DNA of 64,000 nucleotides, taken from NCBI GenBank assembly GCA_021399435.1, contig JAJTUP010000027.1, positions 806,001 to 870,000 of the forward strand, in the 5' to 3' direction. Below the pieces are notes generated by a model. That model was not told the DNA's origin. It did no database searches and saw only the letters and a program-made list of their open reading frames with translations. Of the stretch, positions 1-64,000 are shown piece by piece. Origin of the DNA: Diaporthe sp. PMI_573 (taxonomy: Eukaryota > Ascomycota > Sordariomycetes > Diaporthales > Diaporthaceae). Every line of letters starts with the position of its first letter. The stretch's first letter is position 1. Made by a program: the position numbers and the translations under genes.

Positions 1-519
1 CATAGACTGGATCTGCTCCCGTGCCCTCTCGAGCTCGGCACGGGTTTGCGAGAGATTATCGTCGAGAGTCGTCTGGTGGTTGATGGCGTGGATAAGCTTC
101 GAGCTGAGATGTGCGACCTCGTCGTTCAGCCCGGGGTGCTGCTGAGTACTCGAGGCATCGTCGGCGTTGGAGGGTGTCATCGCTCTGCTCCGAGGGTCGG
201 GAATTGTAGTCAAATCGAAGTCACTTTCTTGTATGCCGGCGTATATTCTCTTGGGCTGTGGCTGAGGAGTGACGGGCATCGCCAGCGAGGAGACATCGGC
301 GGTCATATTGGAGGTCTGGGTGTTGGACCTGGGCTTCGCAGAGGCGGGCAGCGTGCTGACGGTTGGGGTGGTGGAATTTGACTGAGAGCGTAGGTGACCT
401 AATCGTCGCTGTTGTGGTGCCGGGCTCGCACTGGGGCTATGGTGGTATTGAGACCATCCTGCAGCCACGGTCATAAATCTGCGCCATAGCAAGTTAGACG
501 TCTGGGATTTGACCTCCAT
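1..519 (-). CDS. Coiled-coil protein, possibly Sec2-like Rab exchange factor (5' part, cut by window edge)
   Basis: An open minus-strand frame enters from the left window edge and is open back to an upstream stop at 556-558. Possible starts are ATG at 519, 474 or 180. The first ~110 residues are Ser/Pro/Gln-rich and look disordered. They are followed by a heptad-like segment beginning near LNDEVAHLSAKLIHAINHQ and continuing to the edge (TRAELERAREQIQSM), as at the start of a long coiled coil. Fungal Sec2-type GEFs, which activate the secretory Rab on vesicles, have a disordered N-terminus followed by such a coiled coil. That resemblance is from memory, and the diagnostic domain lies outside the window. 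The part seen encodes up to about 173 residues with no intron. Other coiled-coil families remain possible. Confidence 0.5.
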   Translation of the reverse strand, partial: MEVKSQTSNLLWRRFMTVAAGWSQYHHSPSASPAPQQRRLGHLRSQSNSTTPTVSTLPASAKPRSNTQTSNMTADVSSLAMPVTPQPQPKRIYAGIQESDFDLTTIPDPRSRAMTPSNADDASSTQQHPGLNDEVAHLSSKLIHAINHQTTLDDNLSQTRAELERAREQIQSM

Positions 520-686
520 GGAGGCTGAGGTCGGCGTTGTGAAGCGGGATTTCGGTCAGAGGGTGTGGGTCCGGTATAGGGGACGCGGCTCGAGAGGACG
601 AAGTCCCTCATCATAGGCACACAAGAACAACAAAACAGCTGTCAAGCCGAGACGAGGAAGATGAGGAATGCGGTCATTCATGTATG

Positions 687-731
687 TAATGTATGTATGT
701 ATGTACGTATGTACGTATGTACGTATGTAGA
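687..731. repeat. Tetranucleotide microsatellite (GTAT/GTAC)n
   Basis: About eleven tandem tetranucleotides alternating between GTAT and GTAC in the presumed upstream region of the leftmost gene. Confidence 0.9.
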
Positions 732-1520
732 GTACAATGCTGTGGCACCAAAAACGGCAATATCCCTCGGAACAAGGGACGGCAGGGAGAGGAAGGTGCG
801 GTACGTACGAATCCAGCTTGGCGGATCAAGGGCAGAACCAGCGACGGTCCTGCGAGACAAGATACTAAATTGGTGTTTGACACGGGGGCGACGAAGGAGA
901 CAAGAAAGTGCTGTGCTCCAGATCGGCAGCAAGGAGAGACAAGCGAATGTCTCGGTCGACGGTCCAGGTGCGAGGGCTAATAAAAAGGTGAGGAACGGCG
1001 ACGTGCCGAGCAGCTCGATGTAGCTCGACGGGGCGAGCTGGCGAGCAAGCAAAGCGCGTCGTGACGGGTCGAGTCGGGCCCGAGTCGAGCAGTCGAGCGC
1101 AGGTCGGGGTGTGAGACCTCTGAGCCGAGAGACAGATTAATATTAAAAAATGGCCATCCGGAAGGTAATCGGTAGACGTTGGCCTAGGTGAGGGTTGGCA
1201 AGCTGGAATGTGCGGATGGTGCAGGGAATTTGAATAGAGAGTATGAGAGACAGAGCTAGAGAGAGATAGATAGAAGGAAGGGAAGGGAATGTGTGGTGTG
1301 TTCGACTAGGTAGGAAGGAAGGAAGGAAAGTTGAGGGGAATGACGAAGCAGCTTTACGAGATGCGATATATTGTTGCAAAGAATGGACGGGAGGCGCTTG
1401 GGGGTGTGGGTGGGAAGGAAGGTGTGTTCGGGAGGAGGCGAGGCGAGTTAGTCCAGGTCCAAGGTCCAGGTGAGGGGAGAGAACAGAAGACCATCCAATT
1501 TGGGACCCGCTAGCTGGCCA

Positions 1521-1557
1521 GGTGCGGGTGCAGGTGCAGGTGCAGGTGCAGGTGCAG
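1521..1557. repeat. Hexanucleotide microsatellite (GGTGCA)n
   Basis: About six tandem copies of GGTGCA with one early variant. No coding function is apparent. Confidence 0.85.
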
Positions 1558-4500
1558 TTCAAGGTGCAGGTCGCAGTCGCAGGCCAGCAAGCGGCACTGG
1601 CAAAGCAAACGCCAACTGAACAATTGATCGGATGCCCGGCGGGATCAGGAAGGCGTGAGGGTGGAGCACGCAGTCTTGCACAATCAGCAGGGACGACCCA
1701 GGTCGCAGGTGACAACCGAGATCAGACGCTAAAACGGGAAAGTGCCACTATAATTGGCCAGAGGGGAGGAGGAGCCTGCAGGGTTCCAAAGTACGTACTT
1801 TACAGTACACCCCGGTACCCCGGTATCCTTCCTGGCCTGGCACGTTCTGCTTGGCAGCCTGACAGCCAAGTGGTGCAGCGGCGACCGACAGGGTTCACCT
1901 CACTTCGCCTCGCCGCAGCACAAGAAATTCCCAAGTCAGACCACCCCACGGACCGCCCCCCCCCAGAGCAGCACGTCCGAGTTGCACAAATTATTCATGA
2001 GCAGGGCAGCACGGTGCCACTTGAGCCGGCCATTCAATCCGTCCACTGGATTTCTCACCTAATCCGTCTGGCAGTCGCATCCGTCTTTGGCGCCCGGGTG
2101 CGGAAACGGGGCGGAGACAAAACGTCATCAATGGCCCAGCGACTTGGACCAACAGAAATTCGCTCGTGCTAATCTCGGCCCCAGGCGGCAGGCCTTTTGT
2201 TCTGGTCCATGGCCACGGCGGCGCAGCAGGGAAGAGCGCTGGTCAAGCCACGCGAGCATGCAGTTAGTACGAGTACGACGTCGCGCACATCGCGCTACTG
2301 TGGTCTCTCGTGCCTCTCGTGCCTCTCGTGTCTCTCTCAATCGTCTCGTCAATTCCTTTCTCGGGCCGGAAAGAGGCCGGAGAGCCTCTCCAACCCCGAC
2401 AACGGCTGCTGGATGCGTGCGTACCATCACGATGCACACGTTGCCACTAGCCGCGTATTCTACTCGGGCAGGTGGTATGCTGGAATCCTCCTCACCTGAC
2501 AAGGAACACCACTTGACCAACTAGGTAATTCTTGACGCCGAGGGCTGGCAAAAGTGGGTTCCGCCACAGCCTAACGAGCACTCTCGCAGTCTCGTCGAAG
2601 CATCCGTTCGCAAATCGTTGCTCGTCTGAGTCTTGGTTTGACCACCGGTCCATCCCGTAACCCCATCACACAGCACACTCCCACGGCTCAATGCATCTCT
2701 GCTGCCGTCTTGGCATCAGCAGCCCCCCCATTGGTTGGTCCTGCACTGGCGGGGTGGCTTGCATCTGTGGGATCGCATAGGACGCCCTGTCGTGCCCCGA
2801 CGTTCAGCCTGCTCCTCCCCGCTCCCTCGGCTGCCGGGTCACATCCGCTCGCTGGAACAGCCAGCCAGCAGCCCGCGACCACCACAAGGCTCGCGGCCCC
2901 TTGCATCTAGAACACAGGGGCTTACTGTGATGGTGGCTCTGCTGTGCGTCCAGTCTGCCAGTCCAGCTGACGCTCGTTTCCATCCCTGGTAGATTGGAGG
3001 ACACTGGCACTGGAGACTCTCCTTCACCCCGGAAGCCTCCTTCAAACGCATCAGACGTCGCGACAGGCCTCGCAGCTGCCTCGACAGCCTGCCAAGCCCC
3101 AAGCTGGAGAATGCGAAAAGAACACGAACCTTGGAACCGCGGGGGCTGCGGGAGCTGCCACCTTTGTTTCGCAAGGCTGCCCCTTGGTGCCGGGATCTTC
3201 AGACGGGGGGACGAACCACTGAGGAGACGCCCCAGACCCAGCATTATCACATCTGACTCCCGTACTGACAATCATACAGCATCAGGGCGAGCCGTCGTGA
3301 GTAAACCTAATCTTCACGGTACAATGCTGGATCGCACCTGGCGTCTGGGCCCTCCCAGTCGGACACCAGTAAGTGCCTTGCCATCAACAACACACACCGA
3401 ATTACAGCACTGCATTACGACAAGAGGTGTTTCATGGCTCAAGAGTGTATCGCGTCCACATCTTAATTGTCCCGTCCCATATGCTGCACCAACAAGAAAC
3501 GACGTTCAGACGAAAGTCTTCGTTTCCGTCGTCTGTGGGCTCAATGCAGCATCACTTGGCCCATCTGCTTTTCCTTCATTCGTCTCCTCTCTGTCTGGTC
3601 TCTACTCTCCGCATGCCTGGGTAGTAGTCATCCCCGTCGTCGATCTCCATCCGAGGTTCAGCACAGGCTCGCAGCCTCAGTTTATCAGACGCCTTCTCCT
3701 CGTTGCTTCTGACAGACCACCCTTCTCAATTACTCGGACCCTCCATCTTCGCGAAGCTTTCTTGACTTTTAAGCTCCTGTCAAGGTTCCAGCTGGGCCAG
3801 TCCTAGCCTCACTGCCACCCTAAACTCTCACGCCCACTTTGCAATGTGTCTCGGACACAATACCAGTGTCTTGGGCGCGCACAGGGATTCTTTCCCCAAC
3901 TCTGCGAAGTCTGCGATCCTGTAGCTGCACCATTTGGAATACCCTATTGACTGAGAAAACTAATGATAAGCTTTGATGTTAAAATAGTGCTGCAAGTTCT
4001 GCTCGAGTCTAGTGTTACAACCAGATTTCCGACGACATCTGATCCACCTGGAGACGAATCCGACTGGACAAGCCATTCTGATTGCACAGTCAATGCTCAG
4101 GCACGCCGTGGCGCGGACGGACATATTTTCGTTCCCGTCAGCGTCCTCGCCCTCGCCCTCAACCTCCGCCTCAACTCCGTGGTCACATTCAATTTATCCC
4201 GGGCTTCGAAGGTCAATCCCAGGGTCTTGTCAGGCGCTGATAGCACCGCGTGCAAAGAGGAACCCTATAGTGAATTGGTAACGCCTTGACCTAGGCAGTG
4301 GCTCATTGCACAGACGTTAATGATGTGAAAGGCCGTACGGAGAAAGGCACGACGCCACGCCTAGCACGGTCTCCCCCAAGAGCCTGGTCTTTGTCAGCTG
4401 CCAGTTGCTCCCAGAGGCTCTGATCAGCCAGAGGCGAATCCCAGACCGCGTCGGACAATCTCACATTGCCACTATCTTCGATGCTAAGGAGGTGCAGCAA

Positions 4501-4895
4501 TTCCGAGAGGCAAGCGTGTTTTTCTTGAGACTTTGAGTTGGCTCAAGGAAGCGCGTGGCTACTCGAGGTCTTGACTTCTTGCTCTGTCTCTGGCCAGCTG
4601 CCCGCGGCTCGGAGCCAGCCCCTGCGTAACTTACTTATCAGTCGATGTCATCTAGACAACACGATAGGCTTGCGGTCTCGGCAGCAAGGAGCAGCTCGAT
4701 GCTATCGAAGCTTGCCGTGAGGGAGTTTGAGGTGTGTTATCCGATAGCTAGGCCACTGAAGAGAAAGGCACCCGGAACCGGCCGCAGTTATCGGGCTTGT
4801 ACTCTGCTTCTGGCTGCTTTTAGATACCTCATAATTTCCGAGGTTCTGCCGAATCTCCCATCTTCCTTGATTCACCATTCCCCTTCAGCTCGTGC

Positions 4896-5420
4896 TATCA
4901 ATGTTGCCTGGGATCCTTTCGATGTGATGCGCACCCAAAGCCCCCCTTGAACGGCTTCCATCTTGGCGCCTTCAACTCGGCCTCTGTAAACTCACGCAGC
5001 TGCTCGAGACTTTTTGATGCCGGTCCCTCCCTTGCCTTATCAGTAGACTCGGCCCATCGAATAGCTAACATAAGTAAGGCGCAGAGTGTATATGTGGCAT
5101 CATCCCCTGCATTGTGAAGGTAGTAATAGCTGTAAGGTACTCCGAGCTCAGTCAGAACATCTGTAAGTGCGCACTTTTGTATAGGCAAAAAACGCTTTGC
5201 TGCCTGCAAGCCCGGACCAAGGATAGATTTGCTGAGTCGGTGTATATTAAGAACAGCAGCCACAGTCGCTATGCAACTCATCTCAATGCCTCGCCGCCGA
5301 ATAATTTCGAGGTCATATTACAGGGAATGTCCCACAATCACAATATTATATAGACCAAACGCTGGTATATCAACGCCATGCCTTTCTAGGACATTATTGG
5401 GATCTTCCTAAAACTAAAGA
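4896..5420 (-). pseudogene. Decayed Gfd2/YDR514C-like nuclease-fold gene fragment
   Basis: On the minus strand the frame reads VIVGHSL, an in-frame TAA, then YDLEIIRRRGIE and, further on, LGVPYSYYYLHNAGDDATYT. An invariant-looking HNAG-DATYT stretch and a VGH segment are typical of the C-terminal RNase H-like (DEDDh exonuclease-type) domain of fungal Gfd2/YDR514C-like proteins. Upstream in the same frame DPNNVLERHGVDIPAF fits the family too, but it is preceded by further in-frame stops (TAG). The TAA after HSL would be CAA before a C-to-T change, as expected from RIP. I see no intact start, so this is a pseudogene; the conserved part is about 130 residues. Assignment rests on motif memory. 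Confidence 0.6.
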
Positions 5421-7801
5421 CAGTGGGTAATACTATCCACCGAGTCCTTACTTCTAACACGGCGGGGTTTTTTTTTTTTCAAAGATACACCCCCGAAAGT
5501 CGGTGACATCACAGTCTTTAAAATCCTTAGGGGCATAAGATGTAGAGAACTGCTATGTTAATGTCAAGAAATGCTGCTTAGATGTAGACTTAGTGCTTTC
5601 CTTATTTCCAGTCTCAATTGGAGGCAATATTGGCTGGTAGTCGGGGGACAAGGGGAAAATGGACCGGGTGTTAAGCACAGTAAATCCAACCCTCTCTCAC
5701 GCCTTTGACCTGTTTTCTATTCACTCAAAGAGTATTCCTCTCTCTACTGGAGGCTTCTAGGTTAATACATACAATGATTGCATCCTATATTGCTACAATA
5801 CTACAGTGAGAGAGTTGTATTGAGTGTGCCAGAAGGCATAGGGGTAGAAAGTATATTCTGAGGGGCCTGGTGTGCAGACTGCCCCAGGGTGGTAGAATGA
5901 ATGTAGTGTGGGCCTGACATGGGGTAGTGGGGCTCAGCCTTATTGATAATGCACCTCTAAGATTCCATTTGTATCCTGTCATGTTTAAGCCGAGGAAGTA
6001 GTAGTGGGCTTTGTGGTAGTGGGCAAAGCCCAGCTAGAATTTGCTTCTCATAGTGTAGTGGGCAGTGTTTGCCTATTTGCAGTACCTGCAAAAGAGAGTG
6101 AATACTTAAAGTATGGCTGCCAAAAGATGATGGCTTCTACAAGAATGAAAGAAGAAAAAAACCGGGCCACTCCAGGGGTTAAACCTAGATCCTTTGGGTA
6201 TTTTAGCTCGGTGAGTGGAAGCACTCCTCTGCTTCTGTTGTAGGGCATCACTCCTGCAGCTTAGGTTAAACCAGAGGCTGGCTGACTTTGTCCCGGACTA
6301 CAAGCTCTCGTGGGAGGAGACGTATGGACGATTCTACGACTTTGTGGGGAGACAGATCTTCAAGGACCCAGAGATTATTGTGGAAGACCTGAAAGCCCCA
6401 GCAACCAATAGACATGCCTCGGCGGAACAACAGTCAACTGAATAGCTAAATGTCTTCTTTTTTCTCTTGCCCTTTCTTCCAAGCCTATTGCCCTAGCATA
6501 GGCAAGGTGCCCAAGTGGCAAAAGGAAGCAAGAGCGACTTGTTTATTCAAATTGCTCTCTTGTGATAATCATCCCGAGGTCCTCATTATAATTTGCGTTG
6601 TTTCACCCTTAGAACACAATCGTAGTTAAGCAGGCTGTGACGAGAGCTCTTATCACCAACTATGTGTTTTATGAATTACTCCGTCTCGGTAAAGATGTAT
6701 ATTCTCCTAGTTCCTGAACCATTCATCAGGTGATATATCTTTCGCAAATTTGCTTACAGCCATCCAACGAAAATCTTTATAATATGCCAGCATACCCACT
6801 ACTAACCTAGCTTGAGAAGGCTGGCCTCAAATGCTCAGATATAAGATACGCACTAGTATTCCTATCAGGAAGCATGGCAGAAATCAAGGAGACAGAACAA
6901 GAAAAGACAAAAGGAAAGAAAATAAGAGCTCTGTAGATGCCCACTTGGCCGAGAAGCAAAATCATAAAGAACAGGAGCGCACAAAAGTAAAGAAGATCAC
7001 AAGTACTACGGAAGAATAGTATTGACATTGCCTATTCATTGGATAAGACTTGTAGCCCCAGACTGGTGCCCATAGATGACTGGGCCCAGGAATCAGCTTG
7101 ACGGTCACACACTTGACCAGAACTTGTTACAATTTGTCACCGTCAACGGATGTGACGAGAGACACTTGCTCCATTCAACTAGGGAAGCCAAACATCACCA
7201 ACCAAAAGCACTTTTTCAATCACCCATTGCAGCACAATGGCCTCATTTGATAGCTTTAGCCTACATCCCCGTCTCTCTCATCACATAACCCACAATCGCT
7301 GCCAGCCAGCAGGTTATTGATACTATCATGCAAGAAGAGAGAAAATGTTGTTGGCGGAGGGGCCTGCTGAACAACATCGCAGCGCCCAAGCTACCTCCCA
7401 GGCCACACATATCCAGTAGCCCACAATTGAGGCTCCCGATGAAAACGATTTGAAGTCAGCATTCACTGGCAGCATGGATATTCAGGTCGTTTCAAATAAG
7501 TCGTGTTCGCGTGAGAAATAATAAGTAAGAAAAATATGGCTATCACAAAGGAAGATGTAGGCTACTAGTTGCCGCCCTTTAATTGCGCTATGCCCAAGTA
7601 CCATCCAGATCAAGATCATTACAATGCAGTCGTTCGTTTTGTGGTCATATGTACAATCGATCCTGCTGCTTCTCATCCTTTAGCAGCCCCCTCTATCTTT
7701 ACCCCGGTCTTTTTGAAGCGATCTAACACAGGGTGGTTGCATCCGCCGTGCGCGTATACGTATGTGCTTGATTATCATGCATTGGCAGGATGGAACACCA
7801 T
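5421..7801. other. AT-richer gap with decayed repeat-like DNA
   Basis: No gene can be supported. A T13 run lies at about 5468-5480. At 6260-6445 the plus strand has a 60-codon open stretch (around LSWEETYGRFYDFVGRQIF) that reads like a protein end but which I cannot assign. The minus strand near 6150-6235 has a Pol III B-box-like motif followed by a T run. The rest has the short ORFs and AT bias of degraded mobile DNA. Confidence 0.4.
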
Positions 7802-10744
7802 CTAGGCGCCTGCGGCGACGGCCTGGCTCATGCTCGACCTGTTCCTCTTGACCTTGGCCTTCTGTGCCGCGACAGCGGCGGATGACCTCTTGTCCTCCTC
7901 CAGCTTGGCAGAGAAGTCCTTCCACTTGCGCCAGCCGTCAAAGTCGATGAGCGCCTGCATGCAGCCCCACTCCATGACCTTGCGCTCGAGCCAGACAAAG
8001 TTGACGGGCTGTGTGTGGGTGTCACATGTGTTAGCAAACACACAGCCAAGACTCAAGACCACACTGGTCCATAGCAGGAGCTCGTCATACATGAATGGAG
8101 GAAAGGAGTGACTTGCCTTGGTCAAGAAGTCATTACATCCCGCCGCCAACGCCTCATGACGGTCGCTCTGCAGCGAGCTGGCGGTCAGTGCGACGATGAT
8201 GACAGGCGACTTGAACAGGTCCATATTCTCGAGCTTGTCCTTCTCGTCCGGCTCGCTCTTGACCTCCGGGGGCCCGTCGGCGGCCGAGCTGAAGACGCCA
8301 ATCGAGTTGACCCTCTCCAGCCGCCTGATCTCGCGGGTCGCATCCAAACCGCTCATGACCGGCAACTGGATGTCCATCAACACCAGGTGGAAACCGCCGC
8401 CGCGCCACTTGGTGACGGCGTCGCGGCCATTCATGGCGGTTGACCACCGTACCTTGAGGCGCTTGACAAAGGCCTCGAGCAGCTTGAGGTTGATGATGTT
8501 GTCCTCGACGATGAGGACGTTGATGGGCGGGACATTGCCGTTCAGCATGCCCTTGGGTAGGGACGGGTGCTCCGCGGCCTTCTTCTTCTTGGAGGCCTTG
8601 GGTCTTGGCGACGACACACGGGGCGGTGGGGTGGCCGACCGCTGAGATGCGGCCGCGCCTTCAGGAGCCGGTGGGGTGGGGATAGTCGGTGGCGCCGGGG
8701 CTGCTTGTGACTGGTCTGAGGCATTGGAGTGAGTTCTTGATCGGGGGGCTGGTTTGGAGTGTATTATGTGTTGCATACCATGAGGGCCTCCGGCGGCTGT
8801 GGAAATGGGTGCCTGGTGGGTTGTTCCGGAGGCCATGTTTATCAGCGTGGGCGAGGAAGTGTGTTGGCGTCCTAACCTCGGCCGCTCGGGTCTTTCTCTG
8901 TACGTCCTTGCTCGTGTGCCGCCTGGGGATGGGATCTGTGGAGGGTGTCCGGTCTGCAAAATTGAAATCGCGTGCTGGGGAACCGATGCGTTGGACGGCG
9001 CGGTTACTGTGACAGGCACGGTCGATATAGCGCCGGGTCCAAAGTAGTCGTTTCCTGCTTCTGAGGGTCGTGCCTCTTCAACATAGTATTGCACGTGAGG
9101 CGCATGGGGAGGGCCAGTGCGAGGTGAAGCCCTAGGAGTACGTCGCAGGGGGACGTCGATGATGAGGGCATCGTCTACGGTCTGTCCACCGGGAAAGTAA
9201 GCATCGAGGGTTCGAGACATTGGCTCCTCGGGCCCTAGCATGCGCTCCTGCTGGTTCCCGTTGGGCCTGATGCGGAGGGAGAGGTCTGGCGCATCGAATT
9301 GGCGGCCGAGAGAGTTGGCGTACTTGCGCAAGATCATTTCTCGCACGTCGTCGACCAAATCGTCCTCGTTTATTGTGACTAGCGTGGCGGAGGCGCCAGG
9401 CCTCTTGACCCAGATCTTGCGCATGACCATGTTGCCGCTGATGGGGAGAAGCTGCTCGTTGCTGATGCCGGCGCTTTCGTCGGCCTGGGACCCGCGCAGC
9501 AAGGTCTGGATGAGGGTAGACTGCCTGTTTGAGAGGAGTGATTGCCGTCGAACGGGAGCAGGAGGTCTCGAGCTGACCGAGGAATTGCGGGCGAGGGGAG
9601 AGCTGGGGGTGACGGTGCCCTTTGGGCTGTATGCGGCGTTGGGCGATAGGTTCGCGGCCGAGGGAGGAACGACGGCGGCGGTGGGGAGTGGGATGTGGAA
9701 GGGCCGTTGGGTCGCGGCGGGAGCTAATTTGGGAGTTCGAGCAGCAGCAGGAGGAGGAGGAGGAGGAGGAGGAGCAGCGGCGGCCGATTTGTCGCCAGCA
9801 TCGTCTGGTTTCGGGGGCACAAGTGAAGTTGCATCGCCCGAGGAAGCGGGTCTTGTGATTGGGGGCTGAGGTGGGTTGGCGGTGATGGGATTTGGGTTTG
9901 GGACCAGTTCCTGGCGGTCCGGGGAGGGATGTTCGCTGATGCACGAGAGTTTTCGCGGTGACGGGTGCAGATCGTTGCCCGGCATGACGCTGGCCGATGC
10001 GGTTGCTGTCGGGCCCTCGCTGCTGGGCTCGGGCTCAGGTGCAGTCTCGGGTTCGGGTGCGGCCGCAGGTTGCTCAGATCCAGGTTCGGATTCAACCGCA
10101 GGGGCTGGTGGCTCAGGGGAGCCGGCCAAGACACTACCCGAGGGTGCTTCCTCCAGAGCTGGAGCTGAAGTTGGAGCTGTTGGCTTTAGGGTCTCTGGAG
10201 AGGAGGGAAGGGACGAGGCATGTTGGGCAATTTGGGCATTTTGAGCGTGGTGGCCTGTTGAGGAATCGTGCTGGGCTGGGGAAATTGGACCGGTGGTATC
10301 GGGCCCAGATTGGTGGTGGTCGTGCTGGTCCGGCGGCGGCGGCGGCTGAGAGTCGTCGCCAGCCAGGCCCTCCTCGCCCTTGCTCTCGACCTTTCGCTCT
10401 CCCTCTCCCTCGTGCTCGCCCTCGCCTAGGCCCGGGTGTTGCACCATTTCGGGCTCGGTGCACGCAGGCTGGGGGCATTGATCCCGCCCGGGCTGGGACT
10501 GGGGATGGCAGTCGGCACTGCCCTCGCCGTCCAGGTCCAAGATGACCGAAACGCGGGAGCTCCCCGCACGCGACTTGGAGTCGGGGTCTTGGTTGGGCTC
10601 GGGGTCAGCCAGCAGGTGATCTGCATTGTGGCTGCGGTGGGATGAGGAGGTGTGGCTGCCGGTCGACCTGCTGCTTAGCATCGAGGGGATGGCAGAAGGC
10701 CGGCGTTTGAACCTGGCACGTATCTTTGCAGCCAGTTTAGCCAT
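7802..10744 (-). CDS. SSK1: SSK1-type response regulator of the HOG stress pathway
   Basis: This cytoplasmic response regulator accepts phosphate from a histidine phosphotransfer protein and, when unphosphorylated, activates the MAPKKK of the osmotic/oxidative-stress (HOG) cascade. The first ~730 residues are Ser/Pro/Ala-rich and disordered, after a basic start (MAKLAAKIRARFKRR). A receiver domain starts near residue 737 (INVLIVEDNIINLKLLEAF), has the phosphoacceptor Asp near 790 in HLVLMDIQLPVM, an extended acidic insert (about 810-840), VALTAS, and the switch Lys in NDFLTK followed by PVNFVWLERKVMEWGCMQAL, all SSK1-specific. A 108-nt GC-AG intron (8116-8009) lies directly after LTK. Because 108 is a multiple of three and has no stop, the unspliced frame stays open (980 residues); the spliced product is 944. 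There are no close neighbours, and both flanks are long intergenic regions. Confidence 0.93.
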   Translation of the reverse strand: MAKLAAKIRARFKRRPSAIPSMLSSRSTGSHTSSSHRSHNADHLLADPEPNQDPDSKSRAGSSRVSVILDLDGEGSADCHPQSQPGRDQCPQPACTEPEMVQHPGLGEGEHEGEGERKVESKGEEGLAGDDSQPPPPPDQHDHHQSGPDTTGPISPAQHDSSTGHHAQNAQIAQHASSLPSSPETLKPTAPTSAPALEEAPSGSVLAGSPEPPAPAVESEPGSEQPAAAPEPETAPEPEPSSEGPTATASASVMPGNDLHPSPRKLSCISEHPSPDRQELVPNPNPITANPPQPPITRPASSGDATSLVPPKPDDAGDKSAAAAPPPPPPPPAAARTPKLAPAATQRPFHIPLPTAAVVPPSAANLSPNAAYSPKGTVTPSSPLARNSSVSSRPPAPVRRQSLLSNRQSTLIQTLLRGSQADESAGISNEQLLPISGNMVMRKIWVKRPGASATLVTINEDDLVDDVREMILRKYANSLGRQFDAPDLSLRIRPNGNQQERMLGPEEPMSRTLDAYFPGGQTVDDALIIDVPLRRTPRASPRTGPPHAPHVQYYVEEARPSEAGNDYFGPGAISTVPVTVTAPSNASVPQHAISILQTGHPPQIPSPGGTRARTYRERPERPRLGRQHTSSPTLINMASGTTHQAPISTAAGGPHGMQHIIHSKPAPRSRTHSNASDQSQAAPAPPTIPTPPAPEGAAASQRSATPPPRVSSPRPKASKKKKAAEHPSLPKGMLNGNVPPINVLIVEDNIINLKLLEAFVKRLKVRWSTAMNGRDAVTKWRGGGFHLVLMDIQLPVMSGLDATREIRRLERVNSIGVFSSAADGPPEVKSEPDEKDKLENMDLFKSPVIIVALTASSLQSDRHEALAAGCNDFLTKASHSFPPFMYDELLLWTSVVLSLGCVFANTCDTHTQPVNFVWLERKVMEWGCMQALIDFDGWRKWKDFSAKLEEDKRSSAAVAAQKAKVKRNRSSMSQAVAAGA
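8009..8116 (-). other. GC-AG intron inside the SSK1 receiver domain
   Basis: On the coding strand the donor is AAG|GCAAGT and the acceptor is CACACAG|CCCGTC. Removal joins LTK to PVNF, restoring the Lys-Pro at the end of the receiver core. Retention would insert 36 unrelated residues there. GCAAGT is the usual donor form of the rare GC-AG intron class. Confidence 0.85.
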
Positions 10745-10930
10745 GCCAGACTAAATGCCACCAGTGTCGAGTCTAGGGTTATGAAGCCTCACCCGCCCAC
10801 TCACTCACTGGCTGGCTGGCTGGCTGGCTGAGTAAGTGAGTAAGTGACTGAGCGACTGAGCGACTGAGTACTGTTAGGTGCTGACTGAATCGGACCGAGG
10901 CGCCAGGAGCGATCGTCTTTGTATGTGCCC

Positions 10931-10933
<3 letters not shown>

Positions 10934-10963
<30 letters not shown>
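10934..10963. repeat. (GT)n dinucleotide microsatellite
   Basis: About fifteen GT units roughly 190 bp upstream of the SSK1 start codon. Confidence 0.95.
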
Positions 10964-10964
<1 letters not shown>

Positions 10965-11712
10965 CTGGCTGTGTCGCTGTCTGCCTGCCTGCCTGCCTCT
11001 GTTTCTGTTTGTCTCTGATTCTGTGTACTGGCCCGTTTCTGTCCCGTCCAGACCTGGCCTGACCTGTGCTTTGCTGCTATCTCGTGCCCGTGGGGAGGAA
11101 CATGGGGGCACACGGTGAGGGCCGAGACCGAGCTGGAGAGGCCGAGAGGCCGACGCAGCCCGGCAGTGGCAGTAGTGGCAAAAGCAGGAGCTGCGGCGCC
11201 TGCACGCGAGAGCGGTCGCATATGCCGGCCGTCGTCAGGTTGCTGAAGGTCAAATTGCGTGGTGATATGGCCTGATAATAAAGCACAGTAAATACCGGAG
11301 ACGCGTCACCAAAATCCCACAGAAGGGAGGGAGAAGAGGAAATGCGAGAGAGGATGAAAAGGGAGGACACCAAGCGGGCTAGGCTAATAAGATTTTTGAC
11401 CTGTCGTACAGTACGAGCAGGCCGCTGCCCGTTTGAGCTTCTCTTCTCATTGCGCGGTGGCAGCAGCGGCTAGTCTACTGCATGGTGTGGTCTGCCTGTC
11501 TGGACGGAATTAGGGTATGGATTGGGCTGGATGGGGATGGCATGGTCTGGGTATGGATGCGTGTATTCGTGTGCGTAGACATTGCTTGGGGTGTACAATG
11601 CAACGGCGCCGTGCCGTGCCGCTGTCTGTGTCTGTGTCTGTGCAGTCTAGTAGACTGCACACATGCATTCTGCAGGCATGGAACTTGGTGTACACGTAGA
11701 TGCTGGCTACCT

Positions 11713-11746
11713 ACTTAGGTACCTAGGTACCTAGGTACCTGGGTAG
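11713..11746. repeat. Tandem palindromic CCTAGGTA units
   Basis: Three to four overlapping copies of the self-complementary octamer unit CTAGGTAC in tandem. A single similar unit (TACCTAGGTAC) occurs near 52272. Confidence 0.8.
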
Positions 11747-12403
11747 CTATCAGCCTTGGAAGCTATAGGTACCGGGTACGGTGCAGACGGGCGCTCCTTC
11801 ACCACTAGTTGGAGAAGAATGTGCTCTTCCTTCACAATCCTTGACATCGAACATGGACCGTAACTGTGAGATTGCCATCGCTGTTGCCCAGGGCAGGGAA
11901 CATGGGCATTCCTAGAGCACGCCAGGGCACGGCTTACACGACCAAGCCCGCCCGTTTATCATTTACTGGCATCCGTAATTGGCGAATTTGCCGGTGCTAT
12001 TCCGTCGCCCAGTGGGGGCCCTGCCCGCCCGCCCGCCCGCATGGCTGCTCACCCCCACTTTTCCCGCCCACACACCAGGGGGTCTCTTTGCAACTCCACC
12101 CGGAACAACATCCTCGCCTTCTATCGAACGCCCTCGAACTTGCCAACCACGGGATTACCACTCTTCACGAGTGGGACTGACCTGCCAGACTGTGCACAAA
12201 TCCATCGACACGGGCTGCTCGCACCCTATGAATGTGCAGGGAGGACAGCAGACAGACACATTGCACGAGGGCGGGCGCCTGGGCCTTTACTCATCCATTG
12301 GGGATGGTTGATTTCCATCAGCTTGTTCAGACCCTCTCAGAACGCGCCGAACCCACGCATTTTACATCTATCTACTGTACAAGAAACAACAAGACAAGCA
12401 ATC

Positions 12404-14726
12404 TCACCCGGCCATAACGCTCCTTCCCCCATCCTCCGTGACCCTGTTTCGCACGCACACCTTGAGCACACCACTGCCAAGCTTCGTCGCCGCACCCTCC
12501 TCACTGACACCCACTACCGCGTTGGGCGAGAACACCAGCGCCTCGCCCACACGCAGCCCCACGATCTGCGCAAACAGGTTCGCTGCCGCCTGTCTATGGC
12601 CCATCGTCGCCCCGGGCCCCTTGAGGCTCAACGTCCCGACCGCCCCGACCATTCCATCCAGCACATCATCAACTCCCGAGTCGGAAGAAGCACCACTCTC
12701 ACCCACGGAACCAACACCACCGCCACCACCAGCCGCGCGAGCCAGCATCCCAGTCGTCTCCTCCGCACCGGCCAAGTGCCGCCGCAGCGCCCGCAGCCCT
12801 ACATATTACGTTAGTCCTGCTACGGGTCCTGAAGTGATGCGGCCTGGGACATTCCAAAACATGAAAGACGGGGGATACGTAGAAGGAGAAGAATGATACT
12901 GACACTAATGGTGGCGTTAGTCCTGCTACAGATCCTAAAGTGTTGCATTCTAGAACATTCCAAAACATGAAAGTCGGGGATCCGTTGCGAGAGAAAAGTG
13001 ACACTGACCTCGGGGGACGTGAAACGGTGCACCACCGTCACGCTACACAGATCCAGCAGCCGGGGTGACACAGTGGGCTCCTGAGTCGAGATCACCACTC
13101 GCGCCCCCAGGTGCCGCTGCAGCCGTATCGTCGCCAGAAGCTGCTCCGTGAGGGCTGATGCTTCGCCGCTATCGTTCATGTATTTGTGAGCTTCGTCCAG
13201 CGCCACTATCCGCCCTACTCGCCTGGCATCCTGCTCCAGGAAGAGGGACAGGCAGATGTTGAAGAGCGCGCAGGCTCCCTCGGGGGTCACGCATGGGCAG
13301 CTTAAATCAACGATGGTAAGCTGGCCAGTGCATGGGGCCCAGTCGTTGCCGGGGGGCTTGGCTACGGCGACAACAGCCTTCTTTTTCTTCTTCTGCGTCG
13401 CGACAGCCTCCTGCGGTGGCGCCATGAACGACTCGAGCGTTTCAAGCCGCTGCGAGAGAGGCACCCTCTGACTGTCGGTCAAGTCCTCGCGGGCCAACAT
13501 AGCCTTGAAAGCGCGGTAGTCGAACGACTCGCCAGTCTGCTGTTGCCGCAGGCGTAGGTCGCGTAGCACGCGGTTGACGACATGCATGTATAGCGGCATG
13601 GCCTCACTCTTCTTCACGGCCATTAGGTCCATCATGCGTTTCGTTGTAAGGTCTTGCTCCCTGATGCTCAGCGGCTCGATGGTGACATTCGGGAGCCCCG
13701 CGTACGTCCGCCGCATAGTCGCGCTGATACCTGTCAGTCACCTGCTGGGGAGCCCAAGGTGTTGCATTCTGCAACATTCCAAAACATAGTGGACGGGGAA
13801 CCGTGAGAAAGGAGAAGAACAAAAGATGCTTACATGTTGGTCGGCGCGCACAGTACGCGAACACGCACGGCCGCGTTGGTCGACAGGTAGGCCGCCTCGC
13901 ACGGGCTGCCCTGGCTGTCGTTGATGAAGGTGTCATAATGGAAGACGATGCCCGTCAGCGGGCGCGGCAGCTCGTTTGCCACTGACGGGAACAGGCTGTT
14001 TTCCAGCAGGCATGACAGCGTGTGGCTCTTGCCGGAGCCCTGGCTGCCGCAGATGAAGGTGCTCGATGGTGCGGCTACGTTGTAGTAGAATAGCTCGTCC
14101 GATTGGTTGTCACTGGCGTCGCCGGCGAGGAGGCCGTATTGCGAGAAAGGGTGGTCAAAACCACCAGATGATGGGCCCTCTCGTTCGACTCGGACCCGGG
14201 CGGTCTCGGTGAAGATCGGGGCAGTCTTGATCTCGTCCAGGCCGCCGCCAACATCCTTGTCGGCGCGGTGAAGGAGCTGACGGCGGCGGTCCATTGTCTG
14301 CTTTTTCATAAGCTCTGGCAACGTCGCGTGTGTGACGGGTACTGGCCCTGGCGCTTCTGCTTTATCCGTCTCTTGCTTGGAAGCTGTTGTGTCAGATGAG
14401 ACTTCGGACTCGCTTGAGCTACAGGAAGACTCCTCGCCGCCCGCCTGAGGAATTGAGAAGTCAAAGGTGAATCTGGTAGGTGATTTCCGAGTTTGTGTCA
14501 GGGCACTCTCTGTGGTGGACGCCTTCGATTTAGGAGCGTAGATTGTGGAGGGACTTCTCTTCTCTTCCGAAGGCAAGAAAGTGAACAAGGGAGATTCACG
14601 CCAGTTAGAGCCCCAGTTGATTTCTGATTTGGAAGCACTGTTGTCAACTTCTGTGGTTGGTGCGGCGGCTGAGGCTTGAGATGGCCTGCTCTCCGGCTGA
14701 GTGCCGCCCGTCTTTATATGCGCCAT
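12404..14726 (-). CDS. HerA/FtsK-type P-loop ATPase domain protein
   Basis: Spliced model: exons 14726-13834, 13723-13009, the single base 12904, and 12798-12404; 2004 nt, 667 residues. Residues 1-170 are Ser/Thr-rich and disordered. Walker A is GSQGSGKSHT near residue 225, a hhhhDE Walker B is RIVALDEAHKYM in exon 2, followed by ARVVISTQEPTVSP (HerA-type sensor region) and VVHRFTSPE; the last exon ends LRVGEALVFSP and a VRNRVTEDGG tail, as in a family of fungal AAA-like proteins whose substrate is unknown. All three introns are copies of one repeated sequence. Splicing at CAG|CGCGAC (13723) gives APTNIATMRR and keeps frame. The one-base exon creates a Trp codon (E-W-L-R), which fits the family as I remember it. 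Without it the last exon is read out of frame. cDNA has not been seen. Confidence 0.8.
12799..12903 (-). repeat. Introner-like element, ATPase intron 2B
   Basis: 105-nt intron, GTCAGTATCATTC...ATGTAG, lying in tandem with copy 2A. It shares TTTCATGTTTTGGAATGT and CCGTAGCAGGACTAACG with it; the middle (CCCAGGCCGCATCAC) is more diverged. Confidence 0.88.
12904..12904 (-). other. Predicted one-nucleotide exon (T)
   Basis: This single T lies between the acceptor TAG of one element copy and the donor GTCAGT of the next. Keeping it gives GAG-TGG-CTG-CGG (E-W-L-R) and an open frame to the stop at 12404; skipping it shifts the last exon. Equivalent outcome: the downstream copy is spliced first, after which the upstream acceptor borders TGG. 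Confidence 0.65.
12905..13008 (-). repeat. Introner-like element, ATPase intron 2A
   Basis: 104-nt intron, GTCAGT...CATTAG, with ACGGATCCCCGACTTTCAT, GTTTTGGAATGTTCTAGAAT and GTAGCAGGACTAAC, the last holding a CTAAC branch-point-like motif. It directly follows the Glu codon of TSPE in phase 0. Confidence 0.88.
13724..13833 (-). repeat. Introner-like element, ATPase intron 1
   Basis: 110-nt intron, GTAAGC...ATCAG. It shares with the other copies a CTTCTCC tract, CACGGTTCCCCGTCC, ATGTTTTGGAATGTTGCAG and AATGCAACACC. It contains a perfect hairpin TGTTGCA-GAA-TGCAACA. Its 3' end (GGTGACTGACAG) is the most diverged of the four copies. Confidence 0.85.
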
Positions 14727-15710
14727 GGCCTCGGGCTGCTAAGGGTCAGATGTGAGTAGACAAGAGACAGAGGATACTGAAAGGAGCTGAGACGGATGCT
14801 CCTCCCTGTTGGTGGTAGCGCTGCTGCTGCTGCCTCCCTGCCGGGCGGACCTGCCAGGGTTCTCAACAGCCTCGACGACGATTGGAGGTTCCCAGGAGGC
14901 TGAATTCCAGACCCCCAAGGGCCAGAGGGATACCGACTCTGGACAGAGGCCGTGGCAAACAAATGGCCGTGAAGGGGCAGCAAGAACCCATGCGGGAGTG
15001 GCAGTGTGGGCGGCGCCGGGGGTAGGAGGGGGGATGATACCCACAATTGAGGCCTACCGTCCAGGCTGGAATGCTCAAGTGTAAAATGAGAGACTGGCTG
15101 GTCTCACGAGGCAGCAAGACGAAGAATGTAGAGCGTGGAGTCTGGGAGAGGGACCCTGGTAGGCGTGGGCAGGGTTGGGCTGCTCCCTCGTCCGTCGAAG
15201 CGACACGTGAATTGTGGTGGCTGTATCTGCTTTTCTAATGTAAAATGTCATGGGCTGTTGGTGAGATCGAACCCAGCCACCAGGTGCTTGCAATGGTTTG
15301 CCGTTGTGACGGGCCGGCCCGCTGTGAGGGTGGGAGCCACAGCGCACGGGCGTCACTGGAGAGTGTTGAGTGGAACGCGCCCTCGTGGGTGACCTCCCTC
15401 GCCCCGTTCCCAAGCCTTGAGGCCGGGATTCATGGGCTGCCTGTCCGATACGCCCACATGACCCAAGAGGCCTGAACAAGTCAACACTCCCATCCGAGCA
15501 AAGAATCACGCGCAACAGCCCCTTGAAGCAGCGCCGACTTTGGTCACCCACATTCACATCCGGCAGAGACGGTAAAATCGCCACTCCAAGGCAACCCAAG
15601 GCAGAGCAAAGCACGGGACCATCACCACCAACATATAATCAACTTCTCTGCCCACGGCCAAAGATTTCCCACGGGGTCACGGGCTCAGTGCCCCGGACCC
15701 TCGTCTTGAC
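14727..15710. other. Divergent intergenic region
   Basis: About 1 kb between the start codons of the ATPase gene (minus) and the CCD97-like gene (plus). No protein is supported. A shared bidirectional promoter region is the simplest reading. Confidence 0.5.
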
Positions 15711-16762
15711 ATGACGCCGCAGGCCGACACGGACTCGCCGCCACCAACAACAGCCGCAAGCCCCGACCCGTTCTCCCGGCCGCGGCCGCGGCCTCCCAGG
15801 TCGCCCTCCCAGGCTGCCAAGATACGAGTTCAGAACAGGCGGCGCCAGTACCTGGACAATAATCCGGGCTACCTCTCCTCGGCGGACAATCAACTTGCCG
15901 GTAAGCCCTCTGGATCTCACTCTTCTCCCTGATTTTCCCCTCAGAGACCAGCTCTGGGCATGTCTCTGGTTTCTGAGCTGGGAGCGGGCCCTTGGGGGAG
16001 GCTGTACTTGTGAGAGCTACCACCCTGTTGTTCCTCATGAGATCCTACGGTCCGGCAGACAGCCAGGCTGACCAGCTCTCTTGCGATGGTCCTTCACAAG
16101 CTCACACTCACACGCCGAGTTGCCCCAAGGAGGACCCGGGACCCCACTGACACATGACCACAGACCCGGAACTCTACGACACCCTGGTCCGCAAGTTCCA
16201 GACGCCCGCCGAGCGCGAGGAGGAGGTTCGCGCAAGGGGCTGGGGCAAAGTCCTCGAGTCATCACTGATGCGCGGCGAGGACCGCCTGGACAGGGTGGCC
16301 TCGTCTCTCGCAGGTGACAGGCCGCGGCCGGAGGGGCCTCAGCCCCCGTCATTTTCATCGTCCCGTGGGGAATTAGCTTCCGCGGCGAGCGACGGACAGG
16401 GATCCGCCACTGCCACAGCAGCAGCACATTTTACCATCGATGCGGATCTCGCTGGATCCGGGCCCGAGACAAAGGAGGAGGGCCGCGCCGCGTGGGAGGA
16501 CTTTCTGCGGGAGCGGTTCATACGCGGCGGTGACGACGACTTCGACTATGGCCCCGTGGACGGGGATGAGAGTCTTGATGAGCTGGAGTCCCGTGACCGG
16601 GAGGAGGAGTGGTTCGATGGGGAGGAGCCGGAGTGGGCAAGCGATGGGAGTGATGGCAGTGCTGGGACTCCTGGGGTTGTTGGCCCAGACGGCGAGCCAG
16701 GGAAGAGGAAGGGACCGAGGGAGAGGGTGTTGACTGGGGAGACTGGTGTCCAGGATTACTGA
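15711..16762 (+). CDS. CCD97-like (coiled-coil domain containing 97) protein
   Basis: Exons 15711-15900 and 16164-16762, joined by a 263-nt GT-AG intron in phase 1 (G|AC, giving NQLA-DPELYDTL); 262 residues. The N-terminus is Pro-rich, then a basic segment (IRVQNRRRQYLDNNPGYLSS), then the family's C-terminal domain: WEDFLRERFIRGGDDDFDY, DESLDELESRDREEEWFDGEEP. Acidic F/Y-D-Y and E-E-W-F-D motifs are typical of the CCD97-like C-terminal domain, a family linked to the spliceosomal SF3B complex in animals. The fungal role is inferred. The protein is strongly acidic in its second half. It faces the ATPase gene across a divergent spacer and converges on the GH43 gene. Confidence 0.8.
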
Positions 16763-17152
16763 ACTGACACGGGCTGGCAAACTCGCTTGGGGCTGGGATG
16801 CAGTCTCGATCTGCGATGCAAATTGCCACAGGCTCATCATACGGCGAGTAAGGGAAAGGGATGTACTCGTTCTCCTGGAATGTGCTCGAGCACACCATCG
16901 TATTCATGCAGTGCTGTCTTGGACTCCTAGATGCCGAACCGGGCTTGACTTATTACGTTCCGAGTGGCACCGTTCTCGCTTCTAGCAGCTTCAACACTGC
17001 TGTTCTGCATCTGACGTCGGAGCCAGCATCTCTTGAAAGGCGGGAGGAAATTCGCCTACTGTTGGAACTGCCCTTGGAATCTGTCTACTGTCGCTGAACC
17101 GATTTCCTTTCAGAGAACTATGAGCAAACAAAAGACCACCCCACACAGCGAC

Positions 17153-18157
17153 CTAAGCACTTGGCTTCTCCTGCACGATACGGTCCCCATCATAAAATAT
17201 CTCCTTGACCTTGACGCTCCGCAGGTGATCGACCCCGCCGCTGAGCTCACAGTCGTGGTGGAAAAGCCACCACCGGTCGGCCCCCTCGGGGAACTCGACA
17301 ACAGAGTGGTGCGTGGTCCACCCGAGGACCGGCTCCAGCATCCGGCCCCCGTACACGAAGGGGCCCATGGGCGAGTCGCCCACCGCCCAGCAGAGGTAGT
17401 GCGAGTCCCCCGTCGAGTAGGAGAAGTAGTACTTCCCCTTGCGCTTGTGGCACCACGCCGCCTCGAAGAATCGCCGGTCGTGGTCGTCAGCCGCGATGGG
17501 CTGCTTTGTCTCCGGGTCCAGGATCGCAACCTCGTGCACCCCGCCATCGAGCGTCCGCATGTCCCTGCTCAGCTTCGCCACTCGGGGACCCAGCGCAACC
17601 GCCCCTGGGCCCGAAGGCTCCTTGGGCCCGGACCACGAGGCGTCAAAGTCCGCGTCGCCGTGGCCCCGCTGGTAGCACTGCAGCTGGCCGCCCCACAGCC
17701 CGCCAAAGTACAGGTACGAGGCGTCGTCGTCGTCGACCAGCACCGCCGGGTCGATCGAGTACGTCCCCGGGATGTACGACTCGTCGGCCTTGAAGGGCCC
17801 CTCGGGCTTGTCGCCCACGGCCACGCCGATGCGGAAGACGCCGTCCTTGTCGCGGGCGGGGAAGAACAGGTGGTACTTGCCCGTGGCCGGGTTGCGCGCC
17901 GCGTCTGGCGCCCAGAGCTGCTTCGAGGCCCAGGGGACGCCGGCCAGCGTCAGGACGGTGCCGTGGTCCGTCACCTCCGAGGCCGGGTCCAGCGAGTCCA
18001 GGCTGAAGACGTGGTAGTCGGCCATGTCGTACTGGTCGCCGTTGTCGTTGAACTTGATGTCCGTCTCGCGGTCGTGCGAGGGGTAGATGTAAACCCTGCC
18101 ATTGAAGACGTGTGCCGACGGGTCGGCCGTGTAGAGATGCTTGATTAGGGGCGCCAT
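17153..18157 (-). CDS. Glycoside hydrolase family 43 (beta-xylosidase / arabinofuranosidase type)
   Basis: Intronless, 334 residues, about the size of a single five-bladed beta-propeller catalytic domain. The expected acidic triad is visible: general base Asp12 (YTADPSAHVF), pKa-modulating Asp136 (YSIDPAVLVDDD) and general acid Glu232 (RFFEAAWCHKRKGKYY). The protein starts directly at the first blade and has no signal peptide, so the enzyme is probably intracellular and may act on imported xylo- or arabino-oligosaccharides. Exact substrate cannot be told from sequence. The compact form and PSAHVFNGRVYIYPSHD start resemble bacterial GH43 proteins, so past horizontal transfer is possible but unproven. 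Its 3' end converges on the CCD97-like gene, about 390 bp away. Confidence 0.92.
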   Translation of the reverse strand: MAPLIKHLYTADPSAHVFNGRVYIYPSHDRETDIKFNDNGDQYDMADYHVFSLDSLDPASEVTDHGTVLTLAGVPWASKQLWAPDAARNPATGKYHLFFPARDKDGVFRIGVAVGDKPEGPFKADESYIPGTYSIDPAVLVDDDDASYLYFGGLWGGQLQCYQRGHGDADFDASWSGPKEPSGPGAVALGPRVAKLSRDMRTLDGGVHEVAILDPETKQPIAADDHDRRFFEAAWCHKRKGKYYFSYSTGDSHYLCWAVGDSPMGPFVYGGRMLEPVLGWTTHHSVVEFPEGADRWWLFHHDCELSGGVDHLRSVKVKEIFYDGDRIVQEKPSA

Positions 18158-19166
18158 GTTGGGCGGGCGGGCGTGTTGCTGCCTTTCGAAACGAGAGGCA
18201 AAGTGGCTGTCGCCTCTTGTGATGGTCCACCCGCGATTAGTCTTATTTAGTCGGACTGATGGGAGGTTTCCTGAGGCTAAGACGTCCAGTTGCTGCAGTC
18301 GAGGGACAGTGAGTGAGTGGGGATGGGCACCGAGGGCTCAGTCACTTAAACAATAAAATCAAGGACCTTCCGCGCACAACTTCTTCCCATACGCAAGAGC
18401 ATTGCAGAGCTTTATATCAAAACCCATCACGACTCAATTCACCCGTACAGCCGCTCGTACAAGCGCAGAGTGGGCCAAGAGGTCCTGTTCAAAACGGGGC
18501 CAAGTGCACGCCCATACGCAAGAGAGTTGGGCTAGTTGGAGAGGCAGCGCATTTATCCCCCCAATTTAGCCGGCGGGATCCTGCAGGGACATGCTCTTTT
18601 CTCCCCTCCCTAGGAGTCGCCGTCCCCTCTCGTCCGACCAGCCCAGCCGGGCCGAGAGATTTTTGATCACTTGGCCCCCGAGGCTAGAAGTGGATGGGGT
18701 GGAAGGATTTCATATGAGAATATTAAGATCACTACACATTCGATGTCTATGAGCTAGTACTTTTCTTACCATGCAGTCTAGGGCCACATGAAACAAATAT
18801 GAATAAGAAATTACCAGAAAGATAGTAGCATAAACAGTAGGGGGTATGAACATGCTTATACAAGATTGGCACAGCTACTGCAGCCGGCCTGAGATCCACC
18901 CAGCCAGATGATCCAAAAGTTGCAAGGCAACAAATAAGAAACAAACAATATTAATCTGGCAAAGAAGAAAATCCAAGAAGAAAAAAAGCCCAAGCTCAAA
19001 TATGTAAAAATCCGTAAGGATACAAGTCTGATAGAGCCAGGCATCACAAAGGGGACGACAGTCAGCAAGCTTCAGCTGACCTTTTTCCCACAGCCCCCGC
19101 TGAAGAAGGCTACAAGGGATCCAATCGCGGGCCCGCCATTGTCCTCGAGAAGCCCTTGGAGCCACC
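18158..19166. other. Intergenic region upstream of GH43
   Basis: No gene is seen. The left half is the GH43 promoter side; 18700-19100 is AT-rich, as expected for the 3' UTR of the large gene that ends at 19167. Confidence 0.5.
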
Positions 19167-22100
19167 TCACAAATCATCATCGATCCACGCATCCCCGTAA
19201 GGATTCCACTCCTGCCCGGGGTAGCTGGTAGCACTCATGAGAGGCGCGTCCTCGCCCTTCTTCTTGCCGCCAGGGCCCAGCATCGTGCTGTCGGGCTCGG
19301 TCGGGTTCAGCGCGATCTTCTCCTCCATGTCGCGCACAAGCTGCTTGCGCTTGTGCTCTTCGAAGATCTCCTGCGAAGTCTGTACCGGCTTGTTGCTGCT
19401 TGCCCCGTTGGCACCGGCGCCGTTGATGTCGTCCTCGCCTTGTCTTGTCTCGCTGCCGCTGTCGCTCTTGCGCTTCTTGCCTAGCTCCGAGTCCGTCGGG
19501 GACGGGGGTTCGACTTCTGATGGCGATGTGTACTTCGCAATGGAGACGCGCGGGCCCGGACTCGGTGCTGAAGGGTTGGTTGCAGTTGCCGGCTCGATGA
19601 TCACCGGCGGCACGTCAACAACAAAACTCTGCTGTGCCGGAGATTGCCTATTCTTGGCCGCAGGCTTGGTCTCCGGGCTCCTGTTCGGCAGGGGCCCAGC
19701 AAACTTGGCTTCGGGTTCTCCAGAAGGCTCTTGCGCCGGTGATCTATCGACGGAGTGTGCCACAGCGTCTTGCTGCTGCTGATACTCCTTGTGCTGCACC
19801 GGTGACACGTGGCGGGATTGTCTCGGGGTGGCACCATATATGTCTTCTTGCTCGGCTGACGAGGAGGGCGCAGGTGATTCCATTTTTGGAGGATCATCCG
19901 TCAGAGTCACTGGTGGTCTTTCGTACGCGGGCTCGGGGCTGATAACGATTCGCTCGGGACCAACATTCGCCGCTTGTTGCTGCACCTGATGGGTGCCTTC
20001 ACTGCTTTGAGTGCTGGAACCGCCCTGATTTGTAGCAGGAACAGAGGTTAAAGATGAGACCTCACTGGCCCCGCTGGTCTGGCGCTGAGGTACTAGGTTG
20101 GACCCTTGGTGCGGCTGAAGCTGAGCTTGTCCCGGCTGTGGCTTGGCAACGGCGAAGGTGCTTCGTGGTACGGCTTGCAACGGAGCCTGGGTAAACTCGG
20201 GCTTCACAGCCTCTGGCTGCTGGAGTTGAGGCTGGCCACCCCTGTCCGTCTGGACTGGGTTGACTGGATTTGCGTCAGGTACTGGCGAGAGCTGCTGCTG
20301 GGTTTGAGGAACGGCACGCTGTTGGCCATTCTCCGGTCCCGTCTGTGGTGCATCAGCAAGCGCAGGTGCTACTTGCTGAGAGGTCGCCAAGCCAGCGTGT
20401 TGCGAGGGACTGACTGTCTGCTGAGGGACATGATGCTGTTGGCCAGGGGCGGTCGTTGGATATTGCGGGTGCACAGGGGGCTGCGGCATGTGCTGCTGCT
20501 GCTGTGCTGGTATATGTGGTGGAGGCTGTTGCCCTTGAAGCGGCGGAGAGGGTGTGGCATGGTGTCCTATGTACTGCTGTTGAGGAGGTGGTTGCTGGGC
20601 CATGATCATGGGAGGCGGTGTCCCCTGGTAGGGAGGGTACTGCGGCCATCCTTGCTGCACCATTTGAGGAGGCACGCCCGCATTCATCTGGCCTGGCGCC
20701 ATGCCAGGGTATGCCCATTGCTGTGGAGAGCCTTGATATTGCGTGCCCGCCTGTGGCATCGGTAGCGGTTGCCCGTAAGGTAGCGTCCTCATCACGTCTG
20801 GCTTCGCAGCAGCCATTCCTTCTCCATGGACAGTGGCGTATCCCTGGGGAATGGGAACGGGGGCGTACTGAGGTTCTGGGGCACGCTGTGCCATCTGCTG
20901 CTTCACGTTGTGCGCTCTCATATTGCTAGATGTCGGTGCTGGCGTCTGCGACTGTATCTGCGCCGTTGGTGGCTGAGAGGGTCGCCGTTGCTGCTGCTGG
21001 TGATGTGGTGGCATTTCATGAGCCGCTTGAGATGTGTCCCCACTGAACGATGGCCGCCCAATTTGTGGCTGAGGACGTGTCTGCTGCTGTGTCAGAGGCG
21101 AGCTTGTCTTCTGCGGCGAGGACCTTTCATTCTGGTTGTCCGGATACGGTTGAGACGTGATTCTCGGCTGCTGCGCCCGCGGCAGCTCAGGCGAGGGCTG
21201 GCCATTGCTGTAAGCCTGAGCCTGAGCTTGCGACGCCTGGTACTGGGGGGCCTGTTCCTGTGGATCAACGGGTATCTTTTGTTCGCCCTCCCCTATCCCC
21301 ATCACTTGCTGCGCCTTCGGAGGCATTTGCATCTGCGGCAGTCTCGAACCTGTCTGTTTCCCTTGAGGGCTCTGGTTCGAACCGTACTGTTGCATGCTGG
21401 AAGGAACTTGGCCCGCCTGGATACCGGTAGCCCATTGTGGCCCACCTGGCGGCGGCTTCCCAGACTCAGGTTGCTTGGGCTCCTTAGGGGGCCTTTTGAA
21501 CACGCCCATCATGCCTTTCATCCCCTTGTTTTCTTTCTCGGGCTTGGGTTTATCGTTCATCGACTGCGAGTCGGAGATCTGGTGCACGAAAGTCTTGCCA
21601 CTTTTGAGAAATTTGGAGAAAGTGCCCTCCTTCTCCGACCTTGGCTCTTGTGGCGGCGATGTCATCATCATCCCCTGTGGAAATTGGCCCGGCGGGAACT
21701 GCTGCCCAGGAGGGCCGGACTGGCCGAATCCATTCTGCCGACCAATACTCCATGGCGACTGTGGCTGTTGCTGGGAGAAGCTCTGCACAACGGCAGCTAT
21801 CTGTGGCCCTGAGGGCCTGTAGACCGACGATTGCTGCGCTATCGGAGCCGATTGCCCTTGCCCGCCTGGATTTTGCCAAGACTGTGTCGGTGTTGAGCCG
21901 AAAACTTGGCCTGGATTCGGCGCTGGTGAGTTCTTCGGGGGCACGCCGGGAGGAGAGACCTGCTGGCTGGGATTAGGCGCGGGGGATTCCGATGGAGAGG
22001 ACTGCACAGAAACAGCCTGTTGCTGATCCGAGGTCTGCGGTTGCTGGCCTGCCATGACGCCATGCGACACCCTCCTGGTCTGTGGCGGAAAGGATGCACC

Positions 22101-24761
22101 AAGCTGACTGGACGATACCGGGGTGCCGTCTTCCGCGGTCTGAGCGCCGTCCTGGTGTTGAAACTGTGAACTGTTCCGAGGGGAGCTTGAATTGGCTGGG
22201 TGTCTGATCGGCGCATGAAGCGACGCGATATGGACCGGGTGTTGCTGTGTGAGCGACTGAGATGCCGCGCGAATCCGGGTGCCCTGCATGTCCACACTCG
22301 GTTTGCGAGAACCACCAACATCGATCTGGTTGACTACCGATGCGGATCGCTGGCGGCTGGAATCGCTCTGGCCGCCGGGCGAAATACCGTCTTGGAATTG
22401 CCCAGAGTTGACATTCGGGGAACTGCCAACCTGCCGGATTGGCACCGCTGTCGCAACTTGCACGACGCCCAAGGGTTGTTGTTGGTCCTGCCCCCTCAGC
22501 GGAGTAGACAACGGAGAGCCCTGTCGCGGGGGCTGCTGTCTCTGAGCGACAGCTCCTCCTGGAGCCTGTGTTGTCAGAAGGGGACTCGCGGAGGATTGCG
22601 TGACGGGCGAAATGCCAGGCGATGGCTGCCGCTGCTGGAACGGGCCAGGTAATGCCGCATTCTGCCTCTGCATCGGATCTTGGCCGTTGAGTATCCCCTG
22701 ACCCTGGTATTGTTGTTGTTGTTGTAGTTGCTGGGCCCGTTGGGCCAGCCCAGCATACTGGCCCTGCGGTGGTATCACTGGTTGACCCTGCATACTCAAC
22801 TGTTGGCTCTGGGCCGGCAGGAAGAAGCCTGACTGTCCAGGTCTCTGCACCACCAACATCTGTCCCTGAGGATTCAGACCCTGGGGCTGGTCAAGCCCTG
22901 GGGGCGACCGCGGCGGTCTCTGCTGAGCGTGCTCCCTGGTCCTGGAATCTGACCGCTTCCCGAAGATGTTCGACAGCAGGTTTCCGCCCGAAGGCTTCCT
23001 GCCCCTTTCCTCCTCGGCTATCGCACCCATGGCGGGAGGTGAACCGTATCCCTGTCCTGATGGGGTCCGCCCGTGATCCGAGATGCTGGGTCGCGAGCCT
23101 GCGGTTGAGCTCCTCGGGCGCCCATATCCTGACATCTGGGCATCGTCGCCGGACCCACCGTATGGGCTCATCTGGTCCGAATAGCCCATTGCACCCCCCG
23201 GGGGCGGCCGTTGCCCCTGAAAAGACGGCCTCTGGTTTGCGCCATAGCCCGGTGGTTGCGACGGCTGGTTGTCTGTCTTGTCGCGGTTGAGCATGCCGGT
23301 GAGCTTAGAAAATCTCTTCTTTGGTTGTCCAGGGCCGAAACCGACGGGTGGTGGGCCCATCGCGCTCTCTGCAGTTGCAGGCCTGGAGACTTCTTGGTTG
23401 GAAGAAGAATTGATGCCCAGGCCGCTGGGGCGGGTGAAGAAAGGGCGCTTCTCCTTTGGCGGGCTGAATGAAGCACCGCCGAGGCTATTACCCGTAAAGG
23501 GTGCTCCGTCACCGTTGGGCTGCCCGTTGCCACGAAGACCGAAGAAGTTAGAGGGCCCTCTCCTCCCCTGGTCGTCGACGGGGATGCTTGCGTCAGACAC
23601 ATCATCTGCCGTGAGACCACCGCTGGGTTGTGGCCGACCAGTCATGGCGTCGCGCTGGTCATTTCCGTTCCCAGCAAGCCTGTTGCGTATGCTTGAGAAG
23701 ACGTTGGAGTTACGCTTACTCTCGGGCTCGTCATGGAATTGTGAGTTTTGAGTGATGTTAGTGGAGCTTCGGGCCAGAACAGCCCCTTGTGTCTGCTGCA
23801 TGAACGGGGCGTTCGGAGGCTGGAAATCACCGTTCTGCGAGGACGGGCCAGCAGATGAGACCATAGCAGGCTGGCCAGGGCGACGTGAGTCAACAGGTGA
23901 GTGAGTGGGGGGCGAGACAGACCTGGTGGACAGAGCACCGGTCTCCTTGTCGATCGCATAAGCCTGGTTCTGCTGCTTGAGGGACGAGATACTTGGTGAG
24001 TGTCGGTGTCTGGGAGAGGAGAGGGGCTGCTGCAGCTGGGACTGCTCTATCTTCCAGCCGGGCGGCACGTTGAACTGGCCGTTGGACATCAGGCTGGGCG
24101 AGGACATGCCTGGCGGTGGAGAGGAGGACTGGAACTGCTGGTAGCTGACTGGGCCCTTCGGTCCGGGGTAGCCGGGCTGCGAAGGGCCAGGCTGGTGGTG
24201 CATGATGTTGAGACTGGCGTTGGCGTTGCCATTGCCGTTGGCGTTAAACTGGTGAGGATGGGCCGAGGATGGGAAGTGCTGGGGGCCGGGCTGCTGTGCG
24301 TGTGGCGACTGCATCATCACGTAGGGACCCTGCATGAACTGAGTGCCGTGCGGGTGAGGCGAGGATGACTGGAGTTGGTAGTTCATGGTGGGAGAGGCGA
24401 GGGGCGACGCGCCGGGCACAGGCCCAGGACGGGCACCGTTGCGGCTGTCGTTGAAGCCGGGGTTGGTGCTGGTGCTGGTGCTGATGCTGGTGCTGTTGAT
24501 ATAACCGGCGTTATCTGGGGTGATGTCGGCGTTGAAGATTGCGTTGGCGATGCGGTTGCCGCCGCCAGCCAGGTAGTAAGGATGTGGAGACGGGCGTTGG
24601 AGGTGGCCCGGTGGAGAAACAGCGCGATGGGGACGGTTGAGGTCGGCGGCAGAGATGCCCAAGGCGGAACCAAACTCGGGGCCCGGGCTGATGGGAGGGA
24701 GGCCGACAAAAGAAGGCTGGCGCTGTGGCTTGGGCGCAGAAGGTGATTCGAAGACGGACAT
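19167..24761 (-). CDS. Very large Q/P/S-rich intrinsically disordered protein
   Basis: I place the start at ATG 24761 (MSVFESPSAPKPQRQPSF), giving 1864 residues. The frame stays open upstream to 25508, but that part is low-complexity and does not look like protein. Almost the whole chain is Gln/Pro/Ser/Gly-rich with poly-Gln runs. Short ordered islands stand out: KKRFSKLTGMLNRDK, a GTFSKFLKSGKTFVHQISDS and GMKGMMGVFKRPPKEP segment, and a charged C-terminus (SQEIFEEHKRKQLVRDMEEK, then TSYPGQEWNPYGD). The islands are basic amphipathic motifs that could bind membrane or partners; that is inference. I do not recognise a named family. No intron is seen in 5.6 kb, unusual beside its neighbours. Confidence 0.8.
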   Translation of the reverse strand: MSVFESPSAPKPQRQPSFVGLPPISPGPEFGSALGISAADLNRPHRAVSPPGHLQRPSPHPYYLAGGGNRIANAIFNADITPDNAGYINSTSISTSTSTNPGFNDSRNGARPGPVPGASPLASPTMNYQLQSSSPHPHGTQFMQGPYVMMQSPHAQQPGPQHFPSSAHPHQFNANGNGNANASLNIMHHQPGPSQPGYPGPKGPVSYQQFQSSSPPPGMSSPSLMSNGQFNVPPGWKIEQSQLQQPLSSPRHRHSPSISSLKQQNQAYAIDKETGALSTRSVSPPTHSPVDSRRPGQPAMVSSAGPSSQNGDFQPPNAPFMQQTQGAVLARSSTNITQNSQFHDEPESKRNSNVFSSIRNRLAGNGNDQRDAMTGRPQPSGGLTADDVSDASIPVDDQGRRGPSNFFGLRGNGQPNGDGAPFTGNSLGGASFSPPKEKRPFFTRPSGLGINSSSNQEVSRPATAESAMGPPPVGFGPGQPKKRFSKLTGMLNRDKTDNQPSQPPGYGANQRPSFQGQRPPPGGAMGYSDQMSPYGGSGDDAQMSGYGRPRSSTAGSRPSISDHGRTPSGQGYGSPPAMGAIAEEERGRKPSGGNLLSNIFGKRSDSRTREHAQQRPPRSPPGLDQPQGLNPQGQMLVVQRPGQSGFFLPAQSQQLSMQGQPVIPPQGQYAGLAQRAQQLQQQQQYQGQGILNGQDPMQRQNAALPGPFQQRQPSPGISPVTQSSASPLLTTQAPGGAVAQRQQPPRQGSPLSTPLRGQDQQQPLGVVQVATAVPIRQVGSSPNVNSGQFQDGISPGGQSDSSRQRSASVVNQIDVGGSRKPSVDMQGTRIRAASQSLTQQHPVHIASLHAPIRHPANSSSPRNSSQFQHQDGAQTAEDGTPVSSSQLGASFPPQTRRVSHGVMAGQQPQTSDQQQAVSVQSSPSESPAPNPSQQVSPPGVPPKNSPAPNPGQVFGSTPTQSWQNPGGQGQSAPIAQQSSVYRPSGPQIAAVVQSFSQQQPQSPWSIGRQNGFGQSGPPGQQFPPGQFPQGMMMTSPPQEPRSEKEGTFSKFLKSGKTFVHQISDSQSMNDKPKPEKENKGMKGMMGVFKRPPKEPKQPESGKPPPGGPQWATGIQAGQVPSSMQQYGSNQSPQGKQTGSRLPQMQMPPKAQQVMGIGEGEQKIPVDPQEQAPQYQASQAQAQAYSNGQPSPELPRAQQPRITSQPYPDNQNERSSPQKTSSPLTQQQTRPQPQIGRPSFSGDTSQAAHEMPPHHQQQQRRPSQPPTAQIQSQTPAPTSSNMRAHNVKQQMAQRAPEPQYAPVPIPQGYATVHGEGMAAAKPDVMRTLPYGQPLPMPQAGTQYQGSPQQWAYPGMAPGQMNAGVPPQMVQQGWPQYPPYQGTPPPMIMAQQPPPQQQYIGHHATPSPPLQGQQPPPHIPAQQQQHMPQPPVHPQYPTTAPGQQHHVPQQTVSPSQHAGLATSQQVAPALADAPQTGPENGQQRAVPQTQQQLSPVPDANPVNPVQTDRGGQPQLQQPEAVKPEFTQAPLQAVPRSTFAVAKPQPGQAQLQPHQGSNLVPQRQTSGASEVSSLTSVPATNQGGSSTQSSEGTHQVQQQAANVGPERIVISPEPAYERPPVTLTDDPPKMESPAPSSSAEQEDIYGATPRQSRHVSPVQHKEYQQQQDAVAHSVDRSPAQEPSGEPEAKFAGPLPNRSPETKPAAKNRQSPAQQSFVVDVPPVIIEPATATNPSAPSPGPRVSIAKYTSPSEVEPPSPTDSELGKKRKSDSGSETRQGEDDINGAGANGASSNKPVQTSQEIFEEHKRKQLVRDMEEKIALNPTEPDSTMLGPGGKKKGEDAPLMSATSYPGQEWNPYGDAWIDDDL

Positions 24762-27081
24762 TGTCGTCGTCTTGACGACAGGATCGTCCTCAACCCAAAC
24801 AGTCGAGTCGAGGGCGGCTGAAATGGAAGCGAGCGAGCGAGCAGGAGGGGAGGGAGATTGGCTGCGACAGCTACCATTGGACGGAATCACGCGGGACTGG
24901 GCTCGACTGGGCTCGACCGGGCCGTGGACGAGACAGGAAAGGACAGGCAGGACAGGGCAAGGGAGGAGAAGGACTGGGAAAGAGATTGCAACATAAAACC
25001 AACAGCCTGCAGCCGGTGTAACTGTGTGTGGGCAACTGGTCGGATGCTTGGAGGAGAGGGAGTAAATAGCCTGCCTGCCTGCCTGCCTGCCTGTCGCCAA
25101 CCGAGGGCTGGGTGAGCCGGGAGCTGGGGGAGAATCGGAAGGATTCGCCAGATGGGGCCAGCTGAAATGAGAAGAGCCCGCATACAAGCAACCGCAACGG
25201 CAACTGTGACCTTGCAGCTGGGGCCCGGCAGCCTCGCTTGTGTGCTGTGCCCTGCCGTTTATTATGCTCTGCTCTGCTCTGCTGCGCTCCGCTGCGGGCT
25301 GTTGTTTGCCATCGAGGCAGTGAGATGATTTTGATTGACCCTGGCTGGCGATGGCGGTTGCACACAACGAGGGGGGGCCACCGGGATTCCACGCATGGGG
25401 GCCAGAAACCCCGTCACAGCCCACACACGGCAGTCTTGTCAAGCCCCAAGGCACAACCACAACCCCGTCAGCTTCCAACTGCGGCCGCAGCTGCAGATTA
25501 AAAAACAAAACAAATAATAATAATAATAAAAAAACAGTCTCCCACCAGTTCGAGAACCCCCACCGCCCCCAGAATGGATCGGATCGGATCGCCGGCCGCT
25601 GCGATTAGACTGGCGACTCGGGACACACGGCTGATGGGCTGGCCGCTGCGCACCAGCAGCACCAGCCATCCAGCCATCCAGCCGTCCAGCCATGCTTGCC
25701 CCCGGTGACCGAAGAGCCCACATTTCACCGGGGCCCTAGTGGTTTTTCAAAAGCTGTCACGTCAGCGCCAAGCTCCAGCTACTTACGAGCCAGTACCGGC
25801 GTGCTCACATTAATGATGATGCAGGCGAGTCAACGGTGGCACGAATTAGCAACCACGTGTGATCCTCCCGGGATTTGGTGAAGTGGTCCTGATCCATAAC
25901 TCGAGTGTCAAGGGCTGGAATACGGCTCAGTATACTGTTTCCAGCTAGTGCGCAAAGCACAGCCGCTGTGCTCCAAAGCAAAATCTAGCTCAGAGTTCGT
26001 CCGCGAAACATTGGACGAACTTCGAATCTCTGATGCTGCGTGTCTACTCCAACTGCGGACAGTTGAGCTTAGACCGCGCAGTCTGTCTGCAGAAGCTAAC
26101 GACGTATCAGCCGCACATGGTAGGATAGGGCCTTACAAGGCGCGACTGGTTGGATGATCATCGGTTCGTGGACAAGTTCGCAGCAGGTAGATAGATAGGT
26201 CGACCCAAAACGTCAGGGCTTGTTGCCCATCGCTGCCTGCCTGCCTGCATGTGGATGGGCCAGGGGCCAGCTTGAGCTTGAGCTTGAGGTACATGTGCGG
26301 CTCCGACTCTGGGGTATCCACGGCCTGAGATGCTGCGAATTGCTCACAGAGGCATCGCAGATCCCCGGGGTCGCAGTCCTGGAAGTCGTGAGAGATGACG
26401 GCCCTTGCGTGGCCTGATGCCAGTATGGAGCTCGTGGACCGGGAGAAGCAAACCAGATAAACACCATGGTTACATTCCTTGGGTGTTGCAGGAGAAAATA
26501 AGGGCTTCGGAAATAGGTGGACAACCAAACCTGACAAGCCAAAGAAAGGTTACAGTCATGCGCCTCGTCGTCAACGGGCGAAAGAAACATAATGCGTGCC
26601 TGTATCGCACGGCCGGAACAAAGAGGACTGCGAGCATGAAATTCCTTGTCGAAACCGGAAAATCACCGGCGCAGCTGCTGCGTTGTTTTCATGGTCTCGG
26701 AAGCATTTGAGGTATTACCGGTCAATTATCAAAAGCAGCTGTCGAGACCACCGCGTCCAGGGCATGAAAAGACTAGGGCGAATAATCCCTGATACGAATT
26801 AAGCGCTGCCTAACGTGTTGCCTTTGGCAACGAAATCATCGCTCGCCCCGAAACCAAAGTCATTGTGTGATGGAATCTCAACGCCCGCTGTAGCCTAGTC
26901 TCCGCATCACATTGGGCCAAATCCCACTACCTCACAAGCCCCACATATCCATTTGCAAAGTGACTTCCTTGCTACCACACCGTGACAAGCACGCCTTGTG
27001 TCGTCGCAAAAACCAGAGATGGTGAAGACTCGAGAACCAGGAGAGATTTCGCCAGAATCAGCAGAATTTCGAGACTCCAGT
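24762..27081. other. Intergenic region
   Basis: The first ~750 bp upstream of the large gene are open on the minus strand but consist of CCTG/GCCT repeats (25076-25094) and CT-rich DNA, so I read them as promoter and leader. (AAT)n lies near 25513-25528. From 25700 to 27080 I see no supported gene; short ORFs at 26133-26590 have no recognised domain. Confidence 0.45.
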
Positions 27082-27894
27082 TTAGACTGTGCCATCGTTC
27101 TTCTCCTCCTTGACATCACCCTTGACTTCGGCCTTCACATCGGCCTTGTCCTCCTCAGACTCGCCCTTGGCGACGTCAGGAGACTTGAGGTCAGCGGCGG
27201 CGTTTCCCTTCTTTGGGGTAACAGGGGCCTTCTTGCGTGGCTTCGGAGCGGACTTGACCCGCTTCGCTGCGGCCTGCTCCTCCTCGCCGGCCTCCTCGTT
27301 GATAGCCGCCAGCTTGCGTTTGCCCTTGCCCGTGGGGGGTGTCTTGCCACCAGCCGGGGGGTCGGGGGCCTTCATGGTCCAGTTCATCTTCTTCTTAATC
27401 AGGGTCTGCAATAGCTTGGTCAGTATTTTGATGCTGTGCGCCTTCCTCAGGTTGCGTGTTTTGCTCACCCAAGCGTTGACCGCGGAACGCGGGTTGGTCA
27501 TGTTCAGCTCGCTGGCGAGCTTGGGGAAGTCAATCTGTGGGCAAAGAAGTATGGGTTAGTAGATCGCGCAAAGCAAACAGTAGTCGTGAAATGACACTGT
27601 CGGAGGGTGGCTGCCGCATCTGCCGCGACGATGCCAGTATCAAACGAGCATCATTGCCAGCAGCGGGACGGTTCACATGGAAGACACGGATGCGGAATGA
27701 TTGTGATCAGGGCAGATTGGACCTTGGTGCAGATTCTTGATTCTTACCTCAGGGGCGGCCTTGAGGCAAGTCATGGCCTTGGCCAAGATCTCCTGCTCGC
27801 GCGCGGTGAGGGTGTCAACGGCGCCACCAGCAGCAGCAGCCTTGGGAGTGGCCGGGGCAGCACCGTTCTCGGCGTTGTCAGATGTGTTTGCCAT
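27082..27894 (-). CDS. Small basic/acidic-tailed nuclear-type protein (putative Myb-like or HTH DNA-binding)
   Basis: Exons 27894-27748 and 27534-27082 with a 213-nt GT-AG intron in phase 0 (AAPE|IDFPKL); 199 residues. After an Ala/Gly-rich start, residues ~25-75 (LTAREQEILAKAMTCL, then IDFPKLASELNMTNPRSAVN) look like a three-helix Myb/SANT-like unit seen in many small fungal proteins. The second half is Lys/Pro-rich (KRVKSAPKPRKKAPVTPKK) and ends in an acidic Glu/Asp/Lys tail. This suggests a nuclear, nucleic-acid-binding role, which is inference; no target can be named. Long intergenic regions flank it. Confidence 0.72.
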
Positions 27895-29572
27895 GTTGAG
27901 AAGATGGAGAGAGGGGCTATGATGATGTGGCGAGCAAAACTTTCGGTTGCTGCAAGACGGTGGTGTTGCTTGCGTGAGTGCGTGATGTTGATGGTCAGGA
28001 CGGGAGGGTGCAGGTGTGGGAGGGGAAAAGCTGCCTGATATATGAAAAGCAAAAACGGCTGCAGCTCACAGCTCACAGCCCAGACCTCCAACAAATACAC
28101 GCTAAATCGGAATGATCCTGGGAGATAATTGCATGCAGGTCATGGCATACAGTGATTCAGAGCTCAAGCATTTGTTCGTCCGATCCATCATGCGAATCTC
28201 GTCACATACAAATTCGTAAGAGGGCGTCGTCATTATTGCCCTTGATAATTCAAACTTTCAGGCCCGAAAACGTATCTGCAAAGAGGTACTTGTTGTTTCT
28301 GCCCAGAACAATGACGGCAGAGTTTCTGTTGACGAGTCTACCTTGTTGTTCAGCCAAGAATCAAAACTGCCTATTGAACGTTGCCGACAAATGACTCCTA
28401 AAGCCAACGACTCCAGACACACCATACAATTGGAAATACGACACTCAAGTCCAGCATGCCAACATTATGGGCAGAAAATTCGGAGATGCTCGTGGCTTGT
28501 TCATCTGTCACACTCTGTCACAGCCACTCATCCACATCTCGACATCCACAGCATCGAGGTCGGCCTGGCACATAACTAGCTCATTTTTCCGTCTCAAATG
28601 TTTAGCACATGCGCTTGAAGACGGTCAAAAGTCTGCGCCGTGGATCTCACCCCAATGACAGAACGCAGCTCGCGGGAAGCTGCTCCACATCACATGTATA
28701 ATCCAATTTGTTTTAAGCCTGTAAATTATTGACATGTTTCCAAATCAGGCTCATGGCCAGTTGGCACTTCACATGACGTCGGCGCCTAGCACTTATCAAA
28801 CGAAGTGAGTCGCCCTTCAAACGCGGCGTGCAGGGCGGAGAAGCTGGTGTAATCCTCCGAAGGGAGACTGTCCCCTCTGTAATCAAGGACGCAAATGAAG
28901 AAGTACAAGTGCCAGCCAATTTGATATCCCGAAGCAGTGTCTCGACCCCTAACTCAAGGGCAAGGTAGAGCTTCTGGACCTGTTAGAATTGGAAGGAAAA
29001 ACAGCACCGGCCTGCATCAGCTCTGGATTTGATAAGAGATAGCTATATGGCCAGATACCCATCACCTGGGGGCTACTCGCCGGCGTCGTCACAATGTGGG
29101 GCCAGCCAGCTTCACCTCTGCCTGTGAATGGGTTCAAGTCCAACAACACAAATCGACAACAGCCTGCAGGCCCTCATCCTGATTTCCGGCCCAGTCGTCT
29201 CTGACCCAACCTTTTACAATCTCAACCTTTCCCTATAGCGACCAGCGACACGACCTTGAGCCACCACCCAACAATCCACCACCATGGTTGTCAAGAGCCT
29301 AGACGGTGGCGACGAGTCCACTTCATCTTGATCCCTTCTATTCGTTTGAACTTCCACCTTCAACGTCCAGGTTGACACTTTTCAATCTAACCTGCTTCAC
29401 CCACCCAACCCCATCTTGCCTGCCTGCGCTATGCCAGACTCCCCATTGGCCGTTGCGTCGCATGCCCTCGAGCAAACGTCTTTCTCACGCGTCGCGTCAC
29501 GTCGCGCCACACCGTGTCCCACCCCATCCAACGTTTGACTAACAGTCTCTGCAGGAGCCCAAGCTCGAGCAG
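27895..29572. other. Intergenic region
   Basis: Nothing coding is supported. The right end (29160-29570) is CT- and A-rich like a fungal promoter and has ATG 29284, followed by a stop after 15 codons, and an acceptor-like CTAACAGTCTCTGCAG at 29538-29553. Confidence 0.4.
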
Positions 29573-31069
29573 ATGGTAAGTGGGTGGCTGCAGCGGAGGG
29601 AGAAGGGCCCGCGCTGCAAGAGCTCCAGCGACTCAGCGTCCAAGGGGACCACGCGAAGCCCCTCGCGGCCAAGCTGGGAGCCGTTCCTTGGTTGGGCTTT
29701 GCTCGTGAACTTCCCTCTCACATCTAGCTGCCAGGCCGGCGACATGCAAAGGTGGTCCGGTATGGGCTTCCAGAGCCGGAGGGAAAAAAGCGAGGACTTC
29801 TCCCTCTTCTGCCTGGTGGTTCGCCGGTCACCTTCTGGTCAATAGGTGGCTCGTGGCCGGCGTCAGTACCCGACCGGTGGAGGGCGCAAAGGAGGCAGTG
29901 CCAAAATTTGGTTGAAGCCCGTGGTAATAGGTTTAGGGAGGCTAGTCGCCTCCCTCGACTCAGTAGTAAGGGCGTCGGATTAGTAGATGCTTACATTTTG
30001 GTATGCGGTGTAGTCTTTTCTTCGGCTGCCGAGGCCCGGCTAGTCCCAGCTCGTCCGGGAGGAGTTGAGGCTGCACTGGGGGAGCTATGTCTGCGTGCCC
30101 GTGAGCCGGTCTGATTGTAAACCCGAAGAATTCCGGCCACGATTCAGTGTAGTACTCGGGGGCTCGGATAGGTGTAGGTGGTTGGGTCTCTTCTTGGGAT
30201 CTGGCTTCTGCGACCTGGTGGCTGTGACTTACTTAGTGGCCTACTGCTAACTTGGATGCAGAGCCAGGGCACGTCCAAGGTCCATGCTGGCGACTGCAAG
30301 GACAATACCGTCGCCAACCTCGAGATCCGCATCTTCAAGCTAGATAATGGTAGTCAGAATCACATGGGCGCCCTTTGGAAGAAATTGGCCAAGGAGCGCG
30401 CATTCCTCTCTTCCAAGGTGGACAAGAAGCCCAGCCAGGATGCAGCCATGACCGTCGAGGAGCACGAGAAGTTCATCACCGAAATCGCCGAGATGGCTAC
30501 TCGAGCCCACCTTCGCAAGGTCCTCAAAGAACAAGGTCAGGGTGATCGTCAAGGACGTTGTTGAGGACGCCATCGAGGGTGTTGTCGAGGATGTCATCGA
30601 GGACGTCGTCCACGAGAAGCTCGCGACCATATGCCGCACGCAACAGCAGCATGGCCGCCAGATTGCTGCCATCATGAACTGGATTCGGGATATCTGGTTG
30701 ATGCGATGTGAAGATCCAAGGATTTGGAAGCCACTGGCACGACGGGCCCGATCACCAAACCCCCCGTGAGTCCTTACACTACTGACTGGCACGGCCGGGA
30801 CCCCCGACCTTACTCGGCCTGCTACCTAACACGCTGGACCGCCCGCAGAAAGCCGAGCCGCGCCCGGTCTCCCGGGAGCAGGACTCTGAGCTCCGAGGCG
30901 GCGGCATGACCATCGGCTTCAACTGCTGCCGTGGTCACTGCAACTGCCGTAGGCATCACTCTTCTCCTGTCACGGATCCCCGTCCTTCATGTTTCGGAAT
31001 GGCCTAGAATGCAATACTCTAGGACCCGTAGCAGGACTAACCTCATACCTAGACGAGACGTGCTGCTGA
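29573..31069 (+). pseudogene. Hypothetical gene with frameshifts and a Cys-rich tail
   Basis: Several pieces look coding on the plus strand: an ATG at 29573 directly before a GTAAGT donor (acceptor 30261); frame 1 from 30262 (SQGTSKVHAGDCKDNTVANL, EIRIFKLDN, LWKKLAKERAFLSSKV); then frame 2 (VIVKDVVEDAIEGVVEDVIE) from about 30540; then frame 1 again (LEATGTTGPITKPP) to a GTGAGT donor at 30770; then KAEPRPVSREQDSE and a tail TIGFNCCRGHCNC-HETCC ending at 31069. The tail is continuous only if the introner-like intron 30949-31052 is removed (C|AC). Two frame changes without clear introns suggest a decaying gene, assembly errors or unrecognised introns. I know no family for it. Confidence 0.45.
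30949..31052 (+). repeat. Introner-like element in hypothetical gene
   Basis: 104-nt candidate intron, GTAGGC...ACCTAG, opposite in genome orientation to the ATPase copies but sense to its own host gene. It shares CATCACTCTTCTCC, CACGGATCCCCGTC, TTCATGTTTCGGAATG, CTAGAATGCAATACT and CCGTAGCAGGACTAAC with the other copies. It lies 17 kb from them. Confidence 0.85.
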
Positions 31070-31406
31070 AGGCTGGCACGAGGGAGGGAATCAGGTTCTC
31101 AGCCGGAGATATCTGATGATTTGGGGGGTTCTGGGTAGCAGCCCGATGATCGACGAGCCGGCGTGTGCGAGACCCTCTATGCGTTTTGATTTTCATACAG
31201 GAGCAGCAAAGATTGCCCTTAAAGATACCCAATTTTGCTATTCGACTATTTAGACCACTGTCACCATAAACATTATTCCGGAGCCAGCACAACGGCTCCT
31301 GGCACGATCCCGTGTGAAACCCACACCGAAAGCTCCTTTGATACGCCCGTACCCTGCCGGATTGAAACCTCCCGCCCAATGCATTAACGAGCACAAGTAG
31401 AGCTCG

Positions 31407-33326
31407 CTACCAGATATTACCGAGATACTTCATAAATGTCTCCCAGACGCTCCCAGATACAGGGCGGAAGATCGACTTGCTGAACTCGTGGCCGGCCGCC
31501 GTGGGTGCTATGCCAGAGTCGGCTGTCGAAGTCGGCGTGACGCTCGGTCGTGTGATCGAGTTGCCTGGAGGAGTGCTCAGAGGAGGGAATGACGTTGCCA
31601 TTGGCGTCGACGGAGTGGCCGTGATGCTCAAGGTCGTACACATGGACGCTGGCGGGGCGGGATATTCTTCACATTGGCCACGCAGGTCGGCCCCGTAGGT
31701 GAAATCATCCGCTAGGAGGTTTTCGCCTTCGCCGTTGCTCACATCGGTCCTGGATGAGTAGCTGATACCCCCTGGAATGGTCCAATTGGCGTTGAACAGC
31801 GTATACGGGCCGACGCAGTGGCCTCTGGTCATGGCCATGGTCGCCTCGTGGAGGGCGGCAACGGGGAGTCCTGGCCGAGGCACTTTGTACGAGATCGTGA
31901 GATTTGTAAGAAGGTCACTTCTGTCGTTGCGGACGGCCGCTGTGACATTGATCTTCCCCGTGTGTTGAAGGAGGCAGGTCTGCCGCCTGAGTAGAATGAT
32001 AGCGTCCTGCATTGGGAAGGCCTGGCCATTGTTGTCGAAGGGCAGTCTTTTGCCGTTGGCTAGGATCAGGCTGACGGTGAAGGACGAGATGCCTGTGTCG
32101 ACCGGTATCGTCGCGTCTATTGGGAAGAACTGCAGTCAAACGTCAGCACAAGCCTCGCTCCCGTTTTCCAGCGCACTTACGACGAAGGTGTCATCCAGTC
32201 CGTAGCCACTGCCATGGATGGTGGAGTTGATCACGCAAGACCCCTTGCCACAGTCGTGTCCCCCACTACGATTTTTGTAGAGGATTTCCATCCGCACAAT
32301 ATCCTTAGCCGGCAAAGTAGTAGTTCTTACTCGTATGTTACCACTGAGTTGCAGATGTCTCGCTGCCTGTTCCAGTGCAAGCCGCAGGTCTACTGGCTTG
32401 ACCATGTAGGGCTCGATGGGCTGGGAAAGCGTGACTCCCGTGGGGACGACCTCGATCATCTTCTGGAGGACCTTGCGACAGACATCCTGGAACCTCTGCG
32501 GGTCCGCCATGGCCTTGGCGGTGAAGTTGGCGTCCGAATTAAAGATTCGAGCATCTGAATCCTTGCCCTGGCCAACCGCCGGCCCTACCACGAGCGGGTT
32601 CGTCGTATTGTTGTCGAGGTACTCAGTTATGACCTTCTCGTCGAATTCGGAAACGGTCGAGTCTGACGGTGCCTCGCCCTCTTCAACCAGCTCGGGGAAC
32701 TCGGTATCGTGGACACCACCGAGCGTGTGGCCGCAGGCGGTGACCTGAATCATCTCCTCATTCGTGAACCCCATACGAGAGAACTGCTCGCGGAACTGCT
32801 CGATCGAGTGCTCCGGCTGCGGCACTCCCATGCTCCCCGGCCCAGGAGCGTCCACCCTCCCGGCCTTGACAGGTATCATTGGACCACCACACGACCGGAC
32901 CGAAGCGTACACCCCGAGGGCGATCAGGTCCGCCAGGCTCGACTTCTTGGAGAGATAGTCCGAGAAGAACTTGAGAGTGGAGTTGAAGCCCGGCCCCTTG
33001 CTCTCCCCATCGTCGAGCTGATACTGGAGCGAGCCATCCAAGCCTCCCTTCCCCGTGCTAGCATCTGCCGTTGACATGTCGTGAAATGCGACCCTTAACC
33101 ACTCAGCCGCGACCTGCCTCCCAGGCCCGGAAGCCTCGTTTGAGCATGGGGAAATCGTATCTGCAAAGTTTCTGGACTTGAATATCCTCTGCTGGAACAT
33201 GATCTCTTCCAGGTCATCGATCGGGGACGGCCATGTCGGGTCGGCAGCCACAGCAGACAGCAATAGCGCCGCTGTCACTGCGGCCCGCGAGAGGAGTTTT
33301 GATCTCATTTTGCCGGACGGGCTCAT
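31407..33326 (-). CDS. Secreted heme peroxidase (plant/fungal class II-like superfamily)
   Basis: Exons 33326-32181 and 32129-31407 with a 51-nt GT-AG intron in phase 0 (DDTFV|FFPIDA); 622 residues. The N-terminus is a signal peptide (best from Met7: MRSKLLSRAAVTAALLLSA). The distal heme motif is Arg78-x3-His82 in WLRVAFHDM and the proximal His200 is in VTACGHTLGGVH, with GGPMIPVKAGRVDAP between, as in the non-animal heme peroxidase superfamily that oxidises aromatic substrates with hydrogen peroxide. About 300 residues after the catalytic domain form a beta-rich extracellular-looking part with NxS/T sites and a final Ser/Thr/Pro-rich region (from ~560). No GPI signal is clear. The class within the superfamily is uncertain. 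Confidence 0.88.
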
Positions 33327-34394
33327 TCGAAGGTTTCTTCGTACCCAGGGCGGCCGGGTCGAAGGCCGGCTTTGTGCGGTAGCTCACGCCGCATAAGTTG
33401 TCCTGGAGACGTACTTGTGAGAAGCTGAGCAGGTCATATCGGACCACATCTGAGTAAGCATGGCGCTCACCAGCGATAAGAGGGAAAGGTTGCATGCAGC
33501 TGGATACGAGCTCGCTTCTTAGTGGGAGATCCGCGACAAGGATGAGTACAGCTAGGCCACTTGGGGTCGCTTCCTCCCGGACAGTAAAGACTCAGCTTTC
33601 AAACAGTGATACTCTTGTTCAAGCTCTCTTTCAATTCTATTTTAACTAGACTCAACAAACATCTGAAACACTCCACAATGTCGATATCTGGAATCGGGTG
33701 CACACATAGCAGGTATTCACCCTTTTACGTGTGGGCATGTCAAAGTTTGGGATAGCAGCAACCATCCCTAAGATTAAGGACTCGATAACACCAGGAACTT
33801 TCGATCCGACAGCCAAAAGCAAGGCGCCGCACAGTGATCCGGAGTCGGGCTGGCTCAAGCGGCAGGTGACGAATGGTCTGTCCAGCTAATGAGAATAGGC
33901 TGAATCACAGGGTTGAGTCTCCATCTAGTTGGCCTCTGGTTTTCCATGGTGGACATTTGGCATATTCTAAGGGTGACTGCGTTCACCCGGGCTCACAAGA
34001 ACAGCAGAATTTACCTGGGCAGTAGCTCCAGAGACTGGGATCGCCTCAGAAAGTCAGGCAAGCCAGACTCGTGTCTTTCCTGTCAAACGAGAAGTACAAA
34101 TGCTGGGGAGTGCGCATTAAGGGGTCAAAGGAGAAAGACATCCCTAGAATAAAAATGAATTTGGAACCAACTTAAAAATACAGTATTATGAGTTTATAGA
34201 CGAGGACTCCCCGCGATCGCTTGAATTTGGGGCGGAAAGGCTTGCCTGCTATGTGACCATTTGATATGGTCACTTAATCGGCCCCGCACACGGCTTCTGA
34301 GTCAAGTGAAGATCGAAATTGTCCGATAGTTGTTATGATATATCTGCCCCGCTTTGAAGTGCCCCATTTCCATGTTTACCTACTTAGTTGCACA
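33327..34394. other. Intergenic region
   Basis: Promoter side of the peroxidase gene followed by AT-richer DNA up to the first transposon. I see no supported gene. Confidence 0.5.
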
Positions 34395-34396
34395 TA

Positions 34397-34438
34397 ACGT
34401 GCCCGGCCCGGATCTCGGCCCACCCCCGTTCTCGGCCG
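34397..34438. repeat. Left terminal inverted repeat, element 1
   Basis: Starts ACGTGCCCGGCCCGGATCTC and is the exact reverse complement of 36306-36347. TA target duplication at 34395-34396. Confidence 0.95.
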
Positions 34439-34445
34439 CCCTCCG

Positions 34446-36086
34446 TCACCCACGCCGCCTTCGCCGTGACGCCGACGCCACCGCCACCACGATAGTTGAC
34501 CCCGTTTCTGATGGTGTTTCTGACTCTTCTGACCCGTCGCTATCTTCTGGTACCACGCCGGCTTCTATTTGGGTCCTCCGAATAGCCTTAATGTCGGCGA
34601 AAAGCTTATTTGGGTCAAGTTGAACCTTCTTCCTTCGGACCGCCCTGCTGACTTCAATTTGGCGTTCCAGCTCCTGGGCTTTTTGTGAGGACATCGTCAG
34701 ACTAACGTCTTTCTGGTCCCAGCTCTTGAGAATTTTCCTAAAGAGGAGTCGTTGTGTGGGGCTTAGTTGCTTCCGACGGGCATACCGGGCCACTATGCCA
34801 TGTAGCTCTTGAGACCGCTTAGGGGTCGCAAAAAAGGTTCCTCGCGGTAGACAAAAGCACTTATCGGTGCAAAAATGGCTACTGAAGCCATCGCCAGCAG
34901 CCAATTCCAGCGTTTTCGCTTCCTTTATGCGGTTATCTTCGATAAAGTGGCTTCCAAGTGCCCTATGCTTAGACAACGGCCAAAGACCCGTCGCCCGCCA
35001 GCCAGAACGGATATTTGACTCTGTAAGTGCCTCTATTTGGGCCTTGTAATAGCAATAAAGGAAACGTTTCTTTGCCACGACTGACGATGAATCGTGCCCT
35101 CCTTGTTGGCCGAGATACTTCTTGAAGGCAGTCTTTAGAGGGCCGAAGACCGCCACATCTAGCGGTTAAAGCATATGTAAGGTATGGGCTGGCAAAAAAA
35201 CGATATATACTTTATTCGAGAAGCATTCCTACATAAAATCTACCGTTGTATGTATGTGGTGCCCATTAATCACGAGAAGGCGCCATTTAGAAGGGTCTTC
35301 TGGCGCCGTCAGCGGAAGAAAGACCCTCCGAAGCCAGTAGATGGCGATAGGTTCCTCCATCCACCCCTTTTTCGTCACCGTGAACTGCCAGCCGTCGTGA
35401 TCTTTAAGGGCGATAGGAAACCACTGCTGTTGAATACTTAGTCCCTTGAAAATAATTAGAGGAATCAGGGACTTGCCCGTGGCAGAGATATACTCGAGGA
35501 AGGAGGTCTATGCTCTCGAATTAAAGTCCTTCTGAAGAAGCTTGCTGCTGTTAGAATAGCCGATAGTTAGGGCCTTCTCTGACTTGCCCTCCATAAGCCC
35601 ACCCTTGTCGGCATTTTATCGGTTGGCCGGCTTAATCGCCTTCACGATAGGTAGCCCTATGAAGTCGAACCATGACCCGACGTTTTGTTTGGTAGCTGCC
35701 CTAAGCCGCTTTGCTTTAATGCGCTGATACTTATGGCTTTGGAGGATAGGGTGACGAAGGAGGAAGGCCTTTAGCTACTTTTTTCCGAGAGGATCGACCT
35801 CTTTTCCCGAGGAGCCTAGACGGGCCGCCAGGGCCCTTGTTTCCCAGCGAGTCAGGGCATGGCCAAGGCTGCTTTGGTTGACCAAAAACATCGCCAATTG
35901 GTCTTCCTGATGGTTAGAAAGAACTCTTAGAGGGTTGGCGGCGATGTGATGGCTTTGTCGGCCGGCGAGACGACTTTGAAGTGTTGAGCGTGGAATATGC
36001 CAGGTCCTGGAAGCCTTCCTGACGGGCATGCTATTCCTGACCGCCACGATGGCGTCATGTATCTTAAGTTTACCATAGGGCTTCAT
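34446..36086 (-). pseudogene. Fot1/pogo-type transposase, RIP-inactivated
   Basis: The first open part (from Met at 36086, MKPYGKLKIHDAIVAVRNS) is a psq-type helix-turn-helix followed by a CENP-B-like segment (RSTLQSRLAGRQSHHIA, NHQEDQLAMFLVNQSSLGHA). The DDE region continues in the same general frame with in-frame stops. Four can be read clearly: RxNADKGG (TAA for CAA), RAxTSFLEY (TAG for TGG), DFMxECFS (TAG for TGG) and HMLxPLDV (TAA for CAA). The last 236 codons (from 35156) are open and rich in Lys/Arg/Ser. All four nonsense changes fit C-to-T in a CpA context on one strand or the other, the RIP signature. Confidence 0.88.
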
Positions 36087-36305
36087 GATAATAAGGATAA
36101 TTATTGAGAAAATAGCCGCTATACTAGCTGCAAAAGCAACGCGCTGCACTTACAAGCTAGTAAGAACAACTTATATTTTCAGGACACTGTTTAACAATAA
36201 TGCCTGGAAGAAGTTTGGTGATCAGAAAAAAAGTCCTCGTGGAGAAAACGTTGAGTTTATGTAGGGTGGGTATAGACGCGTGCACGCGTGAACGCGGGTG
36301 TGGGC

Positions 36306-36347
36306 CGGCCGAGAACGGGGGTGGGCCGAGATCCGGGCCGGGCACGT
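36306..36347. repeat. Right terminal inverted repeat, element 1
   Basis: Ends GGGCCGGGCACGT and is followed by TA (36348-36349). Confidence 0.95.
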
Positions 36348-36479
36348 TAATGGAGCCTTTGGCACAGTCACACGCTGCTACTACTCCCTTCGACCTACCG
36401 CTCTGACGACAACACGGGCATCTATCTGTGACAACTTGACAGGATGCATATCACCTAATCCTCTGAGCTAGAGTCGACA

Positions 36480-36976
36480 ATGGATCCTTCGAAAGTGAAG
36501 GTATTCCCAAGCGGTCGCTATCCCTTGCCCCAGAGTACTGACATCAGTGACAGATGGGCAAACTCGCCCAGAAATTCAATCTCAGTCAAAGGAAGCGCAA
36601 AAATGAGGAACAGGCAGCAGCTCCTGACCAATCTGGGGAGGTGAGTTCTGCGACAAGTCACTCCCGTCCACTGCAACTACCACGATCCCAGGTGCCCCAA
36701 AGCAATGTCGGCTCAGGCGCCCCCGTAATGTCGGCTTCAACCGTTGGTGAAACTCTTACTGGCCGCAGGTCCCAACATGACCAACATACTACGTCTTTTG
36801 GCGCGTCCCGTGGACCAATATCCATGAAGGACCGCTTCCCTGTGGTAAGAAACTCTGTTTCCCGCCGTGGCAATAGAAACAACCGTCTCTTGACTGATAA
36901 TGTGGGTTTGAGGGCCGCTCAGGGGGCCACACGCCCGGCCTGGCTGTGGCCAATCAGAAGGGCCATTCTGGCTTAG
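36480..36976 (+). CDS. Small hypothetical gene with tiny introns
   Basis: ATG 36480 begins MDPSKVK, followed by a good 53-nt intron (36501-36553, GTATTC...ACTGACATCAGTGACAG) and MGKLAQKFNLSQRKRKNEEQ in phase 0. A second possible 51-nt intron is 36641-36691 (GTGAGT...CCCAG) and a third may start at 36845 (GTAAGA). The product would be about 100-150 residues, basic near the N-terminus and Ser/Gly/Gln-rich after it. It sits between two transposons, and I recognise no family. It could equally be leftover DNA of a larger mobile element. Confidence 0.35.
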
Positions 36977-36984
36977 TCAGCAGA

Positions 36985-37219
36985 AGCGCTAGCTACTACA
37001 CCAAGTACTTCGGCGCCCACAATAGCGATATCTTCCTCTCTTCCTTCTATAGCAAAAATCAAACCCATACCCAGATAGTACAGCTTTTACTCGCCTCTAT
37101 TTATACATACAAAGGCCCCTAACCTATAGCATCAGGGCCGTACTAATACTAATTAGTAACAAAGTACAAGATCCACTCCCTCGAGATATTAGTCGAGGGG
37201 TCCTCCGCCGCCGAATGGG
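36985..37219. other. AT-rich spacer between transposons
   Basis: AT-rich, with many TA-rich short words and no ORF worth naming. Confidence 0.4.
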
Positions 37220-37221
37220 TA

Positions 37222-37303
37222 CCATGGCCCATCGGCTTCCGGCACCCCCCGGCTTCCGGCACCGCAAAAAATTCCCCACACCACCAAAAACTCACCATCT
37301 TTA
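37222..37303. repeat. Left terminal inverted repeat, element 2
   Basis: Starts CCATGGCCCATCGGCTTCCG. It contains an internal direct repeat of CGGCTTCCGGCAC. Confidence 0.95.
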
Positions 37304-37519
37304 CTTATACGTTTCTTGACGACGATTGAGTTTAATTGAAATCTGAATAGACAGATCGATAGAAAATTGGCGATTATATAGGGTAGTGTTTTCAGAAAAA
37401 AAGTAGGGCGCCTTCACCGCTTAATTTTGCCAAGTTGTCAACAACAAAACATTGCAATTCGAAGACACGTTTTTGCCTTGAAGGTACTTCTCTATACAAC
37501 CTCCACAACACCAACCACG

Positions 37520-39276
37520 ATGCCTACAAAGCCGTACACTGAGGAGGACGTAGCCAATACGCTAGCGGAGATCTCTGCCAACTCCGTTTCTCTAAAAAAG
37601 GCCTCAAAGAAGTACAATATACCTCCATCCACACTCTCCGGAAGGCGAAATAGCCGCTCGTCACAACTCGATCCCAAGGTCCAACAAACCAACGCCCTGA
37701 TCTCTACTACTCAAGAAGACAAGCTTATTGAGTGGATTCTACATCAAGAAAGTCTCGGGGCTGCTCCAAGCTATTCTGCAGTCAAAATGGTGGTTTCTAG
37801 CATGCTCGCAGAAGCTAGTAAAGAGCCTACAGTTAGCAAGAATTGGATGGAACGATTTATCAAGCACCGGCCTGAGATTCAGAGCAAAGTTAGGCATAAA
37901 CAAGAAGCACTACGTTTCCACAAGTTCACCCCGAGGGCTATTAACTAGTATTTCGGTATCCGAGAGGGCGAATTCGGCTGGGTAAAGCCGAGCCTCACAG
38001 TCAACGTAGACGAAGCTGGCTTGATGGCAGGCTATGGTACGCAATATTGGTCCAATACGTCTAAGATTAATACACATCACTGACTACATATAGGCCTTGA
38101 TTCCCTGGTAGTAGGAACGTCTGAGACCAAGAAGGCGATGGTTAAATCTAACCAATCGAGGTAGTGGTCTACCATGATTAAATACATCACAGCTACTAGT
38201 GAAGTGCTTAATCCAGGCATTATTTTCAAGGGCAAAGAACTCCAAGAACAGTAGTTTATCGAGGAATTTCAACACACAGTACCTTCTTAGCACTAGATTA
38301 CGTCCATAAACGGCTGGATGGATAATAAAATTAGCGTGGCGTGGCTGCAGGATGTTTTTTTGCCGCAGATGAATAACCGCCGCGAAGATGATTCAGATGC
38401 CATTCTGCTTATTCTCGATAGCCATTTTAGCCATACAACTGTGGGTGCAACGCCAGGATTTAGCAATAAAAACCCAATTAAGACTAATAATTCCCGCAGG
38501 ACGAGTTTATGACTATATGCTTCCGAAACAACGTCTTCTACTGCTATTTACCAGCCCATTGTTCTCATGGGCTTCAGCCACTAGACAACGGAGTCTTCAA
38601 TACAGTCAAAAGTTACTATCGTGACCTCCTAGGTACGTAGCAGGCGTTGACAGATTCGGCGCCCGTGGATAAAATCAACTTCATCAAGGCACTTTCCGCT
38701 ACACGTGACAAGGGCTTCAGCAAGAAGAATATCCAGTCTACATAGCGTACAACTAGCAATTGGCCAATTAGTCGCGTCAAGGCACTCTCACACCCAGAAT
38801 ACCAAGAGGACAAGGAGAAACGTAGCCTCAAACGGGTGGTGGATCTCGACGGAGATGTGCCGAAGTCTGGCCGTGATATCATGGACCTCACAGGCCCAAA
38901 CTACACGTTGGAGGAACGGGGCAAATACAGGAAGATAGGTATTGCTTTTGACTATAAGCAAGCCGAATTAACGATTGCCAACAAGAAAATTACCAACTTA
39001 GAAGCTCAAATTAAGCGCATGAAGACCAAGAAGCAGCGGTCAGTCCCCAACCCAAACCGCCGGTTTATGCAGCTATCTAAGATACTAGGCGGCAAGAAGG
39101 AAGCTGGGAATGCCCTCACCCAAAATTCCGAGACCATGGAGGAAGAATTGGGTGGGGAAATCGAGGTGATGGGAGATAGTGCAGATGAGGAAGAGGTAGC
39201 CGAAATTGACCTACCTGCGGAGATGCGCACACGCTCAGGAAGGTCGACAAGGATACCAAAACGATACACCATCTAA
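37520..39276 (+). pseudogene. Pogo-type transposase, broken by stops and frameshifts
   Basis: From ATG 37520 about 140 codons are open: MPTKPYTEEDVANTLAEIS, then KKASKKYNIPPSTLSGR (psq helix-turn-helix), then an HTH CENP-B-like unit (EDKLIEWILHQESLGA, SKNWMERFIKHRPEI). The frame then hits TAG in RAINxYFGI (TGG expected) and continues as GWVKPSLTVNVDEAGLMAGYG, a DDE start. Further stops and frame changes follow (for example QEQxFIEEFQ). The C-terminal 146 codons (from 38836) are open again and end RSGRSTRIPKRYTI. The mix of nonsense and frameshifts indicates an old, inactive copy. Confidence 0.85.
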
Positions 39277-39351
39277 AAGGTCTTCTTCTCAGCTATCTAT
39301 CTATGTACAAATCAATTAACGACGACGAGAATTGAATTGGCGATGGCCTCA

Positions 39352-39433
39352 TAAAGATGGTGAGTTTTTGGTGGTGTGGGGAATTTTTTGCGGTGCCGGA
39401 AGCCGGGGGGTGCCGGAAGCCGATGGGCCATGG
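39352..39433. repeat. Right terminal inverted repeat, element 2
   Basis: Reverse complement of the left repeat over all 82 bases; ends GATGGGCCATGG. Confidence 0.95.
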
Positions 39434-39578
39434 TAGCGGGCGCGAAAAGGGGAAAGGAGATTGACAAACGGGCTCGGGCAAACAGATTCAAGTTGGCGAA
39501 CGACGACGACACTCACTTTTCCACTAAGATCAACCATGACCGGATCGAAATGCTTTCCCGCACGCCGAGTCCAAATAG

Positions 39579-39692
39579 CCAGGTGGCAGCTTCGTGGAAG
39601 CCCGCATCGCGGACTTCCACGGCGCCCCAGCGGCGCTGCTTTTCAACTCGGCCTACGACGCCAATGTCGGGCTGCTGAGTTGCGTGCCGCAG
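39579..39692 (+). pseudogene. Fragment of an alpha-oxoamine synthase (8-amino-7-oxononanoate synthase-like)
   Basis: A short open stretch reads SFVEARIADFHGAPAALLFN then SAYDANVGLLSCVPQ, the conserved region of PLP-dependent alpha-oxoamine synthases (AONS and related polyketide-pathway enzymes). No PLP lysine region or other part of the enzyme is found nearby, so it is a relic about 38 residues long, directly beside the transposon end. Confidence 0.65.
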
Positions 39693-40253
39693 ACCCATTT
39701 GCCTTTTCTCCATCCAGGAGGCAGACTCAAGAACAATAAATTATCCGCATTAGGAGAAGATGAGCTGCAACTCCCTCTCTTCGACCTGCACACGGATACA
39801 GCTGGCCAGTTCCTGCAGTTCCCAAAATCCATTGTATGCATCGCTTCTTTCAGGCATGTCTGCAGACCAAAGTGAGTTTTCCCCGACCCTCCCCTTTTAG
39901 CTTAAGGAACCCGCAAAATCCTGCGTTTAGAGATACGCGGGAGATACTATATAACCCTTGGGAATTTCTGACATAGTCTCATCGAGCATAATGGCTTCAA
40001 TAGCTTGGCGGTGTCAAAAGTCTCAAATGTGTAGTATTTTCTGTTTAGCTACCAGAGAATTAATACAGTTTTCGTATTTTTATTGCGAAACTCCAAGTCT
40101 CTTGGTGGTTGGGTGCTAGACGAGGAGTCCCAAATATGCATGCAAGCCCTCTCTGCGAGTTTGCAACGCCCGCCGAGACATCCCTCCTACCTGCAGGCTA
40201 AAGACCAAAACCTCAATTGATGGAGGTGAGAATATCAGCTAACCGTGAAAGCA
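39693..40253. other. Spacer without recognisable gene
   Basis: Contains a 93-codon frame continuing after the oxoamine synthase relic that has no recognised motifs, then AT-rich DNA. Nothing is supported. Confidence 0.4.
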
Positions 40254-40575
40254 CTATGGCCTAAGACCGGCCTCGCACATGCCAATCGAGCGGCCCCAGG
40301 CTGATTTCAGGAACTGCGTCGCTGTGAGCCTCCTTCCTGGCATTGGATTTAACATGCAGTAGATAACGACTCGACATTCCTCCTGAGAGCGCATCAGCTG
40401 GGTACCATGGAGAAAGGAGGGGTTCAGGCCTACCGGCTCCAGTGCTTCCACTGGTGCGTAGCCCTCTTCTACCCGACGGTCCTCGACGCATTCGTCGTAG
40501 TATTCGTTATCGTCTCTGGCGGAATACCACATGTGGCAGAAAAGTCGCGTAAACATATAGATCACACCGCAGGCT
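40254..40575 (-). pseudogene. C-lobe fragment of a Ser/Thr protein kinase-like gene
   Basis: The frame reads ACGVIYMFTRLFCHMWYSAR and ends MLNPMPGRRLTATQFLKSAW. This fits kinase subdomain IX (normally DVWSCGVIY) through subdomain XI with its Arg. The catalytic HRD, DFG and ATP-binding parts are missing. The upstream side runs into a LINE fragment in the same orientation, so retroelement insertion may have cut the gene. The kinase family is not determined. Confidence 0.55.
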
Positions 40576-40584
40576 CGGCCGCGG

Positions 40585-41088
40585 TCACTTGTGTATCGTC
40601 TTGCGCGTATAGGCGCAGTGTACCAAGTGCTCCGGTCCTTTCTGTGTTTGCCCGCGTGCGGGTGTCGCACACGTGCAGCGAATATCCGCTTCCCAGTGTT
40701 GGAACTTGTTATGATACCATGCGTAGTCTCCGTGTGCTGAGATGGTATTGGGATACCATCCCAGCGGTTTCCTTAGTAACTGTGGTGCCGTAGGGCATTG
40801 CATTTGCCGGGCGTGTAGCGGATCCTTGCGTCTAGGAAGCCCGAAGGGACGTTTGTGTCCTTGCTTTTCCACCACGTCCCTGCTATCGAGCGGATCTGTA
40901 GCCTTGCGATGGACTGGATACCGGTAGCGGTGGGCTTCAATCCAGCGTCTGGAGGGCCCTTCTTCCCCCCTTGGTCCGCTAACCGGTCCGCTTTCTCGTT
41001 CCCCTCCATGCCGAAGTGCCCTGGGCTCCACTTCAGGGCAATGTCGTACGCGTCCAACAGATGATGGATTTCGATGAAGACCGCACAA
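40585..41088 (-). mobile_element. LINE (Tad1-like) retrotransposon 3' fragment: RNase H region
   Basis: One frame reads DIALKWSPGHFGMEGNEKAD then RLADQGGKKGP, the end of the RNase H domain in fungal Tad1-type LINEs. After a frameshift near 40790 the continuation is LGWYPNTISAHGDYAWYHNK, FQHWEADIRCTC and EHLVHCAYTRK, the Cys-His motif usual after it. Reverse transcriptase and endonuclease are absent, consistent with 5' truncation plus decay. Confidence 0.75.
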
Positions 41089-41099
41089 ACCCTTCCATC

Positions 41100-43177
41100 C
41101 TTGAGGTGGAAACGGCGGTATCTAAGCCCACGTGCCGCTATCTACCCTGCGAAGCCCATGGTGGACCGAGAAGTTACTATCTCGGTCGACAGCATGCTGG
41201 TATGGTTGTCGTTGACGTGCTCATTGCCTTTGTTGTGCTAGTGATTCTAATTGGACTGTGGAGTCTCATCTCCAGAAGGTATGTTTTATATAGCACCCTA
41301 TTGGCTGGGCCGTTTTTCTGACCACGGGTGAAGGATGCATGATCCTGGACATTGAAAGGCACCATTCGATTGGGGAACAAAACGGATTCCGCCACGCCGC
41401 TCTCGCCAGTCGGCTACCGATCTTTCGTGCTGCAACCCGTACCGAGATCTACTGCCAACCTGCCTGTCGTTCCGGAAACAACACCGCATTCGCCTAGTTC
41501 CACATTCAATGCGTTCTTGTCTTGTGTTATGCCGAAATACCTCATCCAGCGTTTAGTTGCTACTGCCGAGCTAGGTTGGATAGCGGGAACATACGTTATG
41601 ATGCAAGAGCCTGGAACGGTTACGATTATTTGAAGGTCACGAGGGAATCGTTGTACGGTACAGGAACCACATACGATCGCCTTCCAGAACGAAGCGGCGT
41701 TCAGCGGTGGTGACGAAACATTTTTTATAAAGCCTTAGATGAGACGGGTACGCGAAAGAGCGATGAACCACAGTACCAAGATGCATACACTTAACATCTG
41801 TAATCTAACAGGTGGTCTTCGAAATGCCGCCCACAAGTGCGGGAATGCCCCTGTCATTCCCAAATCGGTCCATTTCATATGCTGGTCAAGCATTCCGTAG
41901 TTGCGGATAGAATCGTGGCCGCGCCTGCTACACGCCAGCCTATCTCACCGGATACGGGCGCGGGATGAAATTAGCGGGCAACAACTTTGTTACTGATTGT
42001 ATCCTTGCTACCAATGATAGACGAAAAAGACGGTATCGAACTGCGCCAACTTCATTAAGCCGACCTTCCACGGCTCCTTTACCGCCTTCGCCTTCGACCC
42101 ACTGGCGTAGCCGGTGCTCGTATCGACAAGGCATGGGTTGCCGTGGGATCTTATAGTGGATTCCATCATGGATGTTTTGGGAACAGGTGAGGTTTGAGTT
42201 TACCATACGAGGCACTCTCGATCTTCATATTCTGGCATTGCTGGGATTTATTTTCCTCGTAACTGACTCTCTCTTTCGCTATGTGAAATTTACTCATGCT
42301 ATCCATCTCTTGGAGATTGCCGTTCTCAGCATTGTGGAGGGCATTCTCGTGTATCATCGCCATCGCACCTTCGACATGATGCCCCCCTTCACTTGCCAGT
42401 AATCTATCGGCACTACCCTCTGAGGCGGTTGATGGCAATCCAGCGCGGAGCCCGAACCATGCTATACAGGGAGAAAAATAACGACAAAGGGACATCGGTT
42501 TTCCTGCTGGGCCCATATCACAAAGAGATTCTAGGTACATATGGCGAACTGTGTTATCTGAAGCGATCACTGAGCGACTATTTCCAGCCCATGACAGCGC
42601 GGGGCGAGGTGTGAGTATTAAGGATAGCGTACTACTCTTCACGAAAACGCCGCTTCTTCATATAAGCGACGACTTCACTTTTACACAATTCAGATGTAAG
42701 TACGAGAACGCGCCCCAGAACTTTGGCTTCTTGATTCCAGATCGGCAGGGGTGTCGGCCAATGGAGTGATTTCTAGTTTGGCCATTCGGAGATTGCCACA
42801 CAAGACGTGGGAGACTAGGAACGGATGTATTTAAGAATACGTCCTGCGCTATGCATCGCCCTCGGGCCGGCCGATCATGGTAACTGGTACCGACAGCTGC
42901 GTCGGCTCCCATCCTATGTATTTGAGTCTCTTGATCACCTGTAAGAACAACCAGGCATGACAGCCAGCACCCCACAATTTTGTTCTGCAAAGTTGGAGGA
43001 AATGAAAGGTTTTGCATGGCCTGGTTAACGTCTTGTAACATCCTCCGATGTCGTTTGGGTTGGAGTCACACTTAGGACTTGGTACAACCGCTATACAGTC
43101 CATAAGGCGTGAAAAAGCCGTGTCTTGAGATACGGAAGGCATGCCATTGGACCCATTAGTACCTAAGGATAATCGAA
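41100..43177. other. Gene-poor spacer
   Basis: Several ORFs of 60-160 codons on both strands (for example 41352-41633 plus and 42166-42642 minus) show no recognised motifs. The region looks like old, degraded accessory DNA. Confidence 0.4.
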
Positions 43178-45046
43178 CTATTCTTCTAGTAATGCATTAC
43201 ATCGAGTCTGCAGGTCTTCATTGAGGGCGTGGATGTTGGCATTTCGTTCCACAAGCAATTGAACTATTGCTGCATCAGACTTCCGGACTGCAACTTCGAG
43301 GATCGTTCCTTTTCCGTCTGCTTCAATATTGACATCTGCACCTCTGTCAATGAACAAACGAGCTATATCGACAGCTCCGAGGTCGACTGCGTCGAACAAG
43401 GGTCCACCTCCTTCAGCTTGGGGTTGGTTGGCACTTCCACCGTGCTCCAAGAGAAGCTGGACCAAGCGCACGCTACCGTGGTAAACTGCGGCCCCAAGCG
43501 GAGAACGGCCATGGCCATCCAGAAGGTTGGGATCAGCTCCTCCCTCTAAGAGTAGTCGAGCCACGTCGTAGTGTCCTTGGAGGGTTGCTGCGCGTAATGC
43601 CGAGCCATATGAACCACCTGTGATATTGATGTCTGCGCCGGCATTCAACAACATCGCAACACACGTAGTGCTTGCATTATGAGAGGCGGCTTGCAACGCA
43701 CTATGCATACCACCACCGAAGTTGTTGCATTGTGCCCCATTCTGTAGCAGAAGTGCCATGATGGCCGGAGAATCGGACCAAGAAGCTGCCTGAAGGGGGC
43801 TTCCATGTTCGCCGCCCTTCGCATTTACATCTGCACCACGCGAGATGAGTAACTCCACAATCTCAAGGTCCCCTTGTGCACATGCAGCTTCAAGGGAGCT
43901 GCCGTAGTAGCCCCCAAGCGCATTCACGTCTGCGCCGCTCGAGATAAGCAACTCCACGATCGCCATATTTGGGTGTGCGCAGGCACCCTGGAGGGCACTC
44001 CCGTAATGGCCTCCAAGTGCATTCACAGCCGCTCCTTTGCCTAAGAGCAGCCTCGCCGCACCAATATTGCCTTCCTCAGCTGCACATTGAAGCGCCGTAG
44101 CAAACTTGCCCCCAATCGCGTTCACATTGGCACCGTTGTCGAGGAGATATACCATCAGATCCATGGAGCCAGTCGCAGCATGGAGCGCTGTCTCCTGCTG
44201 TCGTCCCCGGGCATTGACATCGACTCCGTTGTCCAGGAGCCTTCGAACAAGGCGAACTGATCTCAGACCGGCTGCAGCACAAAGCACAGGGCCCATAGAG
44301 CCAGAAAACTCTGCCGTGTTTGATTGGTTTCTCCAGAGGATTTCGAAAAGGTTGAGTTGGTCGGGTTTCAACGCGCTCTCTATAGTTGACAGGAAGTCAT
44401 ACCTAGAGCCGGCGCCCAGCAAAGTCTCTACGACTTCGGTGGCACCTGCGCGAACAGCGGCACGTGCTGCACTGCCGTATCGTCCGCCCTCAGTATCAAT
44501 AGCGCCAGCCTCTAGGAGCATCCTAACGATGCTGAGGTTGGAGATCGATGCAGCCGCTTGCAGAGGCGTCCACAGAACGCCGCCCTCGACAACCAGGTCT
44601 GCGCCCGCGTCGATGAGCAGTCGAGCAATTTCCTCCTGCCCGTATGCACAAGCTGCCGTCAGGGCAGACCCAAAATGCTCTCCGTAATCATTGGGGTCGC
44701 ACCCTTCGCTGAGGAGGCGCAGGACCTCGGATAGATGGCCACGCAGCGCTGCCCTCTGCAGATGATGAGTGTCGTGACTGTAGCTTGCTGGATAGTACTC
44801 GGCCAATTCGTTGTCGCTAATTACGCGCACGACGAACCCATCATGGACAAGGCACATGGGGTCTTCGAACCCGTCCATGCCAATGGCGTCAAGTAGTTGA
44901 GGATCGGCGAGACGGTCATGACCTGGTGGGTAGAATATCCATAGTTCCTTCGGTTTTTGAACGACGGTTGCGTATACACCGTCTTGATCATTCGAAAGGG
45001 GTACTCTGGTGATCTCCGACTGTCGGTTGGGACCGGAAGAGCGCAT
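43178..45046 (-). CDS. Ankyrin-repeat protein
   Basis: Intronless frame of 622 residues. Residues 1-~85 are not ankyrin (VYATVVQKPKELWIFYPPGH) and I do not recognise them. From ~90 to the end run about 14-15 ankyrin repeats with the usual GSALQAA, VELLISxGADVNA, ARLLLEGGADPN patterns. The repeats carry an unusually constant GG-x-Y/H-GS linker (LGGHYGSALQGA, LGGYYGSSLEAA, KGGEHGSPLQAA, TGGSYGSALRAA), typical of fungal repeats linked to NACHT or kinase modules. No nucleotide-binding domain is seen upstream, so this may be a stand-alone receptor or scaffold, or the 3' end of a broken NLR-like gene; the open frame does continue upstream without Met. It diverges from the ADP-ribosylglycohydrolase gene. 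Confidence 0.85.
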   Translation of the reverse strand: MRSSGPNRQSEITRVPLSNDQDGVYATVVQKPKELWIFYPPGHDRLADPQLLDAIGMDGFEDPMCLVHDGFVVRVISDNELAEYYPASYSHDTHHLQRAALRGHLSEVLRLLSEGCDPNDYGEHFGSALTAACAYGQEEIARLLIDAGADLVVEGGVLWTPLQAAASISNLSIVRMLLEAGAIDTEGGRYGSAARAAVRAGATEVVETLLGAGSRYDFLSTIESALKPDQLNLFEILWRNQSNTAEFSGSMGPVLCAAAGLRSVRLVRRLLDNGVDVNARGRQQETALHAATGSMDLMVYLLDNGANVNAIGGKFATALQCAAEEGNIGAARLLLGKGAAVNALGGHYGSALQGACAHPNMAIVELLISSGADVNALGGYYGSSLEAACAQGDLEIVELLISRGADVNAKGGEHGSPLQAASWSDSPAIMALLLQNGAQCNNFGGGMHSALQAASHNASTTCVAMLLNAGADINITGGSYGSALRAATLQGHYDVARLLLEGGADPNLLDGHGRSPLGAAVYHGSVRLVQLLLEHGGSANQPQAEGGGPLFDAVDLGAVDIARLFIDRGADVNIEADGKGTILEVAVRKSDAAIVQLLVERNANIHALNEDLQTRCNALLEE

Positions 45047-45310
45047 AGCGTGCGTGATCCATCGAACACGGCTGAGCCAGGATAGACAGGAGCAGCAATG
45101 GATAAATCGGAAAAGTAATGAAAGGGTTTGTCCAAAACCTGAGCTTTAGATCGACATGATCATGTCCAGTTTAAATGGGGCTTTCTCGTAGCATCGGCGC
45201 CGGAAAACGTTGAAGCCGAAGATAGCCCTATTGCCCCTCATTCGTATCATGCCTGCTTCTAGGCCGACTAGATTCACCGTTTCGTACAGTCATTACCAGA
45301 AACATCGAAA
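45047..45310. promoter_or_regulatory. Short divergent promoter of ankyrin and ADP-ribosylglycohydrolase genes
   Basis: Only 264 bp separate the two start codons, so regulatory DNA is probably shared. No specific binding site can be named. Confidence 0.5.
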
Positions 45311-46675
45311 ATGGACCACCGTCAACACGCCAATAAACAATTAACGGGACACCTTGCCCTAGGCGCTCTTCATGATCGAAGCGTTGGTGTACTAGTGGGA
45401 TCCGCTGTCGGAGACGCTGTCGGCTTGTACACCGAGTTTCTCTCCGCGGAGCACTCCGCCCTGTTCTACCCGTCTCGCCACTTTGTCTTTCAGCCCGACA
45501 ATGACCATGGCAAGGGAGCCCCGACACCTTTCCGAATGGACTCTCATCGTATGAAGCATGTACCTGGAGACTGGACCGACGATACCGACCACGCTCTACT
45601 ACTCGTGCTATCGGCGCTTCGTCACACGTCTGCCGCCCTCTCGGACTTGGAACTCCTGGAAAGACTGGTGGTCGACTTCCCTCCCCGACTGAAATTATGG
45701 GTTGAGAACGGTTTACGCGCCCTTGACACGATGCCGCTAGGGTTGGGTCGGCACACCGCTCATGTTGTTCGATCCCCCTCCTTCCTAGCAGACCCTTCAG
45801 GCACAGCGCGCAGCCACTGGGAGAAGTCGGGTCGAAAGAGCGCATCTAATGGGAGCTTGATGCGGACACATCCTCTGGGGCTACTCACATTGTTTCGCCA
45901 TGAAGAGACAGCCTTTACTCTCGGCGCAGCTCTTTCTCGGACCACACATGCGGATCCACGGTGCGTCGTTGCCTGCGCTATCGGAACGGCGCTGGTTCGG
46001 GGCGTTGTACGGGCCGACATCACCCAGAGCTCCGACATTGATCGTCTTGTTCTTCGGGCACTTGACTGGTTTGGTGGGCAGGAATGGGCATCCACCGAAT
46101 ACGGAGTAGACACTGCTCAGCTGCAGAAGCATATAACGACTAAAAGCCTGGCGGCTCTGCGGCTGGATGACTCCATCCGTATAGGCTTTGTCTACAAAAC
46201 CTTAGGAGCAGGAATATTCCTTTTACGAACAGCGATGAAGATGTTGGAGGACGGTAACAATGGCGTCAGAACACAGTTGAGCATATTTCAGCAACTTATT
46301 ACGGATCTCATCATGTGCGGTGGAGATGCGGATACGAACGCCTGCTTCGCTGGAGCGTTACTTGGGGGCTACCTTGGGTTCAAGGCGCTTCCAGACCTTT
46401 GGAGAGATCATTTACGTCACGGAGATTTCCTGATTGGCAAGGCCGAAGCTCTTTGCCAGGTCCTAGGTATCGTTGAAGGGAGGTATGATGCACAAAAAGA
46501 TAGCGACACGCTTACGGATGGAGGCCGTGGAGTTCTCAGTGAAGAGGAAATGGATCGTCGGTGGAATCAATTGATGGCCGCGGCTCAAGAGCGACTCTAC
46601 CCACCAAGGGAAGCAGCAGATGAAACAAAAGGATCCGATAGCAAAATAAAAGAATGGGCTCGACGGTGGTTCTAG
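45311..46675 (+). CDS. ADP-ribosylglycohydrolase (DraG/ARH family)
   Basis: Intronless, 454 residues. It removes ADP-ribose from modified proteins or related substrates using two Mg ions. Metal-site motifs are complete: residues 30-43 GSAVGDAVGLYTEF, 86-96 GDWTDDTDHAL, SNGSLMRTHPLG (~179-190), and 337-344 GGDADTNA in the final helix region. The first ~20 residues and the acidic/basic tail after ~415 lie outside the fold. No signal peptide, so cytosolic or nuclear. Compared with bacterial DraG (~300 residues) it is longer, as in many fungal members. Neighbour: a divergent ankyrin gene. Substrate type (Arg, Ser or other) cannot be told. Confidence 0.92.
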   Translation: MDHRQHANKQLTGHLALGALHDRSVGVLVGSAVGDAVGLYTEFLSAEHSALFYPSRHFVFQPDNDHGKGAPTPFRMDSHRMKHVPGDWTDDTDHALLLVLSALRHTSAALSDLELLERLVVDFPPRLKLWVENGLRALDTMPLGLGRHTAHVVRSPSFLADPSGTARSHWEKSGRKSASNGSLMRTHPLGLLTLFRHEETAFTLGAALSRTTHADPRCVVACAIGTALVRGVVRADITQSSDIDRLVLRALDWFGGQEWASTEYGVDTAQLQKHITTKSLAALRLDDSIRIGFVYKTLGAGIFLLRTAMKMLEDGNNGVRTQLSIFQQLITDLIMCGGDADTNACFAGALLGGYLGFKALPDLWRDHLRHGDFLIGKAEALCQVLGIVEGRYDAQKDSDTLTDGGRGVLSEEEMDRRWNQLMAAAQERLYPPREAADETKGSDSKIKEWARRWF

Positions 46676-46794
46676 AGCTGAAGCCACCTGGCTCTTCGTT
46701 TACGATGAATCCGGATCGGACTTGACAGCGTTGAGGTATTAGGCAGGACCTCGAATAGAATTTACGTGTTTCTATGAGGTCCGACTTGGTCCTC

Positions 46795-47374
46795 GGCTGC
46801 TTCGCCGCCATGCTAATGCCGCTTTTATGGCGCTGCTTGATATATTTGGTTACGCCTCACTGCTTGTGCCTGAACTTGTACATCCTCTCTCTGGGCATCC
46901 CTGCACGCCTACTGCATCAGCCTACTAGACACCGCTTGTCTTGGACTGGGCGGGACAGGAGGAAACTCACGAAGAGAAGAAGTGGTATTCGCGTTCCATG
47001 GTATCTTTGACACTCTTTAGTGTGAGGCCACGGTCACGGTATAGGCTTGTGATGATCCAGCGGTGTGCGTCCCAGTCAGTCTTTTTGGCCCATCTCCCTG
47101 GCCGCCGCACACCCACACCTGCACCTGCGACCATATCAGCGCCATCGGCGGGGGTGGAGACAATGAAAGGATGCAACTGATACTGGTACTGGCACTGGTT
47201 CTCCTTGTGCTGGTGTTGCAGCCCCGAATCCTGGTGCAAGCTGGACGGCTTGCACTGCTTTTCCATCAACTCAATATCGTGGATTAACGACGGAAATCGC
47301 ATAGACCGCATGATAAATGTGTACATGAGCGTAGTTTTGTGTATGGGTGCAGGTATTTCGAAGTGAGGAGGCAT
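46795..47374 (-). pseudogene. Clr5-domain protein remnant
   Basis: The 5' part ends WAKKTDWDAHRWIITSLYRD then RGLTLKSVKDTMEREYHFFS, a clear Clr5 DNA-binding-type domain start. A GTGAGT donor at 46975 would join (acceptor CCCAG near 46892) to ERMYKFRHKQ-stop-GVTKYIKQRH, where Clr5 proteins have KQWG; the Trp codon is TGA. After it the frame stays open but matches nothing. The long Gln-rich N-terminal extension is unusual. A nonsense mutation inside the domain and the missing remainder indicate a pseudogene. Confidence 0.65.
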
Positions 47375-49374
47375 GCATGTGTAGCATGTCGCGGAATGGG
47401 GGTGTCTGGCTCTGAGAACAACTCGTTATGTGAGAATGCGCCTAGAGACAAACTCCGGTGGTGCTCGGAATTAGCGCATTCCATGGGTTGGTGCTTTCTT
47501 CATTCTCCAGTGTTGCACGGAGCTTTCCTAGCCATAATGGCTATAAGACGAATAGCACCGCCAGTCTGGAGATAAGGATCGTAACAGTATCAGAAATCCT
47601 CATAATACCAAGCATCTAACATTGTCTCTTCGTACTCGGTATCATATCTCGGCCGTTCGATCTCTCATGGCCCATCGACGCTATCCGTGTGGACATCATC
47701 CCGATGACTAGGTCGGTTATCACTGCTCCTCAAGATGGCGCGCCCAGCTACTTTATGACGCCCTTTAACACCCATAACAGCATCACGGACGTTTTGGATT
47801 TGGTGCCAATCGATGCTCAGGATACCCAAGTTTGACTTTTTTTACAGGCGCTCTTTATCCCTGACAGTGCAAACCCTTCGTACGCCGTTACTTATAGTTA
47901 TGTACTGTTCGTAACAGTTGTTTCTTGACCTCGCAACACATCCTTGATTTCTGCTTCGCATCTCTCCTCGCCCTCCACCTCCTTGGCTTTTGTCCACTGC
48001 CTCAGTTTTCTTTCTTTCCTCGACTTGGAAACGATTCTCGGCGTCTTTAACTGCTTTTCTTTCTGTCTTTTCGTGACTTCTTGACAAATGTGGAGGCCTT
48101 GCTAATAGTCTGCCGTGGCTCCCAATAATAATAATAATAATAATAATTGTTTAACGTCATAGGTGGCTGCGAAGCAGCCACAACCTCCAGTGGGGGATGG
48201 GACGTGGCTAGCTAGTTTCCAGTACATATGCCCTTCTTTCCATAGAAGCAAAATCATGTCTCTAGGACTCAACAGGTTGCAGTCGGTGGTCGCTACGGTC
48301 CGGTCCTCCCGACTCATTCCTTCATGTCAGCCGTTGCTGAGTGGTTCGTTCCGTGGTCGCCGATAAGCACCGCATGCTGCCTGTGGTTTCCTGTCTTCTG
48401 GACCCTGCTAGTCCTTATACTGTCGTTGTCATCGCCTGTGGAACGACAATCTCCAATTCCTCTCCTTCTTCGTATCTCGGGTTGTAAGCATCTGCTGCCG
48501 CCCGACTCTGCCTGTCTCTCGTTGCAGCACCATTCCCCTACCTCCCCGAAGGAAGGACAGATGCGGTCGAAGTACCTCGTCCTTTGGCAGAACTTCTGGA
48601 ACTCGAGCCTGTGCAGTCGCATGGGCTAGCTGCCCTCTGGCCATCCCGTCCCGTCGGATCTCCGGGCTTCGGGGGTCAGGACCATGTGTGTAGGTAGAGA
48701 GGCGTTGTGTGGTGGTGCAGGCGTCGCCGGCGTCCGGTGAGGACGATGAGGACGATGATGTATGTGTAGAGTGATCGTCCTCGACCGGACCTGGCTGGCG
48801 GGAACCTGTGTAGGATACCCACTTCGGGCACTTCTCGGCCGCCTCGGTCTCGCCAATATGGGCCCATTGGGTCTGGCCCTTTCTTCGCCACAAGTTCCTC
48901 GAGACCAAGGGCAAGTATATGGAGGCTGCTTATGAGCTGTACGACTTCCTTGAAGTCAACGGTCTTGAAAATACTCTTCCCCCGGATGTGAAGGCTATGC
49001 TAGCTAGCCCCAAGGGAAAGAAGAGTTGAAGGTCTCCAATTTCAAGAGGCGGGGGGATTTTCGAGGGATGACGAAATTGAGAGACTGGCATCAGTTATGC
49101 CAGAGTGACTATGGCATTCACAAGTGGGGGCTGTCAAGGCATGTGACGCGGGCTTGTGACTGCGACAGGAGGTTACAATACCGAGGACGCGCCGTCTGTA
49201 GGCCACGAAGAGAAATGAATATTTCCCATACCTCCTGTAACATCCCAGGGCGAGTGTAAATCAGTGGCAAAGCTGAGCTCTAATTGACGTGATGCTAGAT
49301 GGAAATGTGTGAAATTGCGCCTCGTCATAGCGATTCCAGCCTCACCATGTCACTCGTCGCCACTCCAGTGATTG
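47375..49374. other. Spacer with gene scraps
   Basis: Includes an (AAT)n microsatellite at 48124-48148. The plus strand 48870-49029 has a plausible protein end (HKFLETKGKYMEAAYELYDF, then NGLENTLPPDVKAMLASPKG) that ends in TGA 49027 but lacks an upstream gene. The minus strand near 48545-48620 has LEFQKFCQRTRYFDRICPSF, also unassigned. Both look like remnants. Confidence 0.4.
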
Positions 49375-50661
49375 TCACGCCCCCGCTGCTATTACCGAGC
49401 TCGCCTGATCTTCGCACCACTTCCAGAAATTCTCACCCAGATTGTCCTCTTCTGACTTCAGCCTGGCGAGTATATCTGGTCGACCGATTTGCTCCTCAGG
49501 CTGTACCCTACCGAACGGAAGGATGTACGCACCGTTGTTCTCCAGGGTTATATCCGGCGAGAAGCCAGCATAAAGCTCCGTGTACCCACCAAACTTTGGA
49601 TCGTAAAGAAACAAGCGGTCTGCTACAGCCATAAACTTGGAGGGGGCTCCTTGGAACGCATTCGTCTTGAGGTTGCCCGGATTCGCAGCAACACTAACGA
49701 TCCCATGCTGTCCATACCTTCGAGAATACTCGTATGCTAGAATCCAGTTACCAGCTTTTGACCTAGCGTAATTACGCCTACCATTCAGACACTGCAGCAT
49801 TCAGAGTCAGCTATCAAAGGACCAAGGGAGTTGTTTCGTACAGATTGGTGGAGGAAAGGGTCACAATATGGGCATAGCCTGTCTCAAAACCAGCAGTGTG
49901 ATAAGTCATTTGAGGCACTGGCCACATTTGGCAAAACTTGCTTCTTGAAGGGGGGTAAAATTGTATCCAAAAGGTGCTTACCCCCGCTGCAAGGAGGTTG
50001 AAGTCGATCCCGTCCGCAGGGACATGAGACTCCGCCATAATACTTGATAGCCAAACAACACGGACTGCACCCGGAAGAGATGACTTTGCCGCATGTTGGA
50101 GCTGGGGGAGCAGAAGTTGAGTGAAAAGGAGTGCGGCAACGCAGTGCATCCCCACAAATTTCTCCAAGCCCTGGGCAGTTTTTGATTGTACCGGAACAGA
50201 GTCGGCACCGATTCCCGCGTTGTTCCAGAGTATGTCGAGGCGGTTCTCCTGCACGGCGAACTCGGATGCCGCGGTTCGGACCGAGTTCAAGTCGTTGAGG
50301 TCCAGCAGGAGAGGCTTGAAGACGGCCGGGTGCTCAAGCTTCGGCTTCATGCATCCGAGTGTCTCGATGGCTGTGTCGACTCTTTGCTACGAGACAGAAT
50401 CAGAAATTGAGCCCCTCTCGAATTATTCCATGGGCAATGCAAAAATAGGCTATCCTCTAGGTTGATAATTACCTTGGAGCGTGAAGCAATATACACAGTC
50501 GCCCCCGTTCCGCGAAGCATCTTGCAAAGCTCGAAACCAACACCCTGATTCCCACCCGTCACGATGAACACATTTCCTTTTTTGAGCCCCAAGTCCTTTT
50601 CCCCAAACGTTGGTGCCGGTGGGAATATTTGGGTCCACCTCTTTGGATGTAGCATGGCCAT
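49375..50661 (-). CDS. Short-chain dehydrogenase/reductase (SDR)
   Basis: Exons 50661-50473, 50386-49982 and 49791-49375, with introns of 86 and 190 nt (both GT-AG, both phase 0); 336 residues. NAD(P)-binding motif TGGNQGVG (35-42), NNAG (118-121), catalytic Ser in WLSSIM (177/178) and Tyr206-x3-Lys210 in NYARSKAGN. The acceptor TGCAG|TGTCTG gives LAAG-CLNGRRNYARSK; the segment between is shorter than in some relatives. The ~75-residue end after the active site (FSPDITLENNGAYILPFGR) resembles fungal retinol-dehydrogenase-like members. Substrate unknown. The nearest plus-strand gene, a carboxymuconolactone-decarboxylase-like ORF, begins about 880 bp upstream and diverges from it. Confidence 0.88.
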
Positions 50662-51247
50662 GGCTGCAAGCGAAGTCTCGCAGCAGCACTGCTATGGAAT
50701 TGTCTTTTTTTTTTGACGCCTGAAAATTTACGGACGGTGGCTTTCAAGACTGGTGAGATTCAGGAGGCTTGTTCGAAGAGCGAGGATGGCGAAGCGGGAC
50801 AGAGCACAGATATTCATTACCATGCGGCGCCTTGGAAGGTTCACCTCGGGTGTAATATTACCGTTTTTGGACAGTGTCCAGATGTCATCACCACATGTGC
50901 TGACAGCACCTGTACCAATACCAGAGGCTTAATAATAAGCAGTTTATGTGTTTCCCCAGGGTTTTACCGCCTTGCAGTCATCCTGAGCCATTCCGCCTCG
51001 CTTCCCAGTGTTGGCTGACATCCAGCCAGCTTCTGCTGACAGTCAGCATCGGGTGACGTAAACTGGCCAGCATCAACACCTTCAAAGCCTGCACGAAACC
51101 CGAGAATATAGTACATCATCAAAAGTCAGTGAGACGCAGTCCCTGATCCCTCGGGGAAGCGTAGTAATCAAGGCGGGGGTTTGGTGGGGGTGCGACCTGC
51201 TCTTCCGGCCCGGTTCATGGACGACAACACGAATTGTCGACAATGAA

Positions 51248-51373
51248 ATGCCCAGATTGATCCAACTTGTTGTCCTCATCGCCGTCGAGGCGGTCCTGCG
51301 GCTCTTGCAGCTGCAATTGGAGAGGATAGTCACACCGGCACTCAAGAGCCTGAAAGAGTTCCTGTCTCAATGA
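51248..51373 (+). CDS. Possible 41-residue small protein
   Basis: ATG 51248 opens MPRLIQLVVLIAVEAVLRLL, a hydrophobic helix, followed by an amphipathic LERIVTPALKSLKEFLSQ. The frame is open upstream for at least 20 codons without an ATG. It could be a membrane-associated microprotein or the end of a lost gene. Confidence 0.25.
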   Translation: MPRLIQLVVLIAVEAVLRLLQLQLERIVTPALKSLKEFLSQ

Positions 51374-51537
51374 TGTCACCCAGTCCGAGCGGGGTCTGAA
51401 GTCACTTCAAGGGAGCCCCGGTGACGCGATGGAGAGACCACATCGGCCGAACCAACATCTTGGATACGCAGACCAAGTTTCGGATCTTGATTACGTCGGC
51501 GCCAACAACCACCCAAAGACGAGCATAATTGACAAGC

Positions 51538-51996
51538 ATGTCTCAAGAGCAGAAGACCTCGGGAGGCGGCGGCTCCTCCTCCCTGTCGGCACGGGCACGC
51601 CAAACTCTCTTCGACGAAGGCCTCACCATTCGCGCCGAGGTCACTGGTGCGCAGCACGTGGAGCGGTCATGGACCAACACGTCGGAATTCTCCCGGCCGA
51701 TGCAGGAACTAGCAACACAGGCAGGCTGGGGACTCATCTGGGGGCGGCCGGGGCTGGACCGGCGGACGCGATCACTGCTCAACGTGGCCATGCTTGTCGC
51801 GCTGGGCAAGGACACGGAGCTCGCAGTGCATGTCAAGGGAGCCATCAAGAACGGGGCTACCGAGGCGGAGATACAGGAGGCCATCCTACAGGCCTCGATC
51901 TATGCTGGGCTGCCGGCGGGTTTGGCGGGAACTCGGGTGGCCGACAAGGCGCTGAAGGAGTTGAAGGATGAGAAGGAAAGACAGAAGTGCTCCTGA
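51538..51996 (+). CDS. Carboxymuconolactone decarboxylase (CMD)-like protein
   Basis: Start ATG 51538 (MSQEQKTS); 152 residues, intronless, the size of a one-domain CMD protein. The helical CMD core is visible: SRPMQELATQAGWGLIWGRP, RRTRSLLNVAMLVALGKDTE, LAVHVKGAIKNGATEAEIQE, AILQASIYAGLP. The His of the E-L-x2-H segment matches the CMD class rather than AhpD, since no CxxC is present. Related proteins decarboxylate 4-carboxymuconolactone in protocatechuate breakdown, or have other lactone-related roles; this one could be either. A charged tail (KALKELKDEKERQK) follows. Confidence 0.88.
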   Translation: MSQEQKTSGGGGSSSLSARARQTLFDEGLTIRAEVTGAQHVERSWTNTSEFSRPMQELATQAGWGLIWGRPGLDRRTRSLLNVAMLVALGKDTELAVHVKGAIKNGATEAEIQEAILQASIYAGLPAGLAGTRVADKALKELKDEKERQKCS

Positions 51997-52770
51997 GCAT
52001 CACTCGACCAGACCGGCTTGCAAAAAGTCTTTAGTGGTATTCCTATTGCCACGTAGGGTTGACCATACATATCTGTATATATCCTTGTGGTAAGAGGGGG
52101 CCGTCGCCATGTTGCCATGTCATCTTCCTCGACAGCCTCAGAGCATCCACTACACCTCCAGTTAAAGAATCAAGCAGATCGTGTTCCCAACGTGAGAGCG
52201 TGGGTGTCTCCTGCTTATGGCGATGGCCTTGTCATTCATTGGCTGAAAATTCTTGGCATCGGCTAATTACTGTACCTAGGTACGGAGTACTGCAGGTGGT
52301 GTTGCTTCACGATCTGAAACTGCCTTCACTACTACTTCGAGAGCCTACATCGAACTCGATCGAAACTACCTGCTCAATTAACTCAGACAGTCACCCCCGA
52401 CAAACCTTGCTGTCTAAATCCGTTTCTGGCGTGGAACCTGAGCTGGCGCTGCTTTAACCTGAGCAGAACGTGATCTGGGGATTACAATCAAGCCTTCTGA
52501 AGTTCGCCTGACGCCGCGGGTGACTGACATTTACGCATGGCAGCCTGTTCGAGGTAAAGAGGAAATATTTTCTACAATATTTTCCAAGATATTTTTCTCC
52601 TCTGTCTTAGCCTATCGGTCCATGAAGAAGGAGCACGAATTAGTTATTAATACGAGGGTTGTTTTACCCCCAGATTACAAACTCTATTCAGCATCGTCTT
52701 GAGATCATAGCTCCGTATAGCTAGCCCGCGCTAACGCATTACAATTTCTTTCTGCGACTAAGAAACTACA
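51997..52770. other. Spacer upstream of the Asn/Ser/Asp-repeat ORF
   Basis: A 60-codon ORF at 52520-52702 (MTDIYAWQPVRGKEE) has no recognised family. It might be a 5' exon of the repeat-containing ORF, with an intron having CGCTAACGC as branch point. Nothing else is seen. Confidence 0.3.
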
Positions 52771-52774
52771 GTAG

Positions 52775-52885
52775 CACGACAGCAACAACGACAGCAACAA
52801 CGACAGCAACAACGACAGCAACAACGACAGCAGCAACAACAGCAGCAACAACAGCAGCAACGACAGCAACAACGACAGCAAGGAG
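52775..52885. repeat. 12-bp tandem repeat (AGCAACAACGAC)n
   Basis: About nine units, some with AGCAGCAACAAC variants. In the plus frame it encodes Ser-Asn-Asn-Asp, in another Gln/Arg runs; the minus strand gives Leu/Val runs. Confidence 0.9.
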
Positions 52886-53173
52886 CCCCGAAACGACAGC
52901 AACGATAAAATTGTTGTGAATGTGGCCAGTCCAGCTGAAGATCCCAAGAAAAGAATCAGCGAAGCAATGGAAGCACTGAGCAAAGAGCAACAAGAACTAG
53001 ATGATATCTTACGATTCATCGGCAGGAATGACGATGCCGACCTGGAACAGATGTCAGGGCGTGCCGAGACTCCCGGCGCCGGGGGTTACCTTGCAGAAGG
53101 TCACCGATTGCGAACCTCAATGTACCTCACGGTATACCTACATGTCTACGATCCCTCCTATGTACTTGATTAA
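52775..53173 (+). CDS. Hypothetical ORF with NNDS repeats (5' end undefined)
   Basis: From an acceptor-like ACTACAGTAG (52765-52774) the frame is open for 132 codons: (S-N-N-D)n repeats from tandem 12-mers, then KEPRNDSNDKIVVNVASPAE, DPKKRISEAMEALSKEQQEL and DDILRFIGRND. The non-repeat part has a helix-forming, protein-like composition. There is no ATG at the start and an in-frame TAG lies directly before, so it is either a 3' exon or a relic. Low certainty. Confidence 0.35.
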   Translation, partial: HDSNNDSNNDSNNDSNNDSSNNSSNNSSNDSNNDSKEPRNDSNDKIVVNVASPAEDPKKRISEAMEALSKEQQELDDILRFIGRNDDADLEQMSGRAETPGAGGYLAEGHRLRTSMYLTVYLHVYDPSYVLD

Positions 53174-53764
53174 CCTACACTGAGCTTATGGGTTGCATTG
53201 ACTGCGCCCCTTTCATCTCCCCTCGCGTCTCGACGCGAAGCCGCCGATTCTACGGTGTGTGCCTTATCTATCATTCAGTCTTCCACCCAGCGAGCTCTAT
53301 TGGTGCATCATTTCAGGCATCATAATAACATGTTGGTCCCCACGAGGCCCTCCAACCCCTCCAGCCTGTCGAGTTCTGGCGATGCAAGAATTTTGTCAGC
53401 CGCAAGAACAACCGAATCAGGGCTGGCTGTGCAGGGCAGTCCCACTTCTTGACTGCCTCAACCTGAACTCCTGGCGCGTGCTCTCGCCGATGACGACGCT
53501 GGCTTTATTAGCTGATTGTGGCACATTCTATAACGGAATTAGCCGCATACATAATCCTTCTCATCAATGGTTGTGTCGTCACGGAAAGGCATATCAGCCT
53601 GTCTTTGGAGACACTGCCTGAAGGAAGCCATTGGGCCTGTGTGGATCACGTTGCCTCCTACAACAGGAACCTGAAGCCGGATTTCCGCCCGAAATCGCCT
53701 CTCCTGTCAAATGATTGGTTCTGAAATCGATTTCTTTCACCAGAACACTAATGATTTTGCTGTG
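53174..53764. other. Spacer without supported gene
   Basis: A 120-codon plus ORF at 53259-53621 overlaps other frames and shows no known motif. Confidence 0.4.
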
Positions 53765-55312
53765 CTAGGTCAGTATCTTGGATAAATGCAAGACCGCCGC
53801 TTCCTCCTCCCATTCCACAAGCACGCGGTGCTTTCTCTCCTCCAGCTTCTTCCTAACAAAACGTTCGATGACGATCGAGTGCGTCTGCCTCAGTAAGCCC
53901 AGCCTTAACTTGTGATCCCCATCATCATTAGGTCCGAAATAGGCTGGATCAAGATATCTCCAAAAGAGTGCATCGAACGACCAACTCCTTCTGGCAGCAA
54001 GATTGACCATCCATGTGTTGGTCTCCCAGCTCCGCCGCATCTTTTGAGCCAGTGATTCTACTCTCGCAGTCTCTGTGCTGACCAGCGACACGTCCGCCAC
54101 ATGCTCAGCCAGCTCAGGCTTAAGCAACTGCCTCTCCTCGTCCTCCAAAATTTGCAGAAAGGTCTCCAACCGCGGCTCGTACGCCTCGACCCAATTCTGA
54201 TACCCGCCCTCCCACCAGTCTGGCTCTGTCAAGAGCAACCACCATGGTGGATCAAACGTGAACTGCGACGGTGCCACGTACGCAAACTCCCAATCTACAA
54301 CTCCAACGACACGGAGGTCTTTGTCAATCAAGACGTTCGAAGGACGAAGATCCTCAGACCACAGTCGGAATGTGCCATCTGGGCCTGGTTTCTCACTTAA
54401 ACCGTTGGCGAGCCGCCCTTCTGCTGCGAGCTTTCGGAAAAGCTGACGTGCGACGTACTTGTCCCGAGCGTCATCCTCGTCGTCAACAGCATCATTATGC
54501 TGAAACACCAGCTGGGCCATATGCATGTCTGCCAGAGCGCAATACCAGCCGTTGGCTGTCGAGTAGGCTTTAGCTGGCAGCACACAAGGAGGGACACGTG
54601 CGTGGTCAACCAACGAGTTCATATTCTGAATCAGCGGCCGGCCCACCACTGAGATGACTCCATCCTTGTCCTCAATTAGAGATCCGATTAGGGGAAACTG
54701 CAAGTTAGATAGTTGCAGGACAATGTTCGCCATCTGGTGGTAGAGTGACGCTAATTTCTCTTCGGAAATGTCCGGATCAAGCCTGTGATAATCATCCACA
54801 CCGCGTCTTGGATCATTCAGAGCATCGGAGAGAGTCTGGTGATGGTCAGTGTACTCCATGATCATGAAAGGTCCCAATCCGGTAGGATTTTCGGCAGCGG
54901 TTCCGTGGTGGTAGACACGCGGTACGGGAATTGTGGTGTTGGAAGCGATATAATGCATGGTGGCCACCTCATACCGGACCTTCTCTTCGGGGAACTGCAC
55001 AATTCCTGGATCTGTGAGTTAATATGTACAGGGTAGAGCACTAAATCGCCTTGACATACCTTTACATGGGACTCTTAGGGCGACTGACAAGCCGTCCTTG
55101 TATTCCAAGCGATAGAGGATATTGTATCCTGCCATGATTGGCTTGTGCAATTCTGCGGCTTCGCCTGGCTTGTGTTTGAGGATGAAGTTACCTATGGCAC
55201 GGTACATGGTCTTATTGTGAAGGCTCGCCTCCCATGCGTCGAAAGCCTCATCACTCTTTTCCCAGGCAAGATCGTCTTTGGACTGTCGGACAAGCCGGGG
55301 CTTGGGTCCCAT
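53765..55312 (-). CDS. Aminoglycoside-phosphotransferase (APH)-family small-molecule kinase-like protein
   Basis: Exons 55312-55060 and 55011-53765 with a 48-nt intron in phase 1 (PCK-D-PGIVQF); 499 residues. Start at MGPKPRLVRQSKDDLAW. N-lobe: AGYNILYRLEYKDGLSVALR with EEKVRYEVATMHYI; hinge FMIMEYTD. The catalytic loop is LWSEDLRPSNVLIDKDLRVV (Asp near 305; Ser-Glu replaces the usual His of HxD) and the metal-binding Asp is in VGVVDWEFAYVAP (~325). This is the large, expanded fungal APH group whose substrates are unknown; it is not evidence for antibiotic resistance. The C-terminal ~150 residues are helical. Confidence 0.9.
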
Positions 55313-55959
55313 CTTGACAATCTTAGTCCCCCGATCGCTGCTTCTCAATGATTATGAAATCTCGAGGCTCCGAAAATGAGGAAAAGAAGGGAAAGAAAAG
55401 AATCAGGGGGAGAAGCCGATATACATACGGAAGGTCGACAAGGCTAGAGTGAAGCTGATGATCTTGTAGCTCGGCAATGTCAGATGGCATACAGCTGATG
55501 TTTGCTAGGGGGAGGAGGGGTAGATACCAAAGTGCAGCCTTCGCAGACTTGCCCCAGGCAACACACAAGTGCATTCACGTGCTTCGGAACCAACACATAC
55601 GTTTCTGGGCATCTTTCGAGGCGACTTGGTCGGCGGATTGTTCTCAGCGATAGGCTACAATGGCTGGTGCACGGGTGGTCCGAATGGCGTTGGCCGTCAG
55701 CCAACGAACATGACTTCACTCATTTTATTATCACATGGAGATTTGTGTCGCTATAAAGATATCTGAATCCGATGCAATATGTGGTTAAAATTGATGGTCA
55801 CCAGGAATACGCAAGAACCCACCGTTCTTCTGGAATCCACGTGGAAGACAACGAACCCAACATCTCACGCACCCTTCGATATTCGCTTTTCCTTTCCATA
55901 AATTACATATCGCGATTTTCGGGCTTGGTTATACAGAGTGACTTTACCCAAAGCTCAAA
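55313..55959. other. Spacer
   Basis: APH promoter side, then AT-rich DNA. No gene supported. Confidence 0.4.
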
Positions 55960-56094
55960 ATGTCAGACGAAAGCTTCAAGATTCCTAACGACGAAGAAGA
56001 AGAGGGGATGAGAAAGGCAGCGGAGGCTTCCGCCAAACGCCGCGAGGAAGCAAAGCGCAGGAGAGAAGAAGAGGAACTGCGCCTCAAAGGATAG
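55960..56094 (+). CDS. Small highly charged protein
   Basis: 44-residue ORF, MSDESFKIPNDEEEEGMRKA then a Lys/Arg/Glu-rich helix (KRREEAKRRREEEELRLKG). It looks like a single charged helix. It is preceded by A-rich leader sequence and a TATA-free AT-rich promoter. Could be a real small gene or the first exon of one, possibly connected with the CxxC ORF 540 bp downstream in the same orientation. Confidence 0.4.
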   Translation: MSDESFKIPNDEEEEGMRKAAEASAKRREEAKRRREEEELRLKG

Positions 56095-56631
56095 CAAGAA
56101 GAAAGATGATATGATTTAGGGGCGACAGACGAGCTCGATCGATACTGCGGTTGGAGATATCACGTGGCTGCATAGGGTAACTAACTGCACGGCGAACAGG
56201 CCATGGGAGTGGAGCTTCAGTCCATTGAGGGCGATCAACGGTCCATTCCTAGTCCCTCCAGGAAACAGACAATGTCGAATCGCAAGTGGCAATGAACCAA
56301 ATGTCTAAGCGACCTCCTCCATCGACATTAACTGACTAGGATTAGCACCATAGCATGGCATCAATTAAGAGCGGCGATTGTTCGTAAAATTTGATGGACC
56401 CTGCGATGAAGGATGTCCTCCTAATCCCCCCATGTACCAGACGACTTCTAGCTCTTTCGACATGGGCTCCCTGGTGTGCGCCCCTACGGCGAAGCCAGGC
56501 AAATGAAGTCTATACATGGCAGCACCCTTGATAAATAATGGGATGCCCCACAGAAAAGGTTGGAAGCAACATCGACAACAATTCCCGAACTGCCGACAAG
56601 AACATCGTCATTTATCGCGAACATATTGGAG

Positions 56632-56718
56632 ATGCCTGACAAATGCTCTACATGTAACGGCTACGGCTCCAAGGACGGGGTTATCTGTGGTAATTGCGAT
56701 GGATATGGCACTAAGTAG
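56632..56718 (+). CDS. Tiny protein or exon with two DnaJ-type CxxCxGxG motifs
   Basis: 28 residues: MPDKCSTCNGYG, then SKDGVICGNCDGYGTK. Two CxxCxGYG half-sites ten residues apart would form one zinc site, as in DnaJ zinc fingers. The frame is open upstream for 30 codons (KRLEATSTTIPELPTRTSSF) after a TAA at 56536, so it might be the last exon of a longer gene. Confidence 0.4.
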   Translation: MPDKCSTCNGYGSKDGVICGNCDGYGTK

Positions 56719-57169
56719 CGACCGTTGCGCGTGCTTTGGAACTCTCAAAACGCGTCATCCTTTAAAACGAAGACGATGTCGTCTAGTCCTAACGCTCCCC
56801 TAGTGCTGGCATTGGAAGGGAAATCGTAGTGAGGGATACAGGTGTGCAAAGTGCCAGCACCTCACATGTAACTTATGCACACCAGTTGATAGCTCTGGGA
56901 AGCCAGCAAAGACGAGCAATGGGGGAGTCAAAGATTCGACGCAGAGCCCAGGCACCTCCCGTTATTAATTTACTGGGATCTTTATTGCGTGGTCATACGA
57001 AACGGATCAGTAGAACGGACGGGATGTCATGGTCATTGGCTTGATATGTACTGCTACTATCTGACACGGGCTGAAGGTGTGGCCGCCCTGAAGCGACCTA
57101 GTTGCATTGCCAACAACAGCTGCGGATCAGACATTATGTGGCAGGAAGAGGGATGAGCCAGGTCTGGGC

Positions 57170-58195
57170 CTTACCAGAATCTGCATAACCTTGTGCACAG
57201 TCGAGGAGCTCTTGATCGCGGCTCATGGGCTCACCAACGAGGATCCGCTGGGAGATGCGCAGTACCAGTTTGGAGCACAGAGTCAGCACGTCAACAGTAG
57301 ACCAATCTGGATGTTACATTCTCAGTTATCTTCTACCAGAAGGCATCCAATCGCTCAATAACAGAGCATCCTGGAAAGCAGACAGCAAATCAGAACATAC
57401 CGTTGCATTCAGGAACGTCGTGGTCTAACGAGTACCGAAGCTCTTCGGCAAGTCCATCTAGGCCCTTGACGTAGTTCGGGGCGAGCACATCCTTGAGATG
57501 CCTGATTAGGGACGTCTCGTGATAGTCTCTACAAACACACATTTAAATGTCAGACATGGTTGTGACTTACGCGTAGAGATCGTGAGCCCAGGTCACTTTT
57601 GTTGAGCAAGGCAAAAGGTCCATGACTGCTGCCCCACATCTGGATTGTGAGAAAACCAAATTTCATGTGTAAGCAAGTGCTGAAGGCTCGATGGTTGGAG
57701 TTGTTGTTCAACGTAGAGCCTTTGCTTACCGTGACCAGAGCATCTGTATGGCTCAGTCTCTCTGCTGGGAGGGACTGCAAATCCCCAAGGTAACGTTGCG
57801 AGACCACTAGCTAATCGGCATCATGTGTCGTGATTTTGAACATAGAGTTCTTCCACTAACATACAAATCATACCAGATCCTATCAGCGAGGCTCCCACAA
57901 TTCTGTGAATTTTCGAACTCTTGACCCAAAATGGAAGTAATTCAAAACTGACCCTATTATATCCCTCCTCCATTATCTTCAGCCCTTGCGTCACAAAGCG
58001 TATGCGAGCCAAGAGTTTAGGCTCAAGTGGGGAGCGAAAACCAACGAAGGGAGCTTTGGGACCGCCAGACTCAGACACCCAGGACGACATCGTCCAAATC
58101 AAGACGAGTGCCAGGAGGATCCAGGCCCATTGGAGCTGGTCGAAATGGTCCAGCTGGAGTCCCAAGCCTCGGTATAGAACTTGTTCAAAAGCCAT
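57170..58195 (-). pseudogene. Truncated cytochrome P450 pseudogene
   Basis: Exon 1 (58195-57953) has a membrane anchor (WAWILLALVLIWTMSSWV), APFVGFRSPLEPKLLARIRF and QGLKIMEEGYNR. Exon 2 (57855-57730, phase 0) reads WKNSMFKITTHDAD, an in-frame TAG at 57811-57813, then LVVSQRYLGDLQSLPAERLS. Later pieces fit the N-half of fungal P450s: HETSLIRHLKDVLAPNYVKG and DVLTLCSKLVLRISQRILVG. No I-helix threonine region, ExxR or heme-Cys motif is found further down, so the 3' half is missing. A premature stop plus truncation make it non-functional. Confidence 0.75.
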
Positions 58196-60111
58196 TGTGG
58201 ATTTGGATAAAGTGTAGGAATGAGTTTGTGCTCGCTTGATATTGTTAAAAGGAAGAATGCTGTGAAAATACTAGAATGGAAGAGAGGAAGGAAGCAGGAG
58301 AAGAGAAGAGGAAGAGAACAATCTCTCGAGCTATACCAGAGCGAGTGCCGAGTTACACACAATGAAATGATATCACGTTTTCCGTTTCCCAACAAAGTAG
58401 CGAGCCCATTCAATCGCAATTCGGGATGCTGGAAATACACCGAACTTCATAATCAGCCCGAAGGAGAAGACAAAGGGAACACCAAGAGAGGAGGAAGAGG
58501 AGTAGGCCCACGCCGAGTGGCAGACAGATACCTGCGTGGGACACGAACGCTGCATGACGTGTTATATGGTCACCACATGGCGTACGTGTAATAAGGCGCA
58601 GTGGGGACCTGTTCCACCACCGCAAGTCTCGCATCTCTCATTTCCCCTGCCAATACCAGATACCGATGGCAGACAGTCTGCAGCCAATGACGCGTGTAGA
58701 AAAGATCACAGGCAAGTTCAGGTTCCGACCCCCCACCCTTTGACAGTGGCACGGCTATGTACCTAGGCATGTATATCTCGGACATTCCCTAGGCCCCGCA
58801 TGTGCGGGGCGTGTGATAGCCGCCTCGTTGTTCCGCCGGCGTATCATGGACCTACAGACAAATGTACCAAGTTGTACATTCACTTTGTAATGGATCATAT
58901 ATCACTTTATTTCCAGGGAAAAAAAGGGTGCCGTAGTGGCAGCCCTTCCATAACTGGGCTGCGAAGACAGGAAGGGGAATGCACCGTCAACTGGAGATCA
59001 TCCCGACCGTCCATTTCACCCGCCTCTTTCTCGGCATATTTATTCAATTCGGCTCAAGCATCTTTTTGTTTCAGGTGAGACAAACCGATTGCCAGAACAA
59101 GGTCGAGGACTATGATCGACCTCTTGCTAGTGGAACAGCCAAGCTTTACTTCCGGGATCGAATGCAGAGATCACTGATGACGGCCTTGTATATTGTTTAT
59201 CCCTCCAGAAGGCCTCGGGAAGGGCCGAAGAGAGGGGGTGTGTGCGGGTCTGCGGATTAGTTTTGTCTCCAGAGTCGACCTTCACCACAACGGCGTTACA
59301 GGGACCGATCTAGCGACCCAGTAGCTTTCAGAGGTTCAGAATAATAAGCATGGAAATTACATGTGTGTTGAATGGCCTTTGCCATATGGCGTAATGTACG
59401 TACGTACGTGTCTGTGCAATTGGTTCTGAATTCGTTGATGTCTGTCTAAACTATGAAATAAGCGGGAAAGTTCGCACGCAGACCTAAGAGGTCTGCATGC
59501 ACTCCCTTGCCTGCTTACTCATCCTCCCTAGCCAATATGGCTATGTGCGATCAGCCTTAGTGCTATTCCAATACTGGGGGTCTTTTGTTTTCTGATCGCA
59601 CACTCCCTTTAGGCCGGTCGAGCAAGTTGAATTGCTCGTACGCCCTTTTCCCATAATAAATGAAATCACCCTGCCTAGATAGGTTGTACTGCCATGGTTT
59701 TAGTAGGCGTGTAGTATAAGTGAACCCCTAATTGGTGGTCTACATTAAGTGCCTTTCGTACTAACTTTTTCAACCTTCTTTTCAGCACCCTTTCTGACCT
59801 GCTTTCCAACTACTTTTTCTCATAACTTTCATCATACTAGCTAGAAGGCTAGAAGGAACTATTGCCTATAACTTACTTGTATGAGTGAGCCTTTTTCCCA
59901 GTTAGTTAAGATGGTCTATATACAGCGCCCTTCTGGTGCCAGCATAAAAACCTCATGCCTTTTGCCTTTTGCTTCAACCTTCCCTCTTCCTCTTCTCTAT
60001 TACACGATACTCTCTCTCTCTCTCTTATACATATATACATATACCTTGTATGTTGTGCGATCTAAAACATCTTCAAAACTTACCCCCCATTGTTACTAAA
60101 TCTTTTGCACG
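58196..60111. other. Gene-poor transition to AT-rich DNA
   Basis: Short ORFs of up to 123 codons show no known motifs. A (TACG)n run lies near 59397-59408; from ~59880 CT-rich and TATA-like DNA (ACATATATACATATACC) precedes the ORF at 60112. Confidence 0.4.
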
Positions 60112-60396
60112 ATGTCTGATTATAGTTCTTTGCGCGGCCCTCACGGGTTGCCTCTCTCTCTGTATACTTCGCCTATGCCTATATCTGCCGTTATAGTACC
60201 TGTCCCTACTCCACAGGTAGGCCCTGCCCAGTCTTCTCTCGCACCTCTCTTCAATACTTTAACGTATGTTTCTAGTCTGACTACAAGCTGTTGGATTATA
60301 ATCCTCCTAATTAGTTACTTTCTAAATTATACTTTCCTGGCCTCCCTCATTATCAATATCTATACAACCCTTTTCCTACTATTATTCCTACTTTAA
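60112..60396 (+). other. ORF start of unknown nature, possibly retroelement gag
   Basis: MSDYSSLRGPHGLPLSLYTS continues to about residue 60 with normal composition, then becomes Ile/Leu/Thr-rich. Another frame continues better (LDYNPPN, FPGLPHYQYLYNPFP), implying a frameshift. The preceding CT/TATA-rich 180 bp could be a promoter. It stands at the edge of RIP-mutated DNA, so a retroelement gag remnant is the best guess. Confidence 0.25.
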
Positions 60397-61379
60397 CATT
60401 TTTAAAGGACGCTAAGTATACAATTACTATACTCCCCTTACATAACATTTAAATACTATGTAATATTAATATACAGCTAATCAACATTATTACCTACATT
60501 ATTTGTTATCTAAGCTACTACTATACGATCCTAATTCAGTCGCGCAGTTAGGATAGCAATTAATACACTAAATGCTTACATAGTTTGCCTAATACACGCC
60601 AGTTTAAGGAGTATTTTTAGCTACCTGGATTTTAGGGGGGTGCTTGTACAGGTTATATCTAGCAATTACAGGGTCACCAGTACCCTCATTATGAGAACTA
60701 CTAGCCACATAGAGCCTATACTTATAGAGGAGGTTGTAGAGGTTGTAGTAGCTATAGTAGTGGAAACAGTCTAGACAATAGTAGCCTAGGACCCTCTTAT
60801 AGCCTAGTAACCTTAGAGGGCATCAAGCAGGAGATTAAGTAGGAGGATATAGGTTCTATAATTAATTTATATACCTTTAGACATATAGTTGAGTAGGCAT
60901 ATCCTAAGTCTTAGGTTTATACAATAATTTTCCTATACACTATAACCAAAATTTAATTCTCCTCTCACCACCTTTTCTTTATACAAATACTCCCTAGTAA
61001 TTATGAAAAGTTTCCTGTTATATAGTTGCTAAATCCTATAGCTAGCCCTATACGATCCCCTTAAGTCCTAGGTATAGCCTTTAAGGTCCATCGTATAGCC
61101 TAAGATATCCTAGTTCTATCCTAAAGGGTCCTAATTATATCCTAAGTTATCCTAGCTATATCCTTATATATCCTAGGTCTGTCCTGAGCCTATCCTGGCT
61201 ATATCCTTTATATATCCTAAGCCTGTCTCCCTTCAGTCCTCAAGTTTTCATATAGCTATCCTGTAGCCTTTTCTTCTTATCCTTATACCCTCTAGTTAAG
61301 CACCTCTTCCCTTATTCCTCCTTATAATTATACCTTCCTCTTCTTTTAGTAGAGATGGTAAGGGTATTAACTAATCACA

Positions 61380-61434
61380 TAGTCTAGTCAGGAGGATACT
61401 AGCTTTTTAGCTAGAGACCTAGGTTTAATCCCTA
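61380..61434 (+). pseudogene. Decayed tRNA-like sequence (possibly tRNA-Glu derived)
   Basis: AGTCTAGTCAGGAGGATAC resembles a D-arm/A box and GGTTTAATCCC a B box (consensus GGTTCGAATCC with C-to-T changes). Between them a stem-loop CTAGC-TTTTTA-GCTAG stands where the anticodon arm should be. No acceptor stem pairs, so it is a relic or part of a SINE. Confidence 0.35.
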
Positions 61435-61499
61435 GTATAACTCTATACCTGAATCATTTCTATCTTTTTACCCTTATTCCTTCTAGCTAAGGTACTCTA

Positions 61500-63125
61500 T
61501 ATATACCTCTATCCTAACCTTTAAAGTATTTGTTAAGATTAGCTTTTCCAATACTCCATTTAGTACCTTCTTTGTATAAGCATCAGCTGGGTTGTCTTTC
61601 TTATTAATCTACCATACTTTAGAAATTTCTTTCTTTTTATATACTTCCCTTAGTAACATGATGTCAATTATCAGTCTCTTCTTATCTATTATACCTAGCC
61701 TAACCAGACAGTTATACAGTAATCTTAAATCTATATAGATAATAACTAGAATTCTTAGTATTTCTAGACAGCTTATAATCTAATTAAGTATTATACTAAG
61801 TACTATGCTACTATCAAATCTAGTTATTATCCCATATAGCTTACTTACTAGTATACTTTAGGTTACTCTTTTATACTTAGTTGAGCTCTAATAGATAATG
61901 TTTCCATAGATTTTAAAGTCCTCTCTTATATAGCTAGTCTCTATTACTAGTATAATAATAAATCCTAGTTATAAGCTAAGATCTATATTGTTAGCAAAAG
62001 ATCTATCTGTGAAAACATAGAGCTTTGTATGCTCTAGGTTAAGTGGAATAAATGTAATCCCTCTCTCAGGGTTTTCCATCTACTACTTGATTTATATATT
62101 AAGTACCTCTATATCTTTCTTCTCTAGGTCTTTAATCTAGGCTGCTGAGGATAGGTTGTATGCTGCTTCTGGTTGATATATTAAAGCAATATATGTACCC
62201 CTTGCACGTTGTATAATATACTATTAGGGTATATCTTTAGCCTCTAGGTTGATTGGGACTAGATTTGCTACTTGGCCCTTCTGTATAAAGGTAATGTTAT
62301 CCTTATTAAACTTAATCTTCCCTCTATTAAACTTAATTAGCTGTTTTAGACCTAGGGTTTGCTTATCCTTTGCATAGAACTTTTTGTTATGTAGTTCCTC
62401 TTCTTTCTTTCTAGAGAACTAGGTAGTTGTAAAGCTAAAGGTATCATCTATCTACATCCTAGTAATTCCAAAGTTGTGTGGTCTATTTATAGTAAACAAT
62501 AGGCATGGATTATATGTTAAGACCTTTATCCCTAAAACTTTAGTATGGTATAAATAATATGTCTTGTACTAGTGTAGACCTGACTCTGCTAGTCTATATA
62601 ATGGCTTCTGAATTAGGAGTATGGTTCCTGGTGGGTATTGATCGCGCAGCTCTACTGGCAGCTCTGCTAGAATAGTACAAGTGAGGGGGTCGTGTGATTA
62701 GGTGTAGGCTTGTGTGATGTCCCTCAACTCTTCTTGGTAGTAAAAGTATAGTATAAGAGTTAGTCCTAGTGCAAGGATGAGTCTCTAGCTCATCCTTTGG
62801 ATAGTAGGAGCTTGGGTCAGGATTACCTCCTTCTCTAAATCTCTATACCCTTGTACAATAAGTCTAGATTTCTCCATTAGTTTAATTAACCTATTCTTCA
62901 CCTCTCGTACCATCCTTATCTTAAAGATCCAAAGTCTATTGTATTGGTTTGCATTGTACCAAATGAATTTAAAGACATCTTTACTAGCTAGTGTGTTTAT
63001 TTCTAGTGTATCTGATTCCTCAAATGGTTTTCCAGGAGCTGTAATGACATTATCTTGGTATAGTTTAACTACCAAATTGTACGAGTCTTTCTCCTTCTGG
63101 GTGAGGAAAATACTCGGCAACTACT
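61500..63125 (-). mobile_element. Ty1/copia retrotransposon polyprotein remnant
   Basis: On the minus strand 63120-62785 is open and reads EKSRLIVQGYRDLEKEVILT then QAPTIQRMS, the copia reverse-transcriptase entry. After many stops further copia features follow downstream: PPGTILLIQKPLYRLAESGL, IDDTFSF, FIPLNLEHTKLYVFTDRSFA (RNase H start), TKYKRVT and DNPADAYTKK (RNase H end). Nearly every expected Gln/Trp codon is a stop (CAA/CAG to TAA/TAG, TGG to TAG), so RIP destroyed it. No long terminal repeats were identified. Confidence 0.8.
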
Positions 63126-63792
63126 ACATGTACATAACAAATATTAGTCGTACAGTAGCCTTGCAGGGGCATCCTCTTCTCCTTAGTTAAATAGCTTGTA
63201 TGGTAGCCTTCCTTGGTTATCCCCTTTTCCTTAGCTAGAGTTATTCTCGTATAATAGGCTAAGGGGTATCTAATTCATCTTAGGGTATAGCTTCTACTAT
63301 ATAGTAATATAGCTTAATATATGTTGCCCGTATTTAAATTGGTCCATTTATTATTCTAAAGGTTGGTGGATCGAATGGGAGTCAGGTAGCAGTAAGGTGC
63401 ACTGAGGTCTTGTTGGGACGCTTGAGAATGGTTTGGACAACTTTGCATTGAATTTGAGTGGGCTTCTGTCAGCCCTCCTCACAGTCCCTCCGACATGACC
63501 TCAACCCTGGGCACGCTGCGGTTGGCTCTGGTGCAGGAATGGAGGGGCCGGAAAATTCGGCCCTCAGACCCACCATCTTTGGCTTCAAACAGCCAGCCAA
63601 CCCTAACCCTGACAGTAACCAAACTAAATACAGATAAACTTCAGAAATCAGGCTATCTAACAAACTAGGTTACATGCTTTTTGGGTAAGAAATAAGGGGA
63701 ATGCAGAGGTTCGAAGTTAGGGTCTTAAAACAGCCCAAAAAATCGGCTCACGGCCACCAAACTCATCTCCCAGCGCGCACGCCACTAGCAAA

Positions 63793-63840
63793 AAGTCTAG
63801 GGTAACTCCTTCCGTGAAGTCTAGGGTAACTCCCTACGTG
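63793..63840. repeat. 24-bp tandem duplication
   Basis: Two copies of AAGTCTAGGGTAACTCC followed by TTCCGTG or CTACGTG, joined head to tail. Confidence 0.85.
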
Positions 63841-64000
63841 CAGCGCCCACACCTAAATGAGCGTTTCCGTTTAACAATTATACCTACTGTGATTATATAT
63901 CTCTTGATACTATCGACTTTATATAGTCCCTTCTACCCCTTGTTTTCTCTCTAGATTAGGACGTCGCTCTAAATTAGTAGAGATAGGGTAGATTAGAGGT

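What the first reader, a model, noticed from the sequence alone, without database searches (positions are those of the whole stretch)
12799..13008. Two back-to-back introner-like introns separated by a one-nucleotide exon
Copies 2A (13008-12905) and 2B (12903-12799) of the same element each have donor GTCAGT, GTAGCAGGACTAAC and a TAG acceptor, with a single T between. Only keeping that T gives E-W-L-R and an open frame; dropping it shifts the last exon. Either a one-base exon is spliced, or 2B is removed first and 2A next (recursive or twin-intron splicing). One-base exons are extremely rare; I recall one case reported in Arabidopsis. The tandem arrangement suggests an intron inserted one base beside an intron of the same family.
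Basis: partly seen in the sequence, partly recalled or inferred. Interest (0 to 1): 0.92.

Follow-up and report, generated by a model that had tools for sequence, protein, structure and literature searches.

The report
One-base exon between mobile introns
In a Diaporthe fungus, two mobile introns landed one base apart in the same gene, so that one DNA letter between them appears to be kept as a one-base exon, which shows a route by which the smallest possible exon can arise.

Summary
On the minus strand, intron 2A (13008-12905, 104 nt), one T (12904) and intron 2B (12903-12799, 105 nt) split a conserved TGG (Trp537) codon of a P-loop NTPase-like gene. Of 154 single-intron, 1,773 two-intron and 2,873 nested schemes tried, one gives the conserved protein: both introns removed, T kept. 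Trp is invariant in 117 of 117 homologues covering the site. A protein database holds the spliced 667-aa protein, 100% identical, from a 2,886-nt contig of source 'lgn', which does not splice; the template is probably a transcript, but a control for transcripts was negative. 2A and 2B are not duplicates of each other: they belong to two introner subfamilies (97% and 95% to their own consensus, 77% to each other), hence two insertions one base apart. A second pair in the same genome (permease gene, C138) also has a one-base spacer that restores the conserved frame, with one weaker alternative. It is not a [D1,2] stwintron. Likely mechanism: sequential intron-definition splicing, either order. 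One-base exons are published (Arabidopsis APC11, Fusarium CYP621A). New here: origin by adjacent introner insertion, apparently twice in one genome. RNA reads are needed.

The parts
12904..12904 (-). one-base exon, T, first base of the TGG codon for Trp537
   Evidence: Only this T, with both introns removed, gives the conserved protein among the schemes tried; Trp in 117 of 117 homologues covering the site, of 120 listed; T retained in P0001
12905..13008 (-). introner 2A, subfamily A, 104 nt, GTCAGT...GACTAAC...TAG
   Evidence: 97.1% to the subfamily A consensus, 3 substitutions; 42 places at E<=0.001, itself and 2B included, with 40 of 247 first-look candidates scored
12799..12903 (-). introner 2B, subfamily B, 105 nt, GTCAGT...GACTAAC...TAG
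   Evidence: 95.2% to the subfamily B consensus, 4 substitutions and 1 inserted base; 77.4% to 2A; relatives
13724..13833 (-). intron 1 of the same gene, a diverged introner nearest to subfamily C (GTAAGC...CAG)
   Evidence: 72% to the subfamily C consensus (entered one base short there), aligned; its removal fits P0001
13834..14726 (-). exon 1 of the P-loop NTPase-like gene (ATG at 14726)
   Evidence: P0001 identity
13009..13723 (-). exon 2
   Evidence: P0001 identity
12404..12798 (-). exon 4 (after the one-base exon 3) to the stop codon
   Evidence: P0001 identity

Best explanation
Two introner-like elements of different subfamilies inserted independently and seamlessly, one base apart, into one exon (GAG|T|GGCTG) of a P-loop NTPase-like gene in a Diaporthe fungus. 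Each is a complete U2-type intron with its own donor, branch site and acceptor. They are spliced one after the other, each recognised across the intron; either order gives the same product, so the T between them remains as a one-base exon that completes the conserved Trp codon. Shown: the sequence, uniqueness of the reading among the schemes tried, conservation of Trp, two subfamilies, existence of the spliced protein from an intron-free template. Inferred: that this template is mRNA, that splicing is sequential and by intron definition, and how the elements were inserted.
For: 1 of 1,773 two-intron schemes, 0 of 154 single-intron schemes and 0 of 2,873 nested schemes give TSPEWLRALRR. Trp in 117 of 117 homologues that cover the site, out of 120 listed; the other 3 are fragments that end earlier; the 117 include P0001. 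P0001: 667 of 667 residues identical to the spliced model, source 'lgn' (which I take to be Logan), contig 2,886 nt. Proteins from the same source run on into what read as introns in P0022, P0023, P0026 and P0124, P0157, so its gene caller does not splice. 2A is 97.1% to consensus A, 2B 95.2% to consensus B, 2A to 2B 77.4%, which speaks against a tandem duplication. All 85 distinct full-length copies begin GT and end AG, and their flanks show no direct repeat beyond chance (4-base repeat 1 of 85, shuffled mean 0.36; 5 to 8 bases 0 of 85). A second pair with one base between them in a permease gene, keeping VVICQQTGVKV.
Against: No RNA reads were available. P0001 could come from an intron-free allele; its 2,886-nt contig would fit either an mRNA or the 2,323-bp genomic span of the coding region. 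A control on the neighbouring CCDC97-like gene found no full-length spliced hit, only an unspliced 202-aa exon on an 18,998-nt contig (P0243, 99% over 76% of the query), so presence of transcripts of this species in the database is not shown. How often the T is skipped is unknown; the one-step product would be frameshifted. The excess of one-base spacers rests on two cases.
Confidence: 0.88

Rival explanations
1. One-step excision: 2A's donor pairs with 2B's acceptor and the T is lost as part of a 210-nt intron.
For: Both sites are of the family's usual kind; the stwintron literature reports one-step missplicing of almost the entire double intron (PMC12403724, abstract and Discussion read).
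Against: Gives a frameshift and a 592-aa product without the conserved C-terminal part; P0001 has the T. Perhaps a minor, unproductive isoform.
Confidence: 0.05
2. A [D1,2] stwintron: 2A interrupts the donor of an external intron (G + TGTCA) and a second reaction follows.
For: After removal of 2A the joint reads GAGTGTCAGT, which does hold an overlapping GTGTCA donor.
Against: That donor gives RFTSPEAAGAAAALGR, out of frame; 0 of 2,873 nested schemes give the conserved protein.
Confidence: 0.02
3. 2A and 2B arose by tandem duplication of one intron, with the T as a duplication by-product.
For: Same orientation, same family, adjacent.
Against: Each is far closer to a different dispersed subfamily (97.1% to A, 95.2% to B) than to the other (77.4%). 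The T belongs to the conserved Trp codon, so it is ancestral coding sequence.
Confidence: 0.02
4. P0001 is encoded by an intron-free genomic allele of another strain, so it says nothing about splicing; the one-base exon then rests on frame and conservation alone. (Not exclusive with the best explanation.)
For: Close relatives, such as P0002 (82%, 19,645-nt contig), give the whole protein from a source that does not splice, so they seem to lack these introns; a 99% identical CCDC97-like exon lies on an 18,998-nt contig, and no spliced form of that gene was found.
Against: Would require absence of three introns, one of them 28% diverged from its consensus, in an allele 100% identical in protein.
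Confidence: 0.13

Closest known systems
One-nucleotide exon of Fusarium CYP621A (PMC12940212, 2026; abstract, Results and Discussion read)
   Same: Fungal nuclear gene, one base between AG and GT, required for a conserved motif (glycine of PKG); 18 reads confirm it in two species.
   Different: There the base is shared by 20 orthologues, the sections that I read do not describe the flanking introns as repeated elements, and the authors propose base loss and adoption of a cryptic exon. Here the flanking introns are dispersed introners and the base is ancestral coding sequence.
One-nucleotide exon of Arabidopsis APC11 (PMC4674806; abstract and Discussion read)
   Same: A constitutive one-base exon; [quoted passage not shown]
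   Different: Plant gene, introns not described as mobile in what I read; tested with reporters, whereas nothing here was tested at the bench.
Fungal introner-like elements (PMC4457414, listing and one passage; PMC9860276, abstract and passages)
   Same: Near-identical introns in many unrelated genes, complete introns inserted without target-site duplication.
   Different: No report of back-to-back copies leaving a one-base exon, and none of introners in Diaporthe or Diaporthales, was found in my searches.
[D1,2] stwintrons of Hypoxylaceae and Xylariaceae (PMC8469720, abstract and Discussion part 1; PMC12403724, abstract and Discussion)
   Same: Two adjacent U2 introns, in some cases repeated across the genome, that need two splicing reactions; seamless insertion.
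   Different: In a stwintron the inner intron splits the donor of the outer one; here both introns are complete and independent, and order does not matter.

Membership tests
[quoted passage not shown]
   118 distinct matches, some partial, among fetched loci and the window; 40 of 247 and 40 of 289 first-look candidates scored; flanks unrelated by eye and 1 near-duplicate among 85 by script
Fungal introner-like element | Copy is the complete intron, donor to acceptor, removed from mRNA | tested here: met
   85 of 85 distinct full-length copies begin GT and end AG; for this gene P0001 fits removal. The population test of open joints is weak: 73 of 82 open, against 63 and 68 of 82 with one or two bases dropped and 34 of 82 unspliced
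Fungal introner-like element | No target-site duplication | tested here: met
   Direct repeats at the flanks of 85 copies not above shuffled partners for lengths 2 to 8
Fungal introner-like element | Predicted stable secondary structure | tested here: met
   Consensus A, B, C z = -3.0, -3.5, -3.9; but the two copies at this locus score only -0.6 and -0.3
Fungal introner-like element | Presence or absence variation among relatives | tested here: inconclusive
   Protein level only: relatives give uninterrupted full-length proteins from a source that does not splice; relatives' DNA not available
One-base exon | Single base flanked by usable AG and GT, needed for the reading frame and a conserved residue | tested here: met
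One-base exon | Retained in mature mRNA | tested here: inconclusive
   P0001 fits exactly, but its contig is not proven to be cDNA; the control on the CCDC97-like gene was negative
[D1,2] stwintron | Inner intron splits the outer donor between base 1 and base 2 | tested here: not met
   That reading is out of frame
Recursive splicing | A splice site is regenerated by the first reaction | tested here: not met
   The conserved product needs no splice site created by a first reaction: both GTCAGT donors and TAG acceptors exist in the DNA

The most novel reading that the evidence does not exclude
Introners in this fungus are inserted preferentially right beside an intron that is already there (one base away), for example by an insertion reaction coupled to the spliceosome at an existing splice site. 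One-base exons would then be a recurrent by-product of introner activity rather than freak events.
Probability: 0.25. Interest if true: 0.82.

Novelty: new variant of a known kind. Interest (0 to 1): 0.7.

Why it matters
One-base exons are accepted but their origin is open; the Fusarium paper asks how such a small exon can evolve. Here a route can be read from the sequence: two mobile introns, each with dozens of relatives in the same genome, landed one base apart and left one ancestral base between them. Because the same genome seems to hold a second case, the arrangement can be tested as a class: how often such a base is kept, in which order the introns go, and whether introners favour sites beside introns. 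It is also a trap for annotation pipelines, which may call one 210-nt intron or break the gene.

Tried and rejected
Tandem duplication of one intron: disfavoured by subfamily membership. [D1,2] stwintron, nested schemes and single introns: rejected on frame. Alternative donor 4 bases in (GTGTCA, keeping GTCA): open, 668 aa, but replaces Trp by Val-Arg, so not favoured. A misread extra T in the assembly: unlikely, because the T fits the conserved codon and P0001. Whether folding of the pair favours one-step excision: no signal, the 250-nt region folds no better than shuffles (z 0.33; 121 of 200 shuffles as good). Target-site bias: weak post-hoc palindromic bias, left as an aside. CCDC97-like control for transcripts in the database: negative. 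The permease search showed no full-length identical protein; a transcript, if there is one, may be hidden behind P0124 (94% identical, in a database clustered at 90%). The exact-core tandem scan found only this locus and missed the permease pair, so it is not a census; the close-pair scan found 3 places against 2 for its reversed control, and the 3 were accepted as introner pairs by their sequence. A further pattern scan (two GCAGGACTAAC 75-105 apart) did not complete.

My first donor picker misplaced donors of GTTCGT and GTTAGT copies and was replaced. One search failed on a wrong search expression and was redone with an alignment. The splice join was wrong and was redone. Intron 1 was entered one base short and correctly.

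Full report
What is there. The window is part of contig C138 of an 83.7-Mb genome. A protein named as Diaporthe sp. PMI_573 lies on a contig of the same length, 891,552 bases, so I take the organism to be that strain; a passage of PMC12526002 lists it as GCA_021399435.1.

The gene. It runs from ATG at 14726 to the stop at 12404. With intron 1 (13833-13724), 2A and 2B removed and T kept it encodes 667 aa; without T, 592 aa with a shifted end. Several homologues are named P-loop containing nucleoside triphosphate hydrolase by their sources; the only Pfam match of P0001, AAA_16, is below its cut-off.

Is the T exonic? I enumerated schemes with GT or GC donors, AG acceptors, introns of at least 40 nt and sites within 24 nt of the region. 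None of 154 single introns, exactly one of 1,773 pairs, and none of 2,873 nested schemes restores TSPEWLRALRR. The Trp is present in 117 of 117 homologues that cover the site (P0001 among them); 3 of the 120 listed are fragments that end before it. The protein database holds the complete spliced protein, identical at all 667 residues, from a 2,886-nt contig of source 'lgn', which I take to be Logan (P0001). Proteins of that source in the same searches run on into what read as introns (P0022, P0023, P0026; P0124, P0157), so that source does not splice, and P0001 should come from an intron-free template. mRNA is the simplest source. An intron-free allele is not excluded, and a control with the neighbouring CCDC97-like gene found only an unspliced exon on an 18,998-nt contig (P0243). 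I therefore count P0001 as strong but not conclusive.

What the introns are. Among loci fetched from this genome and the window I found 118 distinct matches of one family, some of them partial. They fall into three subfamilies with 104-nt consensus sequences, A, B and C. 2A is an A copy (97.1%, three substitutions); 2B is a B copy (95.2%, four substitutions and one insertion); they are 77.4% identical to each other. Intron 1 is a diverged relative nearest to C (72%). Of the matches, 85 distinct copies are full length; all 85 begin GT and end AG, and their flanks show no direct repeat beyond chance. The consensus sequences fold into a stable hairpin (z -3.0 to -3.9), while 2A and 2B themselves fold no better than shuffles. 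The family matches fungal introner-like elements. A relative's permease protein reads into an introner-like sequence at another site (P0157), which suggests that the family is active in related fungi too; that reading is mine.

How it arose and works. Because 2A and 2B belong to different subfamilies, they came by two insertions, one base apart. 2B has more changes from its consensus and may be the older, but that is weak evidence. Each intron has its own donor, branch-site sequence and acceptor, so neither needs the other. Removal in either order leaves the T. After 2A goes first, the joint GAGTGTCAGT holds overlapping donors; of the three GT sites there only GTCAGT gives the right frame. If 2B goes first I see no such ambiguity, so I guess 2B first; this is untested.

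A second case. At C138:713576-713390 (minus strand) a permease gene has a shortened B copy (78 nt), one C, and a second B copy (108 nt) with donor GTTCGT. Keeping the C gives VVICQQTGVKVMPSVIN as in close orthologues; the stretch has the same length in 114 of 120 listed homologues, while the residues at the site vary among distant ones. One of 466 two-intron schemes gives this, none of 103 single introns. But a single intron ending two bases later (acceptor GAG) gives an open frame short of one Gln, so this case is less secure. A pattern scan for a second introner start close behind a branch site found three pairs in the genome, with spacers 1, 1 and 20 nt (the reversed-pattern control gave 2 matches, so the scan itself is not significant and the pairs rest on their sequence). 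Among 24 neighbouring pairs in the fetched loci (spacers up to 1,136 nt) all 24 are on the same strand; BLAST ends put the permease spacer at 20, and the splice-site reading at 1. If spacers were even over 1,200 nt, 0.04 would be expected at 0-1 nt and 2 are seen (P about 8e-4; over 600 nt, P about 3e-3). This is rough: the second locus was fetched because its hits lay close together, and the list of pairs is not a full census.

Comparison. One-base exons are known from Arabidopsis APC11 (PMC4674806) and Fusarium CYP621A (PMC12940212). Introners in ascomycetes without site duplications are known (PMC9860276, PMC4457414). Stwintrons are known (PMC8469720, PMC12403724). My searches for introners together with Diaporthe, with Diaporthales, with micro-exon terms, or with tandem arrangement and recursive splicing showed no report of this combination in their listings (one search listed 10 of 121 papers), in a library that lacks most subscription papers. 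So the kind of exon is known, the kind of intron is known, and the new part is the link: a one-base exon made by adjacent introner insertion, apparently more than once.

Noticed in passing
L100 (C138:713100-713700, outside the window), minus strand 713576-713390: Second back-to-back introner pair with a single C between them in an amino-acid permease gene; keeping C restores the conserved QQTG, with one alternative that loses a Gln.
   Followed up: yes
L034, positions 1501-1728 (C160:334053-334280): An A copy and a B copy separated by a 20-base exon, in what looks like a transporter gene; the frame after the B copy is unclear and the gene may be damaged.
   Followed up: partly
L039 (C144:491500-494500): A gene whose exons look like ribosomal protein S17 (my reading, not searched) carries a B copy and an A copy 67 bases apart.
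   Followed up: no
window 30949-31052, + strand: A further introner copy nearest to subfamily C (90%).
   Followed up: no
window 8116-8009, - strand: Probable GC-AG intron of 108 nt, in frame, in a response-regulator gene (SSK1-like, recalled name).
   Followed up: no
82 introner insertion sites in fetched loci: Weak palindromic bias centred on the joint, mainly A at -6 and T at +6; symmetry score above 4,000 of 4,000 position-shifted controls, but found post hoc and not seen as pairing within single sites (458 of 2,000 shuffles as good). A DNA-cutting enzyme could leave such a mark.
   Followed up: partly
window 15711-16762, + strand: The deposited protein for the CCDC97-like gene (P0245, 211 aa) is 51 residues shorter than the 262-aa reading, so the deposited annotation seems over-spliced here.
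   Followed up: no
P0022, P0023, P0026: Relatives of the P-loop gene seem to have an intron at a different place (about LDLSCP), so intron gain in this gene may have happened more than once.
   Followed up: no
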